A DNA stretch of 64,000 bases. It comes from Pseudomonadota bacterium. Lineage in GTDB: Bacteria > Pseudomonadota > Gammaproteobacteria > Burkholderiales > Chitinibacteraceae. The stretch is taken from NCBI GenBank assembly GCA_026399755.1, contig JAPLQI010000052.1, positions 62,001 to 126,000 of the forward strand, in the 5' to 3' direction. The notes under the pieces were generated by a model. That model ran no database searches, had not been told where the DNA came from, and saw nothing but the letters and a program-made list of their open reading frames with translations. Numbering within the stretch: position 1 is the first letter of the stretch; every line of letters starts with the position of its first letter. Positions 1-64,000 of the stretch are shown here, one piece after another. A program made the translations under genes and the position numbers.

Positions 1-701
1 AACAGTTCAACGACAAGTTTTTGGACTGAAGGCAAAGAAAGTAATTCAAAATTCGTGCATAGGGTTGTATCAGAATCTACCTCCAGTAGTTCTTTATCAT
101 AAAACCCCCTAATGATATTGTTTTCTTTTTTGGTTATTCTTTTTAATAATTTCTCAGTAAAGTCAGAAGAGCAATCTTGAGATCCTAATTTAAATTTTGG
201 GTAGCATTCAAAATCAAGAAAAATCATTTCATCATTTTGTTTACGAAGGATTAAATAGTCTTTAATCGCCGCTTGCACCAACGAGTAATTACCCTCCTCA
301 GCATAATTCCCAAGCATGCCTGTGTTAATACCAACAACCAAAGATAAGTTGTTATTTTCGTAATCAGAAAATACTTTATTTAATCGTTCAATCGCCGTTT
401 CTTTTGGATTAAAACTATGAGTTGCATCTAAATGAAAATGTACTTTTTCTTTAAACTTTTCACTATATCTAGTCAATATTTCAGACTTGCCATCTCCACT
501 GCTACCACATAAGAAAATTATCTTCTTTTCGCCCACAGTAGCTAAATTCAAATACTTTAGAAAATCTCGTTCAATATCCGTTTCAATATAAAGATAATCT
601 TTTACAGGATCTAAGTCATCAGATAAGCCAGTTAGTCGCGTCGTTTTTACCGCGTATGGTGAGGACTTGGCCAGAACAGTTAAAACTTCACGCAAGCGCA
701 T
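1..701 (-). CDS. dptF: DNA phosphorothioation-dependent restriction protein DptF, N-terminal part (runs off left edge)
   Basis: About 233 residues are readable on the minus strand, from an ATG at 701 to the window edge with no stop. The protein opens MRLREVLTVLAKSSPYAV and carries a Walker A P-loop (GSSGDGKS) near residue 75. This N-terminus plus early P-loop is what I recall for DptF, which with DptG and DptH restricts DNA lacking the phosphorothioate mark made by the Dnd proteins. A GGGG about 8 bases before the ATG is a weak ribosome-binding site. Partner genes would lie to the left, outside the window, so system membership is inferred from this one protein. A generic P-loop ATPase is the alternative. 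Confidence 0.72.
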   Translation of the reverse strand, partial: MRLREVLTVLAKSSPYAVKTTRLTGLSDDLDPVKDYLYIETDIERDFLKYLNLATVGEKKIIFLCGSSGDGKSEILTRYSEKFKEKVHFHLDATHSFNPKETAIERLNKVFSDYENNNLSLVVGINTGMLGNYAEEGNYSLVQAAIKDYLILRKQNDEMIFLDFECYPKFKLGSQDCSSDFTEKLLKRITKKENNIIRGFYDKELLEVDSDTTLCTNFELLSLPSVQKLVVEL

Positions 702-881
702 AAAACAAACCCCATTGGATAGCAAGAGCTGACACTCTATTAAGAAAGCCCATAGATATAAGTTAATTTTCTTTCTGTAAGATTACCATAAAAATACTTT
801 TAACATTGTAACTAGCTGCTAACTACATAACCAATTTCTTGTATTATCCTTACGATGACCACTTGATTACTTAAGCTCAAT

Positions 882-895
882 TTGATCATTCTCAA
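882..895 (+). promoter_or_regulatory. FNR/ANR-like box upstream of norB
   Basis: TTGAT-CATT-CTCAA matches 9 of 10 fixed positions of the FNR consensus TTGAT-N4-ATCAA. It lies about 160 bp before norB in the 350-bp gap after dptF. Oxygen-sensing activation of NO reductase would fit the family, but the distance from the start codon is long and no transcription start can be fixed. Apart from this box and the palindromes nearer norB, I see nothing coding in 702-1051. Confidence 0.45.
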
Positions 896-965
896 CAAAT
901 GCTCTTGTTAATCAGCTTGCCCCTACAAACCTCCACTTCCTCTGTACACCACCCCTGCCTCCATA

Positions 966-1005
966 AATATGCATATTATTTGCACATTTTATTAATATGC
1001 ATATA
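966..1005. promoter_or_regulatory. Paired AATATGCATAT palindromes upstream of norB
   Basis: A perfect 12-bp palindrome AATATGCATATT (966-977) is followed 28 bp later by an 11/12 copy (994-1005), just before norB. The same 12-mer occurs before nirK at 4048-4059. NsrR, the NO-sensing repressor of aniA and norB in Neisseria, binds AT-rich sites with ATGCAT-like half-sites, so an NsrR-type operator is plausible. The regulator itself is not in the window. Confidence 0.5.
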
Positions 1006-1051
1006 AAATACACATACAAATCTCTCCACCTTCACCCATCCGGAGCACATC

Positions 1052-3322
1052 ATGCATAAAACGCGTAATCTCTGGCGCACGCTTGCGGTTATTTTCTTCC
1101 TGTCTTTTGCCGTGCTCGGCTGGATAGGCAGGGAAATTTACCTAGAGAAACCGCCGATTCCCCAACAAGTTTTAAGTAGCACCGGCAAGCTGCTGTATAG
1201 CGGCGAGCAAATTCAGCGGGGGCAGGAGGCTTGGTTGTCAGCAGGCGGCCAGCAGATGGGCTCGGTTTGGGGCCATGGTAGTTATGTGGCGCCGGATTGG
1301 TCGGCCGATTGGCTGCACCGCGAGGCGGTTACCCTGCGTGACATTTGGGCGATGCAGCAGTTTAAAAAAGACTACAGCCAGCTGAGCCGTGAAGAACAAG
1401 CGCCGCTGGATGCACGTTTAATCTCGGTGATGCGTAGCAATACTTACGATAAGTCTAGCGATACGCTGACTATCCAAGCCGATAGAGCCGTGGCGATCGA
1501 GCAAGTTGCCCAGCACTATATGGGCCTGTTTGGCACCGATGCTTCGCAAGACAAGCTGCGCGAGCAATACGCGATGATTGCTGGCTCGATTAAAAATGCT
1601 GACGATTTAAAAGCCCTACCTGCTTTCTTCTTTTGGTCGGCATGGTCGGCCACCACTAATCGCCCCGGCGTTGATCATATTTCCTACACCAGCAACTGGC
1701 CGCACGAGCCGCTGGTGGCTAATACCCCGACCACAGGCACCAGCGTTTGGTCGATTGCCAGCATTATTTTATTGCTGGCAGGGATTGCAGGGATGGTCTT
1801 GTTTCACCAAATGCACCGCGACGAAGAGCCGGTGATTTGCCCTGAGAATGATCCGCTGGTCACGCTTAAACTCACGCCATCGATGAAAGCCACCATGAAG
1901 TATTTCTATGTGGTGATTGGTTTACTGCTGGTGCAAGTTGGGATGGGGATTGTTTCTGCGCATTACCAAGTAGAAGGCGGTAGCTTCTTTGGTATCCCGC
2001 TGGCAGAAGTGCTGCCGTTTACCATTAGCCGCACCATTCATACTCAGCTGGGCGTGTTATGGATTGCCACCGCATGGCTGGCAACGGGCCTGTTTTTAGC
2101 GCCGGTATTGGGCGGCAAAGAGCCTAAGTTTCAAAAACTAGGCGTAGATGTGTTGTTTTATGCCCTGCTGTTGATTGTAGTTGGATCGATTGCCTGTGGC
2201 TGGGTCGGCACCTTACAACGTTTGGGCACCAGCTATAGTTTTTGGCTAGGTAATCAAGGTTTGGAATACACCAGCATGGGCCGTGTTTGGCAAGTGCTGC
2301 TGTTTATTGGTCTGCTGATTTGGGCGGGCTTACTGGGCCGTGGCTTATGGCCTGCGCTGCGTAAACCATCCGAAAGCCAAGGCCTGATCGCCATGGTGTT
2401 TATCTCTGCGGTATGTATCGGCCTGTTTTACGCATCGTCCTTGGTATGGGGGCAAAAAACCCATTACGCGCTGATTGAATACTGGCGCTGGTGGTTGGTG
2501 CATCTGTGGGTAGAGGGCTTCTTTGAAGTATTTGCCACCGCCGTGATTGCCCTGCTACTTAGCCGCCTTGGCTTGATCCGCGCCGCATCGGCCAACCGCG
2601 CCATTGTGCTTGAAACCATTGTGTTCTTATTTGGCGGTATTTTAGGCACGCTGCATCACCTTTACTTTACCGGTTCTCCAACCAGCGTCATTGCCGTCGG
2701 CGCGATGTTCTCAGCCTTAGAAGTCGTGCCTTTAGCACTGATTGGTGCTGAAGCCTATCAAACTTATCGCCACAACCAAGCCGCACCGTGGGTGGCTAAA
2801 TATCGCTGGGCAATCATGTGTTTTGTGGCGGTCGGATTTTGGAACACCGTTGGCGCAGGCTTGCTGGGCTTTGCGATTAACCCGCCTATCTCGCTGTATT
2901 ACGTGCAAGGCCTGAATATGACCGCAGCCCACGCTCACGCCGCGCTATTTGGTGTGTACGGCATGCTCGGTATCGGCCTGATGTTGTTCTGCTTACGTGG
3001 CCTTGCTCCTGCTGCCAATTGGAATGACAAGCTGCTGAAACCGGCTTTCTGGTCACTGAATATTGGCCTATTTATGATGGTGTTTATGTCGCTGCTGCCA
3101 TCCGGTATCTACCAAGCCATTGCCAGCGTAGAACACGGCCTGTGGTATGCCCGCTCCGCCGAAATTATCCATTCACCTGTGATGGAAACCTTGGTTTGGC
3201 TGCGCGTGCCAGGCGATATCGTGTTCTCGGTAGGTGTGGTGTATCTCGCGGTATTTGCCCTGAAACTGTTGGGTAGAGATCGTAGCCAGCCTCTGCCTGC
3301 GGGTAAGTTGGTTGATGCATAA
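1052..3322 (+). CDS. norB: Quinol-dependent nitric oxide reductase (qNOR), single subunit
   Basis: A 756-residue inner-membrane protein reducing 2 NO to N2O with electrons from quinol. The length and the N-terminal extension (one membrane helix at about residues 8-28, then a periplasmic segment to about 230) mark the fused qNOR type rather than the NorBC cytochrome c type. The NorB core follows with about 12 helices: a His in RTIHTQLG near 331, a VEGFFEVFAT segment, HHLYFTG near 534 and AHAHAALFG near 627 supply the expected haem and non-haem iron ligands. The ATG follows a CCGGAG ribosome-binding site. It detoxifies or respires the NO produced by nirK downstream. FNR-like and palindromic sites lie upstream. 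Confidence 0.95.
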   Translation: MHKTRNLWRTLAVIFFLSFAVLGWIGREIYLEKPPIPQQVLSSTGKLLYSGEQIQRGQEAWLSAGGQQMGSVWGHGSYVAPDWSADWLHREAVTLRDIWAMQQFKKDYSQLSREEQAPLDARLISVMRSNTYDKSSDTLTIQADRAVAIEQVAQHYMGLFGTDASQDKLREQYAMIAGSIKNADDLKALPAFFFWSAWSATTNRPGVDHISYTSNWPHEPLVANTPTTGTSVWSIASIILLLAGIAGMVLFHQMHRDEEPVICPENDPLVTLKLTPSMKATMKYFYVVIGLLLVQVGMGIVSAHYQVEGGSFFGIPLAEVLPFTISRTIHTQLGVLWIATAWLATGLFLAPVLGGKEPKFQKLGVDVLFYALLLIVVGSIACGWVGTLQRLGTSYSFWLGNQGLEYTSMGRVWQVLLFIGLLIWAGLLGRGLWPALRKPSESQGLIAMVFISAVCIGLFYASSLVWGQKTHYALIEYWRWWLVHLWVEGFFEVFATAVIALLLSRLGLIRAASANRAIVLETIVFLFGGILGTLHHLYFTGSPTSVIAVGAMFSALEVVPLALIGAEAYQTYRHNQAAPWVAKYRWAIMCFVAVGFWNTVGAGLLGFAINPPISLYYVQGLNMTAAHAHAALFGVYGMLGIGLMLFCLRGLAPAANWNDKLLKPAFWSLNIGLFMMVFMSLLPSGIYQAIASVEHGLWYARSAEIIHSPVMETLVWLRVPGDIVFSVGVVYLAVFALKLLGRDRSQPLPAGKLVDA

Positions 3323-3445
3323 AGGTAATGAAATGAAGTTGGGGTAGTTGCCCCCAACATAGGGCGTACTCGAAGCTGGGCAGCTTTATCACCCAGCGCA
3401 GTACGCCACCCAAGCCATATATTTATTTTAATTAAAGGAATCACC

Positions 3446-3763
3446 ATGCATGACTGTAGCCTCCCCTCTCAATTAGACGGCGTATATGGCTTTGATGCGC
3501 GCGGTGTCGCCAAGCGCTTTCGCCATGCAGCCATCTTTGGGGCGATAGAATCACTCAATGCAGGCGAAACGATGCGCTTTATTAATGACCACGATCCGCT
3601 GCCTTTACTTGCGCAAATTGAGCAACGTTATCAAGGCCAAGTTAAAGCTAATTATATTCAACGCGATCATGAGGCAATTGTGATTGATTTTTCAATTCAA
3701 CCTAAGCCAGCCGCAGCGAGTGAAGGATGCGGCAGCGGAGGATGTGCGTGTAGCGGAGAATAA
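3446..3763 (+). CDS. DUF2249-family small protein
   Basis: A 105-residue soluble protein with no signal peptide. Residues about 14-85 (LDARG-like opening, then INDHDPLPLLAQIEQRY) fit the DUF2249 family, often found next to nitric oxide or nitrite metabolism genes. The C-terminal tail is Cys/Gly rich (CGSGGCACSG) and could bind a metal, which is inference. An AAAGGA ribosome-binding site precedes the ATG. It is 123 bp after norB and probably cotranscribed with it. The biochemical role is unknown. Confidence 0.85.
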   Translation: MHDCSLPSQLDGVYGFDARGVAKRFRHAAIFGAIESLNAGETMRFINDHDPLPLLAQIEQRYQGQVKANYIQRDHEAIVIDFSIQPKPAAASEGCGSGGCACSGE

Positions 3764-3836
3764 AGCTAGGCAAGATATGGGCTTAAAATACATTGCCATA
3801 TAACAGCTTAAACTTTTAATAATCGTTTATAAAAGC

Positions 3837-3907
3837 GTCATTCCCGAGTGGTTTTATCGGGAATCCAGCAGCACTGCTGCCCCCGACAAAAACAATCGGG
3901 GTGGGCG
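3837..3907. repeat. Palindromic intergenic repeat, GGGAATCC family
   Basis: CATTCCCGA and TCGGGAATCC form an imperfect inverted repeat, followed by a second CCCCGAC/ATCGGGG arm. The same TCGGGAATCCAG core recurs as a perfect hairpin at 62822-62863, so this is a dispersed REP-like element. It sits in the 360-bp gap between the DUF2249 gene and nirK, which otherwise holds a terminator and the nirK promoter elements. Confidence 0.6.
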
Positions 3908-3962
3908 ATATTGAAAGGCTAAATGGCAAAGTATATATTTAAAAAAAATAATGATTTATCCT

Positions 3963-3992
3963 AAAAAACGGTGCCTAGATGCACCGTTTTTT
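3963..3992. terminator. Rho-independent terminator before nirK
   Basis: A 12-bp perfect stem, AAAAAACGGTGC and its complement GCACCGTTTTTT, with a 6-base loop and a T-run. It is symmetrical and probably ends the norB-DUF2249 transcript. Confidence 0.8.
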
Positions 3993-4028
3993 ACGCCTGT
4001 AAGAAGTATAAAAAGATCACGCCGCTTA

Positions 4029-4042
4029 TTGATTTTTATCAA
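4029..4042 (+). promoter_or_regulatory. FNR/ANR box upstream of nirK
   Basis: TTGAT-TTTT-ATCAA is a perfect match to the FNR consensus, about 88 bp before the nirK start. It lies between the terminator at 3963-3992 and the AATATGCATATT palindrome, as expected for anaerobic activation of nitrite reductase. Confidence 0.75.
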
Positions 4043-4047
4043 CATTA

Positions 4048-4059
4048 AATATGCATATT
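4048..4059. promoter_or_regulatory. AATATGCATATT palindrome upstream of nirK
   Basis: A perfect 12-bp palindrome identical to the one at 966-977 before norB, placed 5 bp downstream of the FNR box. Near-symmetry extends to TTAAATATG/CATATTAAA. The sharing between two NO-related promoters suggests one regulator; NsrR is the best guess. Confidence 0.55.
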
Positions 4060-4123
4060 AAATACAATATATGGATAGAAAAATACAAACATACACACAC
4101 AGCATGGTAAATGGAGCTTCATC

Positions 4124-5167
4124 ATGAAACTGAAATCCTGTTATTTAAATACCAAATGGGCATTTAAATCATTGCTTATTTGCAGTGCTTTAACGATGCC
4201 ATTGGCATGGGCAGAAACCGCAGCCACTTTGCCAATAGAAACCGCCGTTCTTTTAGCTCCCCCCAATGTACCGCCTGCAATTACCCGCAAAACCCCTGCC
4301 AAAGTGATTGTTAATCTCACCGTTGAAGAAATGGTGCGCGAAATCACTCCCGGCACAAAATATATGTTTTGGACATTTGGCGGCACCGTGCCAGGTAAAA
4401 TGATTCGGGTACGTGAAGGCGATACGGTAGAGCTTAATTTAAAAAATTTAGCCAGCAGCAAATTGCCGCACAATATTGATTTACACGCCGTATCTGGCCC
4501 CGGTGGCGGCGCGTCACAAACACTGATTGCGCCGGGCAATCAGGCCAAATTTACTTTTAAAGCATTAAACCCCGGCCTCTATGTTTATCACTGCGCCACA
4601 GCCCCTGTAGCGATGCATATTGCCAATGGCATGTATGGCATGATTTTGGTTGAGCCTAAAGAAGGCTTAGCGCCAGTAGATAAAGAGTATTACGTCATGC
4701 AGGGTGATTTTTATACTCCGGGTGTATTTGGCGCTGGCGGTATGCAGCCTTTTGATATGCAAAAATCAATTGATGAAAAAGCCAGCTATGTTTTATTTAA
4801 TGGCGCTTCTAATTCACTTACCGGCAAAAATGCACTCACCGCCAAAGTAAATGACAAAGTGCGTATTTTCTTTGGCGATGGCGGGCCAAATTTATTATCT
4901 AGTTTCCATATTATTGGCGCGGTATTTGATAAGGTTTATTTTGAAGGCGGATTAAAATTCCAAGAGCAAGTACAAACTACCGCCGTGCCGCCAGGTGGCT
5001 CAGCAATGGTTGAATTCACCACCAAAGTGCCCGGCAATTTAACCCTCGTTGACCATGCACTCAGCCGTGCCTTCCATAAAGGAGCGATTGGCATTATGTC
5101 CGTCACCGGAGACGATCAGCCCGACATTTATAGCAAGGGCATCCATAGCAAATTAAGCGCCGAATAA
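4124..5167 (+). CDS. nirK: Copper-containing nitrite reductase, AniA/NirK type
   Basis: A 347-residue exported protein that reduces nitrite to NO. Residues 1-30 form a signal peptide (ends PLAWA). Two cupredoxin domains follow. Type 1 and type 2 copper ligands are all visible: HNIDLH (about 117-122), [11 protein letters not shown] (about 155-165) with a following Met, SSFH (about 260) and [10 protein letters not shown] (about 309-318). A GGAGC ribosome-binding site lies before the ATG. A cytochrome c, a NirV-like protein and a SCO chaperone follow in the same direction, giving a nirK operon. It pairs functionally with norB. No lipobox is evident, unlike the neisserial AniA lipoprotein. Confidence 0.96.
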
Positions 5168-5218
5168 ACCTGCGGCTTGGTGGCTCTCCCACCAAGCACA
5201 ATGATCAAGGTGAAGATT

Positions 5219-5602
5219 ATGAAATCGCTATTATTACTCTTAACAGCCTTTGCATCTTTTCAAGTATTAGCCATCGATGTGAGCGCAGGCAAAGCCGTTT
5301 ATGAAAAAACCTGTACCAGCTGCCACATGGCCAATGGCGATGGTTTAGCCGGTGCGTTTCCTCCTTTAAATAAATCTGATTATTTTAAAAAAGCCAATTC
5401 TGCCGCGCTGATTAAAATAATAGATCAAGGCTTAAGCGGTGAAATAACCGTGAATGGGCAAAAATACATTTCTGCCATGCCCGCGCAAAATTTAAATGAT
5501 CAAGAAATTACTGATGTATTAAATTATGTGAGCGTTGCCATGAATAGCGGCAAGCCACTCTTTAAAGTGGATCAGGTTAAAAAACTAAGGGTTGCAAAAT
5601 GA
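5219..5602 (+). CDS. Periplasmic monohaem cytochrome c (probable NirK electron donor)
   Basis: A 127-residue class I cytochrome c. The signal peptide is residues 1-18 (ends VLA), the haem motif CTSCH is at 32-36 and a likely axial Met lies in SAMPAQN near 86. I chose the ATG at 5219 because it follows an AAGGTGA ribosome-binding site and begins the signal peptide directly; an upstream ATG at 5177 would add 14 unlikely residues. It starts 52 bp after nirK and overlaps the next gene by 4 bp (ATGA), so it is translationally coupled. Electron delivery to NirK is inferred from context. Confidence 0.9.
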   Translation: MKSLLLLLTAFASFQVLAIDVSAGKAVYEKTCTSCHMANGDGLAGAFPPLNKSDYFKKANSAALIKIIDQGLSGEITVNGQKYISAMPAQNLNDQEITDVLNYVSVAMNSGKPLFKVDQVKKLRVAK

Positions 5603-6351
5603 AAACCCTTGCTCTATTGGCATTCAGCCTAATCAGTAGCGTCTTTGCTGCCGAATATATGCCAATAGCGGGCGGCACTTTACGCACCGCTTTGCCAACC
5701 GATGGCGAAACGGTGCAAGTGGCAGCTTATCGCTTAAGGTCTAAGCCGGTGAGTAATCAGGATTATTTAATCTTTTTAAAAAATAATCCACAGTGGCAAC
5801 GCGGGCAAGTTGCCACTCTTTTTGCAAATTCGGACTATTTAGCCAATTGGCAATCGGCCACAGATTATTCACCTAATCAGCCCCATGCACCCGTCACACA
5901 AATTAGCTGGTTTGCCGCCAATGCCTATTGCGCCAGTGAAAAGGCGCAATTACCAACATGGTCACAATGGGAATTCGTCGCCGCTGCCGACGCCCTGCGC
6001 AAAGACGCCAGAAATGATCCGCTTTGGCGGGCCAAGATATTAAGCTGGTATGCCGAACCCGCCGTCACGCCATTGCCCATATCTGCCCAGCAAGTCGCCA
6101 ATATCTATGGCGTTTACGATATGCACCAATCAGTTTGGGAATGGGTAGAAGATTTTAATGGCCTATTTGTCACTACAGATAGCCGTGGCCAAGGCGATCA
6201 AACCTTATTAGAAACCTGTGGCGCAGCCAGCTTATCGCTGGGAGATAAAGAGAATTACGCCATCTTAATGCGCATTGCCTTATTGGCGGCATTAAATGGC
6301 ACAGATACGGTAAATACCCTTGGCTTTCGTTGTGCCAAGCCAATGCAATAG
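5599..6351 (+). CDS. nirV: NirV-like protein, formylglycine-generating-enzyme (SUMF1) fold
   Basis: A 250-residue exported protein with a signal peptide (1-17). It has the FGE-sulfatase family pattern: PVSNQDY near 50, PVTQISWFAANAYC near 100, LPTWSQWEFVAAA near 117, YDMHQSVWEWVEDF near 175 and a terminal GFRC. NirV proteins of this fold accompany nirK in many denitrifiers, but their role is not settled. The Cys pair needed for true formylglycine generation is not obvious, so it is probably not a sulfatase activator. It overlaps the cytochrome gene by 4 bp. Confidence 0.82.
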   Translation: MKTLALLAFSLISSVFAAEYMPIAGGTLRTALPTDGETVQVAAYRLRSKPVSNQDYLIFLKNNPQWQRGQVATLFANSDYLANWQSATDYSPNQPHAPVTQISWFAANAYCASEKAQLPTWSQWEFVAAADALRKDARNDPLWRAKILSWYAEPAVTPLPISAQQVANIYGVYDMHQSVWEWVEDFNGLFVTTDSRGQGDQTLLETCGAASLSLGDKENYAILMRIALLAALNGTDTVNTLGFRCAKPMQ

Positions 6352-6367
6352 TTAATAGGAAACAATC

Positions 6368-6970
6368 ATGTTAATGAAGCCACTCTTGCTTAGTATTTTA
6401 CTTGCTCTTAGCACGGTCAGTATTGCCTGCGATGATCATGCTGCACATAAAGCCGCCAGTGCCGTGGCCATACCTAATGGAAATTCCCTCTATCAAATCG
6501 ATGCGCCTTTAATCGATCAAGCGGGAAGTTCATTTAAGTTAGCCGATGAGCAAGCCAAAATAACGATAATTTCTATGTTTTATGGCGATTGCACGCTATC
6601 TTGCCCCATTGTGATGGAAAACGTAAAACGCACCATTGAAGCCGTGCCACTTGCCCAACGCAAAAATATCCGAGCGCTGTTAATTAGCCTGAATCCAGGG
6701 ATTGATACGGCAAAATCTTTAGCAGGATTAGCCAAACTCCATCAATTTGATCCCGCAATCTATCGCTTAGCCGTCAGTGATAACGACAACCATACACGGC
6801 AAATTGCCGCTTCATTGGGGGTTAAGTATCGCCGTGCAGCCAATGGCGAAATTAATCACAACACCCGATTTGTGTTAATGAACCAACAGGGCATCATTAT
6901 TAAAACAAGCGATACGCTCAGCATTACGCCTGATTCAGAGATACTGGCGGCGATTCAAGCCCATTTATAG
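6368..6970 (+). CDS. SCO1/SenC-family copper chaperone
   Basis: A 200-residue exported thioredoxin-fold protein with an N-terminal signal peptide (residues 1-20). The copper-binding CTLSC motif (CxxxC) is at about 75-79, preceded by ISMFYGD, and a conserved His lies in NHNTRF near 163. SCO proteins deliver copper to cytochrome oxidase or other periplasmic copper enzymes. Here the last place in the nirK operon suggests metallation of NirK. It starts 16 bp after nirV with an AGGAAA ribosome-binding site. Confidence 0.88.
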   Translation: MLMKPLLLSILLALSTVSIACDDHAAHKAASAVAIPNGNSLYQIDAPLIDQAGSSFKLADEQAKITIISMFYGDCTLSCPIVMENVKRTIEAVPLAQRKNIRALLISLNPGIDTAKSLAGLAKLHQFDPAIYRLAVSDNDNHTRQIAASLGVKYRRAANGEINHNTRFVLMNQQGIIIKTSDTLSITPDSEILAAIQAHL

Positions 6971-7029
6971 CCACTCGTATTAATACGCCCTTAGGAATCG
7001 CTATTAAACCACAATGACAAATACATACT

Positions 7030-7325
7030 TTTGTATGGTGGCTTTCTCGCCAATCCTATCCACTTAAGCGAAATGTTTTTCGTAGGGCGGGTGAAACCCG
7101 CCGAGCTTTGCTGAAACACTAAAAACGGCGGGTTGCACCCCAATCCTATCAACTTAAGGCAAAAAACTGGACCAAGTCTGGTTTTGCGTAGGGCGTGCAA
7201 GTCGTTTTTCTTGCGCACCGTTTTTGGTGCGCAACGACTACGTCGTTGTACACCCTACGAAATGCCGATTTATTCTTAAGAAAAAGCTTAAGTTGATAGG
7301 ATTGGGTTTCACCCGCCCTACGATG
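7030..7325. repeat. Nested composite of palindromic intergenic repeats
   Basis: This gap between the SCO gene and the copper receptor is packed with repeats. CAATCCTATC(A/C)ACTTAAG occurs at about 7053 and 7140 and inverted at 7286-7306. The GTAGGGCGGGTG/CACCCGCCCTAC palindrome family (also at 11199 and 15545) occurs at 7081-7140 and about 7308-7322. A third arm pair, GTAGGGCGTG and TACACCCTACG, encloses 7188-7260. No credible gene is present; short open frames here are repeat translations. Confidence 0.7.
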
Positions 7326-7420
7326 ATCCAATACCCTATTTGCATAAATCATTATTATTCTATTAAAAAAAACAAATTCATTTACAAACAACGCATTAAT
7401 TCAATGATTAAACCTCACCA

Positions 7421-9394
7421 ATGAAAAAAATAATCGTCCTCGCATTAAGCGCTGCATTTTCCACGCCCTTTGCCAATGCAGAAACCATTCAACTCTCCCC
7501 TGTAATAGTCACCGCACCTGCCATGCAAGAAGCGCTAAAAGTGGAGTTTGATGCAAGAAATCCTCAGCAGCCCTTGCCTGCTACCGATGGGGCTAGTTTT
7601 TTAAAAACCATTCCAGGCATGAATGTGATACGCAAAGGCGGGATTGATGGCGATCCGGTTTTTCGGGGGATGGCGGGCTCTAGGCTGAATATTTTGCTGG
7701 ATGGTGAGCAAATTCTGGGCGGCTGCGGTGGCCGTATGGACCCGCCCACGGCCTATATTTTTGCTGATTCTTACGACAAAGTGAGTTTGCTCAAAGGGCC
7801 ACAGACCGTGCTGTATGGGCCGGGTAACTCTGCGGGCACGGTGCTGTTTGAGCGTAAAGCTGCATCGTTTTCGCAAGGCGGTATCAAGGCCAATGCGGCG
7901 CTGACTGTTGGCAGCTTTGGCCGCTTTGATGCCATGGGCGAAGTCTCCACCGGCAATGGCAAGGCCGATGTCAGCGTGATTGCCACCCACTCTCAGCAAG
8001 ATGATTACAAGGATGGCGATGGCAACGCCGTACATTCCAATTACCAAAGGCACAGTGCCAACCTGACCCTCGGCTGGACGCCTGATGAAGACACCCGTTT
8101 GCAATTTTCTGCGACCCAAAGCGATGGCGAAGCCGCTTACGCCGATCGCGGCATGGATGGCAGCCAGTTTGCTAGGAATAGCCTGAGCGTTAAATTCAGC
8201 AAAAAAAATATCTCCCCGCTGCTCAAACAACTGGAAGCGCAGCTTTCACACGCTTATATCGATCATGTAATGGATAACTACAGCCTGCGCCCCTACACGC
8301 CGGGCAAAGAAATGGCCAGCAATCCAGATCGCCTAACATGGGGCGGACGCATGCTGGCCACATTCAATACCAGCGATGACAGTCAGTTAAAAACCGGCCT
8401 GGATTTCCAGCAGGATGAGCACAGCTTACGCACTGGCAAAGATTATCAGGATAAACCGCGTATCAACGATGCCCGCTTTAAAAACAGCGGTGTTTTTGCT
8501 GAGTTCAGTTACTTTATTAGCGAGCAATCACGCCTGATTAGCGGTGCGCGTGCCGATTTTTGGCAGGCCAACGATAGACGTCTGAGCAGCTCAACGGCCA
8601 AGCAAGAACGCAATGAAGTGCTAGGCAGCGGCTTTGTACGCTTTGAGCAAGATATCAGTGCGGACACGATGGTCTATGCGGGTTTAGGCCGCAGCGAGCG
8701 AGCGCCAGATTACTGGGAGCTGATCAGTAAGCAAAGCGCAGACAGCAATTCTGCATTTAATACCGCCACAGAAAAAACCAGCCAGCTTGATCTGGGCACA
8801 ATCCATCACGATGGCCCCCTGTCGCTCAGTGCCTCTACGTTTTATAACCAAATTGACGACTATATTTTGATTCAATCTGGCTTCCCCAATAGCCGCATGG
8901 GCACAAAAACCATTAGCCGCAATGTAGACGCCAGCACTTGGGGCGGTGAAATGGGGCTGGCTTATCAACTCAGCCCCAAGCTAAAAAGCGAGTTAGCGCT
9001 CTCCTATGTGCGCGGCAATAATCAGACCGATCACAGCGCCCTTGCCCAAATCCCCCCGCTAGAAAGCCGCTTAAATATCAGCTGGAATGAGGCCAATTGG
9101 AATGTCGGCGGGCTGATCCGTGCCGTTGCCGCACAAAATAGAATTGATCTAGGCAAGGGCAATATCGTTGGCACCGATACCGGCAGTACGGCAGGCTTTA
9201 CGATTTTCTCGCTCAACGCCGCTTACAAGCCGAGCAAAAATAGCCAGCTGAGCGTGGGTGTCGATAATCTATTTGATCGCAGCTATGCGGAGCACATTAG
9301 CCGTGCTGGCGCGATGGTGGGTGGCTATTTGCAAACCAGTAAAATCAACGAGCCAGGCAGAACGCTTTGGCTGAAAGGGCAAATCAATTTGTAA
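7421..9394 (+). CDS. TonB-dependent copper receptor (OprC/NosA type)
   Basis: A 657-residue outer-membrane beta-barrel receptor. Signal peptide at 1-20, then a TonB-box-like LSPVIVTAP. The plug domain carries the signature run GGIDGDPVFRGMAGSRLN, ILLDGEQILGGCGGRMDPP, and LKGPQTVLYGPGNSAGTVLFER, which is typical of the copper-receptor family (OprC, NosA). The C-terminus ends in an aromatic-flanked strand (LWLKGQINL) expected for barrel assembly. Copper uptake would support NirK and its SCO chaperone just upstream. It is separated from them by 450 bp of repeats, so it probably has its own promoter. No terminator or other feature is clear in the following 270 bp. Confidence 0.9.
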   Translation: MKKIIVLALSAAFSTPFANAETIQLSPVIVTAPAMQEALKVEFDARNPQQPLPATDGASFLKTIPGMNVIRKGGIDGDPVFRGMAGSRLNILLDGEQILGGCGGRMDPPTAYIFADSYDKVSLLKGPQTVLYGPGNSAGTVLFERKAASFSQGGIKANAALTVGSFGRFDAMGEVSTGNGKADVSVIATHSQQDDYKDGDGNAVHSNYQRHSANLTLGWTPDEDTRLQFSATQSDGEAAYADRGMDGSQFARNSLSVKFSKKNISPLLKQLEAQLSHAYIDHVMDNYSLRPYTPGKEMASNPDRLTWGGRMLATFNTSDDSQLKTGLDFQQDEHSLRTGKDYQDKPRINDARFKNSGVFAEFSYFISEQSRLISGARADFWQANDRRLSSSTAKQERNEVLGSGFVRFEQDISADTMVYAGLGRSERAPDYWELISKQSADSNSAFNTATEKTSQLDLGTIHHDGPLSLSASTFYNQIDDYILIQSGFPNSRMGTKTISRNVDASTWGGEMGLAYQLSPKLKSELALSYVRGNNQTDHSALAQIPPLESRLNISWNEANWNVGGLIRAVAAQNRIDLGKGNIVGTDTGSTAGFTIFSLNAAYKPSKNSQLSVGVDNLFDRSYAEHISRAGAMVGGYLQTSKINEPGRTLWLKGQINL

Positions 9395-9664
9395 ACGATA
9401 GAAATTCTAGGGTGGATGTAGCCAAAGCTTATTCCGCCCTAATCGCTCTTACTCAACAACAAACCGGCTTAAATCAATGAGAGCTTGCTCACACACAAAA
9501 TAGAAACTTCCCCTTAAATCGCCATTATTTAAGAATTAGCAAAGCAATATGAAAGCTAAAGGCGTTTTGCACATTAAGCAAAGCGCAACAAGTGACCTAT
9601 TTGGGCTAGCCATTTTCACTTTTCAAATCAATACTACAGGCTGATGCAATCATAAGGTTTGAAT

Positions 9665-10972
9665 ATGCCAGCCCAGAAAATAATAACCCAATGGCGCATT
9701 CTGCAACCTATCCATTTTGTACTTGGCCTATTAATCCTATTGACCGTCACTTTATTGCTTTGGCAACACTATGGCATGAATTTATATTTACGCTTTGATC
9801 CTAGTAATTTTACAAAAGTCAGCGCAAACGACGATAGAGATGATGGCGAAGGTAAAAGCATAGGACAGCTCAGCCACATGCCAAACTACTGGCGTTTAAA
9901 CTGCCAACTCAAAGAAGGGCATCGCTCCCCCTACTGCTCAATTGATTTAGATCTCAGTAATGGTAAGCAAGGCGTTGATTTCTCAAAATACACAAACATC
10001 ACCATCCATTTCCGTTATCAAAATCTACGTGAGCAAGTCAATTTGGTGATGATTAATTTCAACCCAAAATATAGTATGGAGGATGATTATCGTAGCCAGA
10101 AATTTAACGAAATTTACCTGCCTGGCGCAATGGGCTGGAGCACGCACAGCATAGAATGGGCCCAATTTAATGTGGCTTCTTGGTGGATTGCTGATAGAAA
10201 AATCCCGCCTAATTGGGCCGACAATGAATTTACGAACATTCGTGAAATCCGTGTATCTACGGGGCTTTATCCCAAGAAAATGAATCACCAAATTGACTTG
10301 GCCTATATCGAATTACGTGGAAAATTAATTAATAATAATACTTTACAATTATTACTCCTCCTCTTATGGGGAGGCAGCGCTGCATTCTGGCTGATTACTG
10401 AATTACGCCGATCCATCCGCGCTTTACAGCGCAGTAATCAGCGGCAGCAAGATTTAGAGAATGCACAGCTCAATCTACAAAAAACCAATCAATTACTCGC
10501 AGAGCGCAGCATGCGTGATCCGCTTACCTCGGCATTTAATAGAGAAGGGCTCAGCGTATTACTCGCCAATGAGCCGCCCAATAGTGTACTCAGTATTATT
10601 TTTGTTGATATCGACCATTTCAAAAAGATTAATGATCAATATGGCCATGCGATGGGTGATCAAATGCTTTGCCTATTAGCCCAGCATATTCAGCAACAAA
10701 TTCGCCCCAGTGAAAAACTGATTCGCTTAGGCGGCGAAGAGTTCCTCTTACTTTGCCAGCACAGCTGCATTGCTCAGGCCGAGCAGCTCGCTGAAAAGCT
10801 ACGTTTATGGATATTTAGCCAAAGCTGGCCTACAGAAATCCCCCTGAGCTGTAGTTTTGGTGTGGCAGAACGACAGCCAGGGGAAAGCTTTGAAGCCGCA
10901 CTCCATAGAGCCGATCTCGCGCTTTACCGCGCCAAAGCAGGCGGTCGGAATCGAGTGGAGCTTGCGAAGTAA
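9665..10972 (+). CDS. Membrane-anchored GGDEF diguanylate cyclase
   Basis: About 435 residues. A membrane helix at about 18-38, a periplasmic region rich in aromatic residues to about 222, a second helix (LLLLLLWGGSAAFWLI), a short coiled coil, then a GGDEF domain from about 275. The active site is GGEEF (RLGGEEF near 356), with the metal-site FVDIDHFKKIND upstream, so it should make cyclic di-GMP from two GTP. I chose ATG at 9665, 7 bases after AAGG; a TTG at 9659 is less likely. The ligand of the periplasmic region is unknown. Confidence 0.9.
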   Translation: MPAQKIITQWRILQPIHFVLGLLILLTVTLLLWQHYGMNLYLRFDPSNFTKVSANDDRDDGEGKSIGQLSHMPNYWRLNCQLKEGHRSPYCSIDLDLSNGKQGVDFSKYTNITIHFRYQNLREQVNLVMINFNPKYSMEDDYRSQKFNEIYLPGAMGWSTHSIEWAQFNVASWWIADRKIPPNWADNEFTNIREIRVSTGLYPKKMNHQIDLAYIELRGKLINNNTLQLLLLLLWGGSAAFWLITELRRSIRALQRSNQRQQDLENAQLNLQKTNQLLAERSMRDPLTSAFNREGLSVLLANEPPNSVLSIIFVDIDHFKKINDQYGHAMGDQMLCLLAQHIQQQIRPSEKLIRLGGEEFLLLCQHSCIAQAEQLAEKLRLWIFSQSWPTEIPLSCSFGVAERQPGESFEAALHRADLALYRAKAGGRNRVELAK

Positions 10973-11198
10973 AGGCTGCGATGCAGCAAAACCTTGAAAC
11001 ACGGGGACTGAGAACAACAGGTGTAAAATTAAAACACTCGCTTTGAGTTTTGCATCTTCTCTACGTGTGAAAAATAAAGTGTTTTCCCTCTATAAGTCTC
11101 CCGTTTTCCCCTGCACAACGCCCCTCCCCAATCCCTTGAGGCCACCACTGCAAGATGTTCCAGCCATCACAGCCACACACTTGCAAGCGTTAAATCAT

Positions 11199-11270
11199 CG
11201 TAGGGCGGGTGAAACCCGCCATATTTTGGTATGAAATGCGGCTAAAAACGGCGGGTTTCACCCTCCCTAC
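11199..11270. repeat. Palindromic repeat, GTAGGGCGGGTG family
   Basis: Two arms, GTAGGGCGGGTGAAACCCGCC and its near-inverse at 11250-11270, flank about 29 bases. Related copies lie at 7081, 7308 and 15545. It sits in a 497-bp gap between the GGDEF gene and rbsK; the rest of that gap shows nothing else that I can name. Confidence 0.75.
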
Positions 11271-11469
11271 ACAATTAACTACCTACGGCATGGGTTTAAA
11301 TTGATCCCCCTCTCCCTCAAACCAGCTAGCCCTGCCCTCCCCCCATCAGGAAAATCCCGTAGTTTCTTTAAAAGCACTACATTTACTTGATTTAGATCTA
11401 TATTTTTTGCTGCGTACGGTTTAGCATTGCTCATAAATCAAGCCGCAATCATAAAAAGAAGGGTGCAAC

Positions 11470-12354
11470 ATGACAAAAGTAGTCGTCGTTGGCAGCATTA
11501 ATATGGATTTAGTCGTCCATACCCAGCAGTTTCCCCGCATGGGAGAAACGCTGTTTGGCGAGCAGTTTGCAACGCATCCAGGCGGCAAAGGGGCGAATCA
11601 GGCCGTGGCTGCACAGCGCCTTGGTGCCTCGGTTGCGATGGTGGGCTGTATAGGCAATGACGAATTCGGCCAAACGCTAAAAGCAGGCTTAGTGGCAGAA
11701 GGCATTGATACCCGCTGGCTAAAAACTAGCCCGGATACGGCTACCGGCGTGGCGCTAATTACCCTTTGCCATGGGGATAACGCCATCGTGGTGGTGCCAG
11801 GCGCAAATATGCAGCTTAGCCCTAGCGATATCAGCGCCGCAGAGGCCGCTTTTATCGATGCGGATGTGATTCTGGCCCAGCTGGAAATCCCTTTGGATAC
11901 AGTAATGGCCGCAGCAAAGCTCGCCCAAAAACATGGCAAGCCTTTCTTCCTGAATCCTGCACCTGCACAGGCTTTATCTGCCGAACTACTGGCGCTTTGC
12001 ACCCTACTCACCCCGAATGAATTTGAGCTGCTAGCAGCTCTTGGGGAGCTAGACGCTGATTGGAAAACAGTATTGGCTAAGCACGCTGCAGTGATGACTA
12101 AGGGCGGTGATGGTGCTTGGTTTAATCAGGGTGGGCAGCTTCAGCATCAAGCAGGCTTTAAGGTTGATGTAGTAGATAGCACGGGAGCGGGCGACACCTT
12201 TAACGGCGCACTCGCCACTTTCTGGCACCTAGGCATCGCGGAAGCCACAAGAAGAGCCAGCGCAGCAGGAGCTTTATCGGTTACCCGCGCTGGCGCACAG
12301 GGCGGCATGCCGACCCTTGCAGAACTCGAACCATTTTTAAAGAAGCAATCATGA
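11470..12354 (+). CDS. rbsK: Ribokinase
   Basis: A 294-residue PfkB-family sugar kinase phosphorylating D-ribose to ribose 5-phosphate in the cytoplasm. It opens VVVGSINMDLV and has the substrate-loop GGKGANQAVAA near 39-49 and the catalytic DSTGAGDTFNGAL motif near 238-250. An AGAAGGG ribosome-binding site precedes the ATG. It overlaps rbsD by 4 bp. Its place first in the operon differs from the E. coli order, where it is near the end. Confidence 0.95.
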   Translation: MTKVVVVGSINMDLVVHTQQFPRMGETLFGEQFATHPGGKGANQAVAAQRLGASVAMVGCIGNDEFGQTLKAGLVAEGIDTRWLKTSPDTATGVALITLCHGDNAIVVVPGANMQLSPSDISAAEAAFIDADVILAQLEIPLDTVMAAAKLAQKHGKPFFLNPAPAQALSAELLALCTLLTPNEFELLAALGELDADWKTVLAKHAAVMTKGGDGAWFNQGGQLQHQAGFKVDVVDSTGAGDTFNGALATFWHLGIAEATRRASAAGALSVTRAGAQGGMPTLAELEPFLKKQS

Positions 12355-12749
12355 AAAAGCACGGCATCTTAAATAGCGACATCGCTCGCGTTCTCGCCCA
12401 ATTGGGCCACACCGATAGCATTGTGATTGCCGACTGCGGCCTGCCGATTCCGGATCATGTAGAGCGCATCGATCTGGCGCTAAAATTAGGCCAACCTAGC
12501 TTTTTCGATGCGCTGCACGAAATTCTTTCCGACATGCAGGTAGAGCGTGCTGTGATCGCATCAGAATCCTTGGCTCTTAATCCTGCCGTAGCATCCAAGG
12601 CAGAAGAGATGTCTGCATCAGGAATTCATATTGATTTTGTTAGCCATGAAGAATTCAAACAACTTTGCCATAGTGCCAAAGCCGTGATCCGCACCGGCGA
12701 AGCATCGCCCTACGCCAACATCATCCTGCATTCTGGCGTGATTTTTTGA
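12351..12749 (+). CDS. rbsD: D-ribose pyranase
   Basis: A 132-residue RbsD/FucU-family protein that interconverts pyranose and furanose forms of ribose for the kinase. It opens KKHGILNSDIARVLAQLGHTD, with IADCGLPIP near 28 and a terminal NIILHSGVIF; these carry the expected catalytic His/Asp positions. ATGA overlap with rbsK indicates translational coupling. Confidence 0.95.
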   Translation: MKKHGILNSDIARVLAQLGHTDSIVIADCGLPIPDHVERIDLALKLGQPSFFDALHEILSDMQVERAVIASESLALNPAVASKAEEMSASGIHIDFVSHEEFKQLCHSAKAVIRTGEASPYANIILHSGVIF

Positions 12750-12780
12750 GATATTCCTTAGATAAGCCAAGTGAACACCT

Positions 12781-13031
12781 AAGGTCTGTGGACACAGAGA
12801 ACGGTGAGAACACAGAGCACACTGAGAAAGGCATGAAAGGGAAAACTTAAAGGCAACGAGGCTTGATCTGTAAGCTGCTCGAACAACATCAAAACGGTAG
12901 GAGCGACTTTAGCCGCGAATGTTTTATAACTAGCGCTTTCACGGCTAAAGCCGCTCCTACGAAAAACCTTATATTTTTGTTTTTCTCTGTGTTCTCTTCG
13001 TGCTCTTTTTAGCTCTGTGTCCACAGACCTT
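12781..13031. repeat. Large nested inverted repeat between rbsD and rbsA
   Basis: A perfect 19-bp outer inverted repeat (12781-12799 with 13013-13031, ending AAGGTCTGTGGACACAGAG) encloses a 12-bp pair (12806-12817 with 12985-12996) and an inner 18/19 pair GTAGGAGCGaCTTTAGCCG (12897-12915 with 12942-12960). The whole 251-bp unit looks like a miniature element with a REP-type hairpin nested inside it. It lies inside the rbs operon, and its right arm ends 48 bp before rbsA. Confidence 0.75.
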
Positions 13032-13079
13032 TTTGCAGTTTTTAAAAACCGTCACTCATTAAAAAACCAAGGCTTTCGT

Positions 13080-14555
13080 ATGCTGATCCAAATGCAAGGC
13101 ATCAATAAATCTTTTGGCCCGGTTAAGGTGCTGGAAGGCGTGGATTTTGCGCTGGAGCGTGGCGAGATTCATGCGCTGATGGGTGAAAACGGCGCGGGTA
13201 AATCGACGCTGATGAAAATCCTCACTGGCATTTACCCAAGCGACGCTGGCCGTATTCATGTGGATGGCCGCGAAGTGGCGATTCATAGCCCTAAAGAAGC
13301 CGAAGCGCTGGGCATTGCCATCATTCACCAAGAGCTGAACCTGATCCGTGAATTATCGGTGATGGATAATCTGTTTTTAGGGCGAGAAAAAAGCCGTGGC
13401 GGCTGGCTCAAATCCAGCGAAATGCGCTCGCTTTGCCGCGAATATCTGGCCCTCTTGGGCATTAGCAACATCGACCCCGATCAAGAAGCAGGCTCTTTAT
13501 CTATTGGCCAACAACAAATGGTGGAGATTGCCAAAGCGCTGTCGCTTAACGCGCAAGTCCTCATTATGGATGAGCCAACAGCGGCACTCAGTAATCGGGA
13601 AATCGAAGTTTTATTTAAGCTGATGCAAGATTTAAAATCGCGCGGTGTAGGCATTGTGTATGTATCGCATCGGATGGAAGAAATCTTTCAGGTTTGCGAT
13701 CGCATCTCTGTGTTGCGCGACGGACAATTTGTCGGCACCCGCGTGATCAAAGAAACACGCTTTGATGAAATCGTCAAAATGATGGTGGGGCGTGAAATTG
13801 GCGATCGTTATCCTAAGCGAAGCGCCGCCCTTGGGCCGGTGCGCTTTAAGGTAGAAAGCCTCGCCGACGATCACACCATCAGCGGGATTAACTTTGAAAT
13901 TCGCCAAGGTGAAGTGCTGGGCGTGGCGGGCCTGATGGGTGCGGGGCGTAGCGAAATTGCCCATAGCCTATTTGGCCTATCAGTCAAATCAGCAGGGCAA
14001 ATTTGGCTAGATGGTGCGCCTATTCATTGCAAATCAGCCATTGAAGCCATCGCTCACGGCATAGGCTATGTTACTGAAGACAGAAAATCACAAGGTTTGG
14101 TACTCGGTTTATCCGTAAAAGAAAACATCAGCCTGACCAATGCGCCAAGCAAAATGGGCGTGATTGATTATGACGCCGAAAGTAAAAACGTTAGCGAAAT
14201 GATACGCAAGCTATCAATCCGCACCCGTGATGCTGATCTAGAAGTGAAATCGCTATCAGGCGGTAATCAGCAAAAGGTAGTGTTTGCCAAATGGCTGGGG
14301 ATACACCCCAAGGTGCTGTTTTTAGACGAGCCCACCCGAGGGGTAGACGTAGGCGGCAAGGCCGAGATTTACCACATTATTAATGAGCTGGCCGCCAGTG
14401 GCGTCGCCATTTTGATGATTTCATCCGAGCTACCCGAAGTGCTCGCCATGAGCGATCGCATCCTAGTGATGCACCAAGGACAAAGCGCCGGTATTTTCGA
14501 TGCTAAAACGGCCACCCAAGAATCAATTATGCACGCCGCCACCGGAGGCCAATAA
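13080..14555 (+). CDS. rbsA: Ribose ABC transporter ATP-binding protein
   Basis: A 491-residue protein with two nucleotide-binding domains that powers ribose import. The N-terminal domain has Walker A GENGAGKST near 38, signature LSIGQQQMVEIAKAL and Walker B VLIMDEPTAAL. The C-terminal domain has a degenerate GLMGAGRSE in place of Walker A but LSGGNQQKVVFAKWL and VLFLDEPTRGVD, as usual in this family. I chose the ATG at 13080, 7 bases after CAAGG; an upstream ATG at 13017 lies in the repeat arm. rbsC follows after 2 bp. Confidence 0.95.
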   Translation: MLIQMQGINKSFGPVKVLEGVDFALERGEIHALMGENGAGKSTLMKILTGIYPSDAGRIHVDGREVAIHSPKEAEALGIAIIHQELNLIRELSVMDNLFLGREKSRGGWLKSSEMRSLCREYLALLGISNIDPDQEAGSLSIGQQQMVEIAKALSLNAQVLIMDEPTAALSNREIEVLFKLMQDLKSRGVGIVYVSHRMEEIFQVCDRISVLRDGQFVGTRVIKETRFDEIVKMMVGREIGDRYPKRSAALGPVRFKVESLADDHTISGINFEIRQGEVLGVAGLMGAGRSEIAHSLFGLSVKSAGQIWLDGAPIHCKSAIEAIAHGIGYVTEDRKSQGLVLGLSVKENISLTNAPSKMGVIDYDAESKNVSEMIRKLSIRTRDADLEVKSLSGGNQQKVVFAKWLGIHPKVLFLDEPTRGVDVGGKAEIYHIINELAASGVAILMISSELPEVLAMSDRILVMHQGQSAGIFDAKTATQESIMHAATGGQ

Positions 14556-14557
14556 TC

Positions 14558-15496
14558 ATGAACCAAAGCCAAAAAGCCACGCTACAAAAGCTAGGCCCCC
14601 TACTCGCACTGCTGCTTATTTCCGGCGTTTTGTCGGTGATGAGCCGCGATTTTCTCACTGTAAATAATCTGCTGAATGTGCTGCGCCAAGTATCGATCAA
14701 TGCGCTGATCGCCTTTGGTATGACTTTTGTGATTTTGCTAGGCGGGATTGATTTATCCGTCGGCGCGGTGCTGGCGCTTTCGTCCGTCGCCATTGCCAGC
14801 ATGATGGCCGCAGGCATTGATCCAGTGCTCGCAACATTATTTGGCGTATTGGCTGGAGCTGCGCTTGGCGCGGTCAACGGCATCATTATCAGCCGTGGCA
14901 AAGTCGCCCCCTTTATTGCCACTCTTGGCACGATGACGGTATTTCGCGGCTTGGCGCTCGTTGCCTCAGATGGCCGCCCGATCACCGGCTTTAATAGCGA
15001 CTTTTTCTCGATGCTGGGCGCGGGCTATATCGGCAATTTGATCCCTGTGCCGGTGATTACCACCATGATCGCCTTTGTCGCGCTGTGGTTTATCTTAAAA
15101 AAGACTGTCTTTGGCCGCCATGTTTATGCCGTGGGTGGCAATGAAGAAGCGTCGCTGATCTCTGGCGTAAAAGTTAATCGCGTCAAGCTTTGGGTTTACA
15201 CCCTTTCTGGCGGCTTATCGGCCCTCGCAGGCGTGATTCTCACCTCGCGCCTGAATTCTGCCCAGCCTAATGCGGGCATGGGATACGAGCTAGACGCCAT
15301 TGCAGCCGTCGTTTTAGGTGGCACTAGCTTATCGGGTGGCCGAGGCTGGATCGTCGGTACCCTGATCGGCGCGGTATTGATAGGGGTTCTCAATAATGGC
15401 TTGAACTTACTGTCTGTGTCATCATTTTACCAGCAAGTTATTAAGGGAAGCGTTATCCTGCTGGCAGTATTGCTGGATAGAAGTGCAAAGAAATAA
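14558..15496 (+). CDS. rbsC: Ribose ABC transporter permease
   Basis: A 312-residue inner-membrane permease with about 8-10 hydrophobic segments, of the BPD_transp_2 family. Recognisable parts are FGMTFVILLGGIDLSVGAVLALSS, the ABC-contact stretch YAVGGNEEASLISGV, and AAVVLGGTSLSGGRG. A GGAGG ribosome-binding site lies within the end of rbsA. It forms the transport channel with RbsA, fed by RbsB. Confidence 0.95.
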   Translation: MNQSQKATLQKLGPLLALLLISGVLSVMSRDFLTVNNLLNVLRQVSINALIAFGMTFVILLGGIDLSVGAVLALSSVAIASMMAAGIDPVLATLFGVLAGAALGAVNGIIISRGKVAPFIATLGTMTVFRGLALVASDGRPITGFNSDFFSMLGAGYIGNLIPVPVITTMIAFVALWFILKKTVFGRHVYAVGGNEEASLISGVKVNRVKLWVYTLSGGLSALAGVILTSRLNSAQPNAGMGYELDAIAAVVLGGTSLSGGRGWIVGTLIGAVLIGVLNNGLNLLSVSSFYQQVIKGSVILLAVLLDRSAKK

Positions 15497-15544
15497 AGGA
15501 CTAGGGGCTTGCAATACATATATCAATTGCAAGCATTGCGTCAT

Positions 15545-15615
15545 CGTAGGGCGGGTGCAACCCGCCAGACTTTGAGATGAAATACGGTAAAAATGGCGGG
15601 TTGCACCCGCCCTAC
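15545..15615. repeat. Palindromic repeat between rbsC and rbsB, GTAGGGCGGGTG family
   Basis: Arms at 15546-15566 (GTAGGGCGGGTGCAACCCGCC) and 15595-15615 are near-perfect inverses around a 28-base loop. This is the same family as at 11199 and 7081. It lies between two genes of one operon, where it could shape mRNA stability. Confidence 0.75.
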
Positions 15616-15729
15616 ATGTGACTACTTTTCAAATCAAGCATTCCATCGCTTGGCTTTAAACAGGCACTCAATGGCGCAGAAAAGACGCCAGGTGTAATTT
15701 TGTTGTCCTTCACACACAAGGCTTTAAAC

Positions 15730-16668
15730 ATGAAAACTTGGCTCAAACCTCTCCTAATCGCCTCAATGGCTCTTGCTTTCTCAGCTTGCTCTAAGCAAGG
15801 CCCGGAAAGCGCCGCACCCGCAGCTTCTGCACCCCCGGTTGTCGAAACGGCAAGCAGCAACACTGTTGGCTTGGCGATTTCCACCCAAAACAATCCTTTC
15901 TTTGTGACCTTAAAACAAGGTGCTGAGGAAGCCGCCAAGGCCAATGGCCTGACGCTGATTACCGTGGACGCGCAAGACGATGCGGCCAAGCAAATTGCCA
16001 GCATCGAAGATTTAATCCAGAAAAAAGTAAAAGTTATTTTGATTAACCCAACCGATTCTGACGCGTTGGTAGCTGCCGTTAAACAAGCCAATGCGGCAAA
16101 AATCCCCGTGATTACACTGGATCGCAGCATCAATGGCGGCGAAGTAGTGAGCCATATCGCTTCAGATAATGTGGCTGGCGGCAAAATGGCAGCAGCTTTT
16201 CTGCTAGAAAAAATTGGCAAGCAAGGTGAAATCGCCGAACTAGAAGGCATTGCTGGCTCCTCCGCAGCACGCGAGCGTGGTCAAGGCTTTCATGCTGGAG
16301 TGGATGCAGAAAAAGGCGTAAAAGTAGCCGCCAAGCAACCTGCCGACTTTGATCGCGCGAAAGGCTTGTCTGTGATGGAAAACATCCTGCAAGGCAATAA
16401 AAAGATTAAAGCCGTGTTTGCCCACAACGATGAAATGGCCTTGGGTGCTGTGCAAGCACTGGAAGCAGCTGGCTTGAAGAATGTGATTGTGGTGGGTTTT
16501 GATGCCACAACAGACGCAGTTGCCGCCGTAAAAGCCGGCAAAATGGCCGCTACCGTACAACAAAAACCTGAGCTGATCGGCAAAATGGGGATTGAAGCGG
16601 CTAAGAAAATTATCGACGGCCAAACACCAGAGAAAAATATTCCAGTGCCTTTAGAGTTGGTTAAGTAA
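15730..16668 (+). CDS. rbsB: Ribose-binding protein, predicted lipoprotein
   Basis: A 312-residue sugar-binding protein of the periplasmic-binding-protein 4 family. Body motifs are VGLAISTQNNPFF, ILINPTDSDALVAAV, VITLDRSINGG, HIASDNVAGG and FAHNDEMALGA. The N-terminus has a lipobox (LAFSAC, Cys near 20) and an Ala/Pro-rich linker of about 25 residues, whereas E. coli RbsB is a free periplasmic protein. I chose ATG at 15730, after AAGG and directly starting the signal peptide; a candidate at 15700 is less likely. It is the last gene of the rbs operon and is followed by a strong terminator. Confidence 0.93.
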   Translation: MKTWLKPLLIASMALAFSACSKQGPESAAPAASAPPVVETASSNTVGLAISTQNNPFFVTLKQGAEEAAKANGLTLITVDAQDDAAKQIASIEDLIQKKVKVILINPTDSDALVAAVKQANAAKIPVITLDRSINGGEVVSHIASDNVAGGKMAAAFLLEKIGKQGEIAELEGIAGSSAARERGQGFHAGVDAEKGVKVAAKQPADFDRAKGLSVMENILQGNKKIKAVFAHNDEMALGAVQALEAAGLKNVIVVGFDATTDAVAAVKAGKMAATVQQKPELIGKMGIEAAKKIIDGQTPEKNIPVPLELVK

Positions 16669-16673
16669 GTCAT

Positions 16674-16707
16674 AAAAAAGCCTGCATCTTGTGATGCAGG
16701 CTTTTTT
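16674..16707. terminator. Bidirectional terminator after rbsB
   Basis: A perfect 15-bp stem (AAAAAAGCCTGCATC with GATGCAGGCTTTTTT) and a TTGT loop, 5 bp after rbsB. It serves rbsB rightward and the convergent gene at 16732-17178 leftward. Confidence 0.92.
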
Positions 16708-16731
16708 AATTAGCATCAATCAGCAGCTAAA

Positions 16732-17178
16732 TTAAAACTCACCCATTTCTTTTAATTCACTGGCAACAATGGATGCAGCAGCCTGATTTAAAACTATCTG
16801 CGCGGCAATCAGTGCCATGCGATCAGAAGCAGTAAGCGCATGATATTGATCATCGGACTTACTTTTCCAAAACACTTCACTCTCAGTCGTTAAAGGCTGA
16901 ACAAAAGCCAGCATCAGATCGTCATCATCAAATGCATATTCCACTAGAGTAGTTTGATTTGAATCAGTGATTGTTTTCAATTTTGCGCTGGATGAGCTGA
17001 TTTTAACGTCAGGGTCATTGTGCTCAGCCTCAACAAACGCAATGCCCATTTGAGCGTCAAGACTCATACCCTCAGCTGAATATTCAATCACAAATTCTTC
17101 GCTGTATTCACCTAAATCAAAGTTAGCAAGCAAATCTTTCCAAAATACTTTATCCACCAATTCAAATGCTTTCGTCAT
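16732..17178 (-). CDS. Hypothetical acidic protein
   Basis: About 148 residues, acidic, with no signal peptide or membrane segment and no motif that I recognise. The sequence opens MTKAFELVDKVFWKDLLANF, has an acidic YAFDDDDLMLAF stretch near 90, and a C-terminal Ala-rich helix. I prefer the ATG at 17178, behind GGTGTGTGGAT, to a GTG two codons upstream. It is a single gene, convergent with the rbs operon. Confidence 0.7.
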   Translation of the reverse strand: MTKAFELVDKVFWKDLLANFDLGEYSEEFVIEYSAEGMSLDAQMGIAFVEAEHNDPDVKISSSSAKLKTITDSNQTTLVEYAFDDDDLMLAFVQPLTTESEVFWKSKSDDQYHALTASDRMALIAAQIVLNQAAASIVASELKEMGEF

Positions 17179-17245
17179 ATCCACACACCAAGCTAAAAAA
17201 TCACTTTAATTGAACAGGTATAAACATGCCAATATCTTTTTAACC

Positions 17246-18295
17246 TTAAATCTGCCCTAAAAACCAATTCACAATATAGAAATGGTCTTCAAACAACTCA
17301 GCTTCCATACGATTAAATTCAAATAACGGCACCCATTTAGCTCGCTCTGCATCATCCCCACCACGCACCTTAGGCAGTCCTTCGCCAGTGGGCGTTAGCT
17401 CAATTAAAAATGCATGGGTAATGGTTCGGCCACGTAATGATCGGTGAGGGTGATCGAATACCCGAGAAGAGCGAATCGAGCCTGCCAGCACCGGAGCAGG
17501 CACTTTTAAACGCGTTTCATCGCGCAGCTCGCGGATTACGGCATCTTTAACCAATTCATCCTGATTAATAAACCCCCCAGGTAATGCCCACAACCCACGC
17601 CCCGGTAAGTTTTTTCGCCGCACCAGTAAGATATGCCCAGAATGAATCACTACCGCATCCACGGTGACAAAAGTAGGTGGATGGGGGGCCGCCGACCACG
17701 CCCTGCGATAATCCTGCACAAAGCGCCATTCTGCTTCCAGATTGGCGTAAACATCCCCAGAGTGAAACGCTTGTAAATATGCATAGACAGGCGCAGGTAA
17801 TTTATCGGCGCAAAGCCCTGCCCCACCATCTGCAAATAGATTACGCCGCACTTGCGAGGCATGAATGCCGATGATTTCTGGCACTTCCACCCGTTGCCAT
17901 TGAGGGAAAAGATCGAGGTAATAGGTGTGCTTGCTGCGGCTGCTACCTACGATGCCCACTTTAAACTGCGCTTCGCGGCTGCCTAGGCTGGCGGTATCGA
18001 CCGCAATCACTTTATCCACGAGGCTTTGCACCTCGGTCACCCACTGCTGATCGTTATACATTCTGTCCGAGCAGCCCACGACAAACACTCTATCCTGCAT
18101 TTCTGACGGCAATGCCGCACGCAGCATCGCTTCGCGCTCAGGCACCGTCCAAGGGTTGCGCGGGTTTCTTGCCTGACGAGCCGAGCCGCAAATCACAATT
18201 AATTTGCCCGCCCGCTCTAAAGCCGCTTTAACCACCTGCAAATGCCCTAGATGAAAAGGCTGAAAGCGTCCAATAAATACGAGGTAATCCAGCAT
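17246..18295 (-). CDS. nadM: Bifunctional NMN adenylyltransferase / Nudix hydrolase
   Basis: A 349-residue cytoplasmic protein. Residues 1-175 are a nucleotidyltransferase domain with GRFQPFHLGHLQVV near 8 and GSSRSKHTYY near 116, which makes NAD from NMN and ATP. Residues 200-345 form a Nudix domain whose box runs GGFINQDE-x7-RELRDET, close to the consensus, and would hydrolyse ADP-ribose-like substrates. This two-domain architecture is known from Francisella and Synechocystis. It lies 120 bp downstream of nadA but behind the nadA terminator, so it is probably transcribed separately. Both genes act in NAD supply. Confidence 0.93.
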   Translation of the reverse strand: MLDYLVFIGRFQPFHLGHLQVVKAALERAGKLIVICGSARQARNPRNPWTVPEREAMLRAALPSEMQDRVFVVGCSDRMYNDQQWVTEVQSLVDKVIAVDTASLGSREAQFKVGIVGSSRSKHTYYLDLFPQWQRVEVPEIIGIHASQVRRNLFADGGAGLCADKLPAPVYAYLQAFHSGDVYANLEAEWRFVQDYRRAWSAAPHPPTFVTVDAVVIHSGHILLVRRKNLPGRGLWALPGGFINQDELVKDAVIRELRDETRLKVPAPVLAGSIRSSRVFDHPHRSLRGRTITHAFLIELTPTGEGLPKVRGGDDAERAKWVPLFEFNRMEAELFEDHFYIVNWFLGQI

Positions 18296-18370
18296 TATTC
18301 AATCACCCGTCATTTAATTTGATATCGGAAAGAAGCTCGAAAGAAACCACAAGCTTCGAACTTAAAAGGC

Positions 18371-18396
18371 AAAAAAAGGCGGGTAACACACCCGCC
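18371..18396 (-). terminator. Terminator after nadA
   Basis: Stem GGCGGGT (18378-18384) with ACCCGCC (18390-18396); read on the minus strand it is followed by seven T, 19 bp after the nadA stop. Confidence 0.8.
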
Positions 18397-18415
18397 CTTC
18401 TTTCTTAAATGCTGC

Positions 18416-19333
18416 TTACTGGTAATAACGCTTAGAGAATTCCAGCATGCGCTCGATTGGCAGGCGGGCATCATCCATTTGTTCAGCACTCAAGTAATCA
18501 ATACGTGTGCCCTCGCCCGCTTGGGCGCGTTTTACGGCATCAATGGTATTCATCTTCATATAAGGGCAGGAATTACACTGACAGCCCGCGTAAATCGGTG
18601 CTTGTTTGATATTTAGATCAGGGCGGGCAAGGCCCATATTGTAAAGAATGCCGTCTTCTGTTGCGACAAAGATGACCGCATCGGGCTCTTTATCAAAGGC
18701 CTTAATCCAGTTCAACATGCCCGATGTGGAGCCCACATAATCAGCCTGTTGCAACACAGGCAGCGGGCTTTCTGGGTGAGCAATCAGGTATTTAGCGCCT
18801 GCTACTGCTGCGAATGCTTCATCTAGCGCGGCTTGGTTGAATTTATCGTGCACTTCGCACACGGCGCTCCACAGCGGCATATCATAGCCATACTGGAAGT
18901 TTAAATAAGCGCCCATATTACGATCTGGCGAGAACGCCACCTTTTTACCTTCGGCATAAAGGCTGGCAATAATGTCATCTACATTACGGCTAGTGACAAT
19001 CCAATCGGATAAAGCCTTATGTTCGGCTGAGGAGTTAATATAAGAGACATGCACGTAATCTGCGTGCTCTTCACGCCATTTTTGTAAGGCGGTCACGTCG
19101 GTTTGAGTCACTAATGAACAAGTAGAGCCGCTGGCTGGTAAAATCACCTCGGCCTGCGGATTTAAAATTTTTGCGGTTTCAGCCATAAAACGCACGCCAG
19201 CAAACACAATGACATCTGCGCCGCATTCTTTTGCATATAAAGACAGCTCTAAGCTATCGCCGACTTTGTCGGCCATTTGTTGGATTTCAGGCTGGGTATA
19301 GTAATGTGCAAGTGTAACTACACGTTTGGACAT
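18416..19333 (-). CDS. nadA: Quinolinate synthase
   Basis: A 305-residue enzyme that condenses iminoaspartate with dihydroxyacetone phosphate to quinolinate, an early step of NAD synthesis, using a [4Fe-4S] cluster. Cluster cysteines are visible in SGSTCSLV, in SAVCEVHDKF and in CQCNSCPYMKMNT near the C-terminus. YTQPEIQ at the start and FVATEDGILYNM are family features. I chose the ATG at 19333 because TTGGAGG lies 8 bases upstream; a further 25 residues would need a poorer start. It precedes nadM on the same strand. Confidence 0.95.
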   Translation of the reverse strand: MSKRVVTLAHYYTQPEIQQMADKVGDSLELSLYAKECGADVIVFAGVRFMAETAKILNPQAEVILPASGSTCSLVTQTDVTALQKWREEHADYVHVSYINSSAEHKALSDWIVTSRNVDDIIASLYAEGKKVAFSPDRNMGAYLNFQYGYDMPLWSAVCEVHDKFNQAALDEAFAAVAGAKYLIAHPESPLPVLQQADYVGSTSGMLNWIKAFDKEPDAVIFVATEDGILYNMGLARPDLNIKQAPIYAGCQCNSCPYMKMNTIDAVKRAQAGEGTRIDYLSAEQMDDARLPIERMLEFSKRYYQ

Positions 19334-19608
19334 GGGAGTTCCTCCAAGATAAAGCCGCCGTCTACCCGGCAGCAAGATATAAATTAATGGCTTGCCGACG
19401 ATCAACACTCTGCTAGTTTCCCTAGCAAAACGTCAGCAACGCATAAGCGTACCATAATTTAGCCTTTAAATATCAAGCAACTACCGATTTACTGCACCTT
19501 TTAGCTAAAAAAAACGCGGATAGCGCTTGACGAAGTAGGGCCTCATCTTCATAATGCGACTCCTCTTCTGGTGCAACAGCAGAAAAGAAAACGCAACAAA
19601 ACAGCGAT

Positions 19609-19684
<76 letters not shown>

Positions 19685-19709
19685 GTAATACCGATGTAGA
19701 TGTGCAGAT

Positions 19710-19785
<76 letters not shown>

Positions 19786-19821
19786 CTCATTTGCTTCGTT
19801 GTTGTACAATGCATGATGTAT

Positions 19822-19897
<76 letters not shown>

Positions 19898-19939
19898 AAT
19901 TTTAAAAATAAAGAAAATACCCTTTTTTTTAGTAACCAT

Positions 19940-20013
19940 GGCGGAGTAGCAAAATGGTTATGCAGCGGCTTGCAAAGCCGTCTACGCCGGTTCGATTCCG
20001 GCCTCCGCCTCCA
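19940..20013 (+). tRNA. tRNA-Cys(GCA)
   Basis: A 74-nt cloverleaf, acceptor GGCGGAG/CTCCGCC, anticodon loop TTGCAAA (GCA), discriminator T and CCA encoded. Confidence 0.95.
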
Positions 20014-20059
20014 GTACCAGCTCGTTGAAAGTGAAAGAAACAAGTCGTTATTGCTTGTA

Positions 20060-20143
20060 GCCCGGGTGGTGAAATTGGTAGACACAAGGGACTTAAAATC
20101 CCTCGCTTATGGCGTATCGGTTCAAGTCCGATCCCGGGCACCA
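20060..20143 (+). tRNA. tRNA-Leu(TAA), prophage attachment site
   Basis: An 84-nt class II tRNA, acceptor GCCCGGG/CCCGGGC, anticodon loop CTTAAAA (TAA), short variable arm and CCA encoded. The part from 20090 onward is repeated at 59407, so a prophage has used its 3' part for integration while leaving this copy whole. Confidence 0.97.
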
Positions 20144-20162
20144 CACTCAAACAGTAAAACTT
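20090..20162. repeat. attL, 73-bp direct repeat
   Basis: Positions 20090-20162 are identical to 59407-59479; after one mismatch another 40 bp match (20164-20203). The repeat covers the anticodon-to-CCA part of tRNA-Leu and its downstream terminator, so integration regenerates a complete tRNA. Confidence 0.95.
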
Positions 20163-20164
20163 CA

Positions 20165-20197
20165 AACCCGCATGCCACAAGGCTTAGCGGGTTTTTT
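20165..20197 (+). terminator. Terminator of the tRNA cluster
   Basis: AACCCGC (20165-20171) pairs with GCGGGTT (20187-20193), with an inner GCC/GGC pair, followed by a T-run. It is duplicated at attR. Confidence 0.75.
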
Positions 20198-20213
20198 GTT
20201 GCCAGTCGCCCAT

Positions 20214-20243
20214 GAAAAAAGCCGGAAAGATTCCGGCTTTTCT
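20214..20243. terminator. Terminator between attL and integrase
   Basis: AAAAAGCCGGAA, AGA loop, TTCCGGCTTTT. A decayed version follows the attR copy. It can end the leftward integrase transcript. Confidence 0.8.
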
Positions 20244-20254
20244 GATTACATTCT

Positions 20255-20284
20255 GTTCCGCAAAAATGACGCTGTTCCGCAAAA
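20255..20284. promoter_or_regulatory. Putative integrase arm-type sites, left end
   Basis: GTTCCGCAAAA occurs twice as a direct repeat (20255-20265 and 20274-20284, 19 bp apart) between the att core and the integrase gene. The same 10-mer is found at the other end at 59292-59301 and inverted at 59352-59363. This placement fits arm-type sites bound by the integrase N-terminal domain. Confidence 0.6.
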
Positions 20285-20290
20285 CCTAAA

Positions 20291-21349
20291 TTATCGAGTG
20301 GGATTGACCAGTTTTCCAACCCTGTGCCTCACGTAATTACTAGTCATCACTTCAGTGGTATGGCCAAGCAGATCCTTTGCCTTTCCCATCCCTCCAGACA
20401 TCTCTTTTTCAGTACCCGCTTTAGCTCGTAAATCCCTAAATTGCCACTTCTGGCCAGATGCCTCCCGTGCCTTATCAAACTTCCATCTCAGCTTGGAGGC
20501 GGTTAATGGCAACCCATCAAGATCTACTAGCAATTTCAAGCTACGCACATTGTGCTGGTGTTTACGGTCTACAATCCGTTTCAGTAAAAGCTCAAGCTCG
20601 CCAATAATAGAGATCCGCAGCTTAGTCCCCGTTTTATTTTGCGTGAGCCATAGCTCCCCGTTTTTAATATCCGTTTCAGAAAACTTCAATACGTCAGCCA
20701 GCCGCTGACCCGTTAGCCAGGCTAGATCCAGCGCCTCCTGTAGTGCATCGTCCGCCTTGTTATAGACCGCCATATATTCAGGACCGTCTACATATACATC
20801 ACGCCCCTCTTCTTTATAACCAGAGATTCCCTGGCAAGGATTGGGCCTGTTTGTATAACCCCAATTTCGTGCTGAATTCCAAATATGCGAAAACAACGCT
20901 TTTTCACGGTTAGCTCGTACTTGCCCATTACCAGCATTAGGCCGCCCGTTTTCTATATTCTTTTTTACCGCCTCCCTAACCCGCCAATCCATATATTGCC
21001 GAATATTAATCGGTTGAATACCATCAAGGGGTGCGGGTGGATCATTAAAGAAGGCCAATAACTTCACCAACTCACGCAAATTATCCTTTTGAGTAGCTGC
21101 AGCCTTCGTTGGCAATACTTCACGAATATATCGATCTGCCGCGTCTTTAAATGTCACCACAACAAAATGCTGCTCGCTGCTTTGCTCTAAATCCGCCCAT
21201 TTCTTTACGGCCGCAATATAGTCACACCCCAACGGGATCTCTTTTCTTGGTTTGCCACCGGCATCGTAGTAGTACCAAATTTTCTCACCACGATGCCGCG
21301 CACGCATTCGCACAGGCAAATTCTTATTTTTTGTAGCGGTACGGCCCAT
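20291..21349 (-). CDS. int: Prophage integrase, tyrosine recombinase
   Basis: A 352-residue site-specific recombinase adjacent to attL. The N-terminal 60 residues resemble an arm-binding domain and a core-binding region follows. The catalytic domain shows Arg in TGQRLADV, Lys in QNKTGTK, an Arg-x-x-Arg variant (FRDLRAKAG), His in LLGHTTEVM and the nucleophile Tyr in SNYVRHR. The first box residue is Arg where His is commoner, which is known in phage integrases. Location next to tRNA-Leu makes it the integrase of this prophage. Confidence 0.93.
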   Translation of the reverse strand: MGRTATKNKNLPVRMRARHRGEKIWYYYDAGGKPRKEIPLGCDYIAAVKKWADLEQSSEQHFVVVTFKDAADRYIREVLPTKAAATQKDNLRELVKLLAFFNDPPAPLDGIQPINIRQYMDWRVREAVKKNIENGRPNAGNGQVRANREKALFSHIWNSARNWGYTNRPNPCQGISGYKEEGRDVYVDGPEYMAVYNKADDALQEALDLAWLTGQRLADVLKFSETDIKNGELWLTQNKTGTKLRISIIGELELLLKRIVDRKHQHNVRSLKLLVDLDGLPLTASKLRWKFDKAREASGQKWQFRDLRAKAGTEKEMSGGMGKAKDLLGHTTEVMTSNYVRHRVGKLVNPTR

Positions 21350-21359
21350 AAATCACTTT

Positions 21360-21605
21360 TTAACTGGAAATTACACGAGGAACCCATACAGGCTTTATAG
21401 ATGCTGCTTCAGCCTTTCTACCTTCAATAGCTGAGCGTGTCACGACTGGCGCGCCACGAGCGTTTACCCAGAAGGCAATGCCAACCGACCTCAACCACGC
21501 ACACTGCAACTCTTCACGACTTAATCCGCGCCGGCCGATGCTGACTCCCGTCAACTCGACCAGCTCGGATTTATTTAAAAACAACCCACTTGCTTGAACC
21601 AGCAT
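21360..21605 (-). CDS. DUF4224-type small phage protein (possible excisionase/regulator)
   Basis: An 81-residue protein immediately upstream of int. Its LNKSELVELTGV start and AWLRSVGIAFWVNARGAPVVTRSAIEG middle match what I recall of DUF4224, small proteins next to phage integrases. The position suggests a role in excision, but no winged-helix motif is evident to prove it. It runs in the same direction as int and ends 10 bp before it. Confidence 0.75.
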   Translation of the reverse strand: MLVQASGLFLNKSELVELTGVSIGRRGLSREELQCAWLRSVGIAFWVNARGAPVVTRSAIEGRKAEAASIKPVWVPRVISS

Positions 21606-21615
21606 ATCCGACCCG

Positions 21616-21834
21616 CTATTTGGACTTATTAGTAATTTCTTTCTTTTTTTCCCATGCTGCGATTTCTTTTTCCGTCATAAACATATAACAGTTGCAGCCG
21701 CAGTCTGGGCAAACGTGGGTGCGTGTAATATTTCCCGAATAACACGTCGCCAGATCCCCCTCATAGCCACGCCACTTACATCTAGTTCTGCCGCATCGAA
21801 TAGGGGCAGTTCCCCATTTAGGTCTATCTCGCAT
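21616..21834 (-). CDS. Small zinc-ribbon phage protein
   Basis: A 72-residue protein with Cys at RCGRTRCKW near 14-19 and CPDCGCNC near 42-49, which could form a zinc ribbon. A Lys/Glu-rich tail follows. The function is unknown. It lies in the early leftward operon between the primase-helicase and the DUF4224 gene. Confidence 0.7.
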   Translation of the reverse strand: MRDRPKWGTAPIRCGRTRCKWRGYEGDLATCYSGNITRTHVCPDCGCNCYMFMTEKEIAAWEKKKEITNKSK

Positions 21835-21856
21835 TTGAATTTTTTCCCTCGGTTAT

Positions 21857-24628
21857 TTACTGCTGTTGTCCTGGTACACCTTCAAATTTAAAAGGCGTGG
21901 CGTGGAGGCCGAAGCGCTCTAATTGCTTCAGACTTAATGCGGTCATGTGAGCAACGCGACGATTATTAAGGCTACGCTCGACGCCATCTTTTAAGATCAC
22001 CCCAGCGCTGGCCAACTGCTTCTTCAGCACTCGATCGCTTTTCACCGGCAACCCGTTCCACTTCTCACGCAGGGCTGGTTTGCCGCTGATGTGATCCATG
22101 ATGTGGCCGGTGCGGATGCATAAAACGTCCTCATCCTCGCCGTCCTTATTCTTTTCGGTGCTCCATTGATATGGATGGCGGTATTCGCCTGCGGCCAGCT
22201 CAGAAAGAATGATTTCCATAATCCAGACCCATGGCTCCCGATCGGCGTCGGTTTCGCCGATGTGCAGATTCATTTCATGGAGCAAATCTGTAGGAAAGCC
22301 GCCCCAGCTATCGGGCAGGCCAGCAAACTCAGTCAGTAATTTCCATGCCGTCAGTACAGCGGCGTAGTTTTGCGTCATCCGTGTAGCGCCATCGTCACTG
22401 GCCGGTGCGCGGCTGCCATTACTGCAGAATGCTTTGGCCTCTTCAAAGCGGGCGTTTACACGGGCTTTGTCGAGTTTGGATAAAAACTGAAGCCACTGCT
22501 TAACGGGGAAGCGCGGCAAGGTGTCGGAAATAGGTGCGCCCTTCTTATGGCTTAACTCGGTACGCACGATCTTGCCGATCAAGCTGCGGATCGGCACATC
22601 CTCACCGGCCAGCATCACCGGTGCAGAAAGCAGGTACTCAGTCATCTCGCTGCCACGCCGGCTAACGGTGTACTGATAGTTTTCCTGCAGCATGGCTACT
22701 GCCTTATCGATAATGTCCTGGCGACGAGCAGACAACTCTTCCCAACCAATTGGGTGACTGGTGTGGCTGATGCTGGTCAGCAAACGAAACTCTGACTGTA
22801 GTGATTGGCCAGACAGCATGGTAAAAGCGATCGCCCGCTCCAGCTTTTTAATCAGCGTGGATTTACCCGCGCCTTTATTCGCCTGCATTTGCATATGTGG
22901 CCAGAAGCCCAAAAACGCTTTTAAGTGCCCGCCCAAGCCCCAAACCAGCGCCAAAGTTGCAGCGTTTTGCTTCATGGTTGCACCAAACGCCTCGATCACT
23001 GCACGGGCGTCGGCCACTTGGCCAGAGGGAAAACTCAGCTTGTTATAGGGGCATTGCTTTTCCGGATCAGTGAAATAGCAATCTGTGCCCTCGTTCACCG
23101 TCAACTGCCCTTCACGCCATGCAAGGCCAACATAATTAACTGCTCTACGTGAGCCAATTTGTGACGTGCGCTCAAGGACATTGACCATGCGCTTAAAATT
23201 AGCCGGCGAATAAATAGGGCCGAATTTCTCCCACTTAGTCACGTTATGCAGATCCTCATCGGCAAAAACGCGGCGCAGCAGCTCTGGCCCGTGCCGTGGC
23301 ACTTGAACTGATATTGAGAACTGCACATTAGGGGCGCTGTCCGGATCGCCAGTCATTGTGGCGCTGGCGCTTTGGATGGTGACGCGGGACAAGCTGGCCA
23401 CGCGGAAACCGCATAAATCGACGATCTCAATTTCCTTAGGGGGTTCGTCATCCGTTGGCGCAGAGACTTTCGTCACTATCTGAGTGTGGTCATCTTTAAC
23501 CCGGAATTTCCAATACACATGGAAGTCATGAGCCGGTAAATACACACGTTTTTTTCCAGGCTTTTCGTCTTTAGCCGTTAAGCCGGGGATCAGCCACTCT
23601 TCAATCACTTTAAGCGTACGAGCTGTATTTTGAGCACCATCGGCCTGCAACTTATCATTCAAGTCGCAACCTTCATCCCAACCATGCTGATCAACAAAGA
23701 GAGCAGGAATATCCAGCACGGTTAAAGCCTCGTGCAAATCCCAAGCCGCCTTCAGCCCTGGGCGAAAACCAGTGCGCTCATTAATCTTGTCCGCATGGTC
23801 TAGGCAAATCCGAATCTGCTTGCCGCGCGCCCAGCCCCAATCCAATACACCTATATTGGCCACGCCGCGCAGAGCAAAAGCTGCAATATGACGCTCATTG
23901 GGGAATGCTGTTTCTACTGACAGCGCATTAATCGGACTTTCTGTGATGTAAACCGTGCGCGCTGCGAGCAGGCGCTTGATATCGCTGGTCCAGCCATAGC
24001 CTAGTTTTTCGCCCTGGCATGTGGTTTTGTTCCCACCATTAAGGGAGGGGTCGATGTAGCGCAAATCAACCGCAACCACTCTGCCCGGATTCAGCGTTTT
24101 AACAATAAACGCCGCTGCTGGGCCACCATGGCCCAGCTCACCAGGTGCGGCTTTAGTGCTGGTCCAATCATTAAAGCCTATTGTTTTATTTTTTAATGCA
24201 CTTTCAATTACAGGTAATGCAATACCACGAGATTGCAAATAGGCAATAACCGGATCGGTTTGAATAGCGCATTTATCTGCAACATGCTCAGCAAGGCTTT
24301 TTTCTTGCACCGGCTTATCTTTTGTATCAAAAGGAATGCCATACCATTCATGCAATAATTTCATAGCCTCTGCAGTATCAAATGCTTTACCGCTATAAAT
24401 GACTAAATCAATAATGCTGCCTTTGGCATTTGGCGCACCTTCATTACTCCAATCTTTAAATCCTTGCTCTCCATCTTTTGTGAATATAGATAAAGAAGGT
24501 GTGGCATCTTTATGTGCCGGAGAATGCCACAGAAATTTATTGCCCCCATTTCCTCTTTTTAACCCGAGAAATTTTTCGGCAAGGTCCTCAATATCTATCT
24601 GGCGTTTTAATTCTTGAATGCTGGCCAT
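21857..24628 (-). CDS. Phage primase-helicase (DUF927-like)
   Basis: A 923-residue replication protein. Residues about 1-110 resemble the primase zinc-binding domain (WHSPAHKDATPSLSIF, then GSIIDLV) but lack the usual cysteines. A TOPRIM-like segment has VYITESPINALS near 225 and RICLDHADK near 275. The C-terminal half is a DUF927-type ATPase with Walker A NKGAGKSTLIKK near 583. Such fusions prime and unwind phage DNA. It is the only replication gene that I recognise in the prophage. Confidence 0.85.
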   Translation of the reverse strand: MASIQELKRQIDIEDLAEKFLGLKRGNGGNKFLWHSPAHKDATPSLSIFTKDGEQGFKDWSNEGAPNAKGSIIDLVIYSGKAFDTAEAMKLLHEWYGIPFDTKDKPVQEKSLAEHVADKCAIQTDPVIAYLQSRGIALPVIESALKNKTIGFNDWTSTKAAPGELGHGGPAAAFIVKTLNPGRVVAVDLRYIDPSLNGGNKTTCQGEKLGYGWTSDIKRLLAARTVYITESPINALSVETAFPNERHIAAFALRGVANIGVLDWGWARGKQIRICLDHADKINERTGFRPGLKAAWDLHEALTVLDIPALFVDQHGWDEGCDLNDKLQADGAQNTARTLKVIEEWLIPGLTAKDEKPGKKRVYLPAHDFHVYWKFRVKDDHTQIVTKVSAPTDDEPPKEIEIVDLCGFRVASLSRVTIQSASATMTGDPDSAPNVQFSISVQVPRHGPELLRRVFADEDLHNVTKWEKFGPIYSPANFKRMVNVLERTSQIGSRRAVNYVGLAWREGQLTVNEGTDCYFTDPEKQCPYNKLSFPSGQVADARAVIEAFGATMKQNAATLALVWGLGGHLKAFLGFWPHMQMQANKGAGKSTLIKKLERAIAFTMLSGQSLQSEFRLLTSISHTSHPIGWEELSARRQDIIDKAVAMLQENYQYTVSRRGSEMTEYLLSAPVMLAGEDVPIRSLIGKIVRTELSHKKGAPISDTLPRFPVKQWLQFLSKLDKARVNARFEEAKAFCSNGSRAPASDDGATRMTQNYAAVLTAWKLLTEFAGLPDSWGGFPTDLLHEMNLHIGETDADREPWVWIMEIILSELAAGEYRHPYQWSTEKNKDGEDEDVLCIRTGHIMDHISGKPALREKWNGLPVKSDRVLKKQLASAGVILKDGVERSLNNRRVAHMTALSLKQLERFGLHATPFKFEGVPGQQQ

Positions 24629-24682
24629 TTGCGGCTAATCTTTTTTTAAGAGTGAATCGGTCAAACCAAGTGAGCCTCCCAG

Positions 24683-25078
24683 CTACTCAGTCTGAAACGC
24701 CATATCTGGCGTAATGCCACAACGTGCGCCACTGCTACTATTGAGAATCCAAATCGCATCACTACCGACAGCAAGTCGCGCCGGCTGAATGCGCCATGGA
24801 TTAGCATCGAGATGAATTAAATTACGCACCGTGCGGCAATGCATGCCGTCATCAACACAAACCGGTAAATCCATAGAAATCGGCGTTTCGATAACAGTTA
24901 AAGCCTCGTGATAGCTAACAGGGCAGCCATCTACAAGCTGACGCAGATCACCGCTCACCAGCGTAATCGGCACAACCAGCAGCGTGCCATCGCCCGCCGC
25001 GATCACATGGCCATAGCAGCGATACAGCACATCATTGGCGGCAAAAGGGCGCAGTTGATCAAGTGTCAGCGTGTTCAT
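24683..25078 (-). CDS. Hypothetical early phage protein
   Basis: 131 residues from an ATG at 25078 behind AGGTCAG; an upstream start would overlap the previous gene. The sequence shows no recognised domain. YHEALTVIETPISMDLPVC and a middle hydrophobic TLLVVPITLV suggest a small globular fold. It follows the 137-residue gene by 7 bp in the early operon. Confidence 0.65.
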   Translation of the reverse strand: MNTLTLDQLRPFAANDVLYRCYGHVIAAGDGTLLVVPITLVSGDLRQLVDGCPVSYHEALTVIETPISMDLPVCVDDGMHCRTVRNLIHLDANPWRIQPARLAVGSDAIWILNSSSGARCGITPDMAFQTE

Positions 25079-25085
25079 ATCTGAC

Positions 25086-25499
25086 CTATTCGCCCTTGGC
25101 CCACGCCACAGCGTCGGAAATCGCACAATCTAAACGCTCATGAAAAAACCACCGGCCAGCCGCCCGAAACTTAATGGCGATGTGCTCTGGGCGCACCATT
25201 TGCTCCACACGAATCAACCAGCCAAACTTGCCCGTTTCTAGCAGCCACTGACAAACCTGATCATCCGTTTTGACGATCAGCTGAGAGTTTCCTAAAGCCG
25301 CAGCAATATGAGGGCTTTCCTCATAAATGCATTCGGCCAATGTGGCTGGCAGCATCGACCAAGTCGCAATGAGCCCGGTATGAAAAGTGTGATCCACAAT
25401 TAAAGCCGCATCACCCAACATGGTCTGGCATTGCAATACAGTTTTTTGCGGCAGCATAGAGGGTGAAGTCAATTCAAAAGCCATATCATTTAGTTTCAT
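25086..25499 (-). CDS. Hypothetical early phage protein
   Basis: 137 residues from the ATG at 25499, which has a strong AGGGAGAG ribosome-binding site. It contains no motif that I can name; WLIRVEQMVRPEHIAIKFRAAGRWFFHERLD is the most distinctive region. It is in the early leftward operon with tight spacing. Confidence 0.65.
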   Translation of the reverse strand: MKLNDMAFELTSPSMLPQKTVLQCQTMLGDAALIVDHTFHTGLIATWSMLPATLAECIYEESPHIAAALGNSQLIVKTDDQVCQWLLETGKFGWLIRVEQMVRPEHIAIKFRAAGRWFFHERLDCAISDAVAWAKGE

Positions 25500-25524
25500 G
25501 TTTTCTCTCCCTGAGATACACAAA

Positions 25525-25740
25525 TCAATTAAATAGCGGATCACGATTTGCAACACTTAAAAGATGATCTTCAACGGATCGCCTGATTTGGCGCAGCTTT
25601 AATTGCTCGGCGCTTATTCTTTCTTTTTCGGCATCCATCGTGGTTTGAATTAATGGCTTAGCAACAATAAAGGTGCGCCACTTAGAATTAACCTGCAGTT
25701 GCTGATGCGCTTGGGGTTTGTGGGCTTTAGCTCTACTCAT
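25525..25740 (-). CDS. Hypothetical small basic phage protein
   Basis: 71 residues, basic at the N-terminus (SRAKAHKPQAHQQLQ) with a helical Glu/Arg-rich second half. It overlaps the preceding gene by 4 bp (ATGA), so it is coupled to it. No family recognised. Confidence 0.6.
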   Translation of the reverse strand: MSRAKAHKPQAHQQLQVNSKWRTFIVAKPLIQTTMDAEKERISAEQLKLRQIRRSVEDHLLSVANRDPLFN

Positions 25741-26120
25741 TTCTTAGCCTGCTCTCTAACTAATGCCATATTTTCAATATCCCAATCTGCCGCCAATTGT
25801 TCAAAAATTGCAGATCCGTTTTCAAAGTAACAATGCACTTCTCTTTTAGGGGAAGAGTCCATTTTCAAGACAGCAATACAATCAGGAAAAATAGGCGCAT
25901 CGATACCACGAAGCTCACGTAAATCGAGAGGGAAGCGGTAACCGTTATAAAGAGCCAATAAAAACCGAGCGACTGATTTACATTGCCCCGAATTTCCCTG
26001 GGCAATGGCAAATAAGCGTTTTAATGCCGGAACGCCCTCTTCATGTGCTTTTTCTCGCTCAGCACGAAAAGCTGCCATTTGTTGAAAATGTTGATTCATT
26101 ACAGAGTTTCCACCTTCCAT
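25737..26120 (-). CDS. DUF7673-like phage protein
   Basis: 127 residues. The stretch LKRLFAIAQGNSGQCKSVARFLLALYNG followed by RFPLDLRELRGID and DCIAVLKMD resembles a phage- and plasmid-borne family that I know as DUF7673, function unknown. The start at 26120 has an AGGAGG five bases upstream; a Met seven residues in is the alternative. Confidence 0.7.
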   Translation of the reverse strand: MEGGNSVMNQHFQQMAAFRAEREKAHEEGVPALKRLFAIAQGNSGQCKSVARFLLALYNGYRFPLDLRELRGIDAPIFPDCIAVLKMDSSPKREVHCYFENGSAIFEQLAADWDIENMALVREQAKK

Positions 26121-26155
26121 AACAACCTCCTAAATACAGGGTCCGCCTGCTCGGT

Positions 26156-26614
26156 TTAATCGACGATCATTCCTTCCAGCCGTGCGCCAAGCTCGGCTAC
26201 GGCGGAATGGAGATGGTTTAAATCCACAGAAATCGTTTTAAATTCATCTTGTTTAAGCCGGCCATCTTCAAACGCCTTGGCAATCGACTGGTGCATATGC
26301 CCCTCTTCAATGGCGATTTTTCCAAATAGCGATAGCAGCTCTGCATCCGCCACATGGCCTAATTTCGGCACCATAAAGAACGCACCACCGACCGAGCGGC
26401 ATAGCGCCTCAATCAATCTGTAATCTCTTGTCAGCGATGTAATCACCACAACCTCAGCAGCTGTCAGCTGAGCGTTTAGATCGTTCGGGTTCGCTTTGTT
26501 GTAAAGCGTTGACTGCGGCATGGCCATTAATGCCGCCAGCTCCCGCACGCCATAGTCTTGAGCCACTTGATGCGCGGCTTCTGCGATATCTAAATTGGGC
26601 AATGCTTTCGCCAC
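26156..26614 (-). CDS. Phage regulatory protein, CII/CP76 family
   Basis: 152 residues. The N-terminal 60 residues carry a helix-turn-helix-like segment (YGVRELAALMAMPQSTLYNKANPND) typical of the phage CII (CP76) family, followed by an alpha-helical oligomerisation region. It lies directly downstream of cro. A role in the lysis-lysogeny decision or early activation is inferred from family and place. Confidence 0.78.
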   Translation of the reverse strand: MAKALPNLDIAEAAHQVAQDYGVRELAALMAMPQSTLYNKANPNDLNAQLTAAEVVVITSLTRDYRLIEALCRSVGGAFFMVPKLGHVADAELLSLFGKIAIEEGHMHQSIAKAFEDGRLKQDEFKTISVDLNHLHSAVAELGARLEGMIVD

Positions 26615-26652
26615 TGGTAAATCCCTCGCTAGTTTCTGATAGGTGCTTTGTT

Positions 26653-26892
26653 TTATTTATCTGACAATTGATCTGTCAGAAAACGAGCAGGAAACAAAAG
26701 CTGCTCTAAAGTCACCGTGTTTTCTAAAGCCAAAACCAGCATTTCCGCGGTTTCAGGCTTCGGCTTTGCGCGCATCGTTTCAAAATTAGAAAGCGACTCT
26801 TGCTTGATCCCTACACGAGCCGCTAAGTCTTTCTGACTTAAGCCCAAGGCAGAACGTGCGCGCTTTAATGCTGTTTCCTTACAAGCTTCCAT
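26653..26892 (-). CDS. Cro-like XRE-family repressor
   Basis: 79 residues with an HTH of the XRE/Cro type at about 12-66 (LGLSQKDLAARVGIKQESLSNFETMRAKP). It is transcribed leftward, divergent from the CI-like gene at 26997, across a 104-bp region with two TATAGG-N5-CCTATA-type sites. It heads the early lytic operon. Confidence 0.85.
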   Translation of the reverse strand: MEACKETALKRARSALGLSQKDLAARVGIKQESLSNFETMRAKPKPETAEMLVLALENTVTLEQLLFPARFLTDQLSDK

Positions 26893-26920
26893 TACAGTTC
26901 CTAAGGTTCATGAACGCTAA

Positions 26921-26985
26921 TATAGGCAACTCCTATATTTATGTCAAAGCCTATTCCTATTTGTTTTATATAGGCGGTGTCTATA
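26921..26985. promoter_or_regulatory. Immunity operators between cro and cI
   Basis: TATAGG-N5-CCTATA is a perfect inverted repeat at 26921-26937; TATAGG-N5-TCTATA, with one mismatch, is at 26969-26985. Centres are 48 bp apart. A half-site-like CCTATTCCTAT lies between them. They are in the divergent promoter region of the two XRE regulators and so are the likely CI/Cro operators. Confidence 0.75.
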
Positions 26986-26996
26986 CTGTGAGCACG

Positions 26997-27329
26997 ATGA
27001 TTGGATTCCGAATAAAAACAGCCCGCGCACACCGCCAACTCAGCCAAGCTGACTTGGCTGAAATCGTTGGTGTAAAACAACCGAGCGTGAGTTCATGGGA
27101 GCGGGGAGATACAGACCCGACGATGGACAACCTGGCAATGATCGCCAATAGCCTGCAGGTAAGCATTGAATGGCTGGGGCGTGGCGTAGGAGAAATGACA
27201 AACGAAAGCTACATGCCCGCGCAAGTCAACGAGCAAAAGCCAATGGAAGAAGAGCTGCTGCAGCTCTTCAGAAAACTAAGCTGGACCAACCAGCAAGCGC
27301 TACTAGACTTTGTAAAGCGCTGGAAATAA
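26997..27329 (+). CDS. CI-like XRE-family prophage repressor
   Basis: 110 residues from an ATG at 26997. HTH at about 5-60 (RQLSQADLAEIVGVKQPSVSSWERGDTDP), then a short C-terminal helix region with no peptidase domain, so it lacks the RecA-dependent self-cleavage of lambda CI. Induction must then work differently, for example through an antirepressor. It is divergent from cro. Confidence 0.85.
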   Translation: MIGFRIKTARAHRQLSQADLAEIVGVKQPSVSSWERGDTDPTMDNLAMIANSLQVSIEWLGRGVGEMTNESYMPAQVNEQKPMEEELLQLFRKLSWTNQQALLDFVKRWK

Positions 27330-27352
27330 AAAAGGCCACATCTGTGGCCTTT
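27326..27352. terminator. Bidirectional terminator between cI and the tail operon
   Basis: AAAAAAGGCCACA, TC loop, TGTGGCCTTTTT. It ends the rightward repressor transcript and the leftward late operon. Confidence 0.9.
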
Positions 27353-27357
27353 TTGCA

Positions 27358-27585
27358 TCACACCTCAAACTGATAGACCGCTAGTACCGGTGCCTCGTTA
27401 ATAATCGCCCCGCTTTGCACGTAGACCAGCTTACCGGCAGGGATTTTTGTCCCATTCGCTAGGCTTTTCTGACCACTATCAATGCTTTCCAAAATACTCT
27501 GCCCATCGCCGTTAAAGCCCAGCACTCTGGCCACAAACGGCTGATCGCCTGCTAGTAATTGATTTAGCTGCTGCCATGGGTTCAT
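27358..27585 (-). CDS. Small phage tail-region protein, last late gene
   Basis: 75 residues from the ATG at 27585, overlapping the preceding gene by 4 bp (ATGA). It contains LGFNGDGQSILESIDSG and KIPAGKLVYVQSGAIINEAPVL, beta-rich in appearance. It could be a tail-tip accessory; no family is recognised. Confidence 0.65.
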   Translation of the reverse strand: MNPWQQLNQLLAGDQPFVARVLGFNGDGQSILESIDSGQKSLANGTKIPAGKLVYVQSGAIINEAPVLAVYQFEV

Positions 27586-29333
27586 TGCCTGCGCTCCAAT
27601 TCGATATTGCACGACACAATCCCCACTTCATCAGCGGAAAGAGAAATCTTGGTCAGCATGCAACGCTGGCCAGCCTTGCCTACCTGAATCAGCGACCCCA
27701 TATTTTTAAGTACTGGCGCAAATGCACACTCGGCGCTCACCCGCCAAGCAGGACCTGCCTCATTCAAGATCCGCCTGCCCCGCTCACGGCCAACGGCAGA
27801 TTCAGTAATAAAAGCATCGATCACCGTTGCTGCCCACACATTGCCAGCCGTGCCTGCACGCGTCACTTTCACACTTACACCGCCGGTTTTGCCAGTTACC
27901 AGCACCGCATTAGCCGGCGCGCGGCTATCTAATCGCTCAGCGATCGTTACCGTTGCGGATTCATCCAGAATCGCGGCCAGCGGCATAGCCGACCATTCCC
28001 ACCAAGATTGCGGATATCGGGGCACTACCGTGAAGGCTTTTTGATCTGAAACGGGCAAAACAATGCCGCCAGCCGCCTTGGCCACATCGGCCAACCAGCC
28101 TGCTGGTGTACGGCGCTCGATCGCCACAGTGTTAGGCGGCAAGCTCCAAACAGGCAGATTCCACTCAAAGCTGAAGCCCGTATCTGCCAAGCCCAAGGCT
28201 GCGAGAGCCGCAGAGCTGGTCCAATCCGCAACCAAATGGCTAGCGCTGGCGGCATAGCGATCGCCAAGCAAGGCATGCACGCCCACCAGCTTTACATTGC
28301 AGCGCTTCTCGCCAAAAACCTGCTGCAATTCAAAAGAATCCGCCAGCATCAGCCAGCGAGCTCCATCGATGGCCACCATAATTTCTACCGGCAAGCCATC
28401 CGCGCCAGCGCGTAATCGGGGCGCATCGGTCGCGGCGATGACGCACGAGCCAGACCAATAAAACGAATCAATATCATGATCTAAGTTTACAGACAGCAAG
28501 CGCAGCGGCGCGCCGGCTACGGAAGCAGACACTTTATGCATTAACGGCCTTCCTGAAATAGTACGAATCCATTGCTGGATAACGGTTTTACACGCCAAGC
28601 CCATGCCAGCCTGCAGCCCAAGCGGCGGCATGTAATCACCTGCCAGATTGATATTTGCAGCCAGCCCAAAGGGCGGGATATAGCAGCGATGCGGGGGCTG
28701 GGGAGGAATAACGACATCAGGCAGATGCCGATGCGGTACGGCCCGAGCGGCGTCCCAACGCAGATCTACATCGCGCCAGCGCAGCAAGCCTAAATCCCAC
28801 GGCAATAGCGCCGCTATGTGCATGGCCTGAGCAGACTTCCACGGCGCAGAAAACGGCAGCAAAGCCGCGACCGCCTGCTGCCAGCTCGCTTTTTTCACCG
28901 CCACCCGCAGCTCATTAGGGGCAAAATCCAGACGCGCAGCGCTAAATAGCGCCTGCATGCTTTGCCAGGGCAATACCCCCGACAACTGCCGAGCAAGGGC
29001 AAACTGCCAACCCGCGCCGGCGAAGGAATAGAGCGCATTAAATTTTCGCCACGGCAGGCCAATCAGCCCAGATCTAAACGCGGCCGCCTGCCATTGCATC
29101 CCCGCCGTTTTACTTCTTGCCAGCATGGTTTGCCACTGGCCTGCAGCGGCAACTTGCTGTTGCGACCCTGTTTGCCATTGCGCACCGGCCGATTTTTGCA
29201 GGCTGCGGCGCTTGGGGATGACAATGCCGGGCGGGTGCAGATCCAGCTTAGCGAGCAGGCCAGCGGGTGGCGAATACACGCCAGCCAGATCGATCTTAAC
29301 GAGCAGGCCATTAGGCGGGGAGTAAATAGCCAT
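27582..29333 (-). CDS. Tail-tip/hub-like protein with 14-residue aromatic repeats
   Basis: 583 residues. Two 16-residue repeats beginning YSPPxGL start at residues 4 and 20. Then eleven aromatic residues fall at exact 14-residue steps (Trp 53, 67, 81, 95, 109, 123, Phe 137, Trp 151, 165, 179, 193). Two more YxPPxGL repeats start at 218 and 234. Residues about 250-583 look like a phage hub or baseplate-type domain (WLMLADSFELQQVFGEKRCNVKLVG, ILNEAGPAWRVSAECAF). It is near the end of the late operon, as expected for tail-tip genes. I do not know a named family for the repeat part. Confidence 0.75.
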   Translation of the reverse strand: MAIYSPPNGLLVKIDLAGVYSPPAGLLAKLDLHPPGIVIPKRRSLQKSAGAQWQTGSQQQVAAAGQWQTMLARSKTAGMQWQAAAFRSGLIGLPWRKFNALYSFAGAGWQFALARQLSGVLPWQSMQALFSAARLDFAPNELRVAVKKASWQQAVAALLPFSAPWKSAQAMHIAALLPWDLGLLRWRDVDLRWDAARAVPHRHLPDVVIPPQPPHRCYIPPFGLAANINLAGDYMPPLGLQAGMGLACKTVIQQWIRTISGRPLMHKVSASVAGAPLRLLSVNLDHDIDSFYWSGSCVIAATDAPRLRAGADGLPVEIMVAIDGARWLMLADSFELQQVFGEKRCNVKLVGVHALLGDRYAASASHLVADWTSSAALAALGLADTGFSFEWNLPVWSLPPNTVAIERRTPAGWLADVAKAAGGIVLPVSDQKAFTVVPRYPQSWWEWSAMPLAAILDESATVTIAERLDSRAPANAVLVTGKTGGVSVKVTRAGTAGNVWAATVIDAFITESAVGRERGRRILNEAGPAWRVSAECAFAPVLKNMGSLIQVGKAGQRCMLTKISLSADEVGIVSCNIELERRQ

Positions 29334-29707
29334 TACGCCTCCGGCTGCAGCCGATCCAGCACGCCTGCGTTGAATTCATCTTGCGGGTCTAGGGCAATTA
29401 GATAGCACGGCACATCGGGAATGCCAGTCACGCTATACGTGCCATCGGCCGCACTGACGCCAGTTTTAATCAGCGCGCCGTCGGAGCGACGATAAATACG
29501 GTAGGGTATTTTTGCTGGTGCGCCATTACGAGTCAGGACCCCTGCTAGGCGTTTAATGCCAGAAGGCAAATCAATAACACCAGGCCCAATAACAAAAGGA
29601 GGGTCTTTGAATCGCGTGACATCATAGCTGGCATCCCACGGCAATGCCAACTGAGAAACAATCACCCTATTTATGTTAAAAAACATAACATTGGGCTCCA
29701 TCACCAA
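29333..29707 (-). CDS. Phage tail protein with carboxypeptidase-regulatory-like fold
   Basis: 124 residues. The C-terminal half (AGVLTRNGAPAKIPYRIYRRSDGALI, then SAADGTYSVTGIP) has the prealbumin-like beta-sandwich pattern used in phage and surface proteins. It shares its stop/start junction with the hub-like gene (1-bp overlap). A decorating or receptor-contact role is inferred. An N-terminal Met at residue 3 or 8 is also possible as start. Confidence 0.65.
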   Translation of the reverse strand: MVMEPNVMFFNINRVIVSQLALPWDASYDVTRFKDPPFVIGPGVIDLPSGIKRLAGVLTRNGAPAKIPYRIYRRSDGALIKTGVSAADGTYSVTGIPDVPCYLIALDPQDEFNAGVLDRLQPEA

Positions 29708-30780
29708 GGCCCCGTTAAATCAAAAAACAAATACCCATTTTCAGCGGGGGTAGGGGAGCCTGTATTTGTAAGTTTTGATAAAATTGGCAAAAGCTCACGC
29801 GAGCTCCCGTTTATCTGTTGAGTTACGCGTGAAAAACAATTATCGACACCATAAACCCACGCGTCTTTATCATTAAAGCTGCAAACAACCCCCCCGAGCC
29901 TACCGCGAAATATTTTACTACTTTCACAATACAAACGAATATCTGCTGCAGCCAATAACAGTTTATTAGAGTAAGGGTTTGGACTTTTAATTAATGGGAA
30001 AAAGCTATTTGAGTTATTAGAAACAAAAAGAGGAGAATTAAACAAACGAAGCACGCCCGATGAAATATCCCCTGCTACATCCTTATATGATTTATACATA
30101 CCAGGTCCATCACGAAGCAGAGGGAGAAAGAAATTAGGACTAGAAAATACCCCCCCCGCAGCATCACTAGTATTCTTTTGAGCAGGCCAAATAAATACTG
30201 AGTCGCCAGAGATCATACTAGAGTCAACAGAACCAAAGACTGCACACCCAAATAAAACCCCTTTCCGATCAGTCATATTTGTCATATTTTTCACAACCCC
30301 CTCTGTTCCTCCATTCCATGTGGAATTATTTGAAAAATATGGGACCAAGAAATAGAAATAATCCTTTTCACTATCTGCAAGTAATAACCACGGAACCACC
30401 ACTCCGTCATTTCGTCGATAACACAGTAAAAAATCCTTAGAAAATGGCACTCCGTTTACGCTACCTGACTGAGCTGTACCATCATCATTTAACCCTGTTA
30501 GCACATCAAACAACGCCATTGGCGCCGAGCCACGCAAATCCCCGCCATACATACTCGCCAAACAACGATCATCAAACGCCAACCAAGGCCGACTCGCTGC
30601 CCTTGCCTGAGGCTGAAACGCAATGACTTTCCCTGATGGCGATTTGATTTTCCCCCAGCCCAATCCAGCCTGCGTGCCATAGCCATCAACCAAGCATTTC
30701 TCTAAAACCACCGACAGCGAACTGGCCGCACCCAATTGCGGTGCGCCTGCGTCATCCCATCTAAAGCATCGAATTGTCAT
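29701..30780 (-). CDS. Hypothetical tail-tip or fibre protein
   Basis: 359 residues from the ATG at 30780 behind AAAGGAC. It is rich in Asn, Ser and aromatic residues, with WDDAGAPQL and MYGGDLRGSAPMALFDVLTGLNDDGTAQSG near the N-terminus. Its DNA from about 29840 to 30400 is visibly richer in A/T than its neighbours, suggesting recent exchange, as is common in host-range genes. No family recognised. Confidence 0.65.
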   Translation of the reverse strand: MTIRCFRWDDAGAPQLGAASSLSVVLEKCLVDGYGTQAGLGWGKIKSPSGKVIAFQPQARAASRPWLAFDDRCLASMYGGDLRGSAPMALFDVLTGLNDDGTAQSGSVNGVPFSKDFLLCYRRNDGVVVPWLLLADSEKDYFYFLVPYFSNNSTWNGGTEGVVKNMTNMTDRKGVLFGCAVFGSVDSSMISGDSVFIWPAQKNTSDAAGGVFSSPNFFLPLLRDGPGMYKSYKDVAGDISSGVLRLFNSPLFVSNNSNSFFPLIKSPNPYSNKLLLAAADIRLYCESSKIFRGRLGGVVCSFNDKDAWVYGVDNCFSRVTQQINGSSRELLPILSKLTNTGSPTPAENGYLFFDLTGPW

Positions 30781-30794
30781 ATCAAGTCCTTTAA

Positions 30795-32510
30795 TTAAAC
30801 GTCTGTATCGCCGCGCAATTGGATGCGCACGCTGTCTGTTGCTGGGCCTACCACGCCTTGCAGCGTTGCACGGCTTAGCCAAAATGGGGATTTGCCTGCG
30901 CTGGTGTTGAACCGGAGTTGATTACCCGCGTTCCAACCCGAGCCCCAGCCGCGCCGGTCGATAGAAAAATACGGCGTGCCGGTGGCTGGGTTTAGCGGGG
31001 CGACATCGGCATTGATGCTCACGCCTTCAGCGACTACACCGACCGATTCGCCGATGATTTTTACCGTTGTGGCATTGGTAAAATCGATACGCCAGCGCTC
31101 AGCGATTGCGCCGCGATTAGTGAGCGTGAGCGGGTATTGAGCGGTGTTGTATTGCGCGGCGATGGCTTGGCCAATCACTGTATTGGACCATTCGCCAGTC
31201 CAAGCGCCCTGCTCAAATGGCGGAGAGAAGCCAGCGACTAAATCACCAAGCAGTAAGGAGCCAGAAACTTGGGCATTAGCTGGCCAAGCTTTTTGCAATG
31301 GCACGGCAAGCGAAAGTGAAGCGGCCGCAGTATCAACCACAGACACCAGCGCCATTTCATCACGGGTATGGCGCACGCTGTACGGGCCTAAAAAGCCGAC
31401 CAGATTCAACGGATTGGCCCACGTTAAAACGCCAGTGGCCAAATCAATGCTATAGCGATCTGAATACACTTCACGCCCTGCTGCATCTTCGACAACTACA
31501 GCAGACAAACCGGCACGGGTAGCCGTTGTGCTACCCGCCACCGGCGTTGCCACACTCGTTACCGCTGTATCGTGCAGCACGATCACATCGCCGGCGCGCC
31601 AAAGATCTACACGGCCGGATGGCGGCATTTTGTCCAGATCTAGCCCAACAATCGCAGCATCAAAGCCCGGATAGCTAGGCGGGCAGATCGATGCTGCCAT
31701 GCGATCGATCAGTAATTTCTTATCGCCTGCTGCCGCCGCTGTCGTCAGTGTGGCCACGCCAACGGCACGAAAGCCGTCGCCGCGCAGCGACCCCGTATTT
31801 TGAGCGGTAGCTTGAGCAACCACTTCTGTTGCCGTAACCCGAAATACACTTGACGTTGAAAACTGAAAGGGATCGATTGTGACTGCACACGAATCAATCC
31901 AGCCCCCTTGTGACATTGCTTCTACACGAACGACAGAGCCGACCGTTTTAATACTCTGAGCAAACGACAGCTCACCGCCACCGCCGCCACCACCACCTTG
32001 ACTATTGAATCGATGAATCAATATCTCGCCAACAATCGGGGCGGCGCTCAGCGCGGGTGGGCGACCATCCCTCAAAAATGCACTACAAGAAAGCGTTAGC
32101 TTTGTCGCCCCAGCCTCAATGCCTGCGGTATTTTCAACCGCCCATGTAACGCCCATTTTTTTACCATCGCTCGGCACCCAATCGCCTTGCATTCGAGTAC
32201 GAATATCCGCCCGCGTTTCTGCCCAGGCATTCGCCCGCAGCAGGCAGACATCGATCAGTGGATCGCTTGCATCGTTCTGCAAAATGACGTGGGCGCCATA
32301 AAACGGCTGTGAATCATCGCTGGCCACGCCGGCGAATACTTTGCGAAGCGATACGCGGCCGGTGGTTTTGTCTAAGTGCGACACATCGGGGAATAGATTA
32401 TTGGCGCGGCCAGATTGCAAAGCCGTGCCCGTCATCATGCCGCCGCCGTCGCTAGTGTCATCTAGCCGGTTGCTTTGCAGCAGCACGAGGTTTTCTGTTG
32501 TTAAAGGCAT
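30795..32510 (-). CDS. Phage tail structural protein
   Basis: 571 residues, with an eight-Gly run near residue 170 that separates an N-terminal region from a beta-rich remainder. PFYGAHVILQNDASDPLIDVCLL and DFTNATTVKIIGESVGVV are characteristic stretches; the latter resembles tail-associated beta-sandwich modules. It lies between the 129-residue tail gene and the tip genes, so it is part of the distal tail. No catalytic motif. Confidence 0.7.
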   Translation of the reverse strand: MPLTTENLVLLQSNRLDDTSDGGGMMTGTALQSGRANNLFPDVSHLDKTTGRVSLRKVFAGVASDDSQPFYGAHVILQNDASDPLIDVCLLRANAWAETRADIRTRMQGDWVPSDGKKMGVTWAVENTAGIEAGATKLTLSCSAFLRDGRPPALSAAPIVGEILIHRFNSQGGGGGGGGELSFAQSIKTVGSVVRVEAMSQGGWIDSCAVTIDPFQFSTSSVFRVTATEVVAQATAQNTGSLRGDGFRAVGVATLTTAAAAGDKKLLIDRMAASICPPSYPGFDAAIVGLDLDKMPPSGRVDLWRAGDVIVLHDTAVTSVATPVAGSTTATRAGLSAVVVEDAAGREVYSDRYSIDLATGVLTWANPLNLVGFLGPYSVRHTRDEMALVSVVDTAAASLSLAVPLQKAWPANAQVSGSLLLGDLVAGFSPPFEQGAWTGEWSNTVIGQAIAAQYNTAQYPLTLTNRGAIAERWRIDFTNATTVKIIGESVGVVAEGVSINADVAPLNPATGTPYFSIDRRGWGSGWNAGNQLRFNTSAGKSPFWLSRATLQGVVGPATDSVRIQLRGDTDV

Positions 32511-32512
32511 GT

Positions 32513-32902
32513 TTAGACCGTGAGTAATTTAAGGGATACAACATAAACATCAGTGGGGCGTGGCACCGCGATCCGCCTGATGGGCGCAGCATCGATCGGC
32601 TTATCTGATTGCCGCCAGCGCACAGTAAATACGCGATCATCGGCCAGCGTTAATTGCATGTTTTCTGCTTTGGCCAGACGCGTCTGCAGCTGCTCGAGCT
32701 GCAAGCGTGTCACCCAGCCCAAATCCCGCTCGCCTTTGAGTGTGATTGGTCGGCCAGCCTGCATGACGCCCTCTTGAATCATCATCGTGCCATCCAGCGC
32801 CCGGGACACTTTTTGCTTAATCGGTGTCCAGTCGAATTCATCGGTCCAAATGAGGCCCGAAGACAGCTCGATACCATCTAAGAAAATAAAGCTGCTACTC
32901 AT
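32513..32902 (-). CDS. Distal-tail-like small phage protein
   Basis: 129 residues. The opening FIFLDGIELSSGLIWTDEFDWTPIKQ and the LEQLQTRLAKAENMQLTLADDRVFTVRWR region resemble proteins encoded just after the tape measure. It overlaps the tape measure gene by 4 bp. The role is inferred from position. Confidence 0.7.
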   Translation of the reverse strand: MSSSFIFLDGIELSSGLIWTDEFDWTPIKQKVSRALDGTMMIQEGVMQAGRPITLKGERDLGWVTRLQLEQLQTRLAKAENMQLTLADDRVFTVRWRQSDKPIDAAPIRRIAVPRPTDVYVVSLKLLTV

Positions 32903-35900
32903 ACGGCGCTCCGGCTTTTGGCATCGGTCAGCACCCTGAGCAGCTCATCTACATCCAGCTGTGAATTAGCCGTTAACGAAACATTCCGGCCACTCGGCGT
33001 AGAAAGCTCAATGCGATGAATCACCTCTTGCGGTGCCGATGGCATGACGGGCTGTGGAGTGGGTGCTGGTACTGGTGCAGGTGTATACCTTGGCGGAGGG
33101 GCTGGCGATGGCTCCGGTGCGGGAGGTGGAGGGGCTGGTGTTGGGCGACGATAGCCAAAGACGTTAGATCCAGCAGTGCCCGCATTGCGGCGCTGCTGCA
33201 AAATATTAAATGCGGCTTTTTGCACGCTATCGCCGTTTGTACCGTCAGATCCACCCGCAGCTTTAGTCAACTCATCTGTAGACAGGTTATTCAGGTTAGG
33301 GCCACCCACGGTGCGGACTGGGGTCAGTGTATGTAAGCGTGCATCTTCAGCGGCCTTGGCTTCTGCCTGCATTTTTCTGAGTTCTTCACCCGTTTTAACA
33401 ATTTCCGCTTGAGCTTCTTGCTGTCCGTGAGCAATTTTCTTACCTGTTTTTTCTCCTTCATCGCCCTGATCCTCAATAGCATCAGTCGTTTTACGAGTAG
33501 CCAACTCAGTTTTCAGCATTTCTGCCTGCGAAGTCATCCCCGCATCACGCGCCATCCCCTCAACCTTTTTCAGGGCTTTGCTGAATTCTTCCGCCGAAAT
33601 TTCACCCCGCTGCAAAGCGCCACGCGCCTCATTCAAATCCGCAATGGCTTTAGTTGCCTCAAACTGCAAAGCTTTCTTTGCCTTAATGCCCAAGCGATCA
33701 AGTGCTTCTTCTAAGGGAGTCGTCGCTTTGTGTGTTTTAGTCAAGGCATCTTCAGCTTGCTTCATCCCTGCCGCGATTTGCTCACCCGTTAACTTGCCCT
33801 TCTTTCCCAAGTCGATCATTTCGGTTTTGAGGCTTAAAGCGGCTTTTTCGCTATCAACAGCTGTAAATGCAGCCTTTAGCGCACGGGCCAGCTGCTCACC
33901 CGTCAACGTGCCGGAGTCTGACAAAGCCTTAAAGCTGGCAATCACATCTTGTGATTTTTTGCTGATCCCTGTCAGTACTAGATCTGCATCCAGCCCCAGC
34001 TTTTTTAATGACTGCTCAGCAATTTGCTTCAGTACGCTATTAAAATCACCCGCCGTAATGGGCAGCGTTTTTAGCTGTGCCTGCAAGCTGGCCAGTTGCT
34101 GGCCATCCAGTTTTTTTAATGCCTCATCAACCCCCTTGGCACCTGCCTCACTCTTGAGCATTTCAGCTGGAATAGTTGCCAATGCCAGTCCCAGCGCCGA
34201 TACCCCGCCAGTATCCAGAGCTCTGCCTAGTGATTCTTTCAGCTTATCGGCACTGTCTTTACTCAGGTTTATCACGCCCGTCGTCTGCTCAAAAGCAGAA
34301 GACATTTTTTGCGCAGCAGCGGTTGTTTGCTCTCCCGCCTGCTTAGCATCTGCCCCCATGCCAATAGTGGCTGCGGAAAAGGTTTTTGAATGTTTGGTGA
34401 CTAAGCTGATGTCCTCAGCCACCTTTTCAAAATCTTTCGACAACAGTTCAGTGGCGGTGCTCCCCACATGCAATGCCTTTTGCAAGGACTCACCGGCACT
34501 AGAAAAATCCCACATCATGACTTTAACAGCGGCATCGTTCAAAAGAAGCAGCTGATCAACCCCGACTCCCACTGTATAACCAATGGTACTACCCAGTAAT
34601 TTGACAGCCCCTGCCGCCCCCGAGACAATCCCTGCAAGAATCGCAATGCTTTCAGCAAAAACATCAACAACCCCTGCCTGACCCAAGCTAACTAACGACA
34701 TATCGAGTGCCGTTTGAAAATGTCCCAATGAGGCCTGCAGAGACTCAACGGGCTGCTTAGGGTCACCAAACGTTCTATTCAACTCCAACGCCAACTTGGG
34801 CAACAAATCTGCCGCCAGCACTTGCCCCGTTTCCAGCAGTTTGCCCAACTCACGCTCCGTCACCCCAATGGCCCTAGCCGCGATCGAAAACGCCCCTGGC
34901 AAACGCTCACCAAGTTGGCCTTTCAACTCTTCAGACTGGACGGTTCCCTTGCTGATCATTTGCTGTAATGAAAGCAAAGCCCCTTTTGTATCATCACTCG
35001 ATTTACCCAGCACCGCCATTGAGTGCGCAACCGATTCAAACACCAGCTTACCTTGTGCCCCCTCCAGCGCCGAACCCTTGAGTGCAGCAGAAAAACCAAC
35101 GTAGCCTGATTGCAGTTCTCGAATCGAAATCCCCATACGATCCGCTGTAGCTGTAATGTATTTCAGCTCGACATCAGCCTTTTCCGCGCTGCCCGTCAAC
35201 AACAGCATCGTGCGCTGAAAACTATCCGCCGCTAAATTAGCGTCCAAAAAGCGCTTTGCAATCGCGGCACCGGCAATCGCCTGCGCAATTCCGGCAAATT
35301 CGCTCAACCGGCTACCAGCGACCTGCACCTGGTTGCCCGCTGTGCTAGCCTCGTTACCCGTCTGCCGAAGCGAGGCATTTAATCGATCAAGGCCGACGCG
35401 CCCAGCCTGTGCCTCTCTAGTCAGTCGAGTTTGAGCTTCCGACAAAGACGTTGTGCTAATGCCCGCTTGCTGTAAGGCCCCTCGGGCAGTTTGAACCGCA
35501 AGGGTATGCTCTTGTTGTGCCGTTTTTGCGGCTTTTGCCGCCTTTGCTGCGGCTTCTAATGCTCGCTCAAGATCGGCAATCTTTTTTGCTGTTTCTCGGC
35601 TAGTGTCTCCAGACTGCTGAGCCTCAGTACGCGCTTGCCGCAGTGCCAGCGCCGCTTCACGCGCCTTACCCTGTGCATTAACTAATGAATCTGCGACCCC
35701 TTGGCTCGCTAACTTCAGCCGTGTAAATTCAGCGATGAGGGTTTGCTGCTGAGCTAACTTAGCCATTTCAATCGCTAACTGCTGCGCCTTAGGTGCGGCT
35801 TCTCCCCCTGCTCTACCGATCTCCCGCAGCGCTTGCTGCATTCTTTCTAAATCAGCAACATTTCCAGCCGCCGCCCGTACAGCCCCAGCAAATTCGTTTA

Positions 35901-36501
35901 ACCGAGTACCCGCGCCCTGCACATCACGGCCCGCTGCGTTTGCCGCGCTCCCCGCTTGCCGAATCGATGCATTTAACTGCTCAACACCGGCGCGGGCAGC
36001 CTGTGCCTCTCTATTCAGCCGTGTTTGAGCCTCAGATAAAGACGTCGTGCCGATCCCCGCTTGTTGCAAGGCTCCTCGGGCCGCTTGAACAGCAAGGGTA
36101 TGCTCTTGTTGTGCCGTTTTTGCGGCTTTTGCCGCCTTTGCTGCGGCTTCTAATGCTCGCTCAAGATCGGCAATCTTTTTTGCTGTTTCTCGGCTAGTGT
36201 CTCCAGACTGCTGAGCCTCAGTACGTGTTTGCTGTAATGCCAGCGCCGCTTCACGCGCCTTGCCCTGTGCATTAACTAATGAATCTGCAACCGCTTGGCT
36301 CGCTAATTTCAAGCGAGCAAATTCCCCAATGAGCGTCTGCTGTTGAGCTAATTTATTCATTTCTGCAGACAACTGCTGTGCCTTGGGTGCCGCCTCTCCC
36401 CCTGCCTTACCGATCTCCCGCAGCTCTTGCTGCATTTTCTCTAAATCAGAAAGGCCTCTGGTAACCGCCTCAATCAGTACCCGCACACTCAAATCAGACA
36501 T
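32899..36501 (-). CDS. Tape measure protein with internal tandem duplication
   Basis: 1,200 residues from the ATG at 36501. It sets tail length and is probably ejected into the host membrane. Residues about 10-400 are coiled coil built of two 198-residue tandem copies (opening LEKMQQELREIGKAGG and LERMQQALREIGRAGG). DNA positions 35498-35631 are identical to 36092-36225. A tape-measure N-terminal domain follows (about 400-590, with ITATADRMGISIRELQSGY and QLGERLPGAFSIAARAIG). The C-terminus is Pro/Ala-rich. At roughly 1.5 angstrom per residue the tail would be about 180 nm, which is an estimate from the family rule. Confidence 0.93.
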   Translation of the reverse strand: MSDLSVRVLIEAVTRGLSDLEKMQQELREIGKAGGEAAPKAQQLSAEMNKLAQQQTLIGEFARLKLASQAVADSLVNAQGKAREAALALQQTRTEAQQSGDTSRETAKKIADLERALEAAAKAAKAAKTAQQEHTLAVQAARGALQQAGIGTTSLSEAQTRLNREAQAARAGVEQLNASIRQAGSAANAAGRDVQGAGTRLNEFAGAVRAAAGNVADLERMQQALREIGRAGGEAAPKAQQLAIEMAKLAQQQTLIAEFTRLKLASQGVADSLVNAQGKAREAALALRQARTEAQQSGDTSRETAKKIADLERALEAAAKAAKAAKTAQQEHTLAVQTARGALQQAGISTTSLSEAQTRLTREAQAGRVGLDRLNASLRQTGNEASTAGNQVQVAGSRLSEFAGIAQAIAGAAIAKRFLDANLAADSFQRTMLLLTGSAEKADVELKYITATADRMGISIRELQSGYVGFSAALKGSALEGAQGKLVFESVAHSMAVLGKSSDDTKGALLSLQQMISKGTVQSEELKGQLGERLPGAFSIAARAIGVTERELGKLLETGQVLAADLLPKLALELNRTFGDPKQPVESLQASLGHFQTALDMSLVSLGQAGVVDVFAESIAILAGIVSGAAGAVKLLGSTIGYTVGVGVDQLLLLNDAAVKVMMWDFSSAGESLQKALHVGSTATELLSKDFEKVAEDISLVTKHSKTFSAATIGMGADAKQAGEQTTAAAQKMSSAFEQTTGVINLSKDSADKLKESLGRALDTGGVSALGLALATIPAEMLKSEAGAKGVDEALKKLDGQQLASLQAQLKTLPITAGDFNSVLKQIAEQSLKKLGLDADLVLTGISKKSQDVIASFKALSDSGTLTGEQLARALKAAFTAVDSEKAALSLKTEMIDLGKKGKLTGEQIAAGMKQAEDALTKTHKATTPLEEALDRLGIKAKKALQFEATKAIADLNEARGALQRGEISAEEFSKALKKVEGMARDAGMTSQAEMLKTELATRKTTDAIEDQGDEGEKTGKKIAHGQQEAQAEIVKTGEELRKMQAEAKAAEDARLHTLTPVRTVGGPNLNNLSTDELTKAAGGSDGTNGDSVQKAAFNILQQRRNAGTAGSNVFGYRRPTPAPPPPAPEPSPAPPPRYTPAPVPAPTPQPVMPSAPQEVIHRIELSTPSGRNVSLTANSQLDVDELLRVLTDAKSRSAV

Positions 36502-36532
36502 CACAAAGCCCCAAAACACACCCGATAAAACT

Positions 36533-36562
36533 TAAGTCGACGACATTGATGTCGTCGACTTA
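36533..36562. other. Perfect 14-bp hairpin between tail tube and tape measure genes
   Basis: TAAGTCGACGACAT and its exact complement around a 2-base loop. Read leftward, it is followed only by AGTTTTA, so it may be a weak terminator or an mRNA-processing site separating two highly different expression levels. Confidence 0.7.
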
Positions 36563-36568
36563 GGCTCA

Positions 36569-37321
36569 TTACAACATTTCAATCACGCCCAACTGGCCCA
36601 TCTGCGCGTTATTCGGCGCGGTTGGGTCTGCCAGCAGTTCGGCTTCTAAATCCAGCTCGCCAAACTTTTTATTACTGATGAGATCGATCACTTTGGCGGG
36701 GTCAAAAGTGACACGCCACAGGCTTAAACGAGCCTCACGGCCGCTTTGCGCCTTGTTATTGCCCTTAAACAGCACCTCATACTCAGTAGGGTCTGTACTA
36801 AAAATACCGACGTTTACAGCACTGGCATATGTGTAATTGGCCTTAACCGGCATCACAAACGGGCCGGTAATACTGAGTACTTCAAAGGTGCCGAACTGCG
36901 GATCAAGGCGGTAATGAGTGCCTTCAGTCAGCGATAACGGCGTGCCGGTTGAATCTTTCAGCGTCACCGCGCTGACTGCACCATGCGCCAGCTTATAAAT
37001 GCCGCCGACTTCGAGCGTGGCAAAGCTTTCATTCGTGACCGAACCGCCCACCACCGCCAAGCTATTGGCATGCAGGGCCATAGCCGCAATTTCAGGATCA
37101 AACTGTGAGGTCTTCAGCTTTAAGCTGGCATCGGGTGAGCCATAGCGCACATCAATCGTGCCCTCGCCATTACTGCCTTCTAACTTGGTTTTGTCGCGCT
37201 TGAGCGTGAGCTGAAAGTCAGGGCAATTGCCCAGCAAACGAAAATGGCTCGTGCCTTTTTTTCTGATTAGCACTTGGCCATCAAAGCTAAAGTGCTCGCG
37301 GATAAATGGAGTGGCTGGCAT
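36569..37321 (-). CDS. Major tail tube protein
   Basis: 250 residues, beta-rich. The pattern RLLGNCPDFQLTLKRDKTKLEGSNGEG and ANYTYASAVNVGIFSTDPTEYEVLFKGNNKAQSG fits tail tube proteins of long-tailed phages. It lies directly upstream of the tape measure gene, as expected. No tail-assembly chaperone frame is visible between the two, which is unusual. Confidence 0.8.
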   Translation of the reverse strand: MPATPFIREHFSFDGQVLIRKKGTSHFRLLGNCPDFQLTLKRDKTKLEGSNGEGTIDVRYGSPDASLKLKTSQFDPEIAAMALHANSLAVVGGSVTNESFATLEVGGIYKLAHGAVSAVTLKDSTGTPLSLTEGTHYRLDPQFGTFEVLSITGPFVMPVKANYTYASAVNVGIFSTDPTEYEVLFKGNNKAQSGREARLSLWRVTFDPAKVIDLISNKKFGELDLEAELLADPTAPNNAQMGQLGVIEML

Positions 37322-37489
37322 TTATTCGGCTTCCTTTTTTGTGGCCACGTTGGCCTTGGTTTTAGTGTCACTAGCAATGCCGTTGTCTTTTAGCCAGCCT
37401 GCAGTGGATTCATCCACGTCGACTTCATCGCCGGCGCGGTGCTGCTTGCCTGCATCGATATGGTCTTGCTTGAGTAATACCTGGGGCAT
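37322..37489 (-). CDS. Small phage protein, 55 residues
   Basis: An ATG at 37489 follows a strong AGGAGG seven bases upstream, and the frame runs 55 codons to a TAA that touches the tail tube gene. The protein (PQVLLKQDHIDAGKQHRAGD, then STAGWLKDNGI) resembles the short DUF7210-like proteins located among phage head-tail genes. Its role is unknown. The ribosome-binding site and exact fit between neighbours support it as real. Confidence 0.8.
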   Translation of the reverse strand: MPQVLLKQDHIDAGKQHRAGDEVDVDESTAGWLKDNGIASDTKTKANVATKKEAE

Positions 37490-37505
37490 ATAGCCTCCTT
37501 TAGAT

Positions 37506-37925
37506 TTACAAATTAGGCAGGGTGAGCTGTATCGCCACCCACCCGTAGGGAAACTCCAACTGCCCGCTTTGCCGCAGCTCAGTAATCGCTACCGGCCCCA
37601 GCTCCCTAGGCAGGCAATCTTTATCTAAAGCCGCCAACAATTCGTCATACAACGCCCCCTCGGCATCTTCGATAGCAAAAGCCTCTGCACCACCCACCCG
37701 CAGCTGACCCACAATGGCCACACGGCGCAAACCACCATTTGCCAGCTCGCCAGGGATGTTTTCTAAATCCTGCAAACCCTGATGCACAACGGTAATCACA
37801 CCTTTTTCTAACGCTTCATCACCCCGCTCAGCAAAATCCTGCATAGAACGAGTCACTATTCGTAAAGGCAGCTGAGAGGATAAATGCTCTTTTAAAGCGT
37901 TCATCCGTATAGAAAGTCGGCTCAT
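37506..37925 (-). CDS. Tail terminator-like protein
   Basis: 139 residues. Position (after the gp10-like gene and before the tail tube) and the features ALKEHLSSQLP, VAIVGQLRVGG and a terminal YGWVAIQLTLPNL fit minor tail or tail-completion proteins. It overlaps the upstream gene by 4 bp. Family assignment is by synteny. Confidence 0.68.
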   Translation of the reverse strand: MSRLSIRMNALKEHLSSQLPLRIVTRSMQDFAERGDEALEKGVITVVHQGLQDLENIPGELANGGLRRVAIVGQLRVGGAEAFAIEDAEGALYDELLAALDKDCLPRELGPVAITELRQSGQLEFPYGWVAIQLTLPNL

Positions 37926-38425
37926 TGCATAAATCCTTGTATGGCTGCCTCTCGCATGATTTGCATCACGCGGCTTTCAGTCTGCTTAAACGCGCGTTCA
38001 ACAAATGGGTTTGGTGCAATACCGCGCCTAGCGATGGCTCGCCCAATTAAAAATGTCAGCGAATCCACCTGTGCCTTCCCCTTTTTGCTCCGACTGGCAC
38101 GAGAGCCAACCACCCGCAAACGCACCCACTCGGCAAAAGCAGAACCCGGCTGCATATTGGGAAAGCGTCCAGCAGGGCGGCCCGCATTCACAAACCCTGC
38201 ATACTTAACGCTGGGGGCAATGGTTCGAGAAAGCGCACTGGTTTTTTCAACATGAATCGAATTGGTCAGCAAAGTGAAGCCCTTTGGCGCTTCCTCTTTC
38301 ATAGCCGCTGCGACTTCATGCCCTGCCCGATCTAAGCCCTTAATGAGTGACTTTCTTAATGACTGATCAGCAGATGCCAATGCGGCCTGCACCGCTTCAT
38401 CATCAACACGAATCGTAAAACTCAT
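37922..38425 (-). CDS. HK97 gp10-like head-tail protein
   Basis: 167 residues. The N-terminal helices (EAVQAALASADQSLRKSLIKGLDRAGHEVAAAMKEEAPKG) and the conserved YAGFVNAGRPAGRFPN region are typical of HK97-gp10/neck proteins, and a C-terminal PFVERAFKQTESRV follows. It overlaps both neighbours by 4 bp, inside a tightly coupled connector cluster. Confidence 0.78.
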   Translation of the reverse strand: MSFTIRVDDEAVQAALASADQSLRKSLIKGLDRAGHEVAAAMKEEAPKGFTLLTNSIHVEKTSALSRTIAPSVKYAGFVNAGRPAGRFPNMQPGSAFAEWVRLRVVGSRASRSKKGKAQVDSLTFLIGRAIARRGIAPNPFVERAFKQTESRVMQIMREAAIQGFMQ

Positions 38426-39048
38426 GAACTGCCCGCCTTCCAGAACTCATCCAGCAGCGCCTGATACAGCGCAGCAGGGGTGCTATTGCGTGGCGAGCCG
38501 GTCAGGCCGTCACGCATAGATACCGGCTTATTAATATTGCGCATGGCCAGCTCTCGCATCGCCTCCGCCTGACAACGCAATATCAGCAGCGGCACATCCT
38601 GGCTTTGCACCGTGGTTTGCGCTGCTGTGCCGACTTTATGCAGGGCAAGGTAGTGATAAGAAAAGCGGCTACCACACACGCTAAGCTGCTGCGGTGTAGG
38701 TGCCGGGCTCAGCGTTAAAGCCTGCTGATCATTGATATCCACCCTAGCTACACGCGGTAATTGGCCGGGATATAAAGGCTCCCAAGGCATGTAGCCATGC
38801 GCACCCCAGATCATTTGCCGATACTGGATAAAATCAGCCGGCACGGCATAGCAGTTTGGGTAATCAGCCATCTGCCCCGTCAGCAGATCAAAGCTGCCAA
38901 TGCCGATGCGTGGCCGCTGCGTACTGAAATCAGCGAGGGCCGTATCCAAATGGCGCTGAAAATCTGCATCATCTGCAGCCTTAAACCCACTGACGGCATC
39001 GCCAAGGCTGGCTTTCAGCTGAGTGATAATTTCACCCCGGCTAATCAT
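38422..39048 (-). CDS. Head-tail connector-like protein
   Basis: 208 residues, with DADFQRHLDTALADFSTQRPRIGIGSFDLLTGQ near the N-terminus and a C-terminal helix. The pattern of a helical adaptor with YAVPADFIQYRQMIW fits phage head-completion or adaptor proteins, by position after the capsid gene. Its start overlaps the previous stop by 1 bp. Confidence 0.65.
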   Translation of the reverse strand: MISRGEIITQLKASLGDAVSGFKAADDADFQRHLDTALADFSTQRPRIGIGSFDLLTGQMADYPNCYAVPADFIQYRQMIWGAHGYMPWEPLYPGQLPRVARVDINDQQALTLSPAPTPQQLSVCGSRFSYHYLALHKVGTAAQTTVQSQDVPLLILRCQAEAMRELAMRNINKPVSMRDGLTGSPRNSTPAALYQALLDEFWKAGSS

Positions 39049-39425
39049 TACTGGCCCTCACCCGTAGTTTTGTCTGCATTAGCTGCACCCGCACGATTAA
39101 GCAGATGTTCAGCTACCGCGCCCAGCACACCTTTGCGGCTTTTACCCAGCTGCTCCAGCTCCCCCAAGCGCTCCAGCTCGATATCAGGCAGATCAGCCAT
39201 CGCAGCAATTACGCTTTCTACATTGCCATCCAGCAACAGCTGCATTGCCAGATCAAGCTCTGATACATCAATTTTCTCCTGCTCATCAGCAGGGCCATCC
39301 GCTGGAGCGGAATAATCAGGGTGTAAGTAAGCTTCAACAGAGCGAGTCTGGCCGGGAGGAATAGTGAATAAACCGACGGTCAAAAAGCGATCGGTTTCAT
39401 TGGTAAATGGCACGAGGTTTGACAT
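39048..39425 (-). CDS. Hypothetical head-region phage protein
   Basis: 125 residues, acidic. NLVPFTNETDRFLTVGLFTIPPGQTRSV at the N-terminus is beta-like, followed by an acidic helical region (IDVSELDLAMQLLLDGN). It follows the capsid gene after a hairpin terminator. The role is unknown; a capsid accessory protein is possible. Confidence 0.65.
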   Translation of the reverse strand: MSNLVPFTNETDRFLTVGLFTIPPGQTRSVEAYLHPDYSAPADGPADEQEKIDVSELDLAMQLLLDGNVESVIAAMADLPDIELERLGELEQLGKSRKGVLGAVAEHLLNRAGAANADKTTGEGQ

Positions 39426-39442
39426 GATTTTTCCAGCACAAA

Positions 39443-39467
39443 AGCCCCGCTAGCGAGCCAGCGGGGC
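39443..39467 (-). terminator. Hairpin terminator after the capsid gene
   Basis: GCCCCGC (39444-39450) and GCGGGGC (39461-39467) form a stem; read leftward it is followed by TTTT. Together with the hairpin at 42066-42113 it brackets the capsid gene, which would give it a discrete abundant transcript. Confidence 0.75.
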
Positions 39468-39473
39468 GGGTTA

Positions 39474-42029
39474 TTAACGGCCTGTAAAGGAATAAACCAA
39501 CACAGAAGTCATGCGGTTACGAACCGGAGTAGGAACCTTAATAGCGTTGTACTCTTCGCCATACGCTTGCCTTTTACCGATTGGCACACCTTGGGCGTTG
39601 GTGACTTCAAACGGCGCACCCATCTCAAATGGCTTGGCCACGGTATAAGTAAGCTGGCCACGCTGACCCAGCAGCATGCGCTGATCACCCAAATCAATCC
39701 CTGGCGCATTGGTGCCAAAGGTCGGGATGCTCTTGATTGCCTGTAAATCGCCCTGGCTATCTGTTGAAGTACCGCTCTTACCCAAGAGGCTGACAAACTG
39801 CTCTGCATTAGAAATCGTGTCGTTTAGGGTAGGGCTCATTAGCGCGAAATCAGGCTGAATAAAGCGCTGGCCAGCCATCATGGCTTTCTGCGCACCCACG
39901 GCCTGTAAAGATTTATTCAACTGCTTTTCAAAGGTACTGCTGCCTGGCACATCCAGATCCACCTTGATCAGATTGGTGGCACGGCTGTAATCCACGGTGC
40001 AAACACCTGTAGCAGGCGGAGTGACAGGCACGCCATCCTTATTCAAAAACTGGATGTAACCCATATTGAAGCTGGTTACGCGGTAATAGGTGGCGGCAGG
40101 CTGAGCACCAGAGCCATCCCATGGCAACACCGCCACAGCATTCAGTTTTACCACCATCGGGTTTTCAGGAGGGCCAATCGGGGTGCCCTTAATATCAAAC
40201 GCTTGATACGGGCGAACGATAGGGAAACTAGTCGTTTTAATGGTGTTTTTAGTGGTGCCATCAAGCTGGGCGGCCATGCTATCCCCAACAACGGCCACCG
40301 CGTTATACGCATCCGAGCTGCGCTGTAATTCATTCGCAATCCGCTTGGCCACCAGCTCACGCATGACACGGGCGCAAACCTCAATATTGCGAGCCATCGC
40401 ATCCCAATTGATCGCGCTGGCACGGCTAAAGTTGGCCATTTCATTGGTAATGATGTAAGCCACTTTCATCGGCAGAATGTAAGCGGTGTCCATAGCCTGA
40501 TTAATCGTGGCGTAGTTAATCGCTCCGCCCTCAAACACCACGCCGTCATTCACCACGCCAGATACATCGCGGTACTCATATGGGATTTGGGTGGTTACGG
40601 TCGCAGTGAAATCGGTCAGCGTATTAATCAGCTGCAAGATATTCAGATCCGACAAAGCTTCACGGATTACTTCACGCTGAAAGCCGATCGGCAAGCTGCC
40701 ACGGGCCATATTGGTTTCGCCACCCGCCAGCATCTTCACTTCTTCGGCAATGGCATACGCATTAATGTGATCAAACTGAGTAATCACTTCATCTACAAAC
40801 GGAGAAACCTTCTCCGCCAGCTTCAGCTTGCCACTAGAAAACGTCGACGTGCGCTTTAGCATATCGGTGTAAGTGCCTGACAACTGCTTGGCACCCTCAT
40901 CTGGCATAGAGAAGCGAACCGATCCCGCAGGAGCAAAGCCCAGCGCCGCCAGCTGCTTAGCCGCAGCCTGCTGATTGCCCTGGCTAAGCAGCATTTCAGA
41001 CAAGGTTGTAATCTGCGCATCACCCCAACCCGGCATCAATAGCGTTGTGCCCTGCTCGCAAAGGGTTTTCTTTGCCGCATCGCTAAGGCCAGATGCATTG
41101 ATCTTGTCGCTAAGCAGCTTAGCGGCCGCCGCTTTATCATCGCTTAACTGCTTAACTGCAGCGGCATCGCTAGCACGCTGCTCGGCCAATGCCTTAGTGA
41201 CTGCTGCAGCCACATCAATCGTTTGAGCTGGTGCATTAACAGAAAGCTGAATCACGCCACCACCGGCTAACTGCTGTGATAGCTGTACGGCAGAGGCTTC
41301 AAACTGTGCCAATACGGCGGTCGCGACTGCTTCATCAGTAACACCAGCTTCTGACAGGCATTTTTCTGCCGCGATTAATAAACCTTCAATAGCCGCAGCA
41401 GACAGGCCTTTAGCCACAAGGCTTTGTGCCAAGCGTTTTACGTGTTCTTTCCACATTGTTTGGATCTCCGACAGAAGCGTTTTCTGTAGTTCTGGGTGTA
41501 ATAGGATGGGGAGTTCATTAGAGGCGGCACTTACACTCAATTTCACCGGATCCAGCCCTTTAATCACTGGACGCACAGTGAGGGCAGCGCCAAGCAAGAC
41601 ACATCCGTGCTGCTGGCCCGCTTCGTTGTCGATGAACTGTTCGTGGTATTCCGCAGAAAGGTATTTATATTTCTTGCTACGCACTGCAGTGACCCCGTAA
41701 GGGCTCCACTCCACCAATGCGCGCAAGCGATTACCTTCAATGGCCAATTTGAGAACGGTAGCGGCCGCTCCATCCCCTGGCTCATGATTTACATCGATAA
41801 AAATATCCTGCCCAAATGTTCGCTCATCAAAATTGCGCACCATGGACAGCAACATTTCTTTGGTAATTTCAAAACGGCCATAACGCGGATCAGTAAAGCT
41901 ACCTGTTCTGGTCACGGTTACCCACGTCGGCCCTGGAGCATCTCCATCTGCCAAGGTCACGCTAAGAGCGGACAGAAAACGTACTGCCTCAGGGCGGTTA
42001 GATTCAGAAAGTTTGATGATTCGCGCCAT
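39474..42029 (-). CDS. Fused head maturation protease (Mu gpI-like) and major capsid protein
   Basis: 851 residues from the ATG at 42029; a GTG 8 codons upstream is less likely. Residues about 20-170 match Mu-like I proteases (RYGRFEITKEMLLSMVRNFDE, IFIDVNHEPGDGAA, YLSAEYHE, GAALTVRPVIKGL). About 170-380 is an Ala/Gln-rich scaffold-like helix region. About 390-851 is a capsid protein (QIPYEYRDVSGVVNDG, AMDTAYILPMKVAYIITNEM). In most phages these are separate genes; here there is no stop between them, so protease, scaffold and shell start as one chain. Confidence 0.85.
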   Translation of the reverse strand: MARIIKLSESNRPEAVRFLSALSVTLADGDAPGPTWVTVTRTGSFTDPRYGRFEITKEMLLSMVRNFDERTFGQDIFIDVNHEPGDGAAATVLKLAIEGNRLRALVEWSPYGVTAVRSKKYKYLSAEYHEQFIDNEAGQQHGCVLLGAALTVRPVIKGLDPVKLSVSAASNELPILLHPELQKTLLSEIQTMWKEHVKRLAQSLVAKGLSAAAIEGLLIAAEKCLSEAGVTDEAVATAVLAQFEASAVQLSQQLAGGGVIQLSVNAPAQTIDVAAAVTKALAEQRASDAAAVKQLSDDKAAAAKLLSDKINASGLSDAAKKTLCEQGTTLLMPGWGDAQITTLSEMLLSQGNQQAAAKQLAALGFAPAGSVRFSMPDEGAKQLSGTYTDMLKRTSTFSSGKLKLAEKVSPFVDEVITQFDHINAYAIAEEVKMLAGGETNMARGSLPIGFQREVIREALSDLNILQLINTLTDFTATVTTQIPYEYRDVSGVVNDGVVFEGGAINYATINQAMDTAYILPMKVAYIITNEMANFSRASAINWDAMARNIEVCARVMRELVAKRIANELQRSSDAYNAVAVVGDSMAAQLDGTTKNTIKTTSFPIVRPYQAFDIKGTPIGPPENPMVVKLNAVAVLPWDGSGAQPAATYYRVTSFNMGYIQFLNKDGVPVTPPATGVCTVDYSRATNLIKVDLDVPGSSTFEKQLNKSLQAVGAQKAMMAGQRFIQPDFALMSPTLNDTISNAEQFVSLLGKSGTSTDSQGDLQAIKSIPTFGTNAPGIDLGDQRMLLGQRGQLTYTVAKPFEMGAPFEVTNAQGVPIGKRQAYGEEYNAIKVPTPVRNRMTSVLVYSFTGR

Positions 42030-42065
42030 GCCGATTCCATGAAAAAGTGGCACAGCGGAAAAAGA

Positions 42066-42113
42066 AAAACCCCGCTGCGCAGCCCTTTATGGAAAAGGGC
42101 TTACACAGCAGGG
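42066..42113 (-). terminator. Terminator upstream of the protease-capsid gene
   Basis: A long imperfect stem: CCCTGCTG with CAGCGGGG outside and AAGCCCTTT with AAAGGGCT inside. On the minus strand it ends in TTTTTCTTTTT. It separates the small antirepressor-linked genes from the capsid gene. Confidence 0.78.
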
Positions 42114-42154
42114 TAGGGATTTAATGCAAGACTAAAAAGGCACCAAAAGCACCG

Positions 42155-42343
42155 TTAAAACTCGGGGTTCACCTCCAATGCCAGCTTTAATTCCTGCACC
42201 TGCACAGCATGATCCCGAGCAAGGGAATCAAGCAGGGCAGCAATATCTGCAGGGCGATCTAAACAAAGGCTTTCACGCAGTAAACGAGCCAAGCCCATCA
42301 GTGCGGCTTCGTGCTGTTCAAACCCCATTATCAAATCTTCCAT
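42155..42343 (-). CDS. Hypothetical small phage protein
   Basis: 62 residues, predicted all-helical (EQHEAALMGLARLLRESLCL, then DIAALLDSLARDHAVQVQELKLAL). An AAGGATAAG ribosome-binding site precedes the ATG. It is the last of three short genes downstream of the BRO antirepressor. No family recognised. Confidence 0.6.
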   Translation of the reverse strand: MEDLIMGFEQHEAALMGLARLLRESLCLDRPADIAALLDSLARDHAVQVQELKLALEVNPEF

Positions 42344-42355
42344 GCTTATCCTTTA

Positions 42356-42562
42356 TTAAAAAGTGAGTGGCAATGCGCAGCCATTCGGCAGTGGCACACG
42401 CATCCGCGCCTCATACAAGTCTTTACGGGAATCAAGGCAAAAGATTTTAAACCCCTGATTGATCCACCCAATAAACGCATCTTCCGGCGAGCCGTCACCG
42501 ACCATCGCCGTTTGAATCGGTACGCGGATTTCATGAAAAGCAGCAATGAGTGCAGAAGCCAT
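42356..42562 (-). CDS. Hypothetical small phage protein
   Basis: 68 residues from an ATG at 42562 behind GAAGGGG. FHEIRVPIQTAMVGDGSPEDAFIGWINQGFKIF is its main distinct stretch. It follows its upstream neighbour with a 2-bp gap. Function unknown. Confidence 0.6.
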   Translation of the reverse strand: MASALIAAFHEIRVPIQTAMVGDGSPEDAFIGWINQGFKIFCLDSRKDLYEARMRVPLPNGCALPLTF

Positions 42563-42564
42563 GA

Positions 42565-42750
42565 TCAAACCCCTTCAGGTGAGTGAGCTAATAGATGCTG
42601 TATGCGACATTTTGCACGCTCAACCGCATAGGCATATTGGAATACCGCATTCCGAATATCCATCGGCAAGCTGGCATAGAGCTGATCTGCTTCATTTAAT
42701 GCACTCATTGCACGGCGAGCTTCTTTTACTGCATCGATTTTCTTAGCCAT
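42565..42750 (-). CDS. Hypothetical small helical phage protein
   Basis: 61 residues, basic at the N-terminus (AKKIDAVKEARRAMSALNEAD) and helical. It overlaps the end of the BRO gene by 8 bp, so it is probably coupled to it. It could be a partner of the antirepressor, but this is only positional. Confidence 0.6.
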   Translation of the reverse strand: MAKKIDAVKEARRAMSALNEADQLYASLPMDIRNAVFQYAYAVERAKCRIQHLLAHSPEGV

Positions 42751-43693
42751 TTTGCGGCTCCTTTGGTGAATCCAGCTCAGGGAGAGCTGGCAAAGGTTGG
42801 CCTAAGGCTCCGGCAATTTCACGTAATAGCCCCACAAGTACATTTCTTGAAAACGCTTCCTTACTTTTTGCAATATCCAAAGCCAGCTGCCGCGCCATTT
42901 TGAGCAGGGCCAGCCGGTCTTTAGTCAGCGCACCACCGGCGCTATAAAAGCCTTGTTTACGGATAGCGGGGAGCACCAAGCTGCCGATCCACTCCTTAAA
43001 CGGCTTCACTTCTGGCTTGCGGCTACCTGCCAGTAAAATGAACACACCGGCCTCACTGACTAAATTCAGCGGCTTACCCTTGGCCTCTATTGAGCGCATG
43101 GCTACATCTTCAGCATCCAACCTTTGCACGGCCATCGTTGGATTACCCAAGCCAATTGCCTCGCACACATCGGCCACTACAAACCACACCTCGCCATCGT
43201 TACGCAGTAACACCCGCACATCGATGCGGTTTTCAAAGCAGTAGCTAAACACAAACCCTAGATTTGGCGCGGCTTGCGGCGTATCGCTAGTCGGCTGAAT
43301 GCTTAGTGTTTTGCCTTCTAATACATCCAGCACCCAACGGCGGAAGGCTTTGGCGTTTTCGGTTTGAGCAAACATAGCCAGTAAATAGCAGCCACGAGGA
43401 GAAAAAATCCGAACTTCGCGGCTTTGACCTGCACCCGCAGATTGAGGATGCAGCCTACCTGCGTCATCAAATTGATGACGCAGGTCTGGCAACTTAACCA
43501 GAGCCACCATCGAATCATCAAACTCATCCGCATTACGTGAATACAAAGCATCAATAGATTGGCGAGCGTTTTTATATCCCAAAGCCTCCGCAACCTGAGT
43601 CCCCCTTAACCAAGGCTTGCCGTGAATATCCACTACATTAAATGCGGTTTCTTGAAAGACTAAATCTAAAGACGTGCTAGAATTAAGGTTCAT
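42743..43693 (-). CDS. BRO-family antirepressor with two Bro-N domains
   Basis: 316 residues. The first Bro-N-like domain (about 10-130) reads VVDIHGKPWLRGTQVAEALGYKNARQSI and ends FRRWVLDVLEG. The second (about 150-260) reads VRVLLRNDGEVWFVVADVCEAIGLGNP and KPFKEWIGSLVLPAIRKQGFY. A helical tail follows. Bro-N proteins with this ending act as phage antirepressors (Ant/KilA type), binding DNA or a repressor. It lies downstream of an Arc-like gene, as ant follows arc in P22. It could trigger induction of a prophage whose CI lacks a cleavage domain. Confidence 0.82.
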   Translation of the reverse strand: MNLNSSTSLDLVFQETAFNVVDIHGKPWLRGTQVAEALGYKNARQSIDALYSRNADEFDDSMVALVKLPDLRHQFDDAGRLHPQSAGAGQSREVRIFSPRGCYLLAMFAQTENAKAFRRWVLDVLEGKTLSIQPTSDTPQAAPNLGFVFSYCFENRIDVRVLLRNDGEVWFVVADVCEAIGLGNPTMAVQRLDAEDVAMRSIEAKGKPLNLVSEAGVFILLAGSRKPEVKPFKEWIGSLVLPAIRKQGFYSAGGALTKDRLALLKMARQLALDIAKSKEAFSRNVLVGLLREIAGALGQPLPALPELDSPKEPQNG

Positions 43694-43771
43694 GTTATTT
43701 CCTTTGTAAGTTGTTGCATGTAATGGCCTTAAGGTGTTCCACCACCTTAGGGCCTTTCTTTTGGCTGCTGA

Positions 43772-44485
43772 TTACGCGCATTTTTGTACCGCCTTTAAAT
43801 ACTCCCGTTTGGGCTGTCGCCCCGAGCGCAAACCTTCCAGCCTTTGCGCTTCTTCCTCCAATTCACTTCTACCCGGTGTGGCATAAATCCGCGCACTGGC
43901 GGTGCTGCTCTGACCCAGCGCATAGGCCACTTGCGCATAAGGGTCTTTAGCCACGGTTTCCCTCATAATATTCCGCGCCTTTGTATGCCGAAACCAATGT
44001 GGCGAAGCATCTGCAGGCAAGCCCGCTTTAGCCGCCCACTCTGCCAGCCGAGCTTGGTAGCTGCGCACCGACAGAGCCATGCCTTCTTTACGCCCCACCA
44101 CCAAGGGGCCATCCACAATACGGTTTAAAGCCAGTAATTGGCGCAGGGCCGCGGCCGCCGCATTGTTCAAAATGTAGCAATGGGCATTGCGCTCGGTCAC
44201 CCGCAAGGCTTTTTGTGTCAGCGGATCCAGCACTGCCACACCGGCCTCTTTCAATATCTTGCCTTTCACCCCCTTCCGTTTTTCGGCCGCGATATACAAA
44301 CGCCCATCCGCCAACCAGCGCTCCGCATCTTGCCGCGTAGACGCGGCAAACTCGCTGATGCGCAAGCCAGTTTCCAGCAAAAACTCATACACTGCCAAAT
44401 CACGCTGCGCCAATTCATCGGCCCTATGCGCCTTGAGTGTTTTGAATAATTGCTTCAGTTCTGCTTGAGTAAAGTCGTTATTCAT
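43772..44485 (-). CDS. Catalytic-domain-only tyrosine recombinase
   Basis: 237 residues. The full XerC/D-type catalytic domain is present: Arg in ETGLRISEF, His and Arg in SPHWFRHTKA, and Tyr in SARIYATP. The position before Tyr has LGQSS, with Gln in place of the usual His. The N-terminal SAM-like core-binding domain is missing or reduced to about 20 residues. It lies between the Arc-like repressor and the BRO antirepressor. It could invert or excise DNA in this immunity locus, but no recombination sites were found. It is one of three tyrosine recombinases in the prophage. Confidence 0.82.
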   Translation of the reverse strand: MNNDFTQAELKQLFKTLKAHRADELAQRDLAVYEFLLETGLRISEFAASTRQDAERWLADGRLYIAAEKRKGVKGKILKEAGVAVLDPLTQKALRVTERNAHCYILNNAAAAALRQLLALNRIVDGPLVVGRKEGMALSVRSYQARLAEWAAKAGLPADASPHWFRHTKARNIMRETVAKDPYAQVAYALGQSSTASARIYATPGRSELEEEAQRLEGLRSGRQPKREYLKAVQKCA

Positions 44486-44517
44486 TACTGAATTCCCTAC
44501 GAAGTATTAAACGTGTT

Positions 44518-44679
44518 TTATTTGATTTGGCCCAATTCCCTCTTCCGGCTTTCTTCCAAACGAAAGATCAGCTCACCATTTAAACTCCTGCCATTTTTAC
44601 CAGCCGAATTCATCATAAAGGCGCGAAGTGATTCAGACATTCGAAGAGGATAAGGTGTTGGTTGTAAGTTTCTATTCAT
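44518..44679 (-). CDS. Arc-like ribbon-helix-helix repressor
   Basis: 53 residues from the ATG at 44679, the same length as P22 Arc. The ribbon PYPLRMSESLRAFM and the second helix NGRSLNGELIFRLEES match the Arc fold, including the NGRS-N-E signature. It is transcribed toward the recombinase and BRO genes and divergently from a Mnt-like gene. By analogy it should repress antirepressor transcription. Confidence 0.85.
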   Translation of the reverse strand: MNRNLQPTPYPLRMSESLRAFMMNSAGKNGRSLNGELIFRLEESRKRELGQIK

Positions 44680-44741
44680 AGATGACCCCATAAAGCTGTC
44701 ACTAGCACCATGCAGCAACATAAGGATCATAATGAACCTAA

Positions 44742-44780
44742 TAGATTCTGATATCAAGTAGATTCTTTGAAAAGAGTCTA
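44742..44780. promoter_or_regulatory. Candidate operator cluster between the Arc-like and Mnt-like genes
   Basis: TAGATTCT occurs at 44742-44749 and 44759-44766 (17 bp apart), and an inverted TAGACTCT copy at 44773-44780. GATTCTTT-G-AAAAGAGTC makes an imperfect palindrome. The sites fill the divergent promoter region of two ribbon-helix-helix repressors. Confidence 0.55.
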
Positions 44781-44801
44781 AAAGAACCACACAATAGAGG
44801 A

Positions 44802-45056
44802 ATGAAAGAACAACTCCCCTCCTACCCCTTACGAATGCCGCTTGATCTTCGCCAAAAGCTAGAAACCAGTGCTTTAGCGGGTGGACGGTCCTTAAACGCT
44901 GAAATAATTGCACGACTACAAGCCTCATTTGAAAGCAACACTCACCTAACAGTAAGCAAGGAAACCATAGAATCCCTGCTTTCAGACCAAGAACAACGTA
45001 TCAAAAATCAAATACAGATAGACTTACAGAAGCTACTTAACAGCCTTCAGCCATAA
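44802..45056 (+). CDS. Mnt-like ribbon-helix-helix repressor
   Basis: 84 residues, close to P22 Mnt (83). The N-terminal YPLRMPLDLRQKLETSALAGGRSLNAEIIARLQ aligns in pattern with Mnt (FRMP, EKL, GRS-N-E). The C-terminal half (DQEQRIKNQIQIDLQKLLNSL) is a coiled-coil tetramerisation helix as in Mnt. It is divergent from the Arc-like gene. It is expected to be expressed in the lysogen and to shut off the arc-ant transcript. Confidence 0.85.
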   Translation: MKEQLPSYPLRMPLDLRQKLETSALAGGRSLNAEIIARLQASFESNTHLTVSKETIESLLSDQEQRIKNQIQIDLQKLLNSLQP

Positions 45057-45084
45057 AAAAAGCCAGCATCCGCTGGCTTTTTTT
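45055..45084. terminator. Bidirectional terminator after the Mnt-like gene
   Basis: AAAAAAAGCCAGC, ATCC loop, GCTGGCTTTTTTT. It serves the Mnt-like gene rightward and the convergent gene at 45087-45512 leftward. Confidence 0.9.
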
Positions 45085-45086
45085 GC

Positions 45087-45512
45087 TTATCGAGATAACT
45101 CCTCATAAGTAAAACGTAAAATTTCTGCGTATCTCACGTCCCCCGTCTTAGAAACTGTAATGTAATATTTTTCGTAACTCCTACCAAACCCGCCTTCTAC
45201 TACGCAAAGGCCGCTTGAATTAAGTCTATTAGCCTTTTCAGTAAACTGTATTTGTGCGAATTCCTTATCCTTGGGAAGCCACAACGCACCCTCATTAATG
45301 GGTTTACATGCCTGAGCAACTACCGCTTCAGAAACTACAGTTTCTGAAGACGAGCACTTGCTAAGAATAATCATAATAAGCAGTAAACCCATAAATACAG
45401 TAGCAAGCCAAGTTGCCCGCGATGTTTTATTGATCACCCCACCACAATAAATACACTGAACGGCGGTTGTACTATTTTCTTTTCGGCAATCTTTGCACTT
45501 AACCAATGCCAT
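45087..45512 (-). CDS. Membrane protein with N-terminal zinc ribbon
   Basis: 141 residues. CKDC and CIYC near residues 6-9 and 20-23 form a short zinc ribbon, a membrane helix follows at about 35-51, then a C-terminal domain (TEKANRLNSSGLCVVEGGFGRSYEKYYITVSKTGDVRYAEIL). It lies in the cargo block between head genes and has its own GGGGG ribosome-binding site and terminator. It is probably a lysogenic-conversion gene, expressed by the prophage; function unknown. Confidence 0.65.
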   Translation of the reverse strand: MALVKCKDCRKENSTTAVQCIYCGGVINKTSRATWLATVFMGLLLIMIILSKCSSSETVVSEAVVAQACKPINEGALWLPKDKEFAQIQFTEKANRLNSSGLCVVEGGFGRSYEKYYITVSKTGDVRYAEILRFTYEELSR

Positions 45513-45556
45513 TTATACCCCCGTATTCCTTACGATAATTAAACCAACATACAGCA

Positions 45557-45937
45557 TCAAAATGCTCTAACTGTCCGCACGCACCGATCAAGAGCTACAA
45601 CCTCTGCACGTTGTCCAGTAGATATCAACCTTGGGAATGAACCTATCTCTTTAAAATAGGCCACGCCTCTAGCTGCACAAGCTGCAGTAGGGCCCAGAGC
45701 CTTAACTCGGTCTGACTCTACTTTAGTCTGCTCAGCAAGTTTTTCAGCCTCAACCCGTTTGTTTAGATCTGCCAATGTTGCTACCCGCCTTTTTATCTTG
45801 ACTGGGGGCCCTGCTTCACAAGGCGTTCCACTAAAAGTCACCGCTCCATTAATCGTACATTTATAAACTTCGGCATAGGCATTTACAGATAAAAAGCTCG
45901 CAAGTAAGAGTCCAAATACAAAACACCTATATTGCAT
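45557..45937 (-). CDS. Secreted DUF4124 protein
   Basis: 126 residues. Signal peptide at 1-22 (ends AYA), then a DUF4124-like segment VYKCTINGAVTFSGTPCEAG. The C-terminal half has further cysteines (AACAARGVAYFKEIG and DRCVRTV). DUF4124 proteins are exported, disulphide-bonded and uncharacterised. It belongs to the cargo block. Confidence 0.75.
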   Translation of the reverse strand: MQYRCFVFGLLLASFLSVNAYAEVYKCTINGAVTFSGTPCEAGPPVKIKRRVATLADLNKRVEAEKLAEQTKVESDRVKALGPTAACAARGVAYFKEIGSFPRLISTGQRAEVVALDRCVRTVRAF

Positions 45938-45958
45938 GGCAACTAATTCCTTCAGTAA

Positions 45959-46276
45959 TCACGGCTTAAATGGACTAATCGTGTAATGAATATCGCATTC
46001 GTTATCGCAAGCAATACCGTCTTGGCTGCCGTCCTGCTCCTTATCTAGCTTGGCGGCACACGCTTCAGAAAGCAGCGCTAACTGATTACAACGCCCAGCG
46101 GCTTTCACTTGGGTACATGTAGGCGCGTTGTTGCAATTGCCGGTAAAAACATACTCTGGCCCAGAAGGGGTATCAGGCGCACTTAAACCAACATTATTGC
46201 CCTCAGATTTAGTGCGATCCGACAGCCCGTTACACCCAAATAAAAAGAAAGTTAATAGAAAGATAGTTAGACGCAT
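45959..46276 (-). CDS. Small Cys-rich lipoprotein, Excalibur-like
   Basis: 105 residues. The lipobox LFGC places the lipidated Cys near 15. The mature part has CNNAPTCTQVKAAGRC, ACAAKLD and DGSQDGIACDNEC, resembling the calcium-binding Excalibur pattern (DxDxDGxxC) loosely. Its place with two DUF4124 genes in the prophage suggests an envelope-modifying conversion function, which is inference. Superinfection exclusion is one possibility. Confidence 0.68.
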   Translation of the reverse strand: MRLTIFLLTFFLFGCNGLSDRTKSEGNNVGLSAPDTPSGPEYVFTGNCNNAPTCTQVKAAGRCNQLALLSEACAAKLDKEQDGSQDGIACDNECDIHYTISPFKP

Positions 46277-46451
46277 TATGTAATCTTATTAGCAGAGTCG
46301 CACATCATGCCACTGCGTATTCTTACACACAAGCAAAAGAAAATAGTCAGAATACATCGCTATTTTTACTCATGTATAAGCCAATGCAATAGGTTTTCTT
46401 TTTCCTTAATATCAAGTAAATTTCACTGCGCTTACTTGTGATAAAAAGAAA

Positions 46452-46871
46452 ATGAAAACTGACCTCCGTTTGATACTTGTTTTACTGACACTGCTTTACT
46501 CCACCAATGGGCTGGCTATCTATAAATGCGTCGAAAAAGGCCGGACCACCTACTCTGGCACGCCTTGCTCAACTGCCGTTAGCCCAGAGAAACAGACAGT
46601 AACAATCTCAGCCCCATCAGTCCCCGACCCTGTTAACGCAATGAGACTAGAAAGGGAAACTCGCCAATTTGTAATCGCAGAGCAGCGAAGGAAAAATGCA
46701 GAAGATGCCATTGCCGCTGGCAGAGTCATTACATCGATGACTCGCGCCGAAGTGCGCCGAGCCATTGGGCTGCCCCAGAGCATTAATGAGAATGGCCGTC
46801 AGGAACAATGGGTATATAAAACCGAAGTCGGCCGTCAGTATGTTTACTTCGTAAATGGTCTGACTGAATAA
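46452..46871 (+). CDS. Secreted DUF4124 protein, opposite strand
   Basis: 139 residues. Signal peptide at 1-22, then the DUF4124 pattern IYKCVEKGRTTYSGTPCS, paralleling the protein at 45557-45937. A coiled-coil region and a C-terminal SMTRAEVRRAIGLPQSINENGRQEQWVY follow, the last part resembling SmpA/BamE-type small domains. Rightward orientation against the late genes and its own terminator mark it as an independently expressed moron. Confidence 0.75.
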   Translation: MKTDLRLILVLLTLLYSTNGLAIYKCVEKGRTTYSGTPCSTAVSPEKQTVTISAPSVPDPVNAMRLERETRQFVIAEQRRKNAEDAIAAGRVITSMTRAEVRRAIGLPQSINENGRQEQWVYKTEVGRQYVYFVNGLTE

Positions 46872-46899
46872 AAAGCTCACCCAAACCTGCAGATAAACA

Positions 46900-46926
46900 A
46901 AAGCCAGCTCTCAAGCTGGCTTTTTT
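46900..46926. terminator. Terminator after the rightward DUF4124 gene
   Basis: AAAGCCAGCT, CTCA loop, AGCTGGC then TTTTTT. Its left-reading form can also end the minor head gene transcript. Confidence 0.88.
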
Positions 46927-46932
46927 ATGCTT

Positions 46933-47787
46933 TCACTTAAACACCGCCACAACATAACTCAGCGTATTCGGATGCGCAGGCCACGGATTCTTGCCGTGAG
47001 GGTAAACGCCCTTACCCAGCCCATATAAATTTGCGCTGGCGTGGCTATCACAAACATCATGATGCTTGTGCCTTGGGGACAGCAAAAACCGCGTGCCGAT
47101 GCAGCCAGGGGTTAGCTCGGCAGAGCTTTGGTAGGCGGTGCCGTGTGCTCGGTTTAGTTCGGTCCTGAACACGCGAGCAGCATTGTAATAGGCGCTGCCA
47201 CCCTCTCCCGTCAGTAAATCCCTTGCAGCTTTGGCTATATTTTTATGTTTTGCGGCATCGATGCCATCGACCGCACCGCTCTCGCCACGGGCTAGCATCT
47301 CTAGCGCTGTTTGCTGGGCGCTGTGGCCATGAATAATGGCCAGCTCAATATCATTCAATAATCGATCTTTGGCCCCCCGATCGACGCGCCATAAGCGATC
47401 AGATAAGCGTAAACCATCGGCCTGCCGGAATTCATGCACAAAGCGCACGGCATCATGATTAATCCGCGATACAGATTGCTGATCTTTAAATGGCGAGCTG
47501 CCCAAAGCTGCAGCCTCAGGCAGTGTTTTATCCAGCAGCTGGTTTTTCTCTTTGGCTACTCGGTCTATTTTTTGAGTAATTTGCTCTCGCAGCGCAGGTA
47601 ATTGGCTTAATGCAACCACATCGCCATTGATAGCGGCTGCAGTAATCTGCTCTTCAATATCGTCAGCTGCTTGCTGGTAAATCGCTAGCAGTGCGGCTAG
47701 GGTTTCAGCGTCCAGCTCGTTCATTGCCGCTTGCGCTAGCAGCGATGCGGCATGGATTTCTTCTGCAATAGTTTGAGTGCCTGGCAT
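46933..47787 (-). CDS. Minor head / head morphogenesis protein (Mu gpF, SPP1 gp7 family)
   Basis: 284 residues from the ATG at 47787, which overlaps the previous stop (TAATG) and is preceded by AGGGTGG. The C-terminal domain ARVFRTELNRAHGTAYQSSAEL, followed by SPRHKHHDVCDSHA and PWPAHPNTLSYVV, is the Mu-F/SPP1-gp7 pattern of minor head proteins. The N-terminal half is helical. Unusually it follows the lysis genes rather than the portal gene. Confidence 0.85.
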   Translation of the reverse strand: MPGTQTIAEEIHAASLLAQAAMNELDAETLAALLAIYQQAADDIEEQITAAAINGDVVALSQLPALREQITQKIDRVAKEKNQLLDKTLPEAAALGSSPFKDQQSVSRINHDAVRFVHEFRQADGLRLSDRLWRVDRGAKDRLLNDIELAIIHGHSAQQTALEMLARGESGAVDGIDAAKHKNIAKAARDLLTGEGGSAYYNAARVFRTELNRAHGTAYQSSAELTPGCIGTRFLLSPRHKHHDVCDSHASANLYGLGKGVYPHGKNPWPAHPNTLSYVVAVFK

Positions 47788-48347
47788 TAAAACGCCCACC
47801 CTAAGCGCACGCGGGTTTCTATGCCCTGCTCGGCTTTATTCAGATCCAGCCCCAAGCGCACACGACCTAAATCTCGCTCTAGCCATAGGCCGGGCGCTTG
47901 CTGATTAACGCCGTAGCTGGCCCCTGCAGCCCAGCGTTTTGGCTCTGTAGGCATACCCTCAGTAGCGATAGGTAAATCGAGTGCGCTGATAATTTCGCCA
48001 TCGGGCGAACTGGCCACAACACGGCGGCCGTCTTCACCCCGCACTAGCGACAAATCCAAATGCACCGGCGCACAATCGCTGGCGAACAGCGGCTTGGGCT
48101 TGATGGCAATAGAAATACGACGCTCTTCCTTGCTGCCTGCAGGTAGTAAATGTGGGGCTTTAGGCGGGGAGAGAGTAAGGGCTGATCGCTGAAGCACTAA
48201 GCTGCCATCGGTTTGCTTAATCGCTGGCTTGGGTAAAGCATCTAAGGGCAGCACAGGCTGAAGCCATGCGTGCAAGCACAGTAGCCCGACACCAAGGCTG
48301 ACCATAAAAAGGATGCGTAAGGTTAAGGTTCGGTCTGTCATTCTCAT
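47787..48347 (-). CDS. Membrane-anchored lysis-cassette protein, possible spanin component
   Basis: 186 residues with one N-terminal membrane helix (LRILFMVSLGVGLLCLHAW) and a mostly beta-rich periplasmic part ending VRLGLDLNKAEQGIETRVRLGWAF. It lies directly after the lysozyme gene with a 4-bp overlap. An inner-membrane spanin would be expected here, but the periplasmic part is not the usual coiled coil, so the call is positional. No nested outer spanin was found. Confidence 0.55.
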   Translation of the reverse strand: MRMTDRTLTLRILFMVSLGVGLLCLHAWLQPVLPLDALPKPAIKQTDGSLVLQRSALTLSPPKAPHLLPAGSKEERRISIAIKPKPLFASDCAPVHLDLSLVRGEDGRRVVASSPDGEIISALDLPIATEGMPTEPKRWAAGASYGVNQQAPGLWLERDLGRVRLGLDLNKAEQGIETRVRLGWAF

Positions 48348-48811
48348 GTTTTTCTCTCACACATCGCGCGCTCTGCAGCACGGCGTTTCACCAAGCCTGG
48401 CAAGACGCGCCCACCGGCATACACCCAACGGGATAATTCCGCGCAGGCCCCAGCGTAATCTGCTGCATTTAGCCGGCGAGCCACACCGCTGCCGCAGAAT
48501 TTCTTACCGCCCACGTTAAACACAAAAGAAACCATGGCCGCGCGCTGGCCAACAGTCAGCGGCGCCTTAATGCAGCGATCGACATCCGCATTTGCCTCGA
48601 GCAAATCCTGCTGCAGTAATACCTGGCACCGCTCTGCGGTGTAGCGCTGGCCAAGCTTTACCTCTGGCCCAGTGTGGCCAATGCAGGCAGTGGGAACACC
48701 AATAGGGTCTAAATAGGTCTGCCGTATTTCACCCTCAAATGTGGCTAGAAGAGCAGCAGCTATTACGGTGACTGCAGACGCAGAAGCGGCAATATGGCGC
48801 GAATTAATCAT
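48344..48811 (-). CDS. Phage lysozyme, GH24, signal-anchor type
   Basis: 155 residues from ATG 48811 with AAGGACA upstream. The triad is Glu in FEGEIRQTYLD, with Asp nine residues later and Thr six after that (GVPTACIGHT), the T4-lysozyme spacing. Residues about 8-25 (ASASAVTVIAAALLA) form a weakly hydrophobic signal-arrest-release helix, so export does not depend on a canonical holin hole. It overlaps the holin gene by 8 bp. Confidence 0.88.
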   Translation of the reverse strand: MINSRHIAASASAVTVIAAALLATFEGEIRQTYLDPIGVPTACIGHTGPEVKLGQRYTAERCQVLLQQDLLEANADVDRCIKAPLTVGQRAAMVSFVFNVGGKKFCGSGVARRLNAADYAGACAELSRWVYAGGRVLPGLVKRRAAERAMCERKT

Positions 48812-49010
48812 CAGCGCTGTCCTTGTCATCGACAGAGAGAGGGCTAGATGCTCGCCAATGCTTACGCACCAACCAGGCAATCTGCAAAATCAGGTAAACA
48901 AGGGTGGCGAATTGAATCCAGTCATTCATAGACCAAGATCCAAACCCAGACAGCAGGAGCGTCAGGGCAGTTTTTGCCGATACGGCGGAGGGGGATTCGT
49001 CTTTAAACAT
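48804..49010 (-). CDS. Putative holin
   Basis: 68 residues with a hydrophobic helix at about 32-48 (DWIQFATLVYLILQIAWLV), a possible weaker one at 12-26, and a charged acidic C-terminus (VDDKDSADD). Size, topology and position next to the lysozyme fit a small holin or pinholin. No named family is certain. Confidence 0.68.
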   Translation of the reverse strand: MFKDESPSAVSAKTALTLLLSGFGSWSMNDWIQFATLVYLILQIAWLVRKHWRASSPLSVDDKDSADD

Positions 49011-49085
49011 GGGCAGGATCTGGCTATGGATTCCCGCCCATCATCTATGCGATTGGCAAGCCTAAAAAGGCACCAAAAGCAAGCA

Positions 49086-49358
49086 TTAGCTTTTAGCCTG
49101 ACTCCCTTTTAAAACCTCTTCTGCCATCCAGTCTAGGCGTAAGTTGCGGCTGGCAACCACCTTGCCAAGCAAAGGATCAAGGCGCTTCATAATGGCAATA
49201 CGATGTGCATCGTGCTCTGAAAAAGTCGCCAGTTTATTACCACAAAAAAGATATTCAGCAATCTCTCGAATCACTCCGGAGCTTGCGTTTGCAATACTTT
49301 GCAATTCTTTTTTATTCAGGCTGCTAATAAATTCTTCAAGGCTATTTACGGCATTCAT
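49086..49358 (-). CDS. Hypothetical phage protein
   Basis: About 90 residues if it begins at the ATG at 49358; in-frame starts at 49394 (ATG) and 49424 (GTG) are possible and no ribosome-binding site decides. It is helical, with SLEEFISSLNKKELQSIANASSGVIREIAEYLFCG and a terminal WMAEEVLKGSQAKS. It precedes the holin gene. Function unknown. Confidence 0.5.
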   Translation of the reverse strand: MNAVNSLEEFISSLNKKELQSIANASSGVIREIAEYLFCGNKLATFSEHDAHRIAIMKRLDPLLGKVVASRNLRLDWMAEEVLKGSQAKS

Positions 49359-49483
49359 TTGTATGTTCTGCGTTGCTTTGGAATGAACACACATTCGCTC
49401 TTGTGCCCATAACATGCAAGTCACATCTTGTTGATTTCTAATGAATTTTCAAACAAATAGCTTTAGTTGCATAAATAATAAAA

Positions 49484-49508
49484 CGCCCCAGTCAAGTGAG
49501 CTGGGGCG
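49484..49508 (-). terminator. Hairpin terminator inside the late region
   Basis: CGCCCCAG (49484-49491) pairs with CTGGGGCG (49501-49508); read leftward it is followed by TTTTATTATT. It would split the terminase-portal transcript from the lysis genes. Confidence 0.8.
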
Positions 49509-49523
49509 GGAGATGCGGCGTAG

Positions 49524-49558
49524 TTATCTACAGGTTTTCCACAGAAAACAGTGGATAA
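49524..49558. other. Cluster of three DnaA-box-like nonamers
   Basis: TTATCTACA (49524-49532), TTTTCCACA (49535-49543) and, inverted, TTATCCACT (49550-49558) each differ by one base from the DnaA box TTATCCACA. They lie within 35 bp between a gene end and a terminator. Chance or another role is possible. Confidence 0.45.
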
Positions 49559-49567
49559 ATTCCCCTA

Positions 49568-49789
49568 CTAGGGCATCTCAATATCCGTTACCTTCGTTTG
49601 GAATACCAAGTAAATTTCCCGCTTTATTTGCTCGGCACTAGAAACAGAAGGGTGACAAAGATGCTCTTTAAAATTTGGGCCACTAACAAATATCGAGCCC
49701 CCATTTTTATGCACATTGTGTGAGCACGACTCTCCTTTGTCATTCTCACCCTTTGCAATAAAAAGCAGCTCTCGTTTTGAACGCACCAT
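49568..49789 (-). CDS. Hypothetical small phage protein
   Basis: 73 residues, opening RSKRELLFIAKGENDKGESC and containing GSIFVSGPNFKEHL. An AAGGAAATT-like ribosome-binding site precedes the ATG. Its A/T content is higher than that of the flanking portal gene. No family recognised; it may be a moron behind the portal gene. Confidence 0.55.
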   Translation of the reverse strand: MVRSKRELLFIAKGENDKGESCSHNVHKNGGSIFVSGPNFKEHLCHPSVSSAEQIKREIYLVFQTKVTDIEMP

Positions 49790-49866
49790 AATTAAAATTT
49801 CCTTTAATTCTCATTATGCAGAGATTTTCCACTTTGGCTTTAATTGTACGCTTTTAAAGAAGTTTA

Positions 49867-51207
49867 CTAATTAGAAACACTGGTCCCACTTTCCCCTTTT
49901 CGGCCATTCCCTGGCGTAATTTTCACCGTAGGAATTGGGTCCTCATTTGGGTATGGATCCAAGTTCTTTGCCTCCCACTGCCGGCGCTTCTCTACAGTCG
50001 CAGGATCGTAACCCAGCTCTTGATATACCATGCCCTGCGGCAGGCCAACCGCACGCAATTTCAGCGCGCGATCGACTGTCTGGCTAAGCGATTCGGTGCG
50101 GCGCTCGGCGAAGCTGATCGTGAAATCAAAGGCATCTGGGTTTAGGCCGCGAAATAGGAGCTGTAATCTAAATGCTTGGGCATAACCAAAGGCCAGCGTG
50201 TCTTGTAGCACGTCAACTTCATCGTAATAGTCGCGCTTGAGGTCTTCTAAGATATCCCGTGCCATACCATCCGTGTAACCCATCAGACCCTTAGGCAGGG
50301 GCGAGCCCGCAAAGAAGCAATCCATCAGATGTACTACATCGCCGATCTGGTCCAGATTGGCATCGCCCTGAATTGGCGTAACGCCGCCTTTTTTATTGCT
50401 GTAGTAATCCGTCACTACACCATGGGCCTGATCGGCTTCTACCGTCGCACGATACGCTGTCAGCGCAGCATCATCAGCTCCCTCCAAAACATGAGCCATC
50501 CGCAAAGGTGCTCGCATCCGGCGGCGTAGAACTAAATCTTCTTCGGTCATGACCAGCTTTTGCCAAGCGGGGCGGCTGGCATCTAGAAACGGGCGGCCCA
50601 TGCTGCCGTAATCGTCAAAATTATCCGGATCAAAACGCAAAAGGAGCAGCTGCCACAGCGGGAAGGTGGCAAGGGCTTTGCCTGTCTGCAGATCAAACTG
50701 CACATAGGCCTGCGCTGGGTCGGCAAACCGGCCCGAGGCGCCCACATTGGGTTTGATTGTTTCGCTCGGCATGCGCACGGCGGCGGTGATATTCATTTCA
50801 TCATCCAGCACAAACTGCAGTGGAAGATTCCCTTCTTTAACCAAGCCCTGCGCGTCTGATTTCAGCTTTTCAACCCTATTGAGCTGTAGCCTACGCTGGA
50901 ATGATTTCCACTCTTTAGCGATCACATCACTGGCTTCGGCCTGCTGCAATACCAAGCCGCCCTTTACCGTATCACGGGCAATTTTGCTGTGAATGCGCTT
51001 TACGCGGCCATCTCGCCTATCCATATCCCGAATATGCAGAATGGTTGCCCGCAGGCTGTAATCTACCTGCAGCGCGGTATAGAGGCGCTTGGCCTGATCT
51101 TCTGGCGTGGCACGTCGGCCAGATTCTGAAGTTGGGCGGGTTTCCTCACCAGGCTGATGCGTATCCGCTGTCGGCTTTTTAGCAAACCATCGATCAAGAA
51201 TTCCCAT
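49867..51207 (-). CDS. Phage portal protein
   Basis: 446 residues from ATG 51207 behind GGGGTGG. SLRATILHIRDMDRRDGRVKRIHSKIARD near the N-terminus, WQLLLLRFDPDNFDDYGSMGRPFLDASRPAWQKL in the middle and EDLKRDYYDEVDVLQDTLAFGYAQAFRLQLL fit portals, which form the dodecameric DNA gate at one capsid vertex. Three genes separate it from the methyltransferase, with large terminase just upstream, as is typical. Confidence 0.85.
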   Translation of the reverse strand: MGILDRWFAKKPTADTHQPGEETRPTSESGRRATPEDQAKRLYTALQVDYSLRATILHIRDMDRRDGRVKRIHSKIARDTVKGGLVLQQAEASDVIAKEWKSFQRRLQLNRVEKLKSDAQGLVKEGNLPLQFVLDDEMNITAAVRMPSETIKPNVGASGRFADPAQAYVQFDLQTGKALATFPLWQLLLLRFDPDNFDDYGSMGRPFLDASRPAWQKLVMTEEDLVLRRRMRAPLRMAHVLEGADDAALTAYRATVEADQAHGVVTDYYSNKKGGVTPIQGDANLDQIGDVVHLMDCFFAGSPLPKGLMGYTDGMARDILEDLKRDYYDEVDVLQDTLAFGYAQAFRLQLLFRGLNPDAFDFTISFAERRTESLSQTVDRALKLRAVGLPQGMVYQELGYDPATVEKRRQWEAKNLDPYPNEDPIPTVKITPGNGRKGESGTSVSN

Positions 51208-51433
51208 GCACCACCCCATTTACCGTTACGTTTTTAATCGCTCGCAGCCCGTCAACCATTCCCAGTCTATGCAGCTCTTTTAAGAAATCCATCGCTTCAG
51301 GGATATGCTCTTTTAACAGCGCCGCCCGCGAGGCCACAGCGGCTTTCTCTTTATCAGTCAAAGGCACAAGCACTATCGCAGGCTGATTACTCTGCGTGGG
51401 CATTTGCCGTGTAGAACCCTTGTAATTACTCAT
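51194..51433 (-). CDS. Hypothetical small phage protein
   Basis: 79 residues, helical in the middle (LTDKEKAAVASRAALLKEHIPEAMDFLKELHRLG). It overlaps the upstream gene by ATGA and the portal start by 14 bp, so all three are translationally coupled. AGGATAG lies before its ATG. Role unknown. Confidence 0.65.
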   Translation of the reverse strand: MSNYKGSTRQMPTQSNQPAIVLVPLTDKEKAAVASRAALLKEHIPEAMDFLKELHRLGMVDGLRAIKNVTVNGVVHGNS

Positions 51434-51594
51434 TTTCTATCCTGCGTAGGTGGACGCTCAATAGCGGGCAAGCGCAGCACCCATCGGGCACGATCACGTA
51501 CTTCCTTGGTCACTGCCCAGCCAAATGCGTCTGGGTCTAGAAATGATTTAACAAAATGTTCTAGCTCAGCGATGCGTTTCTCTTGTTCTGTCAT
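51430..51594 (-). CDS. Hypothetical small phage protein
   Basis: 54 residues from the ATG at 51594, behind GGGATC and overlapping the terminase stop. It reads TEQEKRIAELEHFVKSFLDPDAFGWAVTKEVRDRARWVLRLP; a short coiled-coil start and a basic helix. A longer upstream frame would run deep into the terminase gene and is unlikely. Confidence 0.6.
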   Translation of the reverse strand: MTEQEKRIAELEHFVKSFLDPDAFGWAVTKEVRDRARWVLRLPAIERPPTQDRK

Positions 51595-53201
51595 GATCCC
51601 AGCCCCATTAATTGTTCCCGCGTTTGCACCCTGCTTTGAATCACTGTTGGCGCGCTGACTTGGCCCCGCGTCACCAGCGCCCACACGCCAGCACAGGCCG
51701 CATCAAATAAGTCATCACCGATTTTGATATCAGCCATTTTGTAACTTGAATAGCCAGCCTTGGTTGGCTCGCTCTTAATATTGGAAAGCTGGCGCACCAA
51801 GGTCATCCAGTCCGCATTCGTCGGATCTTCTTCATCAAAACTTGGAATCGCAGCCTGCCGATTATGAAAAGCAGCGCGCAGCGTGCTGGCCATGCTGTGT
51901 TTAACCATGCCTTGAAAGCGAATCGGCGCGAATGGCCACTCTGTCCAGGTAGTCGCCGTGCTCTGGCCATCACCAATAGTACGGCGATCGATATGCGTTA
52001 AGCCTTTCGCATAAAGCCTATCGTTTAGGCTAGTCATCATGCCGATACCGAAGGCATCGCCCATGGCGTAATCCGGCCTAAAGTAGTCCCACAGGCCCAG
52101 CAGATCGTCTTCAACCACTCTGTCATCGGTGCCAGCTGGCCAAGTGCGGCAATAGATAATCACCACGTAATTGCCAATTTGCTCTGTAACCACAAGTGCG
52201 GATTTAGACGCCGTGGCACTCTCGCCATGCCCGCTATGGTCATAACCAAAACTTAAAAGGCCGCGCTTCTTATAACGCTGCCCAGGCAAAGGCCCCGCCG
52301 CCTGCAGATTAGCAGAGAGACCAGTAGCAATGGCAAGCCGGATATACTTTTCCCAGATGTAATTGGTGGAGCGGGTATTGATGCAGAGAAACTGCCGAAT
52401 CCACTCTGATTCGGTTTGCTGAGCGCGCATATCCAGCGCCCAGGATTCATTCAAAATGCCCAGCTCTATACCCAGATAAATATCAACCGCCGAGAGCATC
52501 ACGTACTGGCCGTTATCTACCAGCGCTTGCAGCACATCAGCACCTTTATAAACGCCAGTAATACGGATTTGCGGCTGAAATTTAGTTGTGGAGTCTGCCC
52601 CTAAGCGGCGGGCGGAACCCAGCATGGGCAAGAAACGGCTCATTAAGCGGTCTTGCGGGCAATCATCTACTTCATCAATCGACGCAAAGCTGATGGCATC
52701 GCCATCGATCTGGCTCATGATCCCGAAAGCCGTCGCTTTGCTGCCATTGGCAAACTGGTACTGCGTGTCCTTCATTTGCCTGCGGCCATTCTTTACGCCG
52801 ATATAGGCCGTCAACATTTCAGAACGGCGGATGGCTTCCAAGTGATAGCCCAAACCAATCTGCGACTGCTGCAATCGCGGCGCAACAATCCCTTCTTCCT
52901 GATGGGGCGTCGTTGCTAAAAACTCCAAGGCATAAAGCTCTTTAACCGTGGTCTTACCTGTACGGCGGCAAGACACGTCGATTGAATTTGGATGGTTGTC
53001 CATCTCAATGCATTTGAGCACCTGCATAGGGTCAAGCTCAACACCGTGCACATGCTTATGCCACAAGGCGTGCGGGCGCATTCCGGTTGCTTCATCCACC
53101 CGGCCGTAGCGCATGATTTCGATCTCGGCGCGGTTTTGAACAATCACCCGCTCCCGAGCGCTGATGCGCTCATTCGCCAAAGTGCTGCCCTGTTTCAGCA
53201 T
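51591..53201 (-). CDS. Terminase large subunit
   Basis: 536 residues from ATG 53201. The ATPase has an Arg-rich Walker A (SCRRTGKTTV near residue 82) and Walker B FASIDEVDDC near 175. The nuclease half has GYDHSGHGES, DYAMGDAFG and DDLFDAACAGVWAL, which provide acidic RNase-H-fold residues. It packages DNA through the portal. It overlaps the methyltransferase gene by 32 bp. Subtype (cos or headful) cannot be told. Confidence 0.9.
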   Translation of the reverse strand: MLKQGSTLANERISARERVIVQNRAEIEIMRYGRVDEATGMRPHALWHKHVHGVELDPMQVLKCIEMDNHPNSIDVSCRRTGKTTVKELYALEFLATTPHQEEGIVAPRLQQSQIGLGYHLEAIRRSEMLTAYIGVKNGRRQMKDTQYQFANGSKATAFGIMSQIDGDAISFASIDEVDDCPQDRLMSRFLPMLGSARRLGADSTTKFQPQIRITGVYKGADVLQALVDNGQYVMLSAVDIYLGIELGILNESWALDMRAQQTESEWIRQFLCINTRSTNYIWEKYIRLAIATGLSANLQAAGPLPGQRYKKRGLLSFGYDHSGHGESATASKSALVVTEQIGNYVVIIYCRTWPAGTDDRVVEDDLLGLWDYFRPDYAMGDAFGIGMMTSLNDRLYAKGLTHIDRRTIGDGQSTATTWTEWPFAPIRFQGMVKHSMASTLRAAFHNRQAAIPSFDEEDPTNADWMTLVRQLSNIKSEPTKAGYSSYKMADIKIGDDLFDAACAGVWALVTRGQVSAPTVIQSRVQTREQLMGLGS

Positions 53202-54381
53202 GCACAGCCTGCAGGCCCGTAAAGGTTTGCCAGCGCTGCACAATCACATCCACATAGCGTGGGTCTAGCTCCATTAGCCGTGCATGGCGGCCCAGTTTCT
53301 GGCAGGCAATTAAAGTGCTGCCGGATCCGCCAAACAGGTCCAAGACAATATCGCCGCCACGGCTGCTATTACTGATGGGATAACTCATCAGCTCGACGGG
53401 CTTCATCGTGGGGTGGATATCATTACGGGAGGGGCGATCAAATCGCCAGACTGTGGTTTGTTTGCGATCGGCATACCAGCGGTGAGAGCCGGTCGGCTTC
53501 CAACCATAGAGCACCGGCTCATGCTGCCAGTGATAATCCTGACGCCCCAATACCAGCGATTGCTTTAGCCAAATGCAGCACTGCGCCAGCTTAAAACCAG
53601 CATCCAGCATCGCCTTTCTAAAGTTCATACCCTCGCTATCGGCATGGAATACATAAAGGCCCGCGCCATCTTTAGCAAAGGCAAACATCCCAGCATAGGC
53701 ATCGAGCAGGAAACGATAAAAATCACCATCTTTCATCGCATCATTTGCAATCGTCAGTTTGTCTTTAGTCTTACCCTCATAAGCCACGTTATAGGGCGGA
53801 TCCGTCACCACCAGATCAGCTAAATAGCCATTCATCAATGTGGCGATATGATCCAGATTGGTGCTATCGCCACAAAGCAGACGGTGCGGCCCCAAAATCC
53901 ACAGATCGCCAGGCTTGCTATATGCCTCATCAGGCACCGCTGGGGCATCATCCTCATCACATAGCCCTTCCTCATTCAGCTCGGGTAAAAAGCGGGCCAG
54001 ATCTTCTTCATCAAAGCCAATCAGCGAGAGATCAAACTCCATATCCCGCAAAGCGCCCAGCTCAATTTCCAGCAAGCCCTTATCCCAGCCAGCATTCATG
54101 GCCAGCTGGTTATCAGCAAGGATATAAGCCCGTTTCTGCGCCTCGCTCATATGCGATAGCTCAATCACGGGGATCTCGCTCATACTGCGCTTGGCAGCCG
54201 CCAGCACCCGGCCATGCCCCGCAATAATGCCGTTTGTGCCATCTACTAAAACAGGGTTAGTCCAGCCAAACTCATCAAATGAGCGGCCAATTTGCTCGAT
54301 CTGCTCTGCAGAATGGGTGCGGGCATTATTTGCGTAAGGGATCAGATCCGCGATTGGGCGGTATTCAATAAAAAGCTTCAT
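53170..54381 (-). CDS. ParB-domain DNA methyltransferase (beta class)
   Basis: 403 residues. Residues about 1-110 are a ParB/Srx-like domain (LIPYANNARTHSAEQIEQI, GIIAGHGRVLAA). About 160-395 is an N6-adenine/N4-cytosine methylase with DPPYN before FGGSGSTL, the order of beta-class enzymes. It lies directly upstream of terminase. It may mark phage DNA against host restriction or regulate packaging. The target is unknown. Such fusions recur in phages beside terminase. Confidence 0.9.
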   Translation of the reverse strand: MKLFIEYRPIADLIPYANNARTHSAEQIEQIGRSFDEFGWTNPVLVDGTNGIIAGHGRVLAAAKRSMSEIPVIELSHMSEAQKRAYILADNQLAMNAGWDKGLLEIELGALRDMEFDLSLIGFDEEDLARFLPELNEEGLCDEDDAPAVPDEAYSKPGDLWILGPHRLLCGDSTNLDHIATLMNGYLADLVVTDPPYNVAYEGKTKDKLTIANDAMKDGDFYRFLLDAYAGMFAFAKDGAGLYVFHADSEGMNFRKAMLDAGFKLAQCCIWLKQSLVLGRQDYHWQHEPVLYGWKPTGSHRWYADRKQTTVWRFDRPSRNDIHPTMKPVELMSYPISNSSRGGDIVLDLFGGSGSTLIACQKLGRHARLMELDPRYVDVIVQRWQTFTGLQAVHAETGQHFGE

Positions 54382-54731
54382 TTTTTTACACCAAGGATGT
54401 CTTTGATACGCTGCTGAAGCGCTGATTTAGCAAAGGGGTGGACGCTGCCGTCCGGATAGATCAGATGCAAGGCAATCGCTCGGCGAAGCAATACCTTGGT
54501 GGGGCCAATATCAAGGCCAGCCAAAGATGCAACGTCTTCCTCGCTATATTTGACGTAGGTCCACAGGCTTTTCCACTCTTTAGGCTCAAGCTCAATAGGC
54601 TGCACAAGCTCAATATTTGGCCAGACGGCAATAATCTTTTGCAGACCTCGGTCTTCAAGCATGAGTAAGGTTGCTTCGATTTCCCGAGCCTCTTTCGCTC
54701 GGATCTCTGCAATAAGGATTTTAAAATTCAC
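54378..54731 (-). CDS. Hypothetical phage protein, possible terminase-associated
   Basis: 117 residues with a GTG start overlapping the upstream stop (GTGA). KILIAEIRAKEAREIEATLLMLEDRG is helical, and YVKYSEEDVASLAGLDIGPTKVLLRRAIALHLIYPDGS looks like a helix-turn-helix, so a DNA-binding small-subunit role is possible. This is not proven. Confidence 0.6.
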   Translation of the reverse strand: MNFKILIAEIRAKEAREIEATLLMLEDRGLQKIIAVWPNIELVQPIELEPKEWKSLWTYVKYSEEDVASLAGLDIGPTKVLLRRAIALHLIYPDGSVHPFAKSALQQRIKDILGVKK

Positions 54732-55681
54732 TGCCCACCACCGTTTTCCCGCTGATATTCAATCAGCACCGGATCACGGGCGGCATTAGCCTTGGCTTTG
54801 CCCATCTTTTCAACGAGGGCAGCCAGGCTATTAGCTTGCTGAGTCATAAAGTCAGTCACCGCCTCGCGCTGATCTCCGGCGTTTTTAAGCTGCCCCATGT
54901 CCTGGGCTTTTTCATCGACAATCTTCGGTGTCATGCCCAGATCAGCCATGCTCATATTGTTGCGGCTCAAGAATTCGGCCAGCGGTTTGAGTAGCGGATG
55001 GGCCTCAATATTGATGATCTGCGTTGTTTCGCCAGTCTGCGGATCAGCAAACTGCGCTAATTTCAGATTGCCCTCCTTATCGGTAAACCACTCTGGATTT
55101 CGAATGGCAACGCCATCAGCGAGAATGGTCTGCAGCATCTGCTGCACCATGGCCAAGGTTGCTGCCTGCATGCCGCTGAAAATCCCTGTGAGGTGCCGTG
55201 GGTCTTTTTGCTCAAAAGCAGCATGGGTTTTCATAAACAACATGGTTTGCTTTTCGCAGGCAGGCTGAGTAGCGCAGTAATCGCGGTCTACTTTGCAGCC
55301 GGAGCAAAAGGCATAGCCATCAGGCTTGGCAGGAAAGTAAGTGGCAGTTTTAGCCGCCAAACCATGGCGCATGGCATTAAAGCGCGTGCGCAGGGATTCT
55401 TCTGACGTGGGATGGCCTTGCAGATTGGCGGCCGTTGCGGCTTTGCCCTCCGCAGTCCTAGGGCCAGTAGCATTCTTCCAGGCTTTAAAGAGGCTTTTTT
55501 CAAACGAGGCCTGTTCGACATCGTTTTTACAATACGGGCAGGGAGAAAAGTAGCGAAACGGGTGATGCTCAAGCTCAGGCGCATCAATCACCTGCGCCGG
55601 AGCCACCTTAAACGTATGGCTGCACGGGGCGCAGCGGAAGGTAATGCGAGCAACAGGAAGGGAAAGATTATGTTTAGCCAT
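54728..55681 (-). CDS. Zinc-finger phage protein at head of late operon (possible small terminase)
   Basis: 317 residues from ATG 55681. CAPC and CPYC (about 18-21 and 48-51) and a second set CSGC-x5-YC (about 128-138) suggest two zinc sites. A GPRTAEGKA-x-ATAAN segment and a later RHGL resemble a motif that I recall in short phage and plasmid proteins. The C-terminal half is helical. First in the late operon, next to methyltransferase and terminase, it may recognise packaging DNA. This is positional. Confidence 0.6.
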   Translation of the reverse strand: MAKHNLSLPVARITFRCAPCSHTFKVAPAQVIDAPELEHHPFRYFSPCPYCKNDVEQASFEKSLFKAWKNATGPRTAEGKAATAANLQGHPTSEESLRTRFNAMRHGLAAKTATYFPAKPDGYAFCSGCKVDRDYCATQPACEKQTMLFMKTHAAFEQKDPRHLTGIFSGMQAATLAMVQQMLQTILADGVAIRNPEWFTDKEGNLKLAQFADPQTGETTQIINIEAHPLLKPLAEFLSRNNMSMADLGMTPKIVDEKAQDMGQLKNAGDQREAVTDFMTQQANSLAALVEKMGKAKANAARDPVLIEYQRENGGGQ

Positions 55682-55732
55682 GCTGGGCATATTGCGCCAG
55701 CAAGGCAAGTCAAAAAAGGCACCAAAGCCGCC

Positions 55733-55770
55733 AAAAAAAATGCCCCACTCAATTGAGCTGGGGCATTTTT
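55733..55770. terminator. Terminator upstream of the late operon
   Basis: TGCCCCA and TGGGGCA (55741-55747 and 55759-55765) enclose the palindrome CTCAATTGAG; A-run before and T-run after make it bidirectional. Confidence 0.88.
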
Positions 55771-55917
55771 ACAAAATTAGAAATAAAAATAGCGCTCCTC
55801 AGAAAAAGAGTGCAAAATAACCACGTCAAAAAAGCAGAAAACAAAAAGGCCATTTAATGGCACAGTCGAAATATACCGTACTGCATAATTTTATGCAACC
55901 ACTTTTTAGGAAATAAC

Positions 55918-56136
55918 ATGCAAGTAAATTTTATTTTTATAGGTAACTCCCAATCATCCAAAGAAGCAAGGCTGATCGAAGATCATCCTCAAATTCCCCA
56001 TATAGGTGAGGAGGTTAAACTTCCAGACGATCCACTTCAATACAAAGTAGAAAAAGTGATCCACCAACCACAAAACGCTACAGCTGCTGAAGTTCATATT
56101 AGAGCCGTAAAATCTACAGGGAGACTCTTTATCTAA
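55918..56136 (+). CDS. Hypothetical small rightward phage protein
   Basis: 72 residues from an ATG with TTAGGAAAT upstream. It opens QVNFIFIGNSQSSKEARL and has IGEEVKLPDDPLQYKVEKVIHQP, resembling small DUF-type beta proteins. It is one of few rightward genes in the prophage, so it is probably expressed independently. Function unknown. Confidence 0.65.
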   Translation: MQVNFIFIGNSQSSKEARLIEDHPQIPHIGEEVKLPDDPLQYKVEKVIHQPQNATAAEVHIRAVKSTGRLFI

Positions 56137-56214
56137 GCACCCACGCGCAGCAGTATTGTCCATTAGTTACTGCTGCGCCTCTTGCTCATTACGGAAGGAG
56201 AAGGAAACCTCCGT

Positions 56215-56691
56215 TTACAGGACTTTGCTAATGATTTTGCTAATACGATCGTTAGACAGGGATATTGCGTAATGCTCTTTCATAGCGGCCTGAATCTGGA
56301 TGGAGCTGGCCCCCTTTGCTGCCAAGGCTCTGATATGCAAATCGCGCTGGTAGCGCTGCCAGCTTTTAAACGGCCTGCAGCGCAGCAACAGCATGCCAGT
56401 ATCGGTGCGCGGCACATCATCTGCACGATCAACTTCCCGCCACATCTCTAAAAACGCATCGACGCCGATTTTTTCCGCGACGCGCAGCCAAAACGGCTGC
56501 AAACCCATTTTTTCGAGATTGTCCAGGCGCGGGTCGCGCGGCAAAAGTTTGAAACCAGTGCAATTCTGTAGGTACCCACCTCCCCCAAGGCCAAGGGCTG
56601 ATCGCCTATGCCGACCTCCCACCCCTAGCGCCCCTGCCTCTACCTTGCTGACTTCCCTGAATGCACTGCGTACTTGTACGGTGTTGCTCAC
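56215..56691 (-). CDS. Hypothetical phage protein, possible late regulator
   Basis: 158 residues with a GTG start; downstream starts are possible. The middle PFWLRVAEKIGVDAFLEMWREVD and the C-terminal RYQRDLHIRALAAKGASSIQIQAAMKEHYAISLSNDRISKII look like a C-terminal helix-turn-helix, loosely similar to Mor/C late activators. Its place upstream of the late operon fits such a role, but the similarity is weak. Confidence 0.5.
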   Translation of the reverse strand: MSNTVQVRSAFREVSKVEAGALGVGGRHRRSALGLGGGGYLQNCTGFKLLPRDPRLDNLEKMGLQPFWLRVAEKIGVDAFLEMWREVDRADDVPRTDTGMLLLRCRPFKSWQRYQRDLHIRALAAKGASSIQIQAAMKEHYAISLSNDRISKIISKVL

Positions 56692-56978
56692 TCTTCACGC
56701 CCCTGTTTGCGTTGCCTGATCTATCACTGACTGCGCTTTCCTACAGGAGTACGCAGTGGTCTTGTTTTGAGTTAGCCCGATCTTGTAAGCGTTTTGGTAA
56801 GGGTGGCTGAACCCCCGTCAACCCTAAGCTTTCTTCTTTAGAACAGTGGAACTAGATACGGGCTATTAAATTTGTACACATCAACTTGAAACCGAACTGT
56901 CCTTCTTTGCTTTCAAGAACTCACCACCTCCTTTACCCAGCTCAGATAAACAGATCGGGCCTAGTGTCCAGCTCGAAA
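56692..56978. other. Noncoding gap upstream of the late region
   Basis: 287 bp without a credible gene. GCGCTTTCCTACAGGAGTACGC-like and AGGGTGGCTGAACCCCCGTC-like short inverted arms are present, but no terminator T-run. It could hold the late promoter or the packaging site; I see no consensus that decides. Confidence 0.35.
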
Positions 56979-57455
56979 TTAATCATCTATATCTGATACC
57001 AGTTTAACTTCGGGCTTGATCTCCCCCACAAGTAGCAGAGCTGAATAAATTGCCTGAGCCATCTCATAGTTAATAATGTGCTTATCATGTGGTACTCCAA
57101 TCACAAACGCAGAGATTTCCTTAGGTGAAAACGAAAAATTTTTAGGCAGTTTTAGCTTTTTTTTGGCATGTCCATCAGCTCCATTGCACTGATCACAGAT
57201 GATTGTCCGAGGAAACCTGTACTGCCCATTAGAAAGAAACTCAACCGAGTGATCGTGATGTTTGTGAAGTGGAGCCACCCAATCTTGATATGGGCTTGCA
57301 CTTTTGGGAAACCGAGTTGTCCACCGAAGAATTTGGATTTTGGTTCGATTGCATGCCGGACACTGCCAATCAGGACCAACCTCCTCCCACAGAAGGCGAG
57401 TATGCGCACCTTTGTACGCAAGAAAATCCTCAAGACTAGGAACGCGCCTTTTCAT
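56979..57455 (-). CDS. HNH-type zinc-binding protein
   Basis: 158 residues from ATG 57455 with AAGGTCAG upstream. CPAC near 32-35 and CDQCN near 86-90 can bind zinc, and APLHKHHDHSVEF followed by RTIICDQCNGADGHAKKKL is the beta-beta-alpha HNH shape. HNH nucleases near terminase help cos-type packaging in many phages; here one lies about 1.3 kb from the late operon start. It overlaps no neighbour and follows the recombinase gene by 37 bp. Confidence 0.72.
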   Translation of the reverse strand: MKRRVPSLEDFLAYKGAHTRLLWEEVGPDWQCPACNRTKIQILRWTTRFPKSASPYQDWVAPLHKHHDHSVEFLSNGQYRFPRTIICDQCNGADGHAKKKLKLPKNFSFSPKEISAFVIGVPHDKHIINYEMAQAIYSALLLVGEIKPEVKLVSDIDD

Positions 57456-57492
57456 AGATATCTGACCTTTGAAATAAATAGCACCCTTCAAT

Positions 57493-58497
57493 TTATACCT
57501 GCCCCATTCGTTTTAATAACTCTGAAGCAGGCGTGCGGATTTTCGCCAGCGGATTGGCCCTATCAATCGTCTGGGTCTTCTTTTTCATTGCCAGGTGCGT
57601 ATAGATCCGGGTGGAATCTGCGGACGAGTGGCCCATCAGCTCACCAGTTTGGTTTTCTGGCACATCGGATTCGGTCAGCTCGGTGCCAAAGCGGTGGCGC
57701 AAGGCGTGCGGGTGGAGCTGATCCTTTGGGACTCCTGCCTTTAGGCCGTGCCGAATCACAATACCCTGCACGCCTCGAGCAGAAAGCCGACGACGTTCAC
57801 CAATGAACTCATGCGCGGGAATGCGGCGGTTGTTGGTAGAAACAAACAGCGGACGATCGCCATTGGCCAGTGCCGAATCAATATCCGCATGATCTTCATG
57901 CTCCATATAAACCCGAAGCAAAAGCTCGGCCTCACGCGGCAGCGGCACCAGCCGCTCCTTTTCGCCCTTCTCGAATGTCCGAACCGATAATCGCGGCTGC
58001 CCATCCACCGTAAACGGCACCAAGCTGCTTCGGTTTAATGCCACCAGACCAGCCAAACGCAGCCCGCAACCAATTAGCACTGCGAACAGTGCAGCATCAC
58101 GAATCCCCTCAAAGGTTGCCAAATCCGGGGCAGAAACCAGCCGCTCTGCGTTTGATAGCTCAATAACTCGCGGTAGCGGCTTTCCTGATTTGGGATACGG
58201 CAGGCTTTCTGCAGGGTTTTTCCCGCTGATATGGCCAAGGCGGTGCAGCCATTTATAAAACTCTCGGATGCAGGATATATACGGGATACGGCTGCGGGCA
58301 TGCAGTTTGAATGTTTTATTCAAATACATGCCCGTAAATAGCAGCAGCTGCTGGTCGTCACACTCGCGCGGATCCTCACCATTTAGCCAGGCACCGAAGC
58401 GCTGCAAAATATCGCCGTATGCCTGAATCGTCCGCACTGAGCAGCCATCATTCATTCGTTTGTAATCTAAGAAGCGATCCTTGAAAGAATCAATCAT
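57493..58497 (-). CDS. XerC/D-like tyrosine recombinase
   Basis: 334 residues, complete. An N-terminal SAM-like domain (about 5-95) and a catalytic domain with Arg in GCGLRLAGL, Lys in FEKGEKERLVPL, HPHALRHRFG, GHSSADSTRIYTHL (His and the nucleophile Tyr). It differs from the integrase at 20291 and lies at the opposite end of the prophage. The CCGTGG array lies immediately upstream. It may resolve phage multimers or act on that array. Confidence 0.88.
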   Translation of the reverse strand: MIDSFKDRFLDYKRMNDGCSVRTIQAYGDILQRFGAWLNGEDPRECDDQQLLLFTGMYLNKTFKLHARSRIPYISCIREFYKWLHRLGHISGKNPAESLPYPKSGKPLPRVIELSNAERLVSAPDLATFEGIRDAALFAVLIGCGLRLAGLVALNRSSLVPFTVDGQPRLSVRTFEKGEKERLVPLPREAELLLRVYMEHEDHADIDSALANGDRPLFVSTNNRRIPAHEFIGERRRLSARGVQGIVIRHGLKAGVPKDQLHPHALRHRFGTELTESDVPENQTGELMGHSSADSTRIYTHLAMKKKTQTIDRANPLAKIRTPASELLKRMGQV

Positions 58498-58532
58498 TTA
58501 CATGCTCAACAAAAGGGGTGGGGCAAAACAAA

Positions 58533-58838
58533 CCGTGATCCGTGGGAAAACGTACACCCTATTATAACCCTTTGTTTTTCTTGAATAAATCAATTAAATC
58601 AATCCACCACTAAGCCGTGGATTACCTTTGCAATTCGTGGACAGTTTCACGTAATTTTTCATCTTCCGTGGATCTATACCTGCAATCCGTGGATTAAATT
58701 TTTTACCTTTATCTATCTCTATCTCTTTATTTTAAAAAGAAAAAGAAAGAAATAAGGACAAAAAAAACCCAAATCAGAACAAAATTAAAACCGTGGGGAA
58801 AAGAGGGTAAACCGTGGAATTAAACATATAAACCGTGG
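58533..58838 (+). repeat. Iteron-like array of CCGTGG motifs
   Basis: CCGTGG occurs at 58540, 58615, 58666, 58687, 58791, 58812 and 58833 (first bases), with variants CCGTGA at 58533 and TCGTGG at 58635. All are in the same orientation. Spacing is exactly 21 bp in three cases (58666-58687, 58791-58812, 58812-58833). The usual context is A(A/T)CCGTGG(A/G), often followed by ATTAAA. A polypyrimidine-to-polypurine AT-rich segment (58697-58770) lies in the centre. This is the layout of an iteron origin or of a multi-site operator. Confidence 0.75.
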
Positions 58839-58845
58839 GTATAGT

Positions 58846-59291
58846 TTTCTAATTAATCAAATACTTAGCTGCAAAGTATACCAAAATCCACGTGTCGTGC
58901 AGGCATGCGACCTTTTCTTATTTAGCCTTACCCCTCGGAGCCTTCTTTTCAGACTTTTCACTAGGATGGTCCGCTTTAGAGCGACACCCAAGGCCAGCGG
59001 CCACCAGCGTCGCTCACCTTTGCCTTCTCTTTGCCAGCGGCGCAGCCGAAGCGCGGCCTTTTTCCTGCGTGGGGGGTACGGGGGACAAAGCAAAGGCGAC
59101 GCAACACAGGCCCTTTGTGTAGATGTTAAGAAGCCGGCGCAAGGCCGGCTTCAGGTATTTAAATATTTAGGCGGGGAGAAGGGCAAGGTTGGCCAAGCCA
59201 AACGAACATGGCCACCTGATGAGGTGGCCATGTAATGGTTTAGCCGGCTAAGCATCTCATTCATTTATAAGTAGAGGCGTTATCTCTTTTA
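58846..59291. other. Noncoding right-end region with hairpins
   Basis: GC-rich at 58890-59110 and free of a credible gene: open frames exist on both strands but lack ribosome-binding sites and look like artefacts of base composition. A stem GAAGCCGGC/GCCGGCTTC is at 59130-59152, and a perfect 11-bp hairpin CATGGCCACCT/AGGTGGCCATG with a 4-base loop is at 59207-59232. A structured RNA is possible. Confidence 0.4.
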
Positions 59292-59363
59292 GTTCCGCAA
59301 AGTGGATTACGTCCTATATGGAATAAGGGCTGCCAAGGTGGCATTTCCCCTGTTTTGCGGAAC
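59292..59363. promoter_or_regulatory. Putative integrase arm-type sites, right end
   Basis: GTTCCGCAAA at 59292-59301 and the inverse TTTTGCGGAAC at 59353-59363 match the pair at 20255-20284. They lie 44-115 bp inside the attR core. Confidence 0.58.
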
Positions 59364-59406
59364 ACGAAACACACCCAAAGCCGCATAAACACTGGATTTA
59401 ACACTA

Positions 59407-59479
59407 GACTTAAAATCCCTCGCTTATGGCGTATCGGTTCAAGTCCGATCCCGGGCACCACACTCAAACAGTAAAACTT
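59407..59479. repeat. attR, tRNA-Leu 3' remnant
   Basis: An exact copy of 20090-20162: the tRNA-Leu 3' portion without its 5' half, then the start of its terminator. It is not a functional tRNA. Confidence 0.95.
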
Positions 59480-59571
59480 TAAACCCGCATGCCACAAGGC
59501 TTAGCGGGTTTTTTGTTGCCTGTCGCCCAAGCAAAAAGTCGGAAAGATTCCAGATTTTCTTGAGTGCGTTT

Positions 59572-59900
59572 TTACCAGATAAAAACAGGGCGGACGGCGT
59601 CCATTTCGTCCACACGCATTTGGGTTTCTAAAACACCTGCGTTATTCACCAGCACGCTGATCGTGCCTAATTCTGCATCTACGGTTTGAAATAGACGTAA
59701 TACATCAGCCTCTTGCGATACATCGGCTTGCACCGCGATTGCCTTCGCGCCTGTGGCCCGAATCTGCTCAACCGTCGCCTCGGCTGCTGCCTGATTTTTA
59801 AGGCAGTTCACACAGACTGCATACCACGCTACGCTGCAAGTATCGCGGTGGCTGCGCCGATGCCTCGGCTAGCACCGGCAATGATAATGACTGGACTCAT
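59572..59900 (-). pseudogene. Truncated, frameshifted SDR oxidoreductase
   Basis: From ATG 59900 the frame reads MSPVIIIAGASRGIGAATAILAA, the Rossmann glycine motif, then hits a TAG at 59829-59831. A shifted frame resumes YAVCVNCLKNQAAAEATVEQI through FQTVDAELGTISVLVNNAGVLE, which is the NNAG motif. It then loses similarity after VDEMDAV and stops at 59572, about 110 residues in, where a full enzyme has about 245. The catalytic YxxxK part is missing. Its broken end lies about 90 bp from attR, so loss may be linked to prophage integration. Confidence 0.82.
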
Positions 59901-59978
59901 ACTCCTCTCTTATGATTTTTCATCAACAGCCAAGCGCCAGCGTATCTTCTTGGCAACTTGGCTGAAACAGAGGTCACA

Positions 59979-60614
59979 TCAAACACGCACCGCCGCCAAA
60001 GCCTCGATATCCCCCGCCATAATTTCTGCCAGATGCTGGCTGATGATTTCTACCGGCCAATTCCACCAAGCAATTTCTTCCAGCCTTGCAACTTGGTCTA
60101 GGGTAAAGCGATGTTTGATTAGCTTAGCGGGATTGCCGCCGACTACGGTGTAGGCAGGCACGTCGCGGGTGACCACGGAGCGGGAAGAGATCACAGCGCC
60201 GTTGCCTATTTTTACCCCTGGCATAATTAAAGCGTCGTAGCCTATCCACACATCGTTGCCAATCTGAGTGTCGCCTTTGTAGGGGAAATCAGAGAGAGGC
60301 GGTGCGGATTTTTCCCAGCCATTGCCGAAGATTTGAAAGGGATAGGATGAGATACCAGAGAGCTTGTGATTGGCGCCATTCATAATAAATTTCACACCTC
60401 GAGCAAGGGCGCAAAATTTGCCGATGATGAGTTTGTCGCCAATAAAGGGATAGTGATAGAGCACATTACGTTCAAAGTTTTCCGAATCTTCAGGATCATC
60501 GTAATAGCTGTAATCCCCGACCCTAATATTAGGATTGTTAAGGGTGTTTTTAATAAAGCAAACCTGGGGAAAGCCATCCATAGGGTGTTTACTGTCTGGG
60601 CTCGGGCCGTTCAT
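59979..60614 (-). CDS. CatB/Vat-like O-acetyltransferase (left-handed beta-helix)
   Basis: 211 residues. Hexapeptide repeats such as IGNDVWIGYDALIMPGVKIGNGAVISSRSVVTRD build a left-handed beta-helix. FIMNGANHKLSGISSYPFQIFGNGWEK with the catalytic His and the final YTVVGGNPAKLIKHRF are typical of the xenobiotic acetyltransferase group that includes streptogramin acetyltransferases (Vat) and CatB. The true substrate is unknown, and many chromosomal members are not resistance enzymes. It stands alone on the minus strand. Confidence 0.88.
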   Translation of the reverse strand: MNGPSPDSKHPMDGFPQVCFIKNTLNNPNIRVGDYSYYDDPEDSENFERNVLYHYPFIGDKLIIGKFCALARGVKFIMNGANHKLSGISSYPFQIFGNGWEKSAPPLSDFPYKGDTQIGNDVWIGYDALIMPGVKIGNGAVISSRSVVTRDVPAYTVVGGNPAKLIKHRFTLDQVARLEEIAWWNWPVEIISQHLAEIMAGDIEALAAVRV

Positions 60615-60864
60615 AAAAACTCCTTAGGCAATTTCAAAACGATGCCAACAAGGATGCTGCCTATTAGATAAAAACTCAACAGCCATGAATCCCTCCCTCT
60701 CCCCCTCCTCGCCAACAAACCATGGCAAAAAATATAATAAAGAAATACAATCCCCAAAGCACAATTCGTAAATATTACCCATAAGACTGTTTTGACGTAT
60801 TAGCCTATCCTCACAGCATGAGAAAAGAGGATAATTATGATTAATTCTCTTTATTTTCAGGCAC

Positions 60865-62745
60865 ATGATGCAGTCCATCAGAAGTAAAATTACGCTACTA
60901 ATTGCGTTATCCATGCTATTTGCCACGATCAGCATTACGATCATCACCTGTCTCAATATTCGTAGCCATACCTATACCGAAGCCAAGCGGGAGATTGATT
61001 CTGTCGCCGCTGGGCAAACTGCGTTTATTAGCCATTGGCTCGATGTGCGCAAGAAAGTGGTGAAAGCCGCTATGCGCCATAGTGGAGACGAAAATATCAG
61101 CCTTTATTTGCAGCAGCTTGCTGATGCAGGTGGCTATAGCTTGATGTTTGAAGGCGATGGCAGCACAAAAACCATGATGTATTCTGTGCCAGGCCAAAGT
61201 AAGCCACGCCCTGATTATGATCCGGCGGCCCGCCCTTGGTATATCCAAGCAAAATCGAGCAACGATGTGATCGTCTCAGAGCCTTATCGTGATGCAGAAC
61301 CCACCGTTAAAGATCTGGTGCTTACCTTGGCACAAAAAATCAGCGGCCAAGAGAAAGTCATTGGCGGCGACATTCTGATTGGCGATTTGGTGAAATCCAC
61401 GCTTGGCATTAAATTGGCCGGAAAAGGCCATGTGTTTTTAATGACCAAAGAAGGTAAGGTGATTGCCTATCCTAAGCCAGGCTTTGAGCTCAAACCAATT
61501 ACTGATTTAATCCCCAGCCTAAATGCTAGCCAATTTACTGCGCTACAAAGCAAATCAGACATATTAGATATTGCGGGCGATGATTATATTGTTCAGCTCT
61601 CCCCTATTGTGGGTAGCGATTGGATATTGGGTGTTGCACTTGATAAGGCCGAAATCGACGCGCCGCTCAATCATCTGATTATGATTATTATCACCGCCAT
61701 GGTGGTCGTATTGATTGCTGTGCTGGTATTTTGCACCGCTTACCTACGCCGCTTATTGGCCGGCTTATTGCGTATCCGTGATGCCATGCTTGAAATCTCG
61801 CAAGGCGAAGCCGATTTAACTCGCAGAATTCAAAGCGATGGCAATGATGAGGTAGCAGAAACGGCTCAGGCCTTTAATCGCTTTGTGGATGGCTTAAATA
61901 CCCTGTTTAAAGGTCTTCGTAGCGAGGCGATTGAATTAACTGGCGGTGTTAGCCAAGTGAATCACTCGGTACTGAAGCTTGCTAATGATTCGCATATCTT
62001 AGCGGATATCTCGAGCTCCAATGCCGCTGCCATCGAAGAAGTCAGCGTCAGCATCTCGCATATTGCAGATGCAGCAAGAGACACCGACGATTTGGTCAAA
62101 GAGGCAGCCAATGCTTCACGCCATGGCAGTGACAATGTGTTGAAGATTAGCGAAGAAATGGCGCACACACGCTCATCCGTCAATGATTTGTCTTCTCTGC
62201 TGATTTCTCTTGAGCATCGCTCGCAAGACATCACCAAGATCACCAATGTGATTCGTGAGATTGCCGATCAAACCAATCTGTTGGCGCTGAACGCAGCGAT
62301 TGAAGCGGCTCGCGCGGGTGAGCAAGGTCGTGGTTTTGCAGTAGTGGCCGATGAAGTTCGTAAGCTAGCTGAGCGTACCGGCAAGGCCACCATGGAAATC
62401 AGCCAGATGATAGGCGATATCCTGAGTGAAACAGGCCGAGCTGTCACCAATATGCAAACAACGGTAAAAGCGGTGGATGTGAGCAGCACGCTCACTCAAA
62501 ATGCTAGCGAGCAAATGCAGCTGATTGGCTCTTCCATGCAGCAGGTTACCGATAGAATCAGCGAAATTGCCCTATCGACCAACGAGCAGCACAACGCCAC
62601 CACGGCGATGGCGCAAAGCACTGAATCGATTAATGGCCAAATTTTGGATTCAGATGCTGCATTACAATCATCCATGCAAACTTTGAAAATGTTGGATGAT
62701 TTAGCCAAGAAGATGCAAACCACCTTTAATCGCTTTAAACTTTAA
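60865..62745 (+). CDS. Methyl-accepting chemotaxis protein, dCache type
   Basis: 626 residues. A first membrane helix at about 9-30, a periplasmic double-Cache domain to about 270 ([15 protein letters not shown], then [23 protein letters not shown]), a second helix at 273-296, a HAMP domain and a signalling domain with the hairpin tip [41 protein letters not shown]. It signals to CheA/CheW. ATG at 60865 or 60868 could be used. It is followed by a near copy at 63143. The Cache domain suggests an amino acid or small organic ligand, which is inference. Confidence 0.95.
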
Positions 62746-62751
62746 ACCTTA

Positions 62752-62783
62752 GTGCCTTTGATGCGTCCCTGCATCAAAGGCAC
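62752..62783. terminator. Hairpin after the first chemoreceptor gene
   Basis: GTGCCTTTGATGC and GCATCAAAGGCAC form a perfect 13-bp stem with a 6-base loop, 7 bp after the stop. The T-run is short (TTCGCTT), so it may act more as mRNA 3' protection. Confidence 0.65.
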
Positions 62784-62821
62784 TTCGCTTTGGCCCTGAA
62801 TCAAGGGATACACCCAAAGGC

Positions 62822-62863
62822 TTTTGTCGGGAATCCAGTGCAAATACTGGATTCCCGACAAAA
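62822..62863. repeat. Perfect palindromic repeat, GGGAATCC family
   Basis: An 18-bp perfect stem (TTTTGTCGGGAATCCAGT with its complement) around GCAAAT. Same family as at 3837-3907. The rest of 62746-63142 shows no gene; AT-rich sequence before the second chemoreceptor probably holds its promoter. Confidence 0.75.
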
Positions 62864-63142
62864 TCGGGCAGCAGCGGAATAAATCAATGCTCCATGAGCA
62901 AGTTTGTTGGCTGAATGTTTGCACACAGGCTAAGCCGAATACCCCCTCCCCTCGCCAATCCCGCCAGCAGCAACAAGCTAAACGTCAGTAGCCCACCAAA
63001 AAAATCCTAAATACTTTCACTTATATCTTTCCATTTTAGTAATTAATACCGCAAATAGCATATAAGCATATTGCGATATTCCAATAAAGCGCGCTAAAAA
63101 TAAGCGGATAATGCCTGAATATTACTATTAACTTTCAGGTAG

Positions 63143-64000
63143 ATGATGCATTCCATCAGAAGCAAAATTACGCTCTTAATCGCGCTCTCCATGCTGCTTG
63201 CAACAATCAGCATTACTTTGATTACCTGCTTTAATATCCATAACCACACTTATAACGAAGCCGATCGAGAAATTGATTCGGTTGCTTCAGGGCAAACCGC
63301 TTTTATTAGTAGCTGGCTAGAAACACGCAAGCGCGTGATCAATGCCACCTTGCGCCATAGCGGCGAAGAAAATATCAGTTTTTATTTGCAGCAATTAGCC
63401 GAAGCAGGCGGCTACAACGTCATTTATGAAGGCAATGGCAACAGCAAGGCCATGCAGTACTCTGTGCCTGGGCAGGGCAAACCCAGCCCAGAATATGATC
63501 CTGCTGCCCGCCCTTGGTTTATTGAAGCCAAAGCGAGTAATGGTGTAATTGTATCTGGCCCCTACCCCGATTCAGAGCCTGCAACTAAAGGCCAGTTGGT
63601 GATCACTTTTGCCCAAAAAACCAAAGATCCTCATGTGGTAATAGGCGGAGATATCTTGATTACCGATTTGGTGAAATCAACGCTAGCAACCAAATTAGCC
63701 GGTAAAGGCCATGTATTTTTGATGACCAAAGAAGGCAAGGTGATTGCCTATCCTAAGCCAGGCTTTGAACTCAAACCCATTACGGATCTTATTCCTAGCC
63801 TAAATGCCAGCGAAGTTTCATCCTTACTCGGCCAAGGACACTCCCGCCTATTTACAATTGATGGCGAAGAATATCTGCTTGAGCTATCCCCCATTGCGGG
63901 TAGCGATTGGGTACTGGGGGTAGCACTCGATAAAGCCGAAATTGATGCACCACTCAACCGTTTGATCCTCACTATTATTGCTGCCGTAATCGTGGTCTTG
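63143..64000 (+). CDS. Methyl-accepting chemotaxis protein, dCache type, cut by right edge
   Basis: 286 codons are visible without a stop. It parallels the preceding receptor almost residue by residue: first helix, [38 protein letters not shown], and the beginning of the second helix. Divergence concentrates in the periplasmic ligand domain. The leader TTTCAGG and the double ATG are also shared, so the unit duplicated with its ribosome-binding site. HAMP and signalling domains lie beyond the window. Confidence 0.93.
   Translation, partial: MMHSIRSKITLLIALSMLLATISITLITCFNIHNHTYNEADREIDSVASGQTAFISSWLETRKRVINATLRHSGEENISFYLQQLAEAGGYNVIYEGNGNSKAMQYSVPGQGKPSPEYDPAARPWFIEAKASNGVIVSGPYPDSEPATKGQLVITFAQKTKDPHVVIGGDILITDLVKSTLATKLAGKGHVFLMTKEGKVIAYPKPGFELKPITDLIPSLNASEVSSLLGQGHSRLFTIDGEEYLLELSPIAGSDWVLGVALDKAEIDAPLNRLILTIIAAVIVVL

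Follow-up and report, generated by a model that had tools for sequence, protein, structure and literature searches.

The window, by which we mean the entire 64,000-nucleotide stretch of DNA that was analyzed, carries a prophage tail module whose genes, in leftward order, encode the major tail protein, the tape measure protein, phrog_4408, phrog_6128, PHROG 9600, a 124-aa protein, the array protein considered here, and an 84-aa protein (Table 1). No contractile sheath family was found among the 26 proteins scanned against PHROGs (the window holds 126 mechanical frames). The array protein matches PHROG 6079 over residues 43 to 546 (profile positions 57 to 558 of 605), as do all 40 members of the alignment that we call A7. 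Together with the tail-hub fold of its C terminus, described below, this match upholds the initial annotation of a phage tail protein, here one that belongs to the tail module of a prophage. When the source genome was searched with this protein, the one match was the gene itself.

Table 1. Genes and protein features of the tail module, in window coordinates
Feature	Position	Strand	Basis
84-aa gene, overlaps end of hub gene	27358..27612	-	phrog_5076
Array and hub protein gene, 583 aa	27582..29333	-	PHROG 6079 "tail protein," E 4.8e-59
C-terminal hub domain, predicted gp27/Mu gp44 fold (residues 264-583)	27585..28544	-	AlphaFold2 and Foldseek
Downstream bracket, two 16-residue YxPPxGL... motifs (residues 218-246)	28596..28682	-	Match to upstream bracket
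Array, 11 aromatics at 14-residue spacing (residues 53-193; codon of residue 53 starts at 29177, codon of residue 193 ends at 28755)	28755..29177	-	Translation and spacing count
Upstream bracket, two 16-residue YxPPxGL... motifs (residues 4-32)	29238..29324	-	Match to downstream bracket
124-aa tail-module gene, directly upstream of array/hub gene	29333..29707	-	Position in tail module
393-aa protein	29701..30882	-	PHROG 9600 "tail assembly protein"
571-aa tail-module protein	30795..32510	-	phrog_6128
129-aa tail-module protein	32513..32902	-	phrog_4408
Tape measure protein, 1206 aa	32899..36519	-	Pfam TMP_3, PHROG 2335
Major tail protein with Ig-like domain	36569..37321	-	PHROG 807

A MAG that bears the title Janthinobacterium sp. 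contains a relative (L158) 90% identical to the array protein. When the window phage is compared with two relatives, identity is 96% in the hub and 80 to 88% in the array, and it is 50 to 59% over most of the length of the 393-aa protein and 48 to 83% in the 124-aa protein, which makes these two the most divergent among the tail proteins compared. Because identity is lower there than in the hub and array, receptor choice may lie in these faster-changing upstream neighbors. Two observations on the neighboring genes can be added. The PHROG 9600 protein, a candidate receptor-binding protein, shows a weak lag-14 excess (z of 3.0 for all residues and 2.8 for aromatics). The tape measure protein has strong similarity lags at 14, 18, 7, 28, and 21 (z of 7.5 at 14), a pattern partly like that of heptad coiled coils, and lag 14 is outside its four best aromatic lags.

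The C-terminal hub domain

In the AlphaFold2 model of the window protein, computed with a 40-sequence alignment, the ten-residue mean pLDDT is 59 to 92 across residues 261 to 530 (at least 75 in 25 of 27 blocks) and 45 to 72 after residue 530. Compared with the PDB by Foldseek, this model returned 52 matches at an E value of ≤0.001, with 3d37_A at 6.4e-13 and Mu gp44 (1wru) at 3.7e-10; 3d37, 3cdd, Mu gp44, T4 gp27, the R2 pyocin hub, and VgrG proteins are among the 50 of these 52 matches that were listed. An Acidovorax relative (L171) gave 58 matches at the same threshold, with the same names among the matches listed. By sequence, the window protein alone had no match in the PDB, and a profile of seven hub domains (A3) had Mu gp44 as its best PDB match, a weak one (E 0.016). 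Based on the modeled structure, the C-terminal 320 residues are a tail-hub fold of the gp27/Mu gp44 type.

Hubs of the gp27/Mu gp44 class are trimeric, with which several PDB entry titles agree, and by analogy the hub of the window phage would also be a trimer. What the window hub shares with the gp27, Mu gp44, and VgrG hubs is the fold of these 320 residues; it differs in being preceded by a 14-residue aromatic array, whose profile retrieved no related chain from the PDB. Other hubs are also trailed by cap or spike proteins, to which the short separate gene after the window-type hub is comparable. Overall, the array protein can be described as a hub of the gp27 type that bears a periodic extension of an unusual kind. 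According to the available text of PMC8541194, mass spectrometry of virions detected a relative, p48 of the mitomycin-inducible Shewanella phage MuM16-1. Identity with the hub of phage JBD30 was dropped because a family member (L010) has no PDB relative by sequence (one chance-level match, E 0.73) and because the JBD30 hub, as outlined in the accessible part of PMC11445458, has seven domains and the form of a trophy cup, like that of T5. What is available of a paper on the hub of phage LSH1 (PMC13243795) describes other hubs.

The 14-residue period

In the translated gene, residues 53, 67, 81, 95, 109, 123, 151, 165, 179, and 193 are Trp and residue 137 is Phe, that is, 11 aromatic residues spaced exactly 14 apart. 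The initial annotation had reported this array at the position given in Table 1, and the count holds: the longest run of W, Y, or F at any fixed spacing from 3 to 40 is the run of 11 at spacing 14, and the maximum run was 6 both in 5,000 shuffles of residues 41 to 205 (reached six times) and in 1,000 shuffles of the whole protein. The frequent Gln after Trp that was noted at the same time is found at 6 of the 10 array Trp residues. An additional Trp lies at residue 186, midway between 179 and 193.

What maintains such a period? The 42-nt units of the window array have a mean identity of 37% in DNA and 22% in protein, and Tandem Repeats Finder, applied to window positions 27000 to 30000, found only a 10-nt repeat present twice at 28338 to 28357, outside the array; recent tandem DNA duplication is thus ruled out as the origin. 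Between the window protein and its close relatives L001 and L158, none of the 11 aromatic positions differs, whereas 44 positions at the other 13 phases do, and dN/dS among the three sequences is 0.19 to 0.21 in residues 47 to 206 versus 0.05 to 0.06 in the hub. These comparisons support the idea that the aromatic positions are under constraint, and they agree with the original suggestion that the period is held by selection and not by recent duplication.

Relatives for a wider comparison were drawn from phages, viral contigs, and genomes. In a set of ten proteins, the longest lag-14 runs were 11, 7, 5, 6, 2, 5, 7, 11, 4, and 6, the run of 2 belonging to an uncultured phage protein (L011) that carries other repeats. 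Aromatic pairs in 63 proteins, the window's included, exceeded expectation at lag 14 (307 versus 119; 2.58-fold), lag 28 (281 versus 113; 2.49-fold), and lag 42 (204 versus 106; 1.92-fold), and lag 14 was among the longest-run lags in 33 of the 63. Lags 12 and 29 were also in excess in this set (1.5 and 1.64), and therefore some arrays slip. At least one run of three or more units is present in 46 of 68 representatives that are below 60% identity to one another. When all residues of the 68 are scored with BLOSUM62, a multiple of 14 (14, 28, 42, or 56) is among the three best lags in 56, against about 13 by chance, and in none of the other 12; the conservation of spacing in homologues that the initial annotation had made a point of reference is thus borne out for the former and not for the latter. 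The C-terminal domains of the same 68 proteins show no period (mean z of -0.11 at 14, -1.36 at 28, and 0.40 at 42). Arrays of 11 WQEA... units are present at both L171 and L166, two loci from Acidovorax, and the period is kept in proteins that are about 25% identical. As a possible sign that whole units are gained or lost, gap lengths in the alignments fall from 5 to 11 and have a second peak at 13 to 15, in pairs that are non-independent and with gaps that are ambiguous in repeats. The lag comparisons support a 14-residue spacing that is family-wide and has been kept though the rest of the array has changed.

These data also bear on the simplest possibility, which is that the array is a flexible linker whose aromatic spacing arises from composition or decayed duplication and has no function. 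Low predicted order and evolution faster than that of the hub would fit a linker, but a dN/dS of about 0.2, 11 aromatic positions unchanged in three sequences, and the recurrence of the same period in such distant proteins speak against it, and we regard it as very improbable.

Several further observations were made among the relatives. In L011 (2771-5152), several copies of an F-S-A-x-L-D-D-F-T-G-like motif precede the hub, a repeat of another kind close to where the array lies in other members. Some relatives, such as L052 and L171, have an L-P-x-L-x-G repeat before the array in their N termini, with a spacing of about 20 residues by eye, and paired V-x-L-x-F-like motifs that flank the array on both sides. 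A frame of 202 aa in a genome of the same order (G038; L006:970-1578), which contains 7-residue His/Cys repeats (THVDTCH-like), matched PHROG 6079 at an E value of 1.4e-7 and was set aside as a probably unrelated protein. Frames of one length, 613 aa, with equal search scores occur in three gut MAGs labeled Eggerthellaceae, Aeriscardovia, and Clostridia (L192, L193, and L194) and are possibly one phage placed in wrong bins.

No named repeat family covers the array in Pfam, NCBIfam, or the PDB sequences, as the initial annotation had supposed. PHROG 6079 covers both array and hub; its entry says only "tail protein" and leaves the repeat and the hub fold unnamed. None of the literature titles and opening abstracts listed describes a phage tail or hub protein whose repeat is 14 residues long or rich in Trp, in a search with poor coverage of subscription journals and without bioRxiv that is no proof of absence. 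In the tape measure proteins treated in the accessible portion of PMC3271669, regularly spaced W/F residues anchor small auxiliary proteins. That repeat (11 or 11-11-18) resembles the array in its fixed-spacing aromatics in a tail protein and its variable number of units; the array differs in having a period of 14 and in lying in the hub gene, the tape measure protein of the window phage being a separate gene. The 14-residue aromatic spacing is therefore a real, conserved structural feature without a name as a repeat.

Flanking motifs and neighboring genes

The array of the window protein is bracketed by paired motifs (Table 1), and the two brackets, residues 4 to 32 and 218 to 246, match each other over 29 ungapped residues with a score of 75. 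Across 68 proteins, the upstream end scored a mean of 34.3 against its own downstream end, compared with 27.0 for permutations (best of 5,000, 30.8). The own downstream end took first rank in 5 of the 68 proteins and one of the three best ranks in 13; only certain lineages therefore show the effect clearly.

Must the array be joined to a hub? A four-unit profile (A10) run against 299 genomes of the phylum matched four, the window's own included. In one of them (G440, locus L212), a 501-aa frame at 9437 to 10942 consists largely of array units by eye, and the hub is a separate gene at 10983 to 12359 in another frame. The spacings of this array mix 12, 13, and 14 (z of 4.4 at lag 14 and 2.8 at lag 12); it matches PHROG 6079 weakly at positions 96 to 209 (E 1.3e-6, no single stretch passing 0.001), and the adjacent hub matches at positions 292 to 474 (E 4.6e-24). 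The same array type occurs in G443 on two contigs, on one of which (L214) a hub-type frame adjoins the array in another frame and on the other of which (L213) only the array is seen. The A10 match in G537 falls in a 44-aa frame. As judged from the reading frames, the array is separable from the hub and is a gene of its own in G440, and G443 is probably a second genome with array and hub as neighboring separate genes. Neither viral contigs nor phage records yielded a match when queried with the stand-alone array of L212. Elsewhere in this split-gene tail module (L212:6725-7660), a 311-aa frame has the look, by eye, of a glycosidase-type beta-propeller.

Like the 84-aa gene of the window, the genes after the hubs of phages S1, ACPWH, U8, and MuM16-1 belong to phrog_5076. 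Of 155 loci with enough sequence beyond the hub, 154 have a 60- to 110-aa frame that starts close to the hub stop; 152 of 155 such small-gene sequences, the window's included, fit one profile that was built from these same sequences. In L011, a phrog_5076-type domain is fused to the hub C terminus (residues 720 to 793, E 1.2e-24). Because of this fusion, we infer that the phrog_5076-type protein is a hub cap and not an array binder.

The shape of the array

AlphaFold2 gave residues 1 to 260 of the window protein ten-residue mean pLDDT values of 26 to 41, and its low-confidence model contains no strand in residues 1 to 263 and no helix of at least four residues in residues 1 to 260. For L171, with a 53-sequence alignment, the model has one helix at residues 119 to 196, about half of the array (pLDDT of 59 to 72 over residues 131 to 190, lower at the ends), the rest being coil. 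The regular coil of a beta-solenoid is absent from both models, each of low confidence in the array. The array profile found no structural relative in the PDB; its single match was a ketosteroid-isomerase-like protein at an E value of 0.66.

A unit profile was pooled from 271 units of 46 of the 68 representatives, in which units and relatives are non-independent. It reads approximately V/L, x, S/A, x, aromatic, Q, D/E, A/G, x, P/R, L/V, R, A, A, with a recurring core of W-Q-[DE]-[AG]. Besides the aromatic, the most hydrophobic positions are +6 (0.48), +10, which is also -4 (0.40), +12, which is also -2 (0.31), and +4 (0.29), the next being 0.20. Large hydrophobics stand at 0.20, 0.29, 0.48, 0.17, 0.40, and 0.31 at the even positions and at 0.08, 0.13, 0.14, 0.12, 0.15, 0.20, and 0.13 at the odd ones. 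With the aromatic column excluded, period 2 explains 0.55 of the variance (p 0.001 alone, 0.09 against the best of seven harmonics), and period 3.5 explains 0.10; on the Fauchere-Pliska scale, the values are 0.37 for period 2 and 0.30 for period 7. The autocorrelation of VILMFWY over the 46 arrays is negative at lags 1, 3, 5, 7, and 9 (z of -5.0 to -8.2; -6.6 at lag 3 and -5.8 at lag 7), positive at lags 4, 6, and 8 (z of 4.1 to 7.4, the highest at lag 4), and neutral at lag 2 (z of -0.4). Without the aromatics, the even-lag signal falls to about zero. Depletion at lags 1 and 3 also occurs in the hub control (z of -13.5 and -14.0) and is therefore not specific to the array, which weakens the three-chain reading set out below. 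Alternation is not clear in the 11 units of the window itself and is absent from the L159/L160/L163/U8 clade (0.01 to 0.02 of variance). G or P occupies +3 in 28% of pooled units (background, about 16%), -1 in 29%, and +5 in 27%; at +3 in the window, the count is 2 of 11. With these caveats, the pooled hydrophobicity leans to extended beta structure over helix.

Can one chain account for this pattern? The initial annotation suggested a regular solenoid with one aromatic per turn. A single-chain beta-solenoid or beta-hairpin stack would suit the strict period and the tendency to alternation, and beta-rolls with about 14 residues per coil exist in a plant ice-binding protein, which we count in its favor. 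On the other side, AlphaFold2 produced none with alignments of 40 and 53 sequences, and the pooled hydrophobics lie on one parity, whereas two 7-residue halves would be expected to swap parity. The solenoid is thus not borne out by the models, and we consider it unlikely. An alpha-helical or coiled-coil array, in which 14 residues would make up two heptads and the aromatic would take alternate core positions, draws on the helix in the L171 model, on the enrichment at lag 4, and on a window array that looks rich in Ala, Gln, Leu, and Arg. Yet lags 3 and 7 are depleted where a helix should enrich them (lag 3 being negative in the hub too), period 3.5 explains far less than period 2, and G or P reaches 27 to 29% at three positions of the unit, all of which leaves a helical array quite unlikely.

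We posit, at a probability of about 0.35, that the array is a trimeric beta shaft resembling the triple beta-spiral. In this proposed mechanism, the trimeric hub would gather three chains, which would build a beta-structured shaft in which each unit adds one aromatic to an internal ladder, and this shaft would extend outward from the hub and serve as an appendage of the tail tip or as a spacer. The lack of a confident array fold in single-chain AlphaFold models is expected on the shaft reading, because the fold would need three chains. A figure legend in PMC3150272 gives the hydrophobic positions of the triple beta-spiral as c, e, g, k, and m and the turn as j. If the array aromatic is taken as g, the hydrophobics of the pooled unit at -4, -2, +4, and +6 fall on c, e, k, and m of the spirals of adenovirus fiber and reovirus sigma1, and the small residue at +3 of the pooled unit (Ala/Gly) falls on j. 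The array differs from that repeat in its period (14 rather than the usual 15 residues), in weak G/P at j, in a k position that varies by clade (it lacks hydrophobic character in the clades of Shewanella and S1), in the aromatic at g, and in having no sequence match to it. The resemblance was spotted only after the profile was seen. Because of this post hoc match, the period of 14, and the clade-variable position, the array is not filed as a member of the triple beta-spirals, although by analogy it may work like one. The stand-alone array of L212, with its mixed spacings and no covalent link to the hub, counts against the shaft.

Could the array instead work without a fold of its own? As an extended anchor tape, each of its aromatic units would bind a small tail protein or a repeated surface. 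No confident array fold is predicted, the W-Q-[DE]-[AG] core resembles a linear motif, almost every locus has a small gene after the hub, and the published tape measure repeat, as far as the available text of PMC3271669 goes, offers a precedent at 11-residue spacing. Against this stand the L011 fusion, which points to a hub cap, the hint of packing within the array in a hydrophobic parity that goes beyond the aromatic, and, in the single pair of loci compared, array lengths that do not follow tape lengths (the window combines 11 units with a tape of 1206 aa, and L212 combines a 501-aa array with a 1286-aa tape frame). We hold an anchor tape to be possible, though doubtful. The same mismatch led us to drop a tube ruler, for which our own arithmetic had set 14 extended residues at about one tail ring.

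Returning to the trimeric beta shaft, a more specific version, which we think rather improbable, is an undescribed fiber fold of siphophages of Gram-negative hosts. It would be a three-chain beta shaft whose aromatic ladder has a rung at every 14th residue; as a cassette flanked by matched end motifs, it would precede a gp27-type hub, and it could also be a gene of its own. The named host genera of the matched phages are Gram-negative, though L192 to L194 come from MAGs labeled as other groups. In a bolder form, we speculate that alternating strands might enter the outer membrane on contact and line the DNA path.

Phage DNA exits through the hub at the tail tip, and few siphophage hubs are structurally known. 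The hub family described here is widespread and follows a strict rule that has no name, an aromatic at every 14th residue, and this rule has outlasted most other residues of the region. The naturally split genes and the virion-confirmed relative make the structure of the array directly testable. If the trimeric shaft proves true, the array would be a new fiber repeat recognizable from sequence and would supply an annotation rule for tail proteins that are now called hypothetical.
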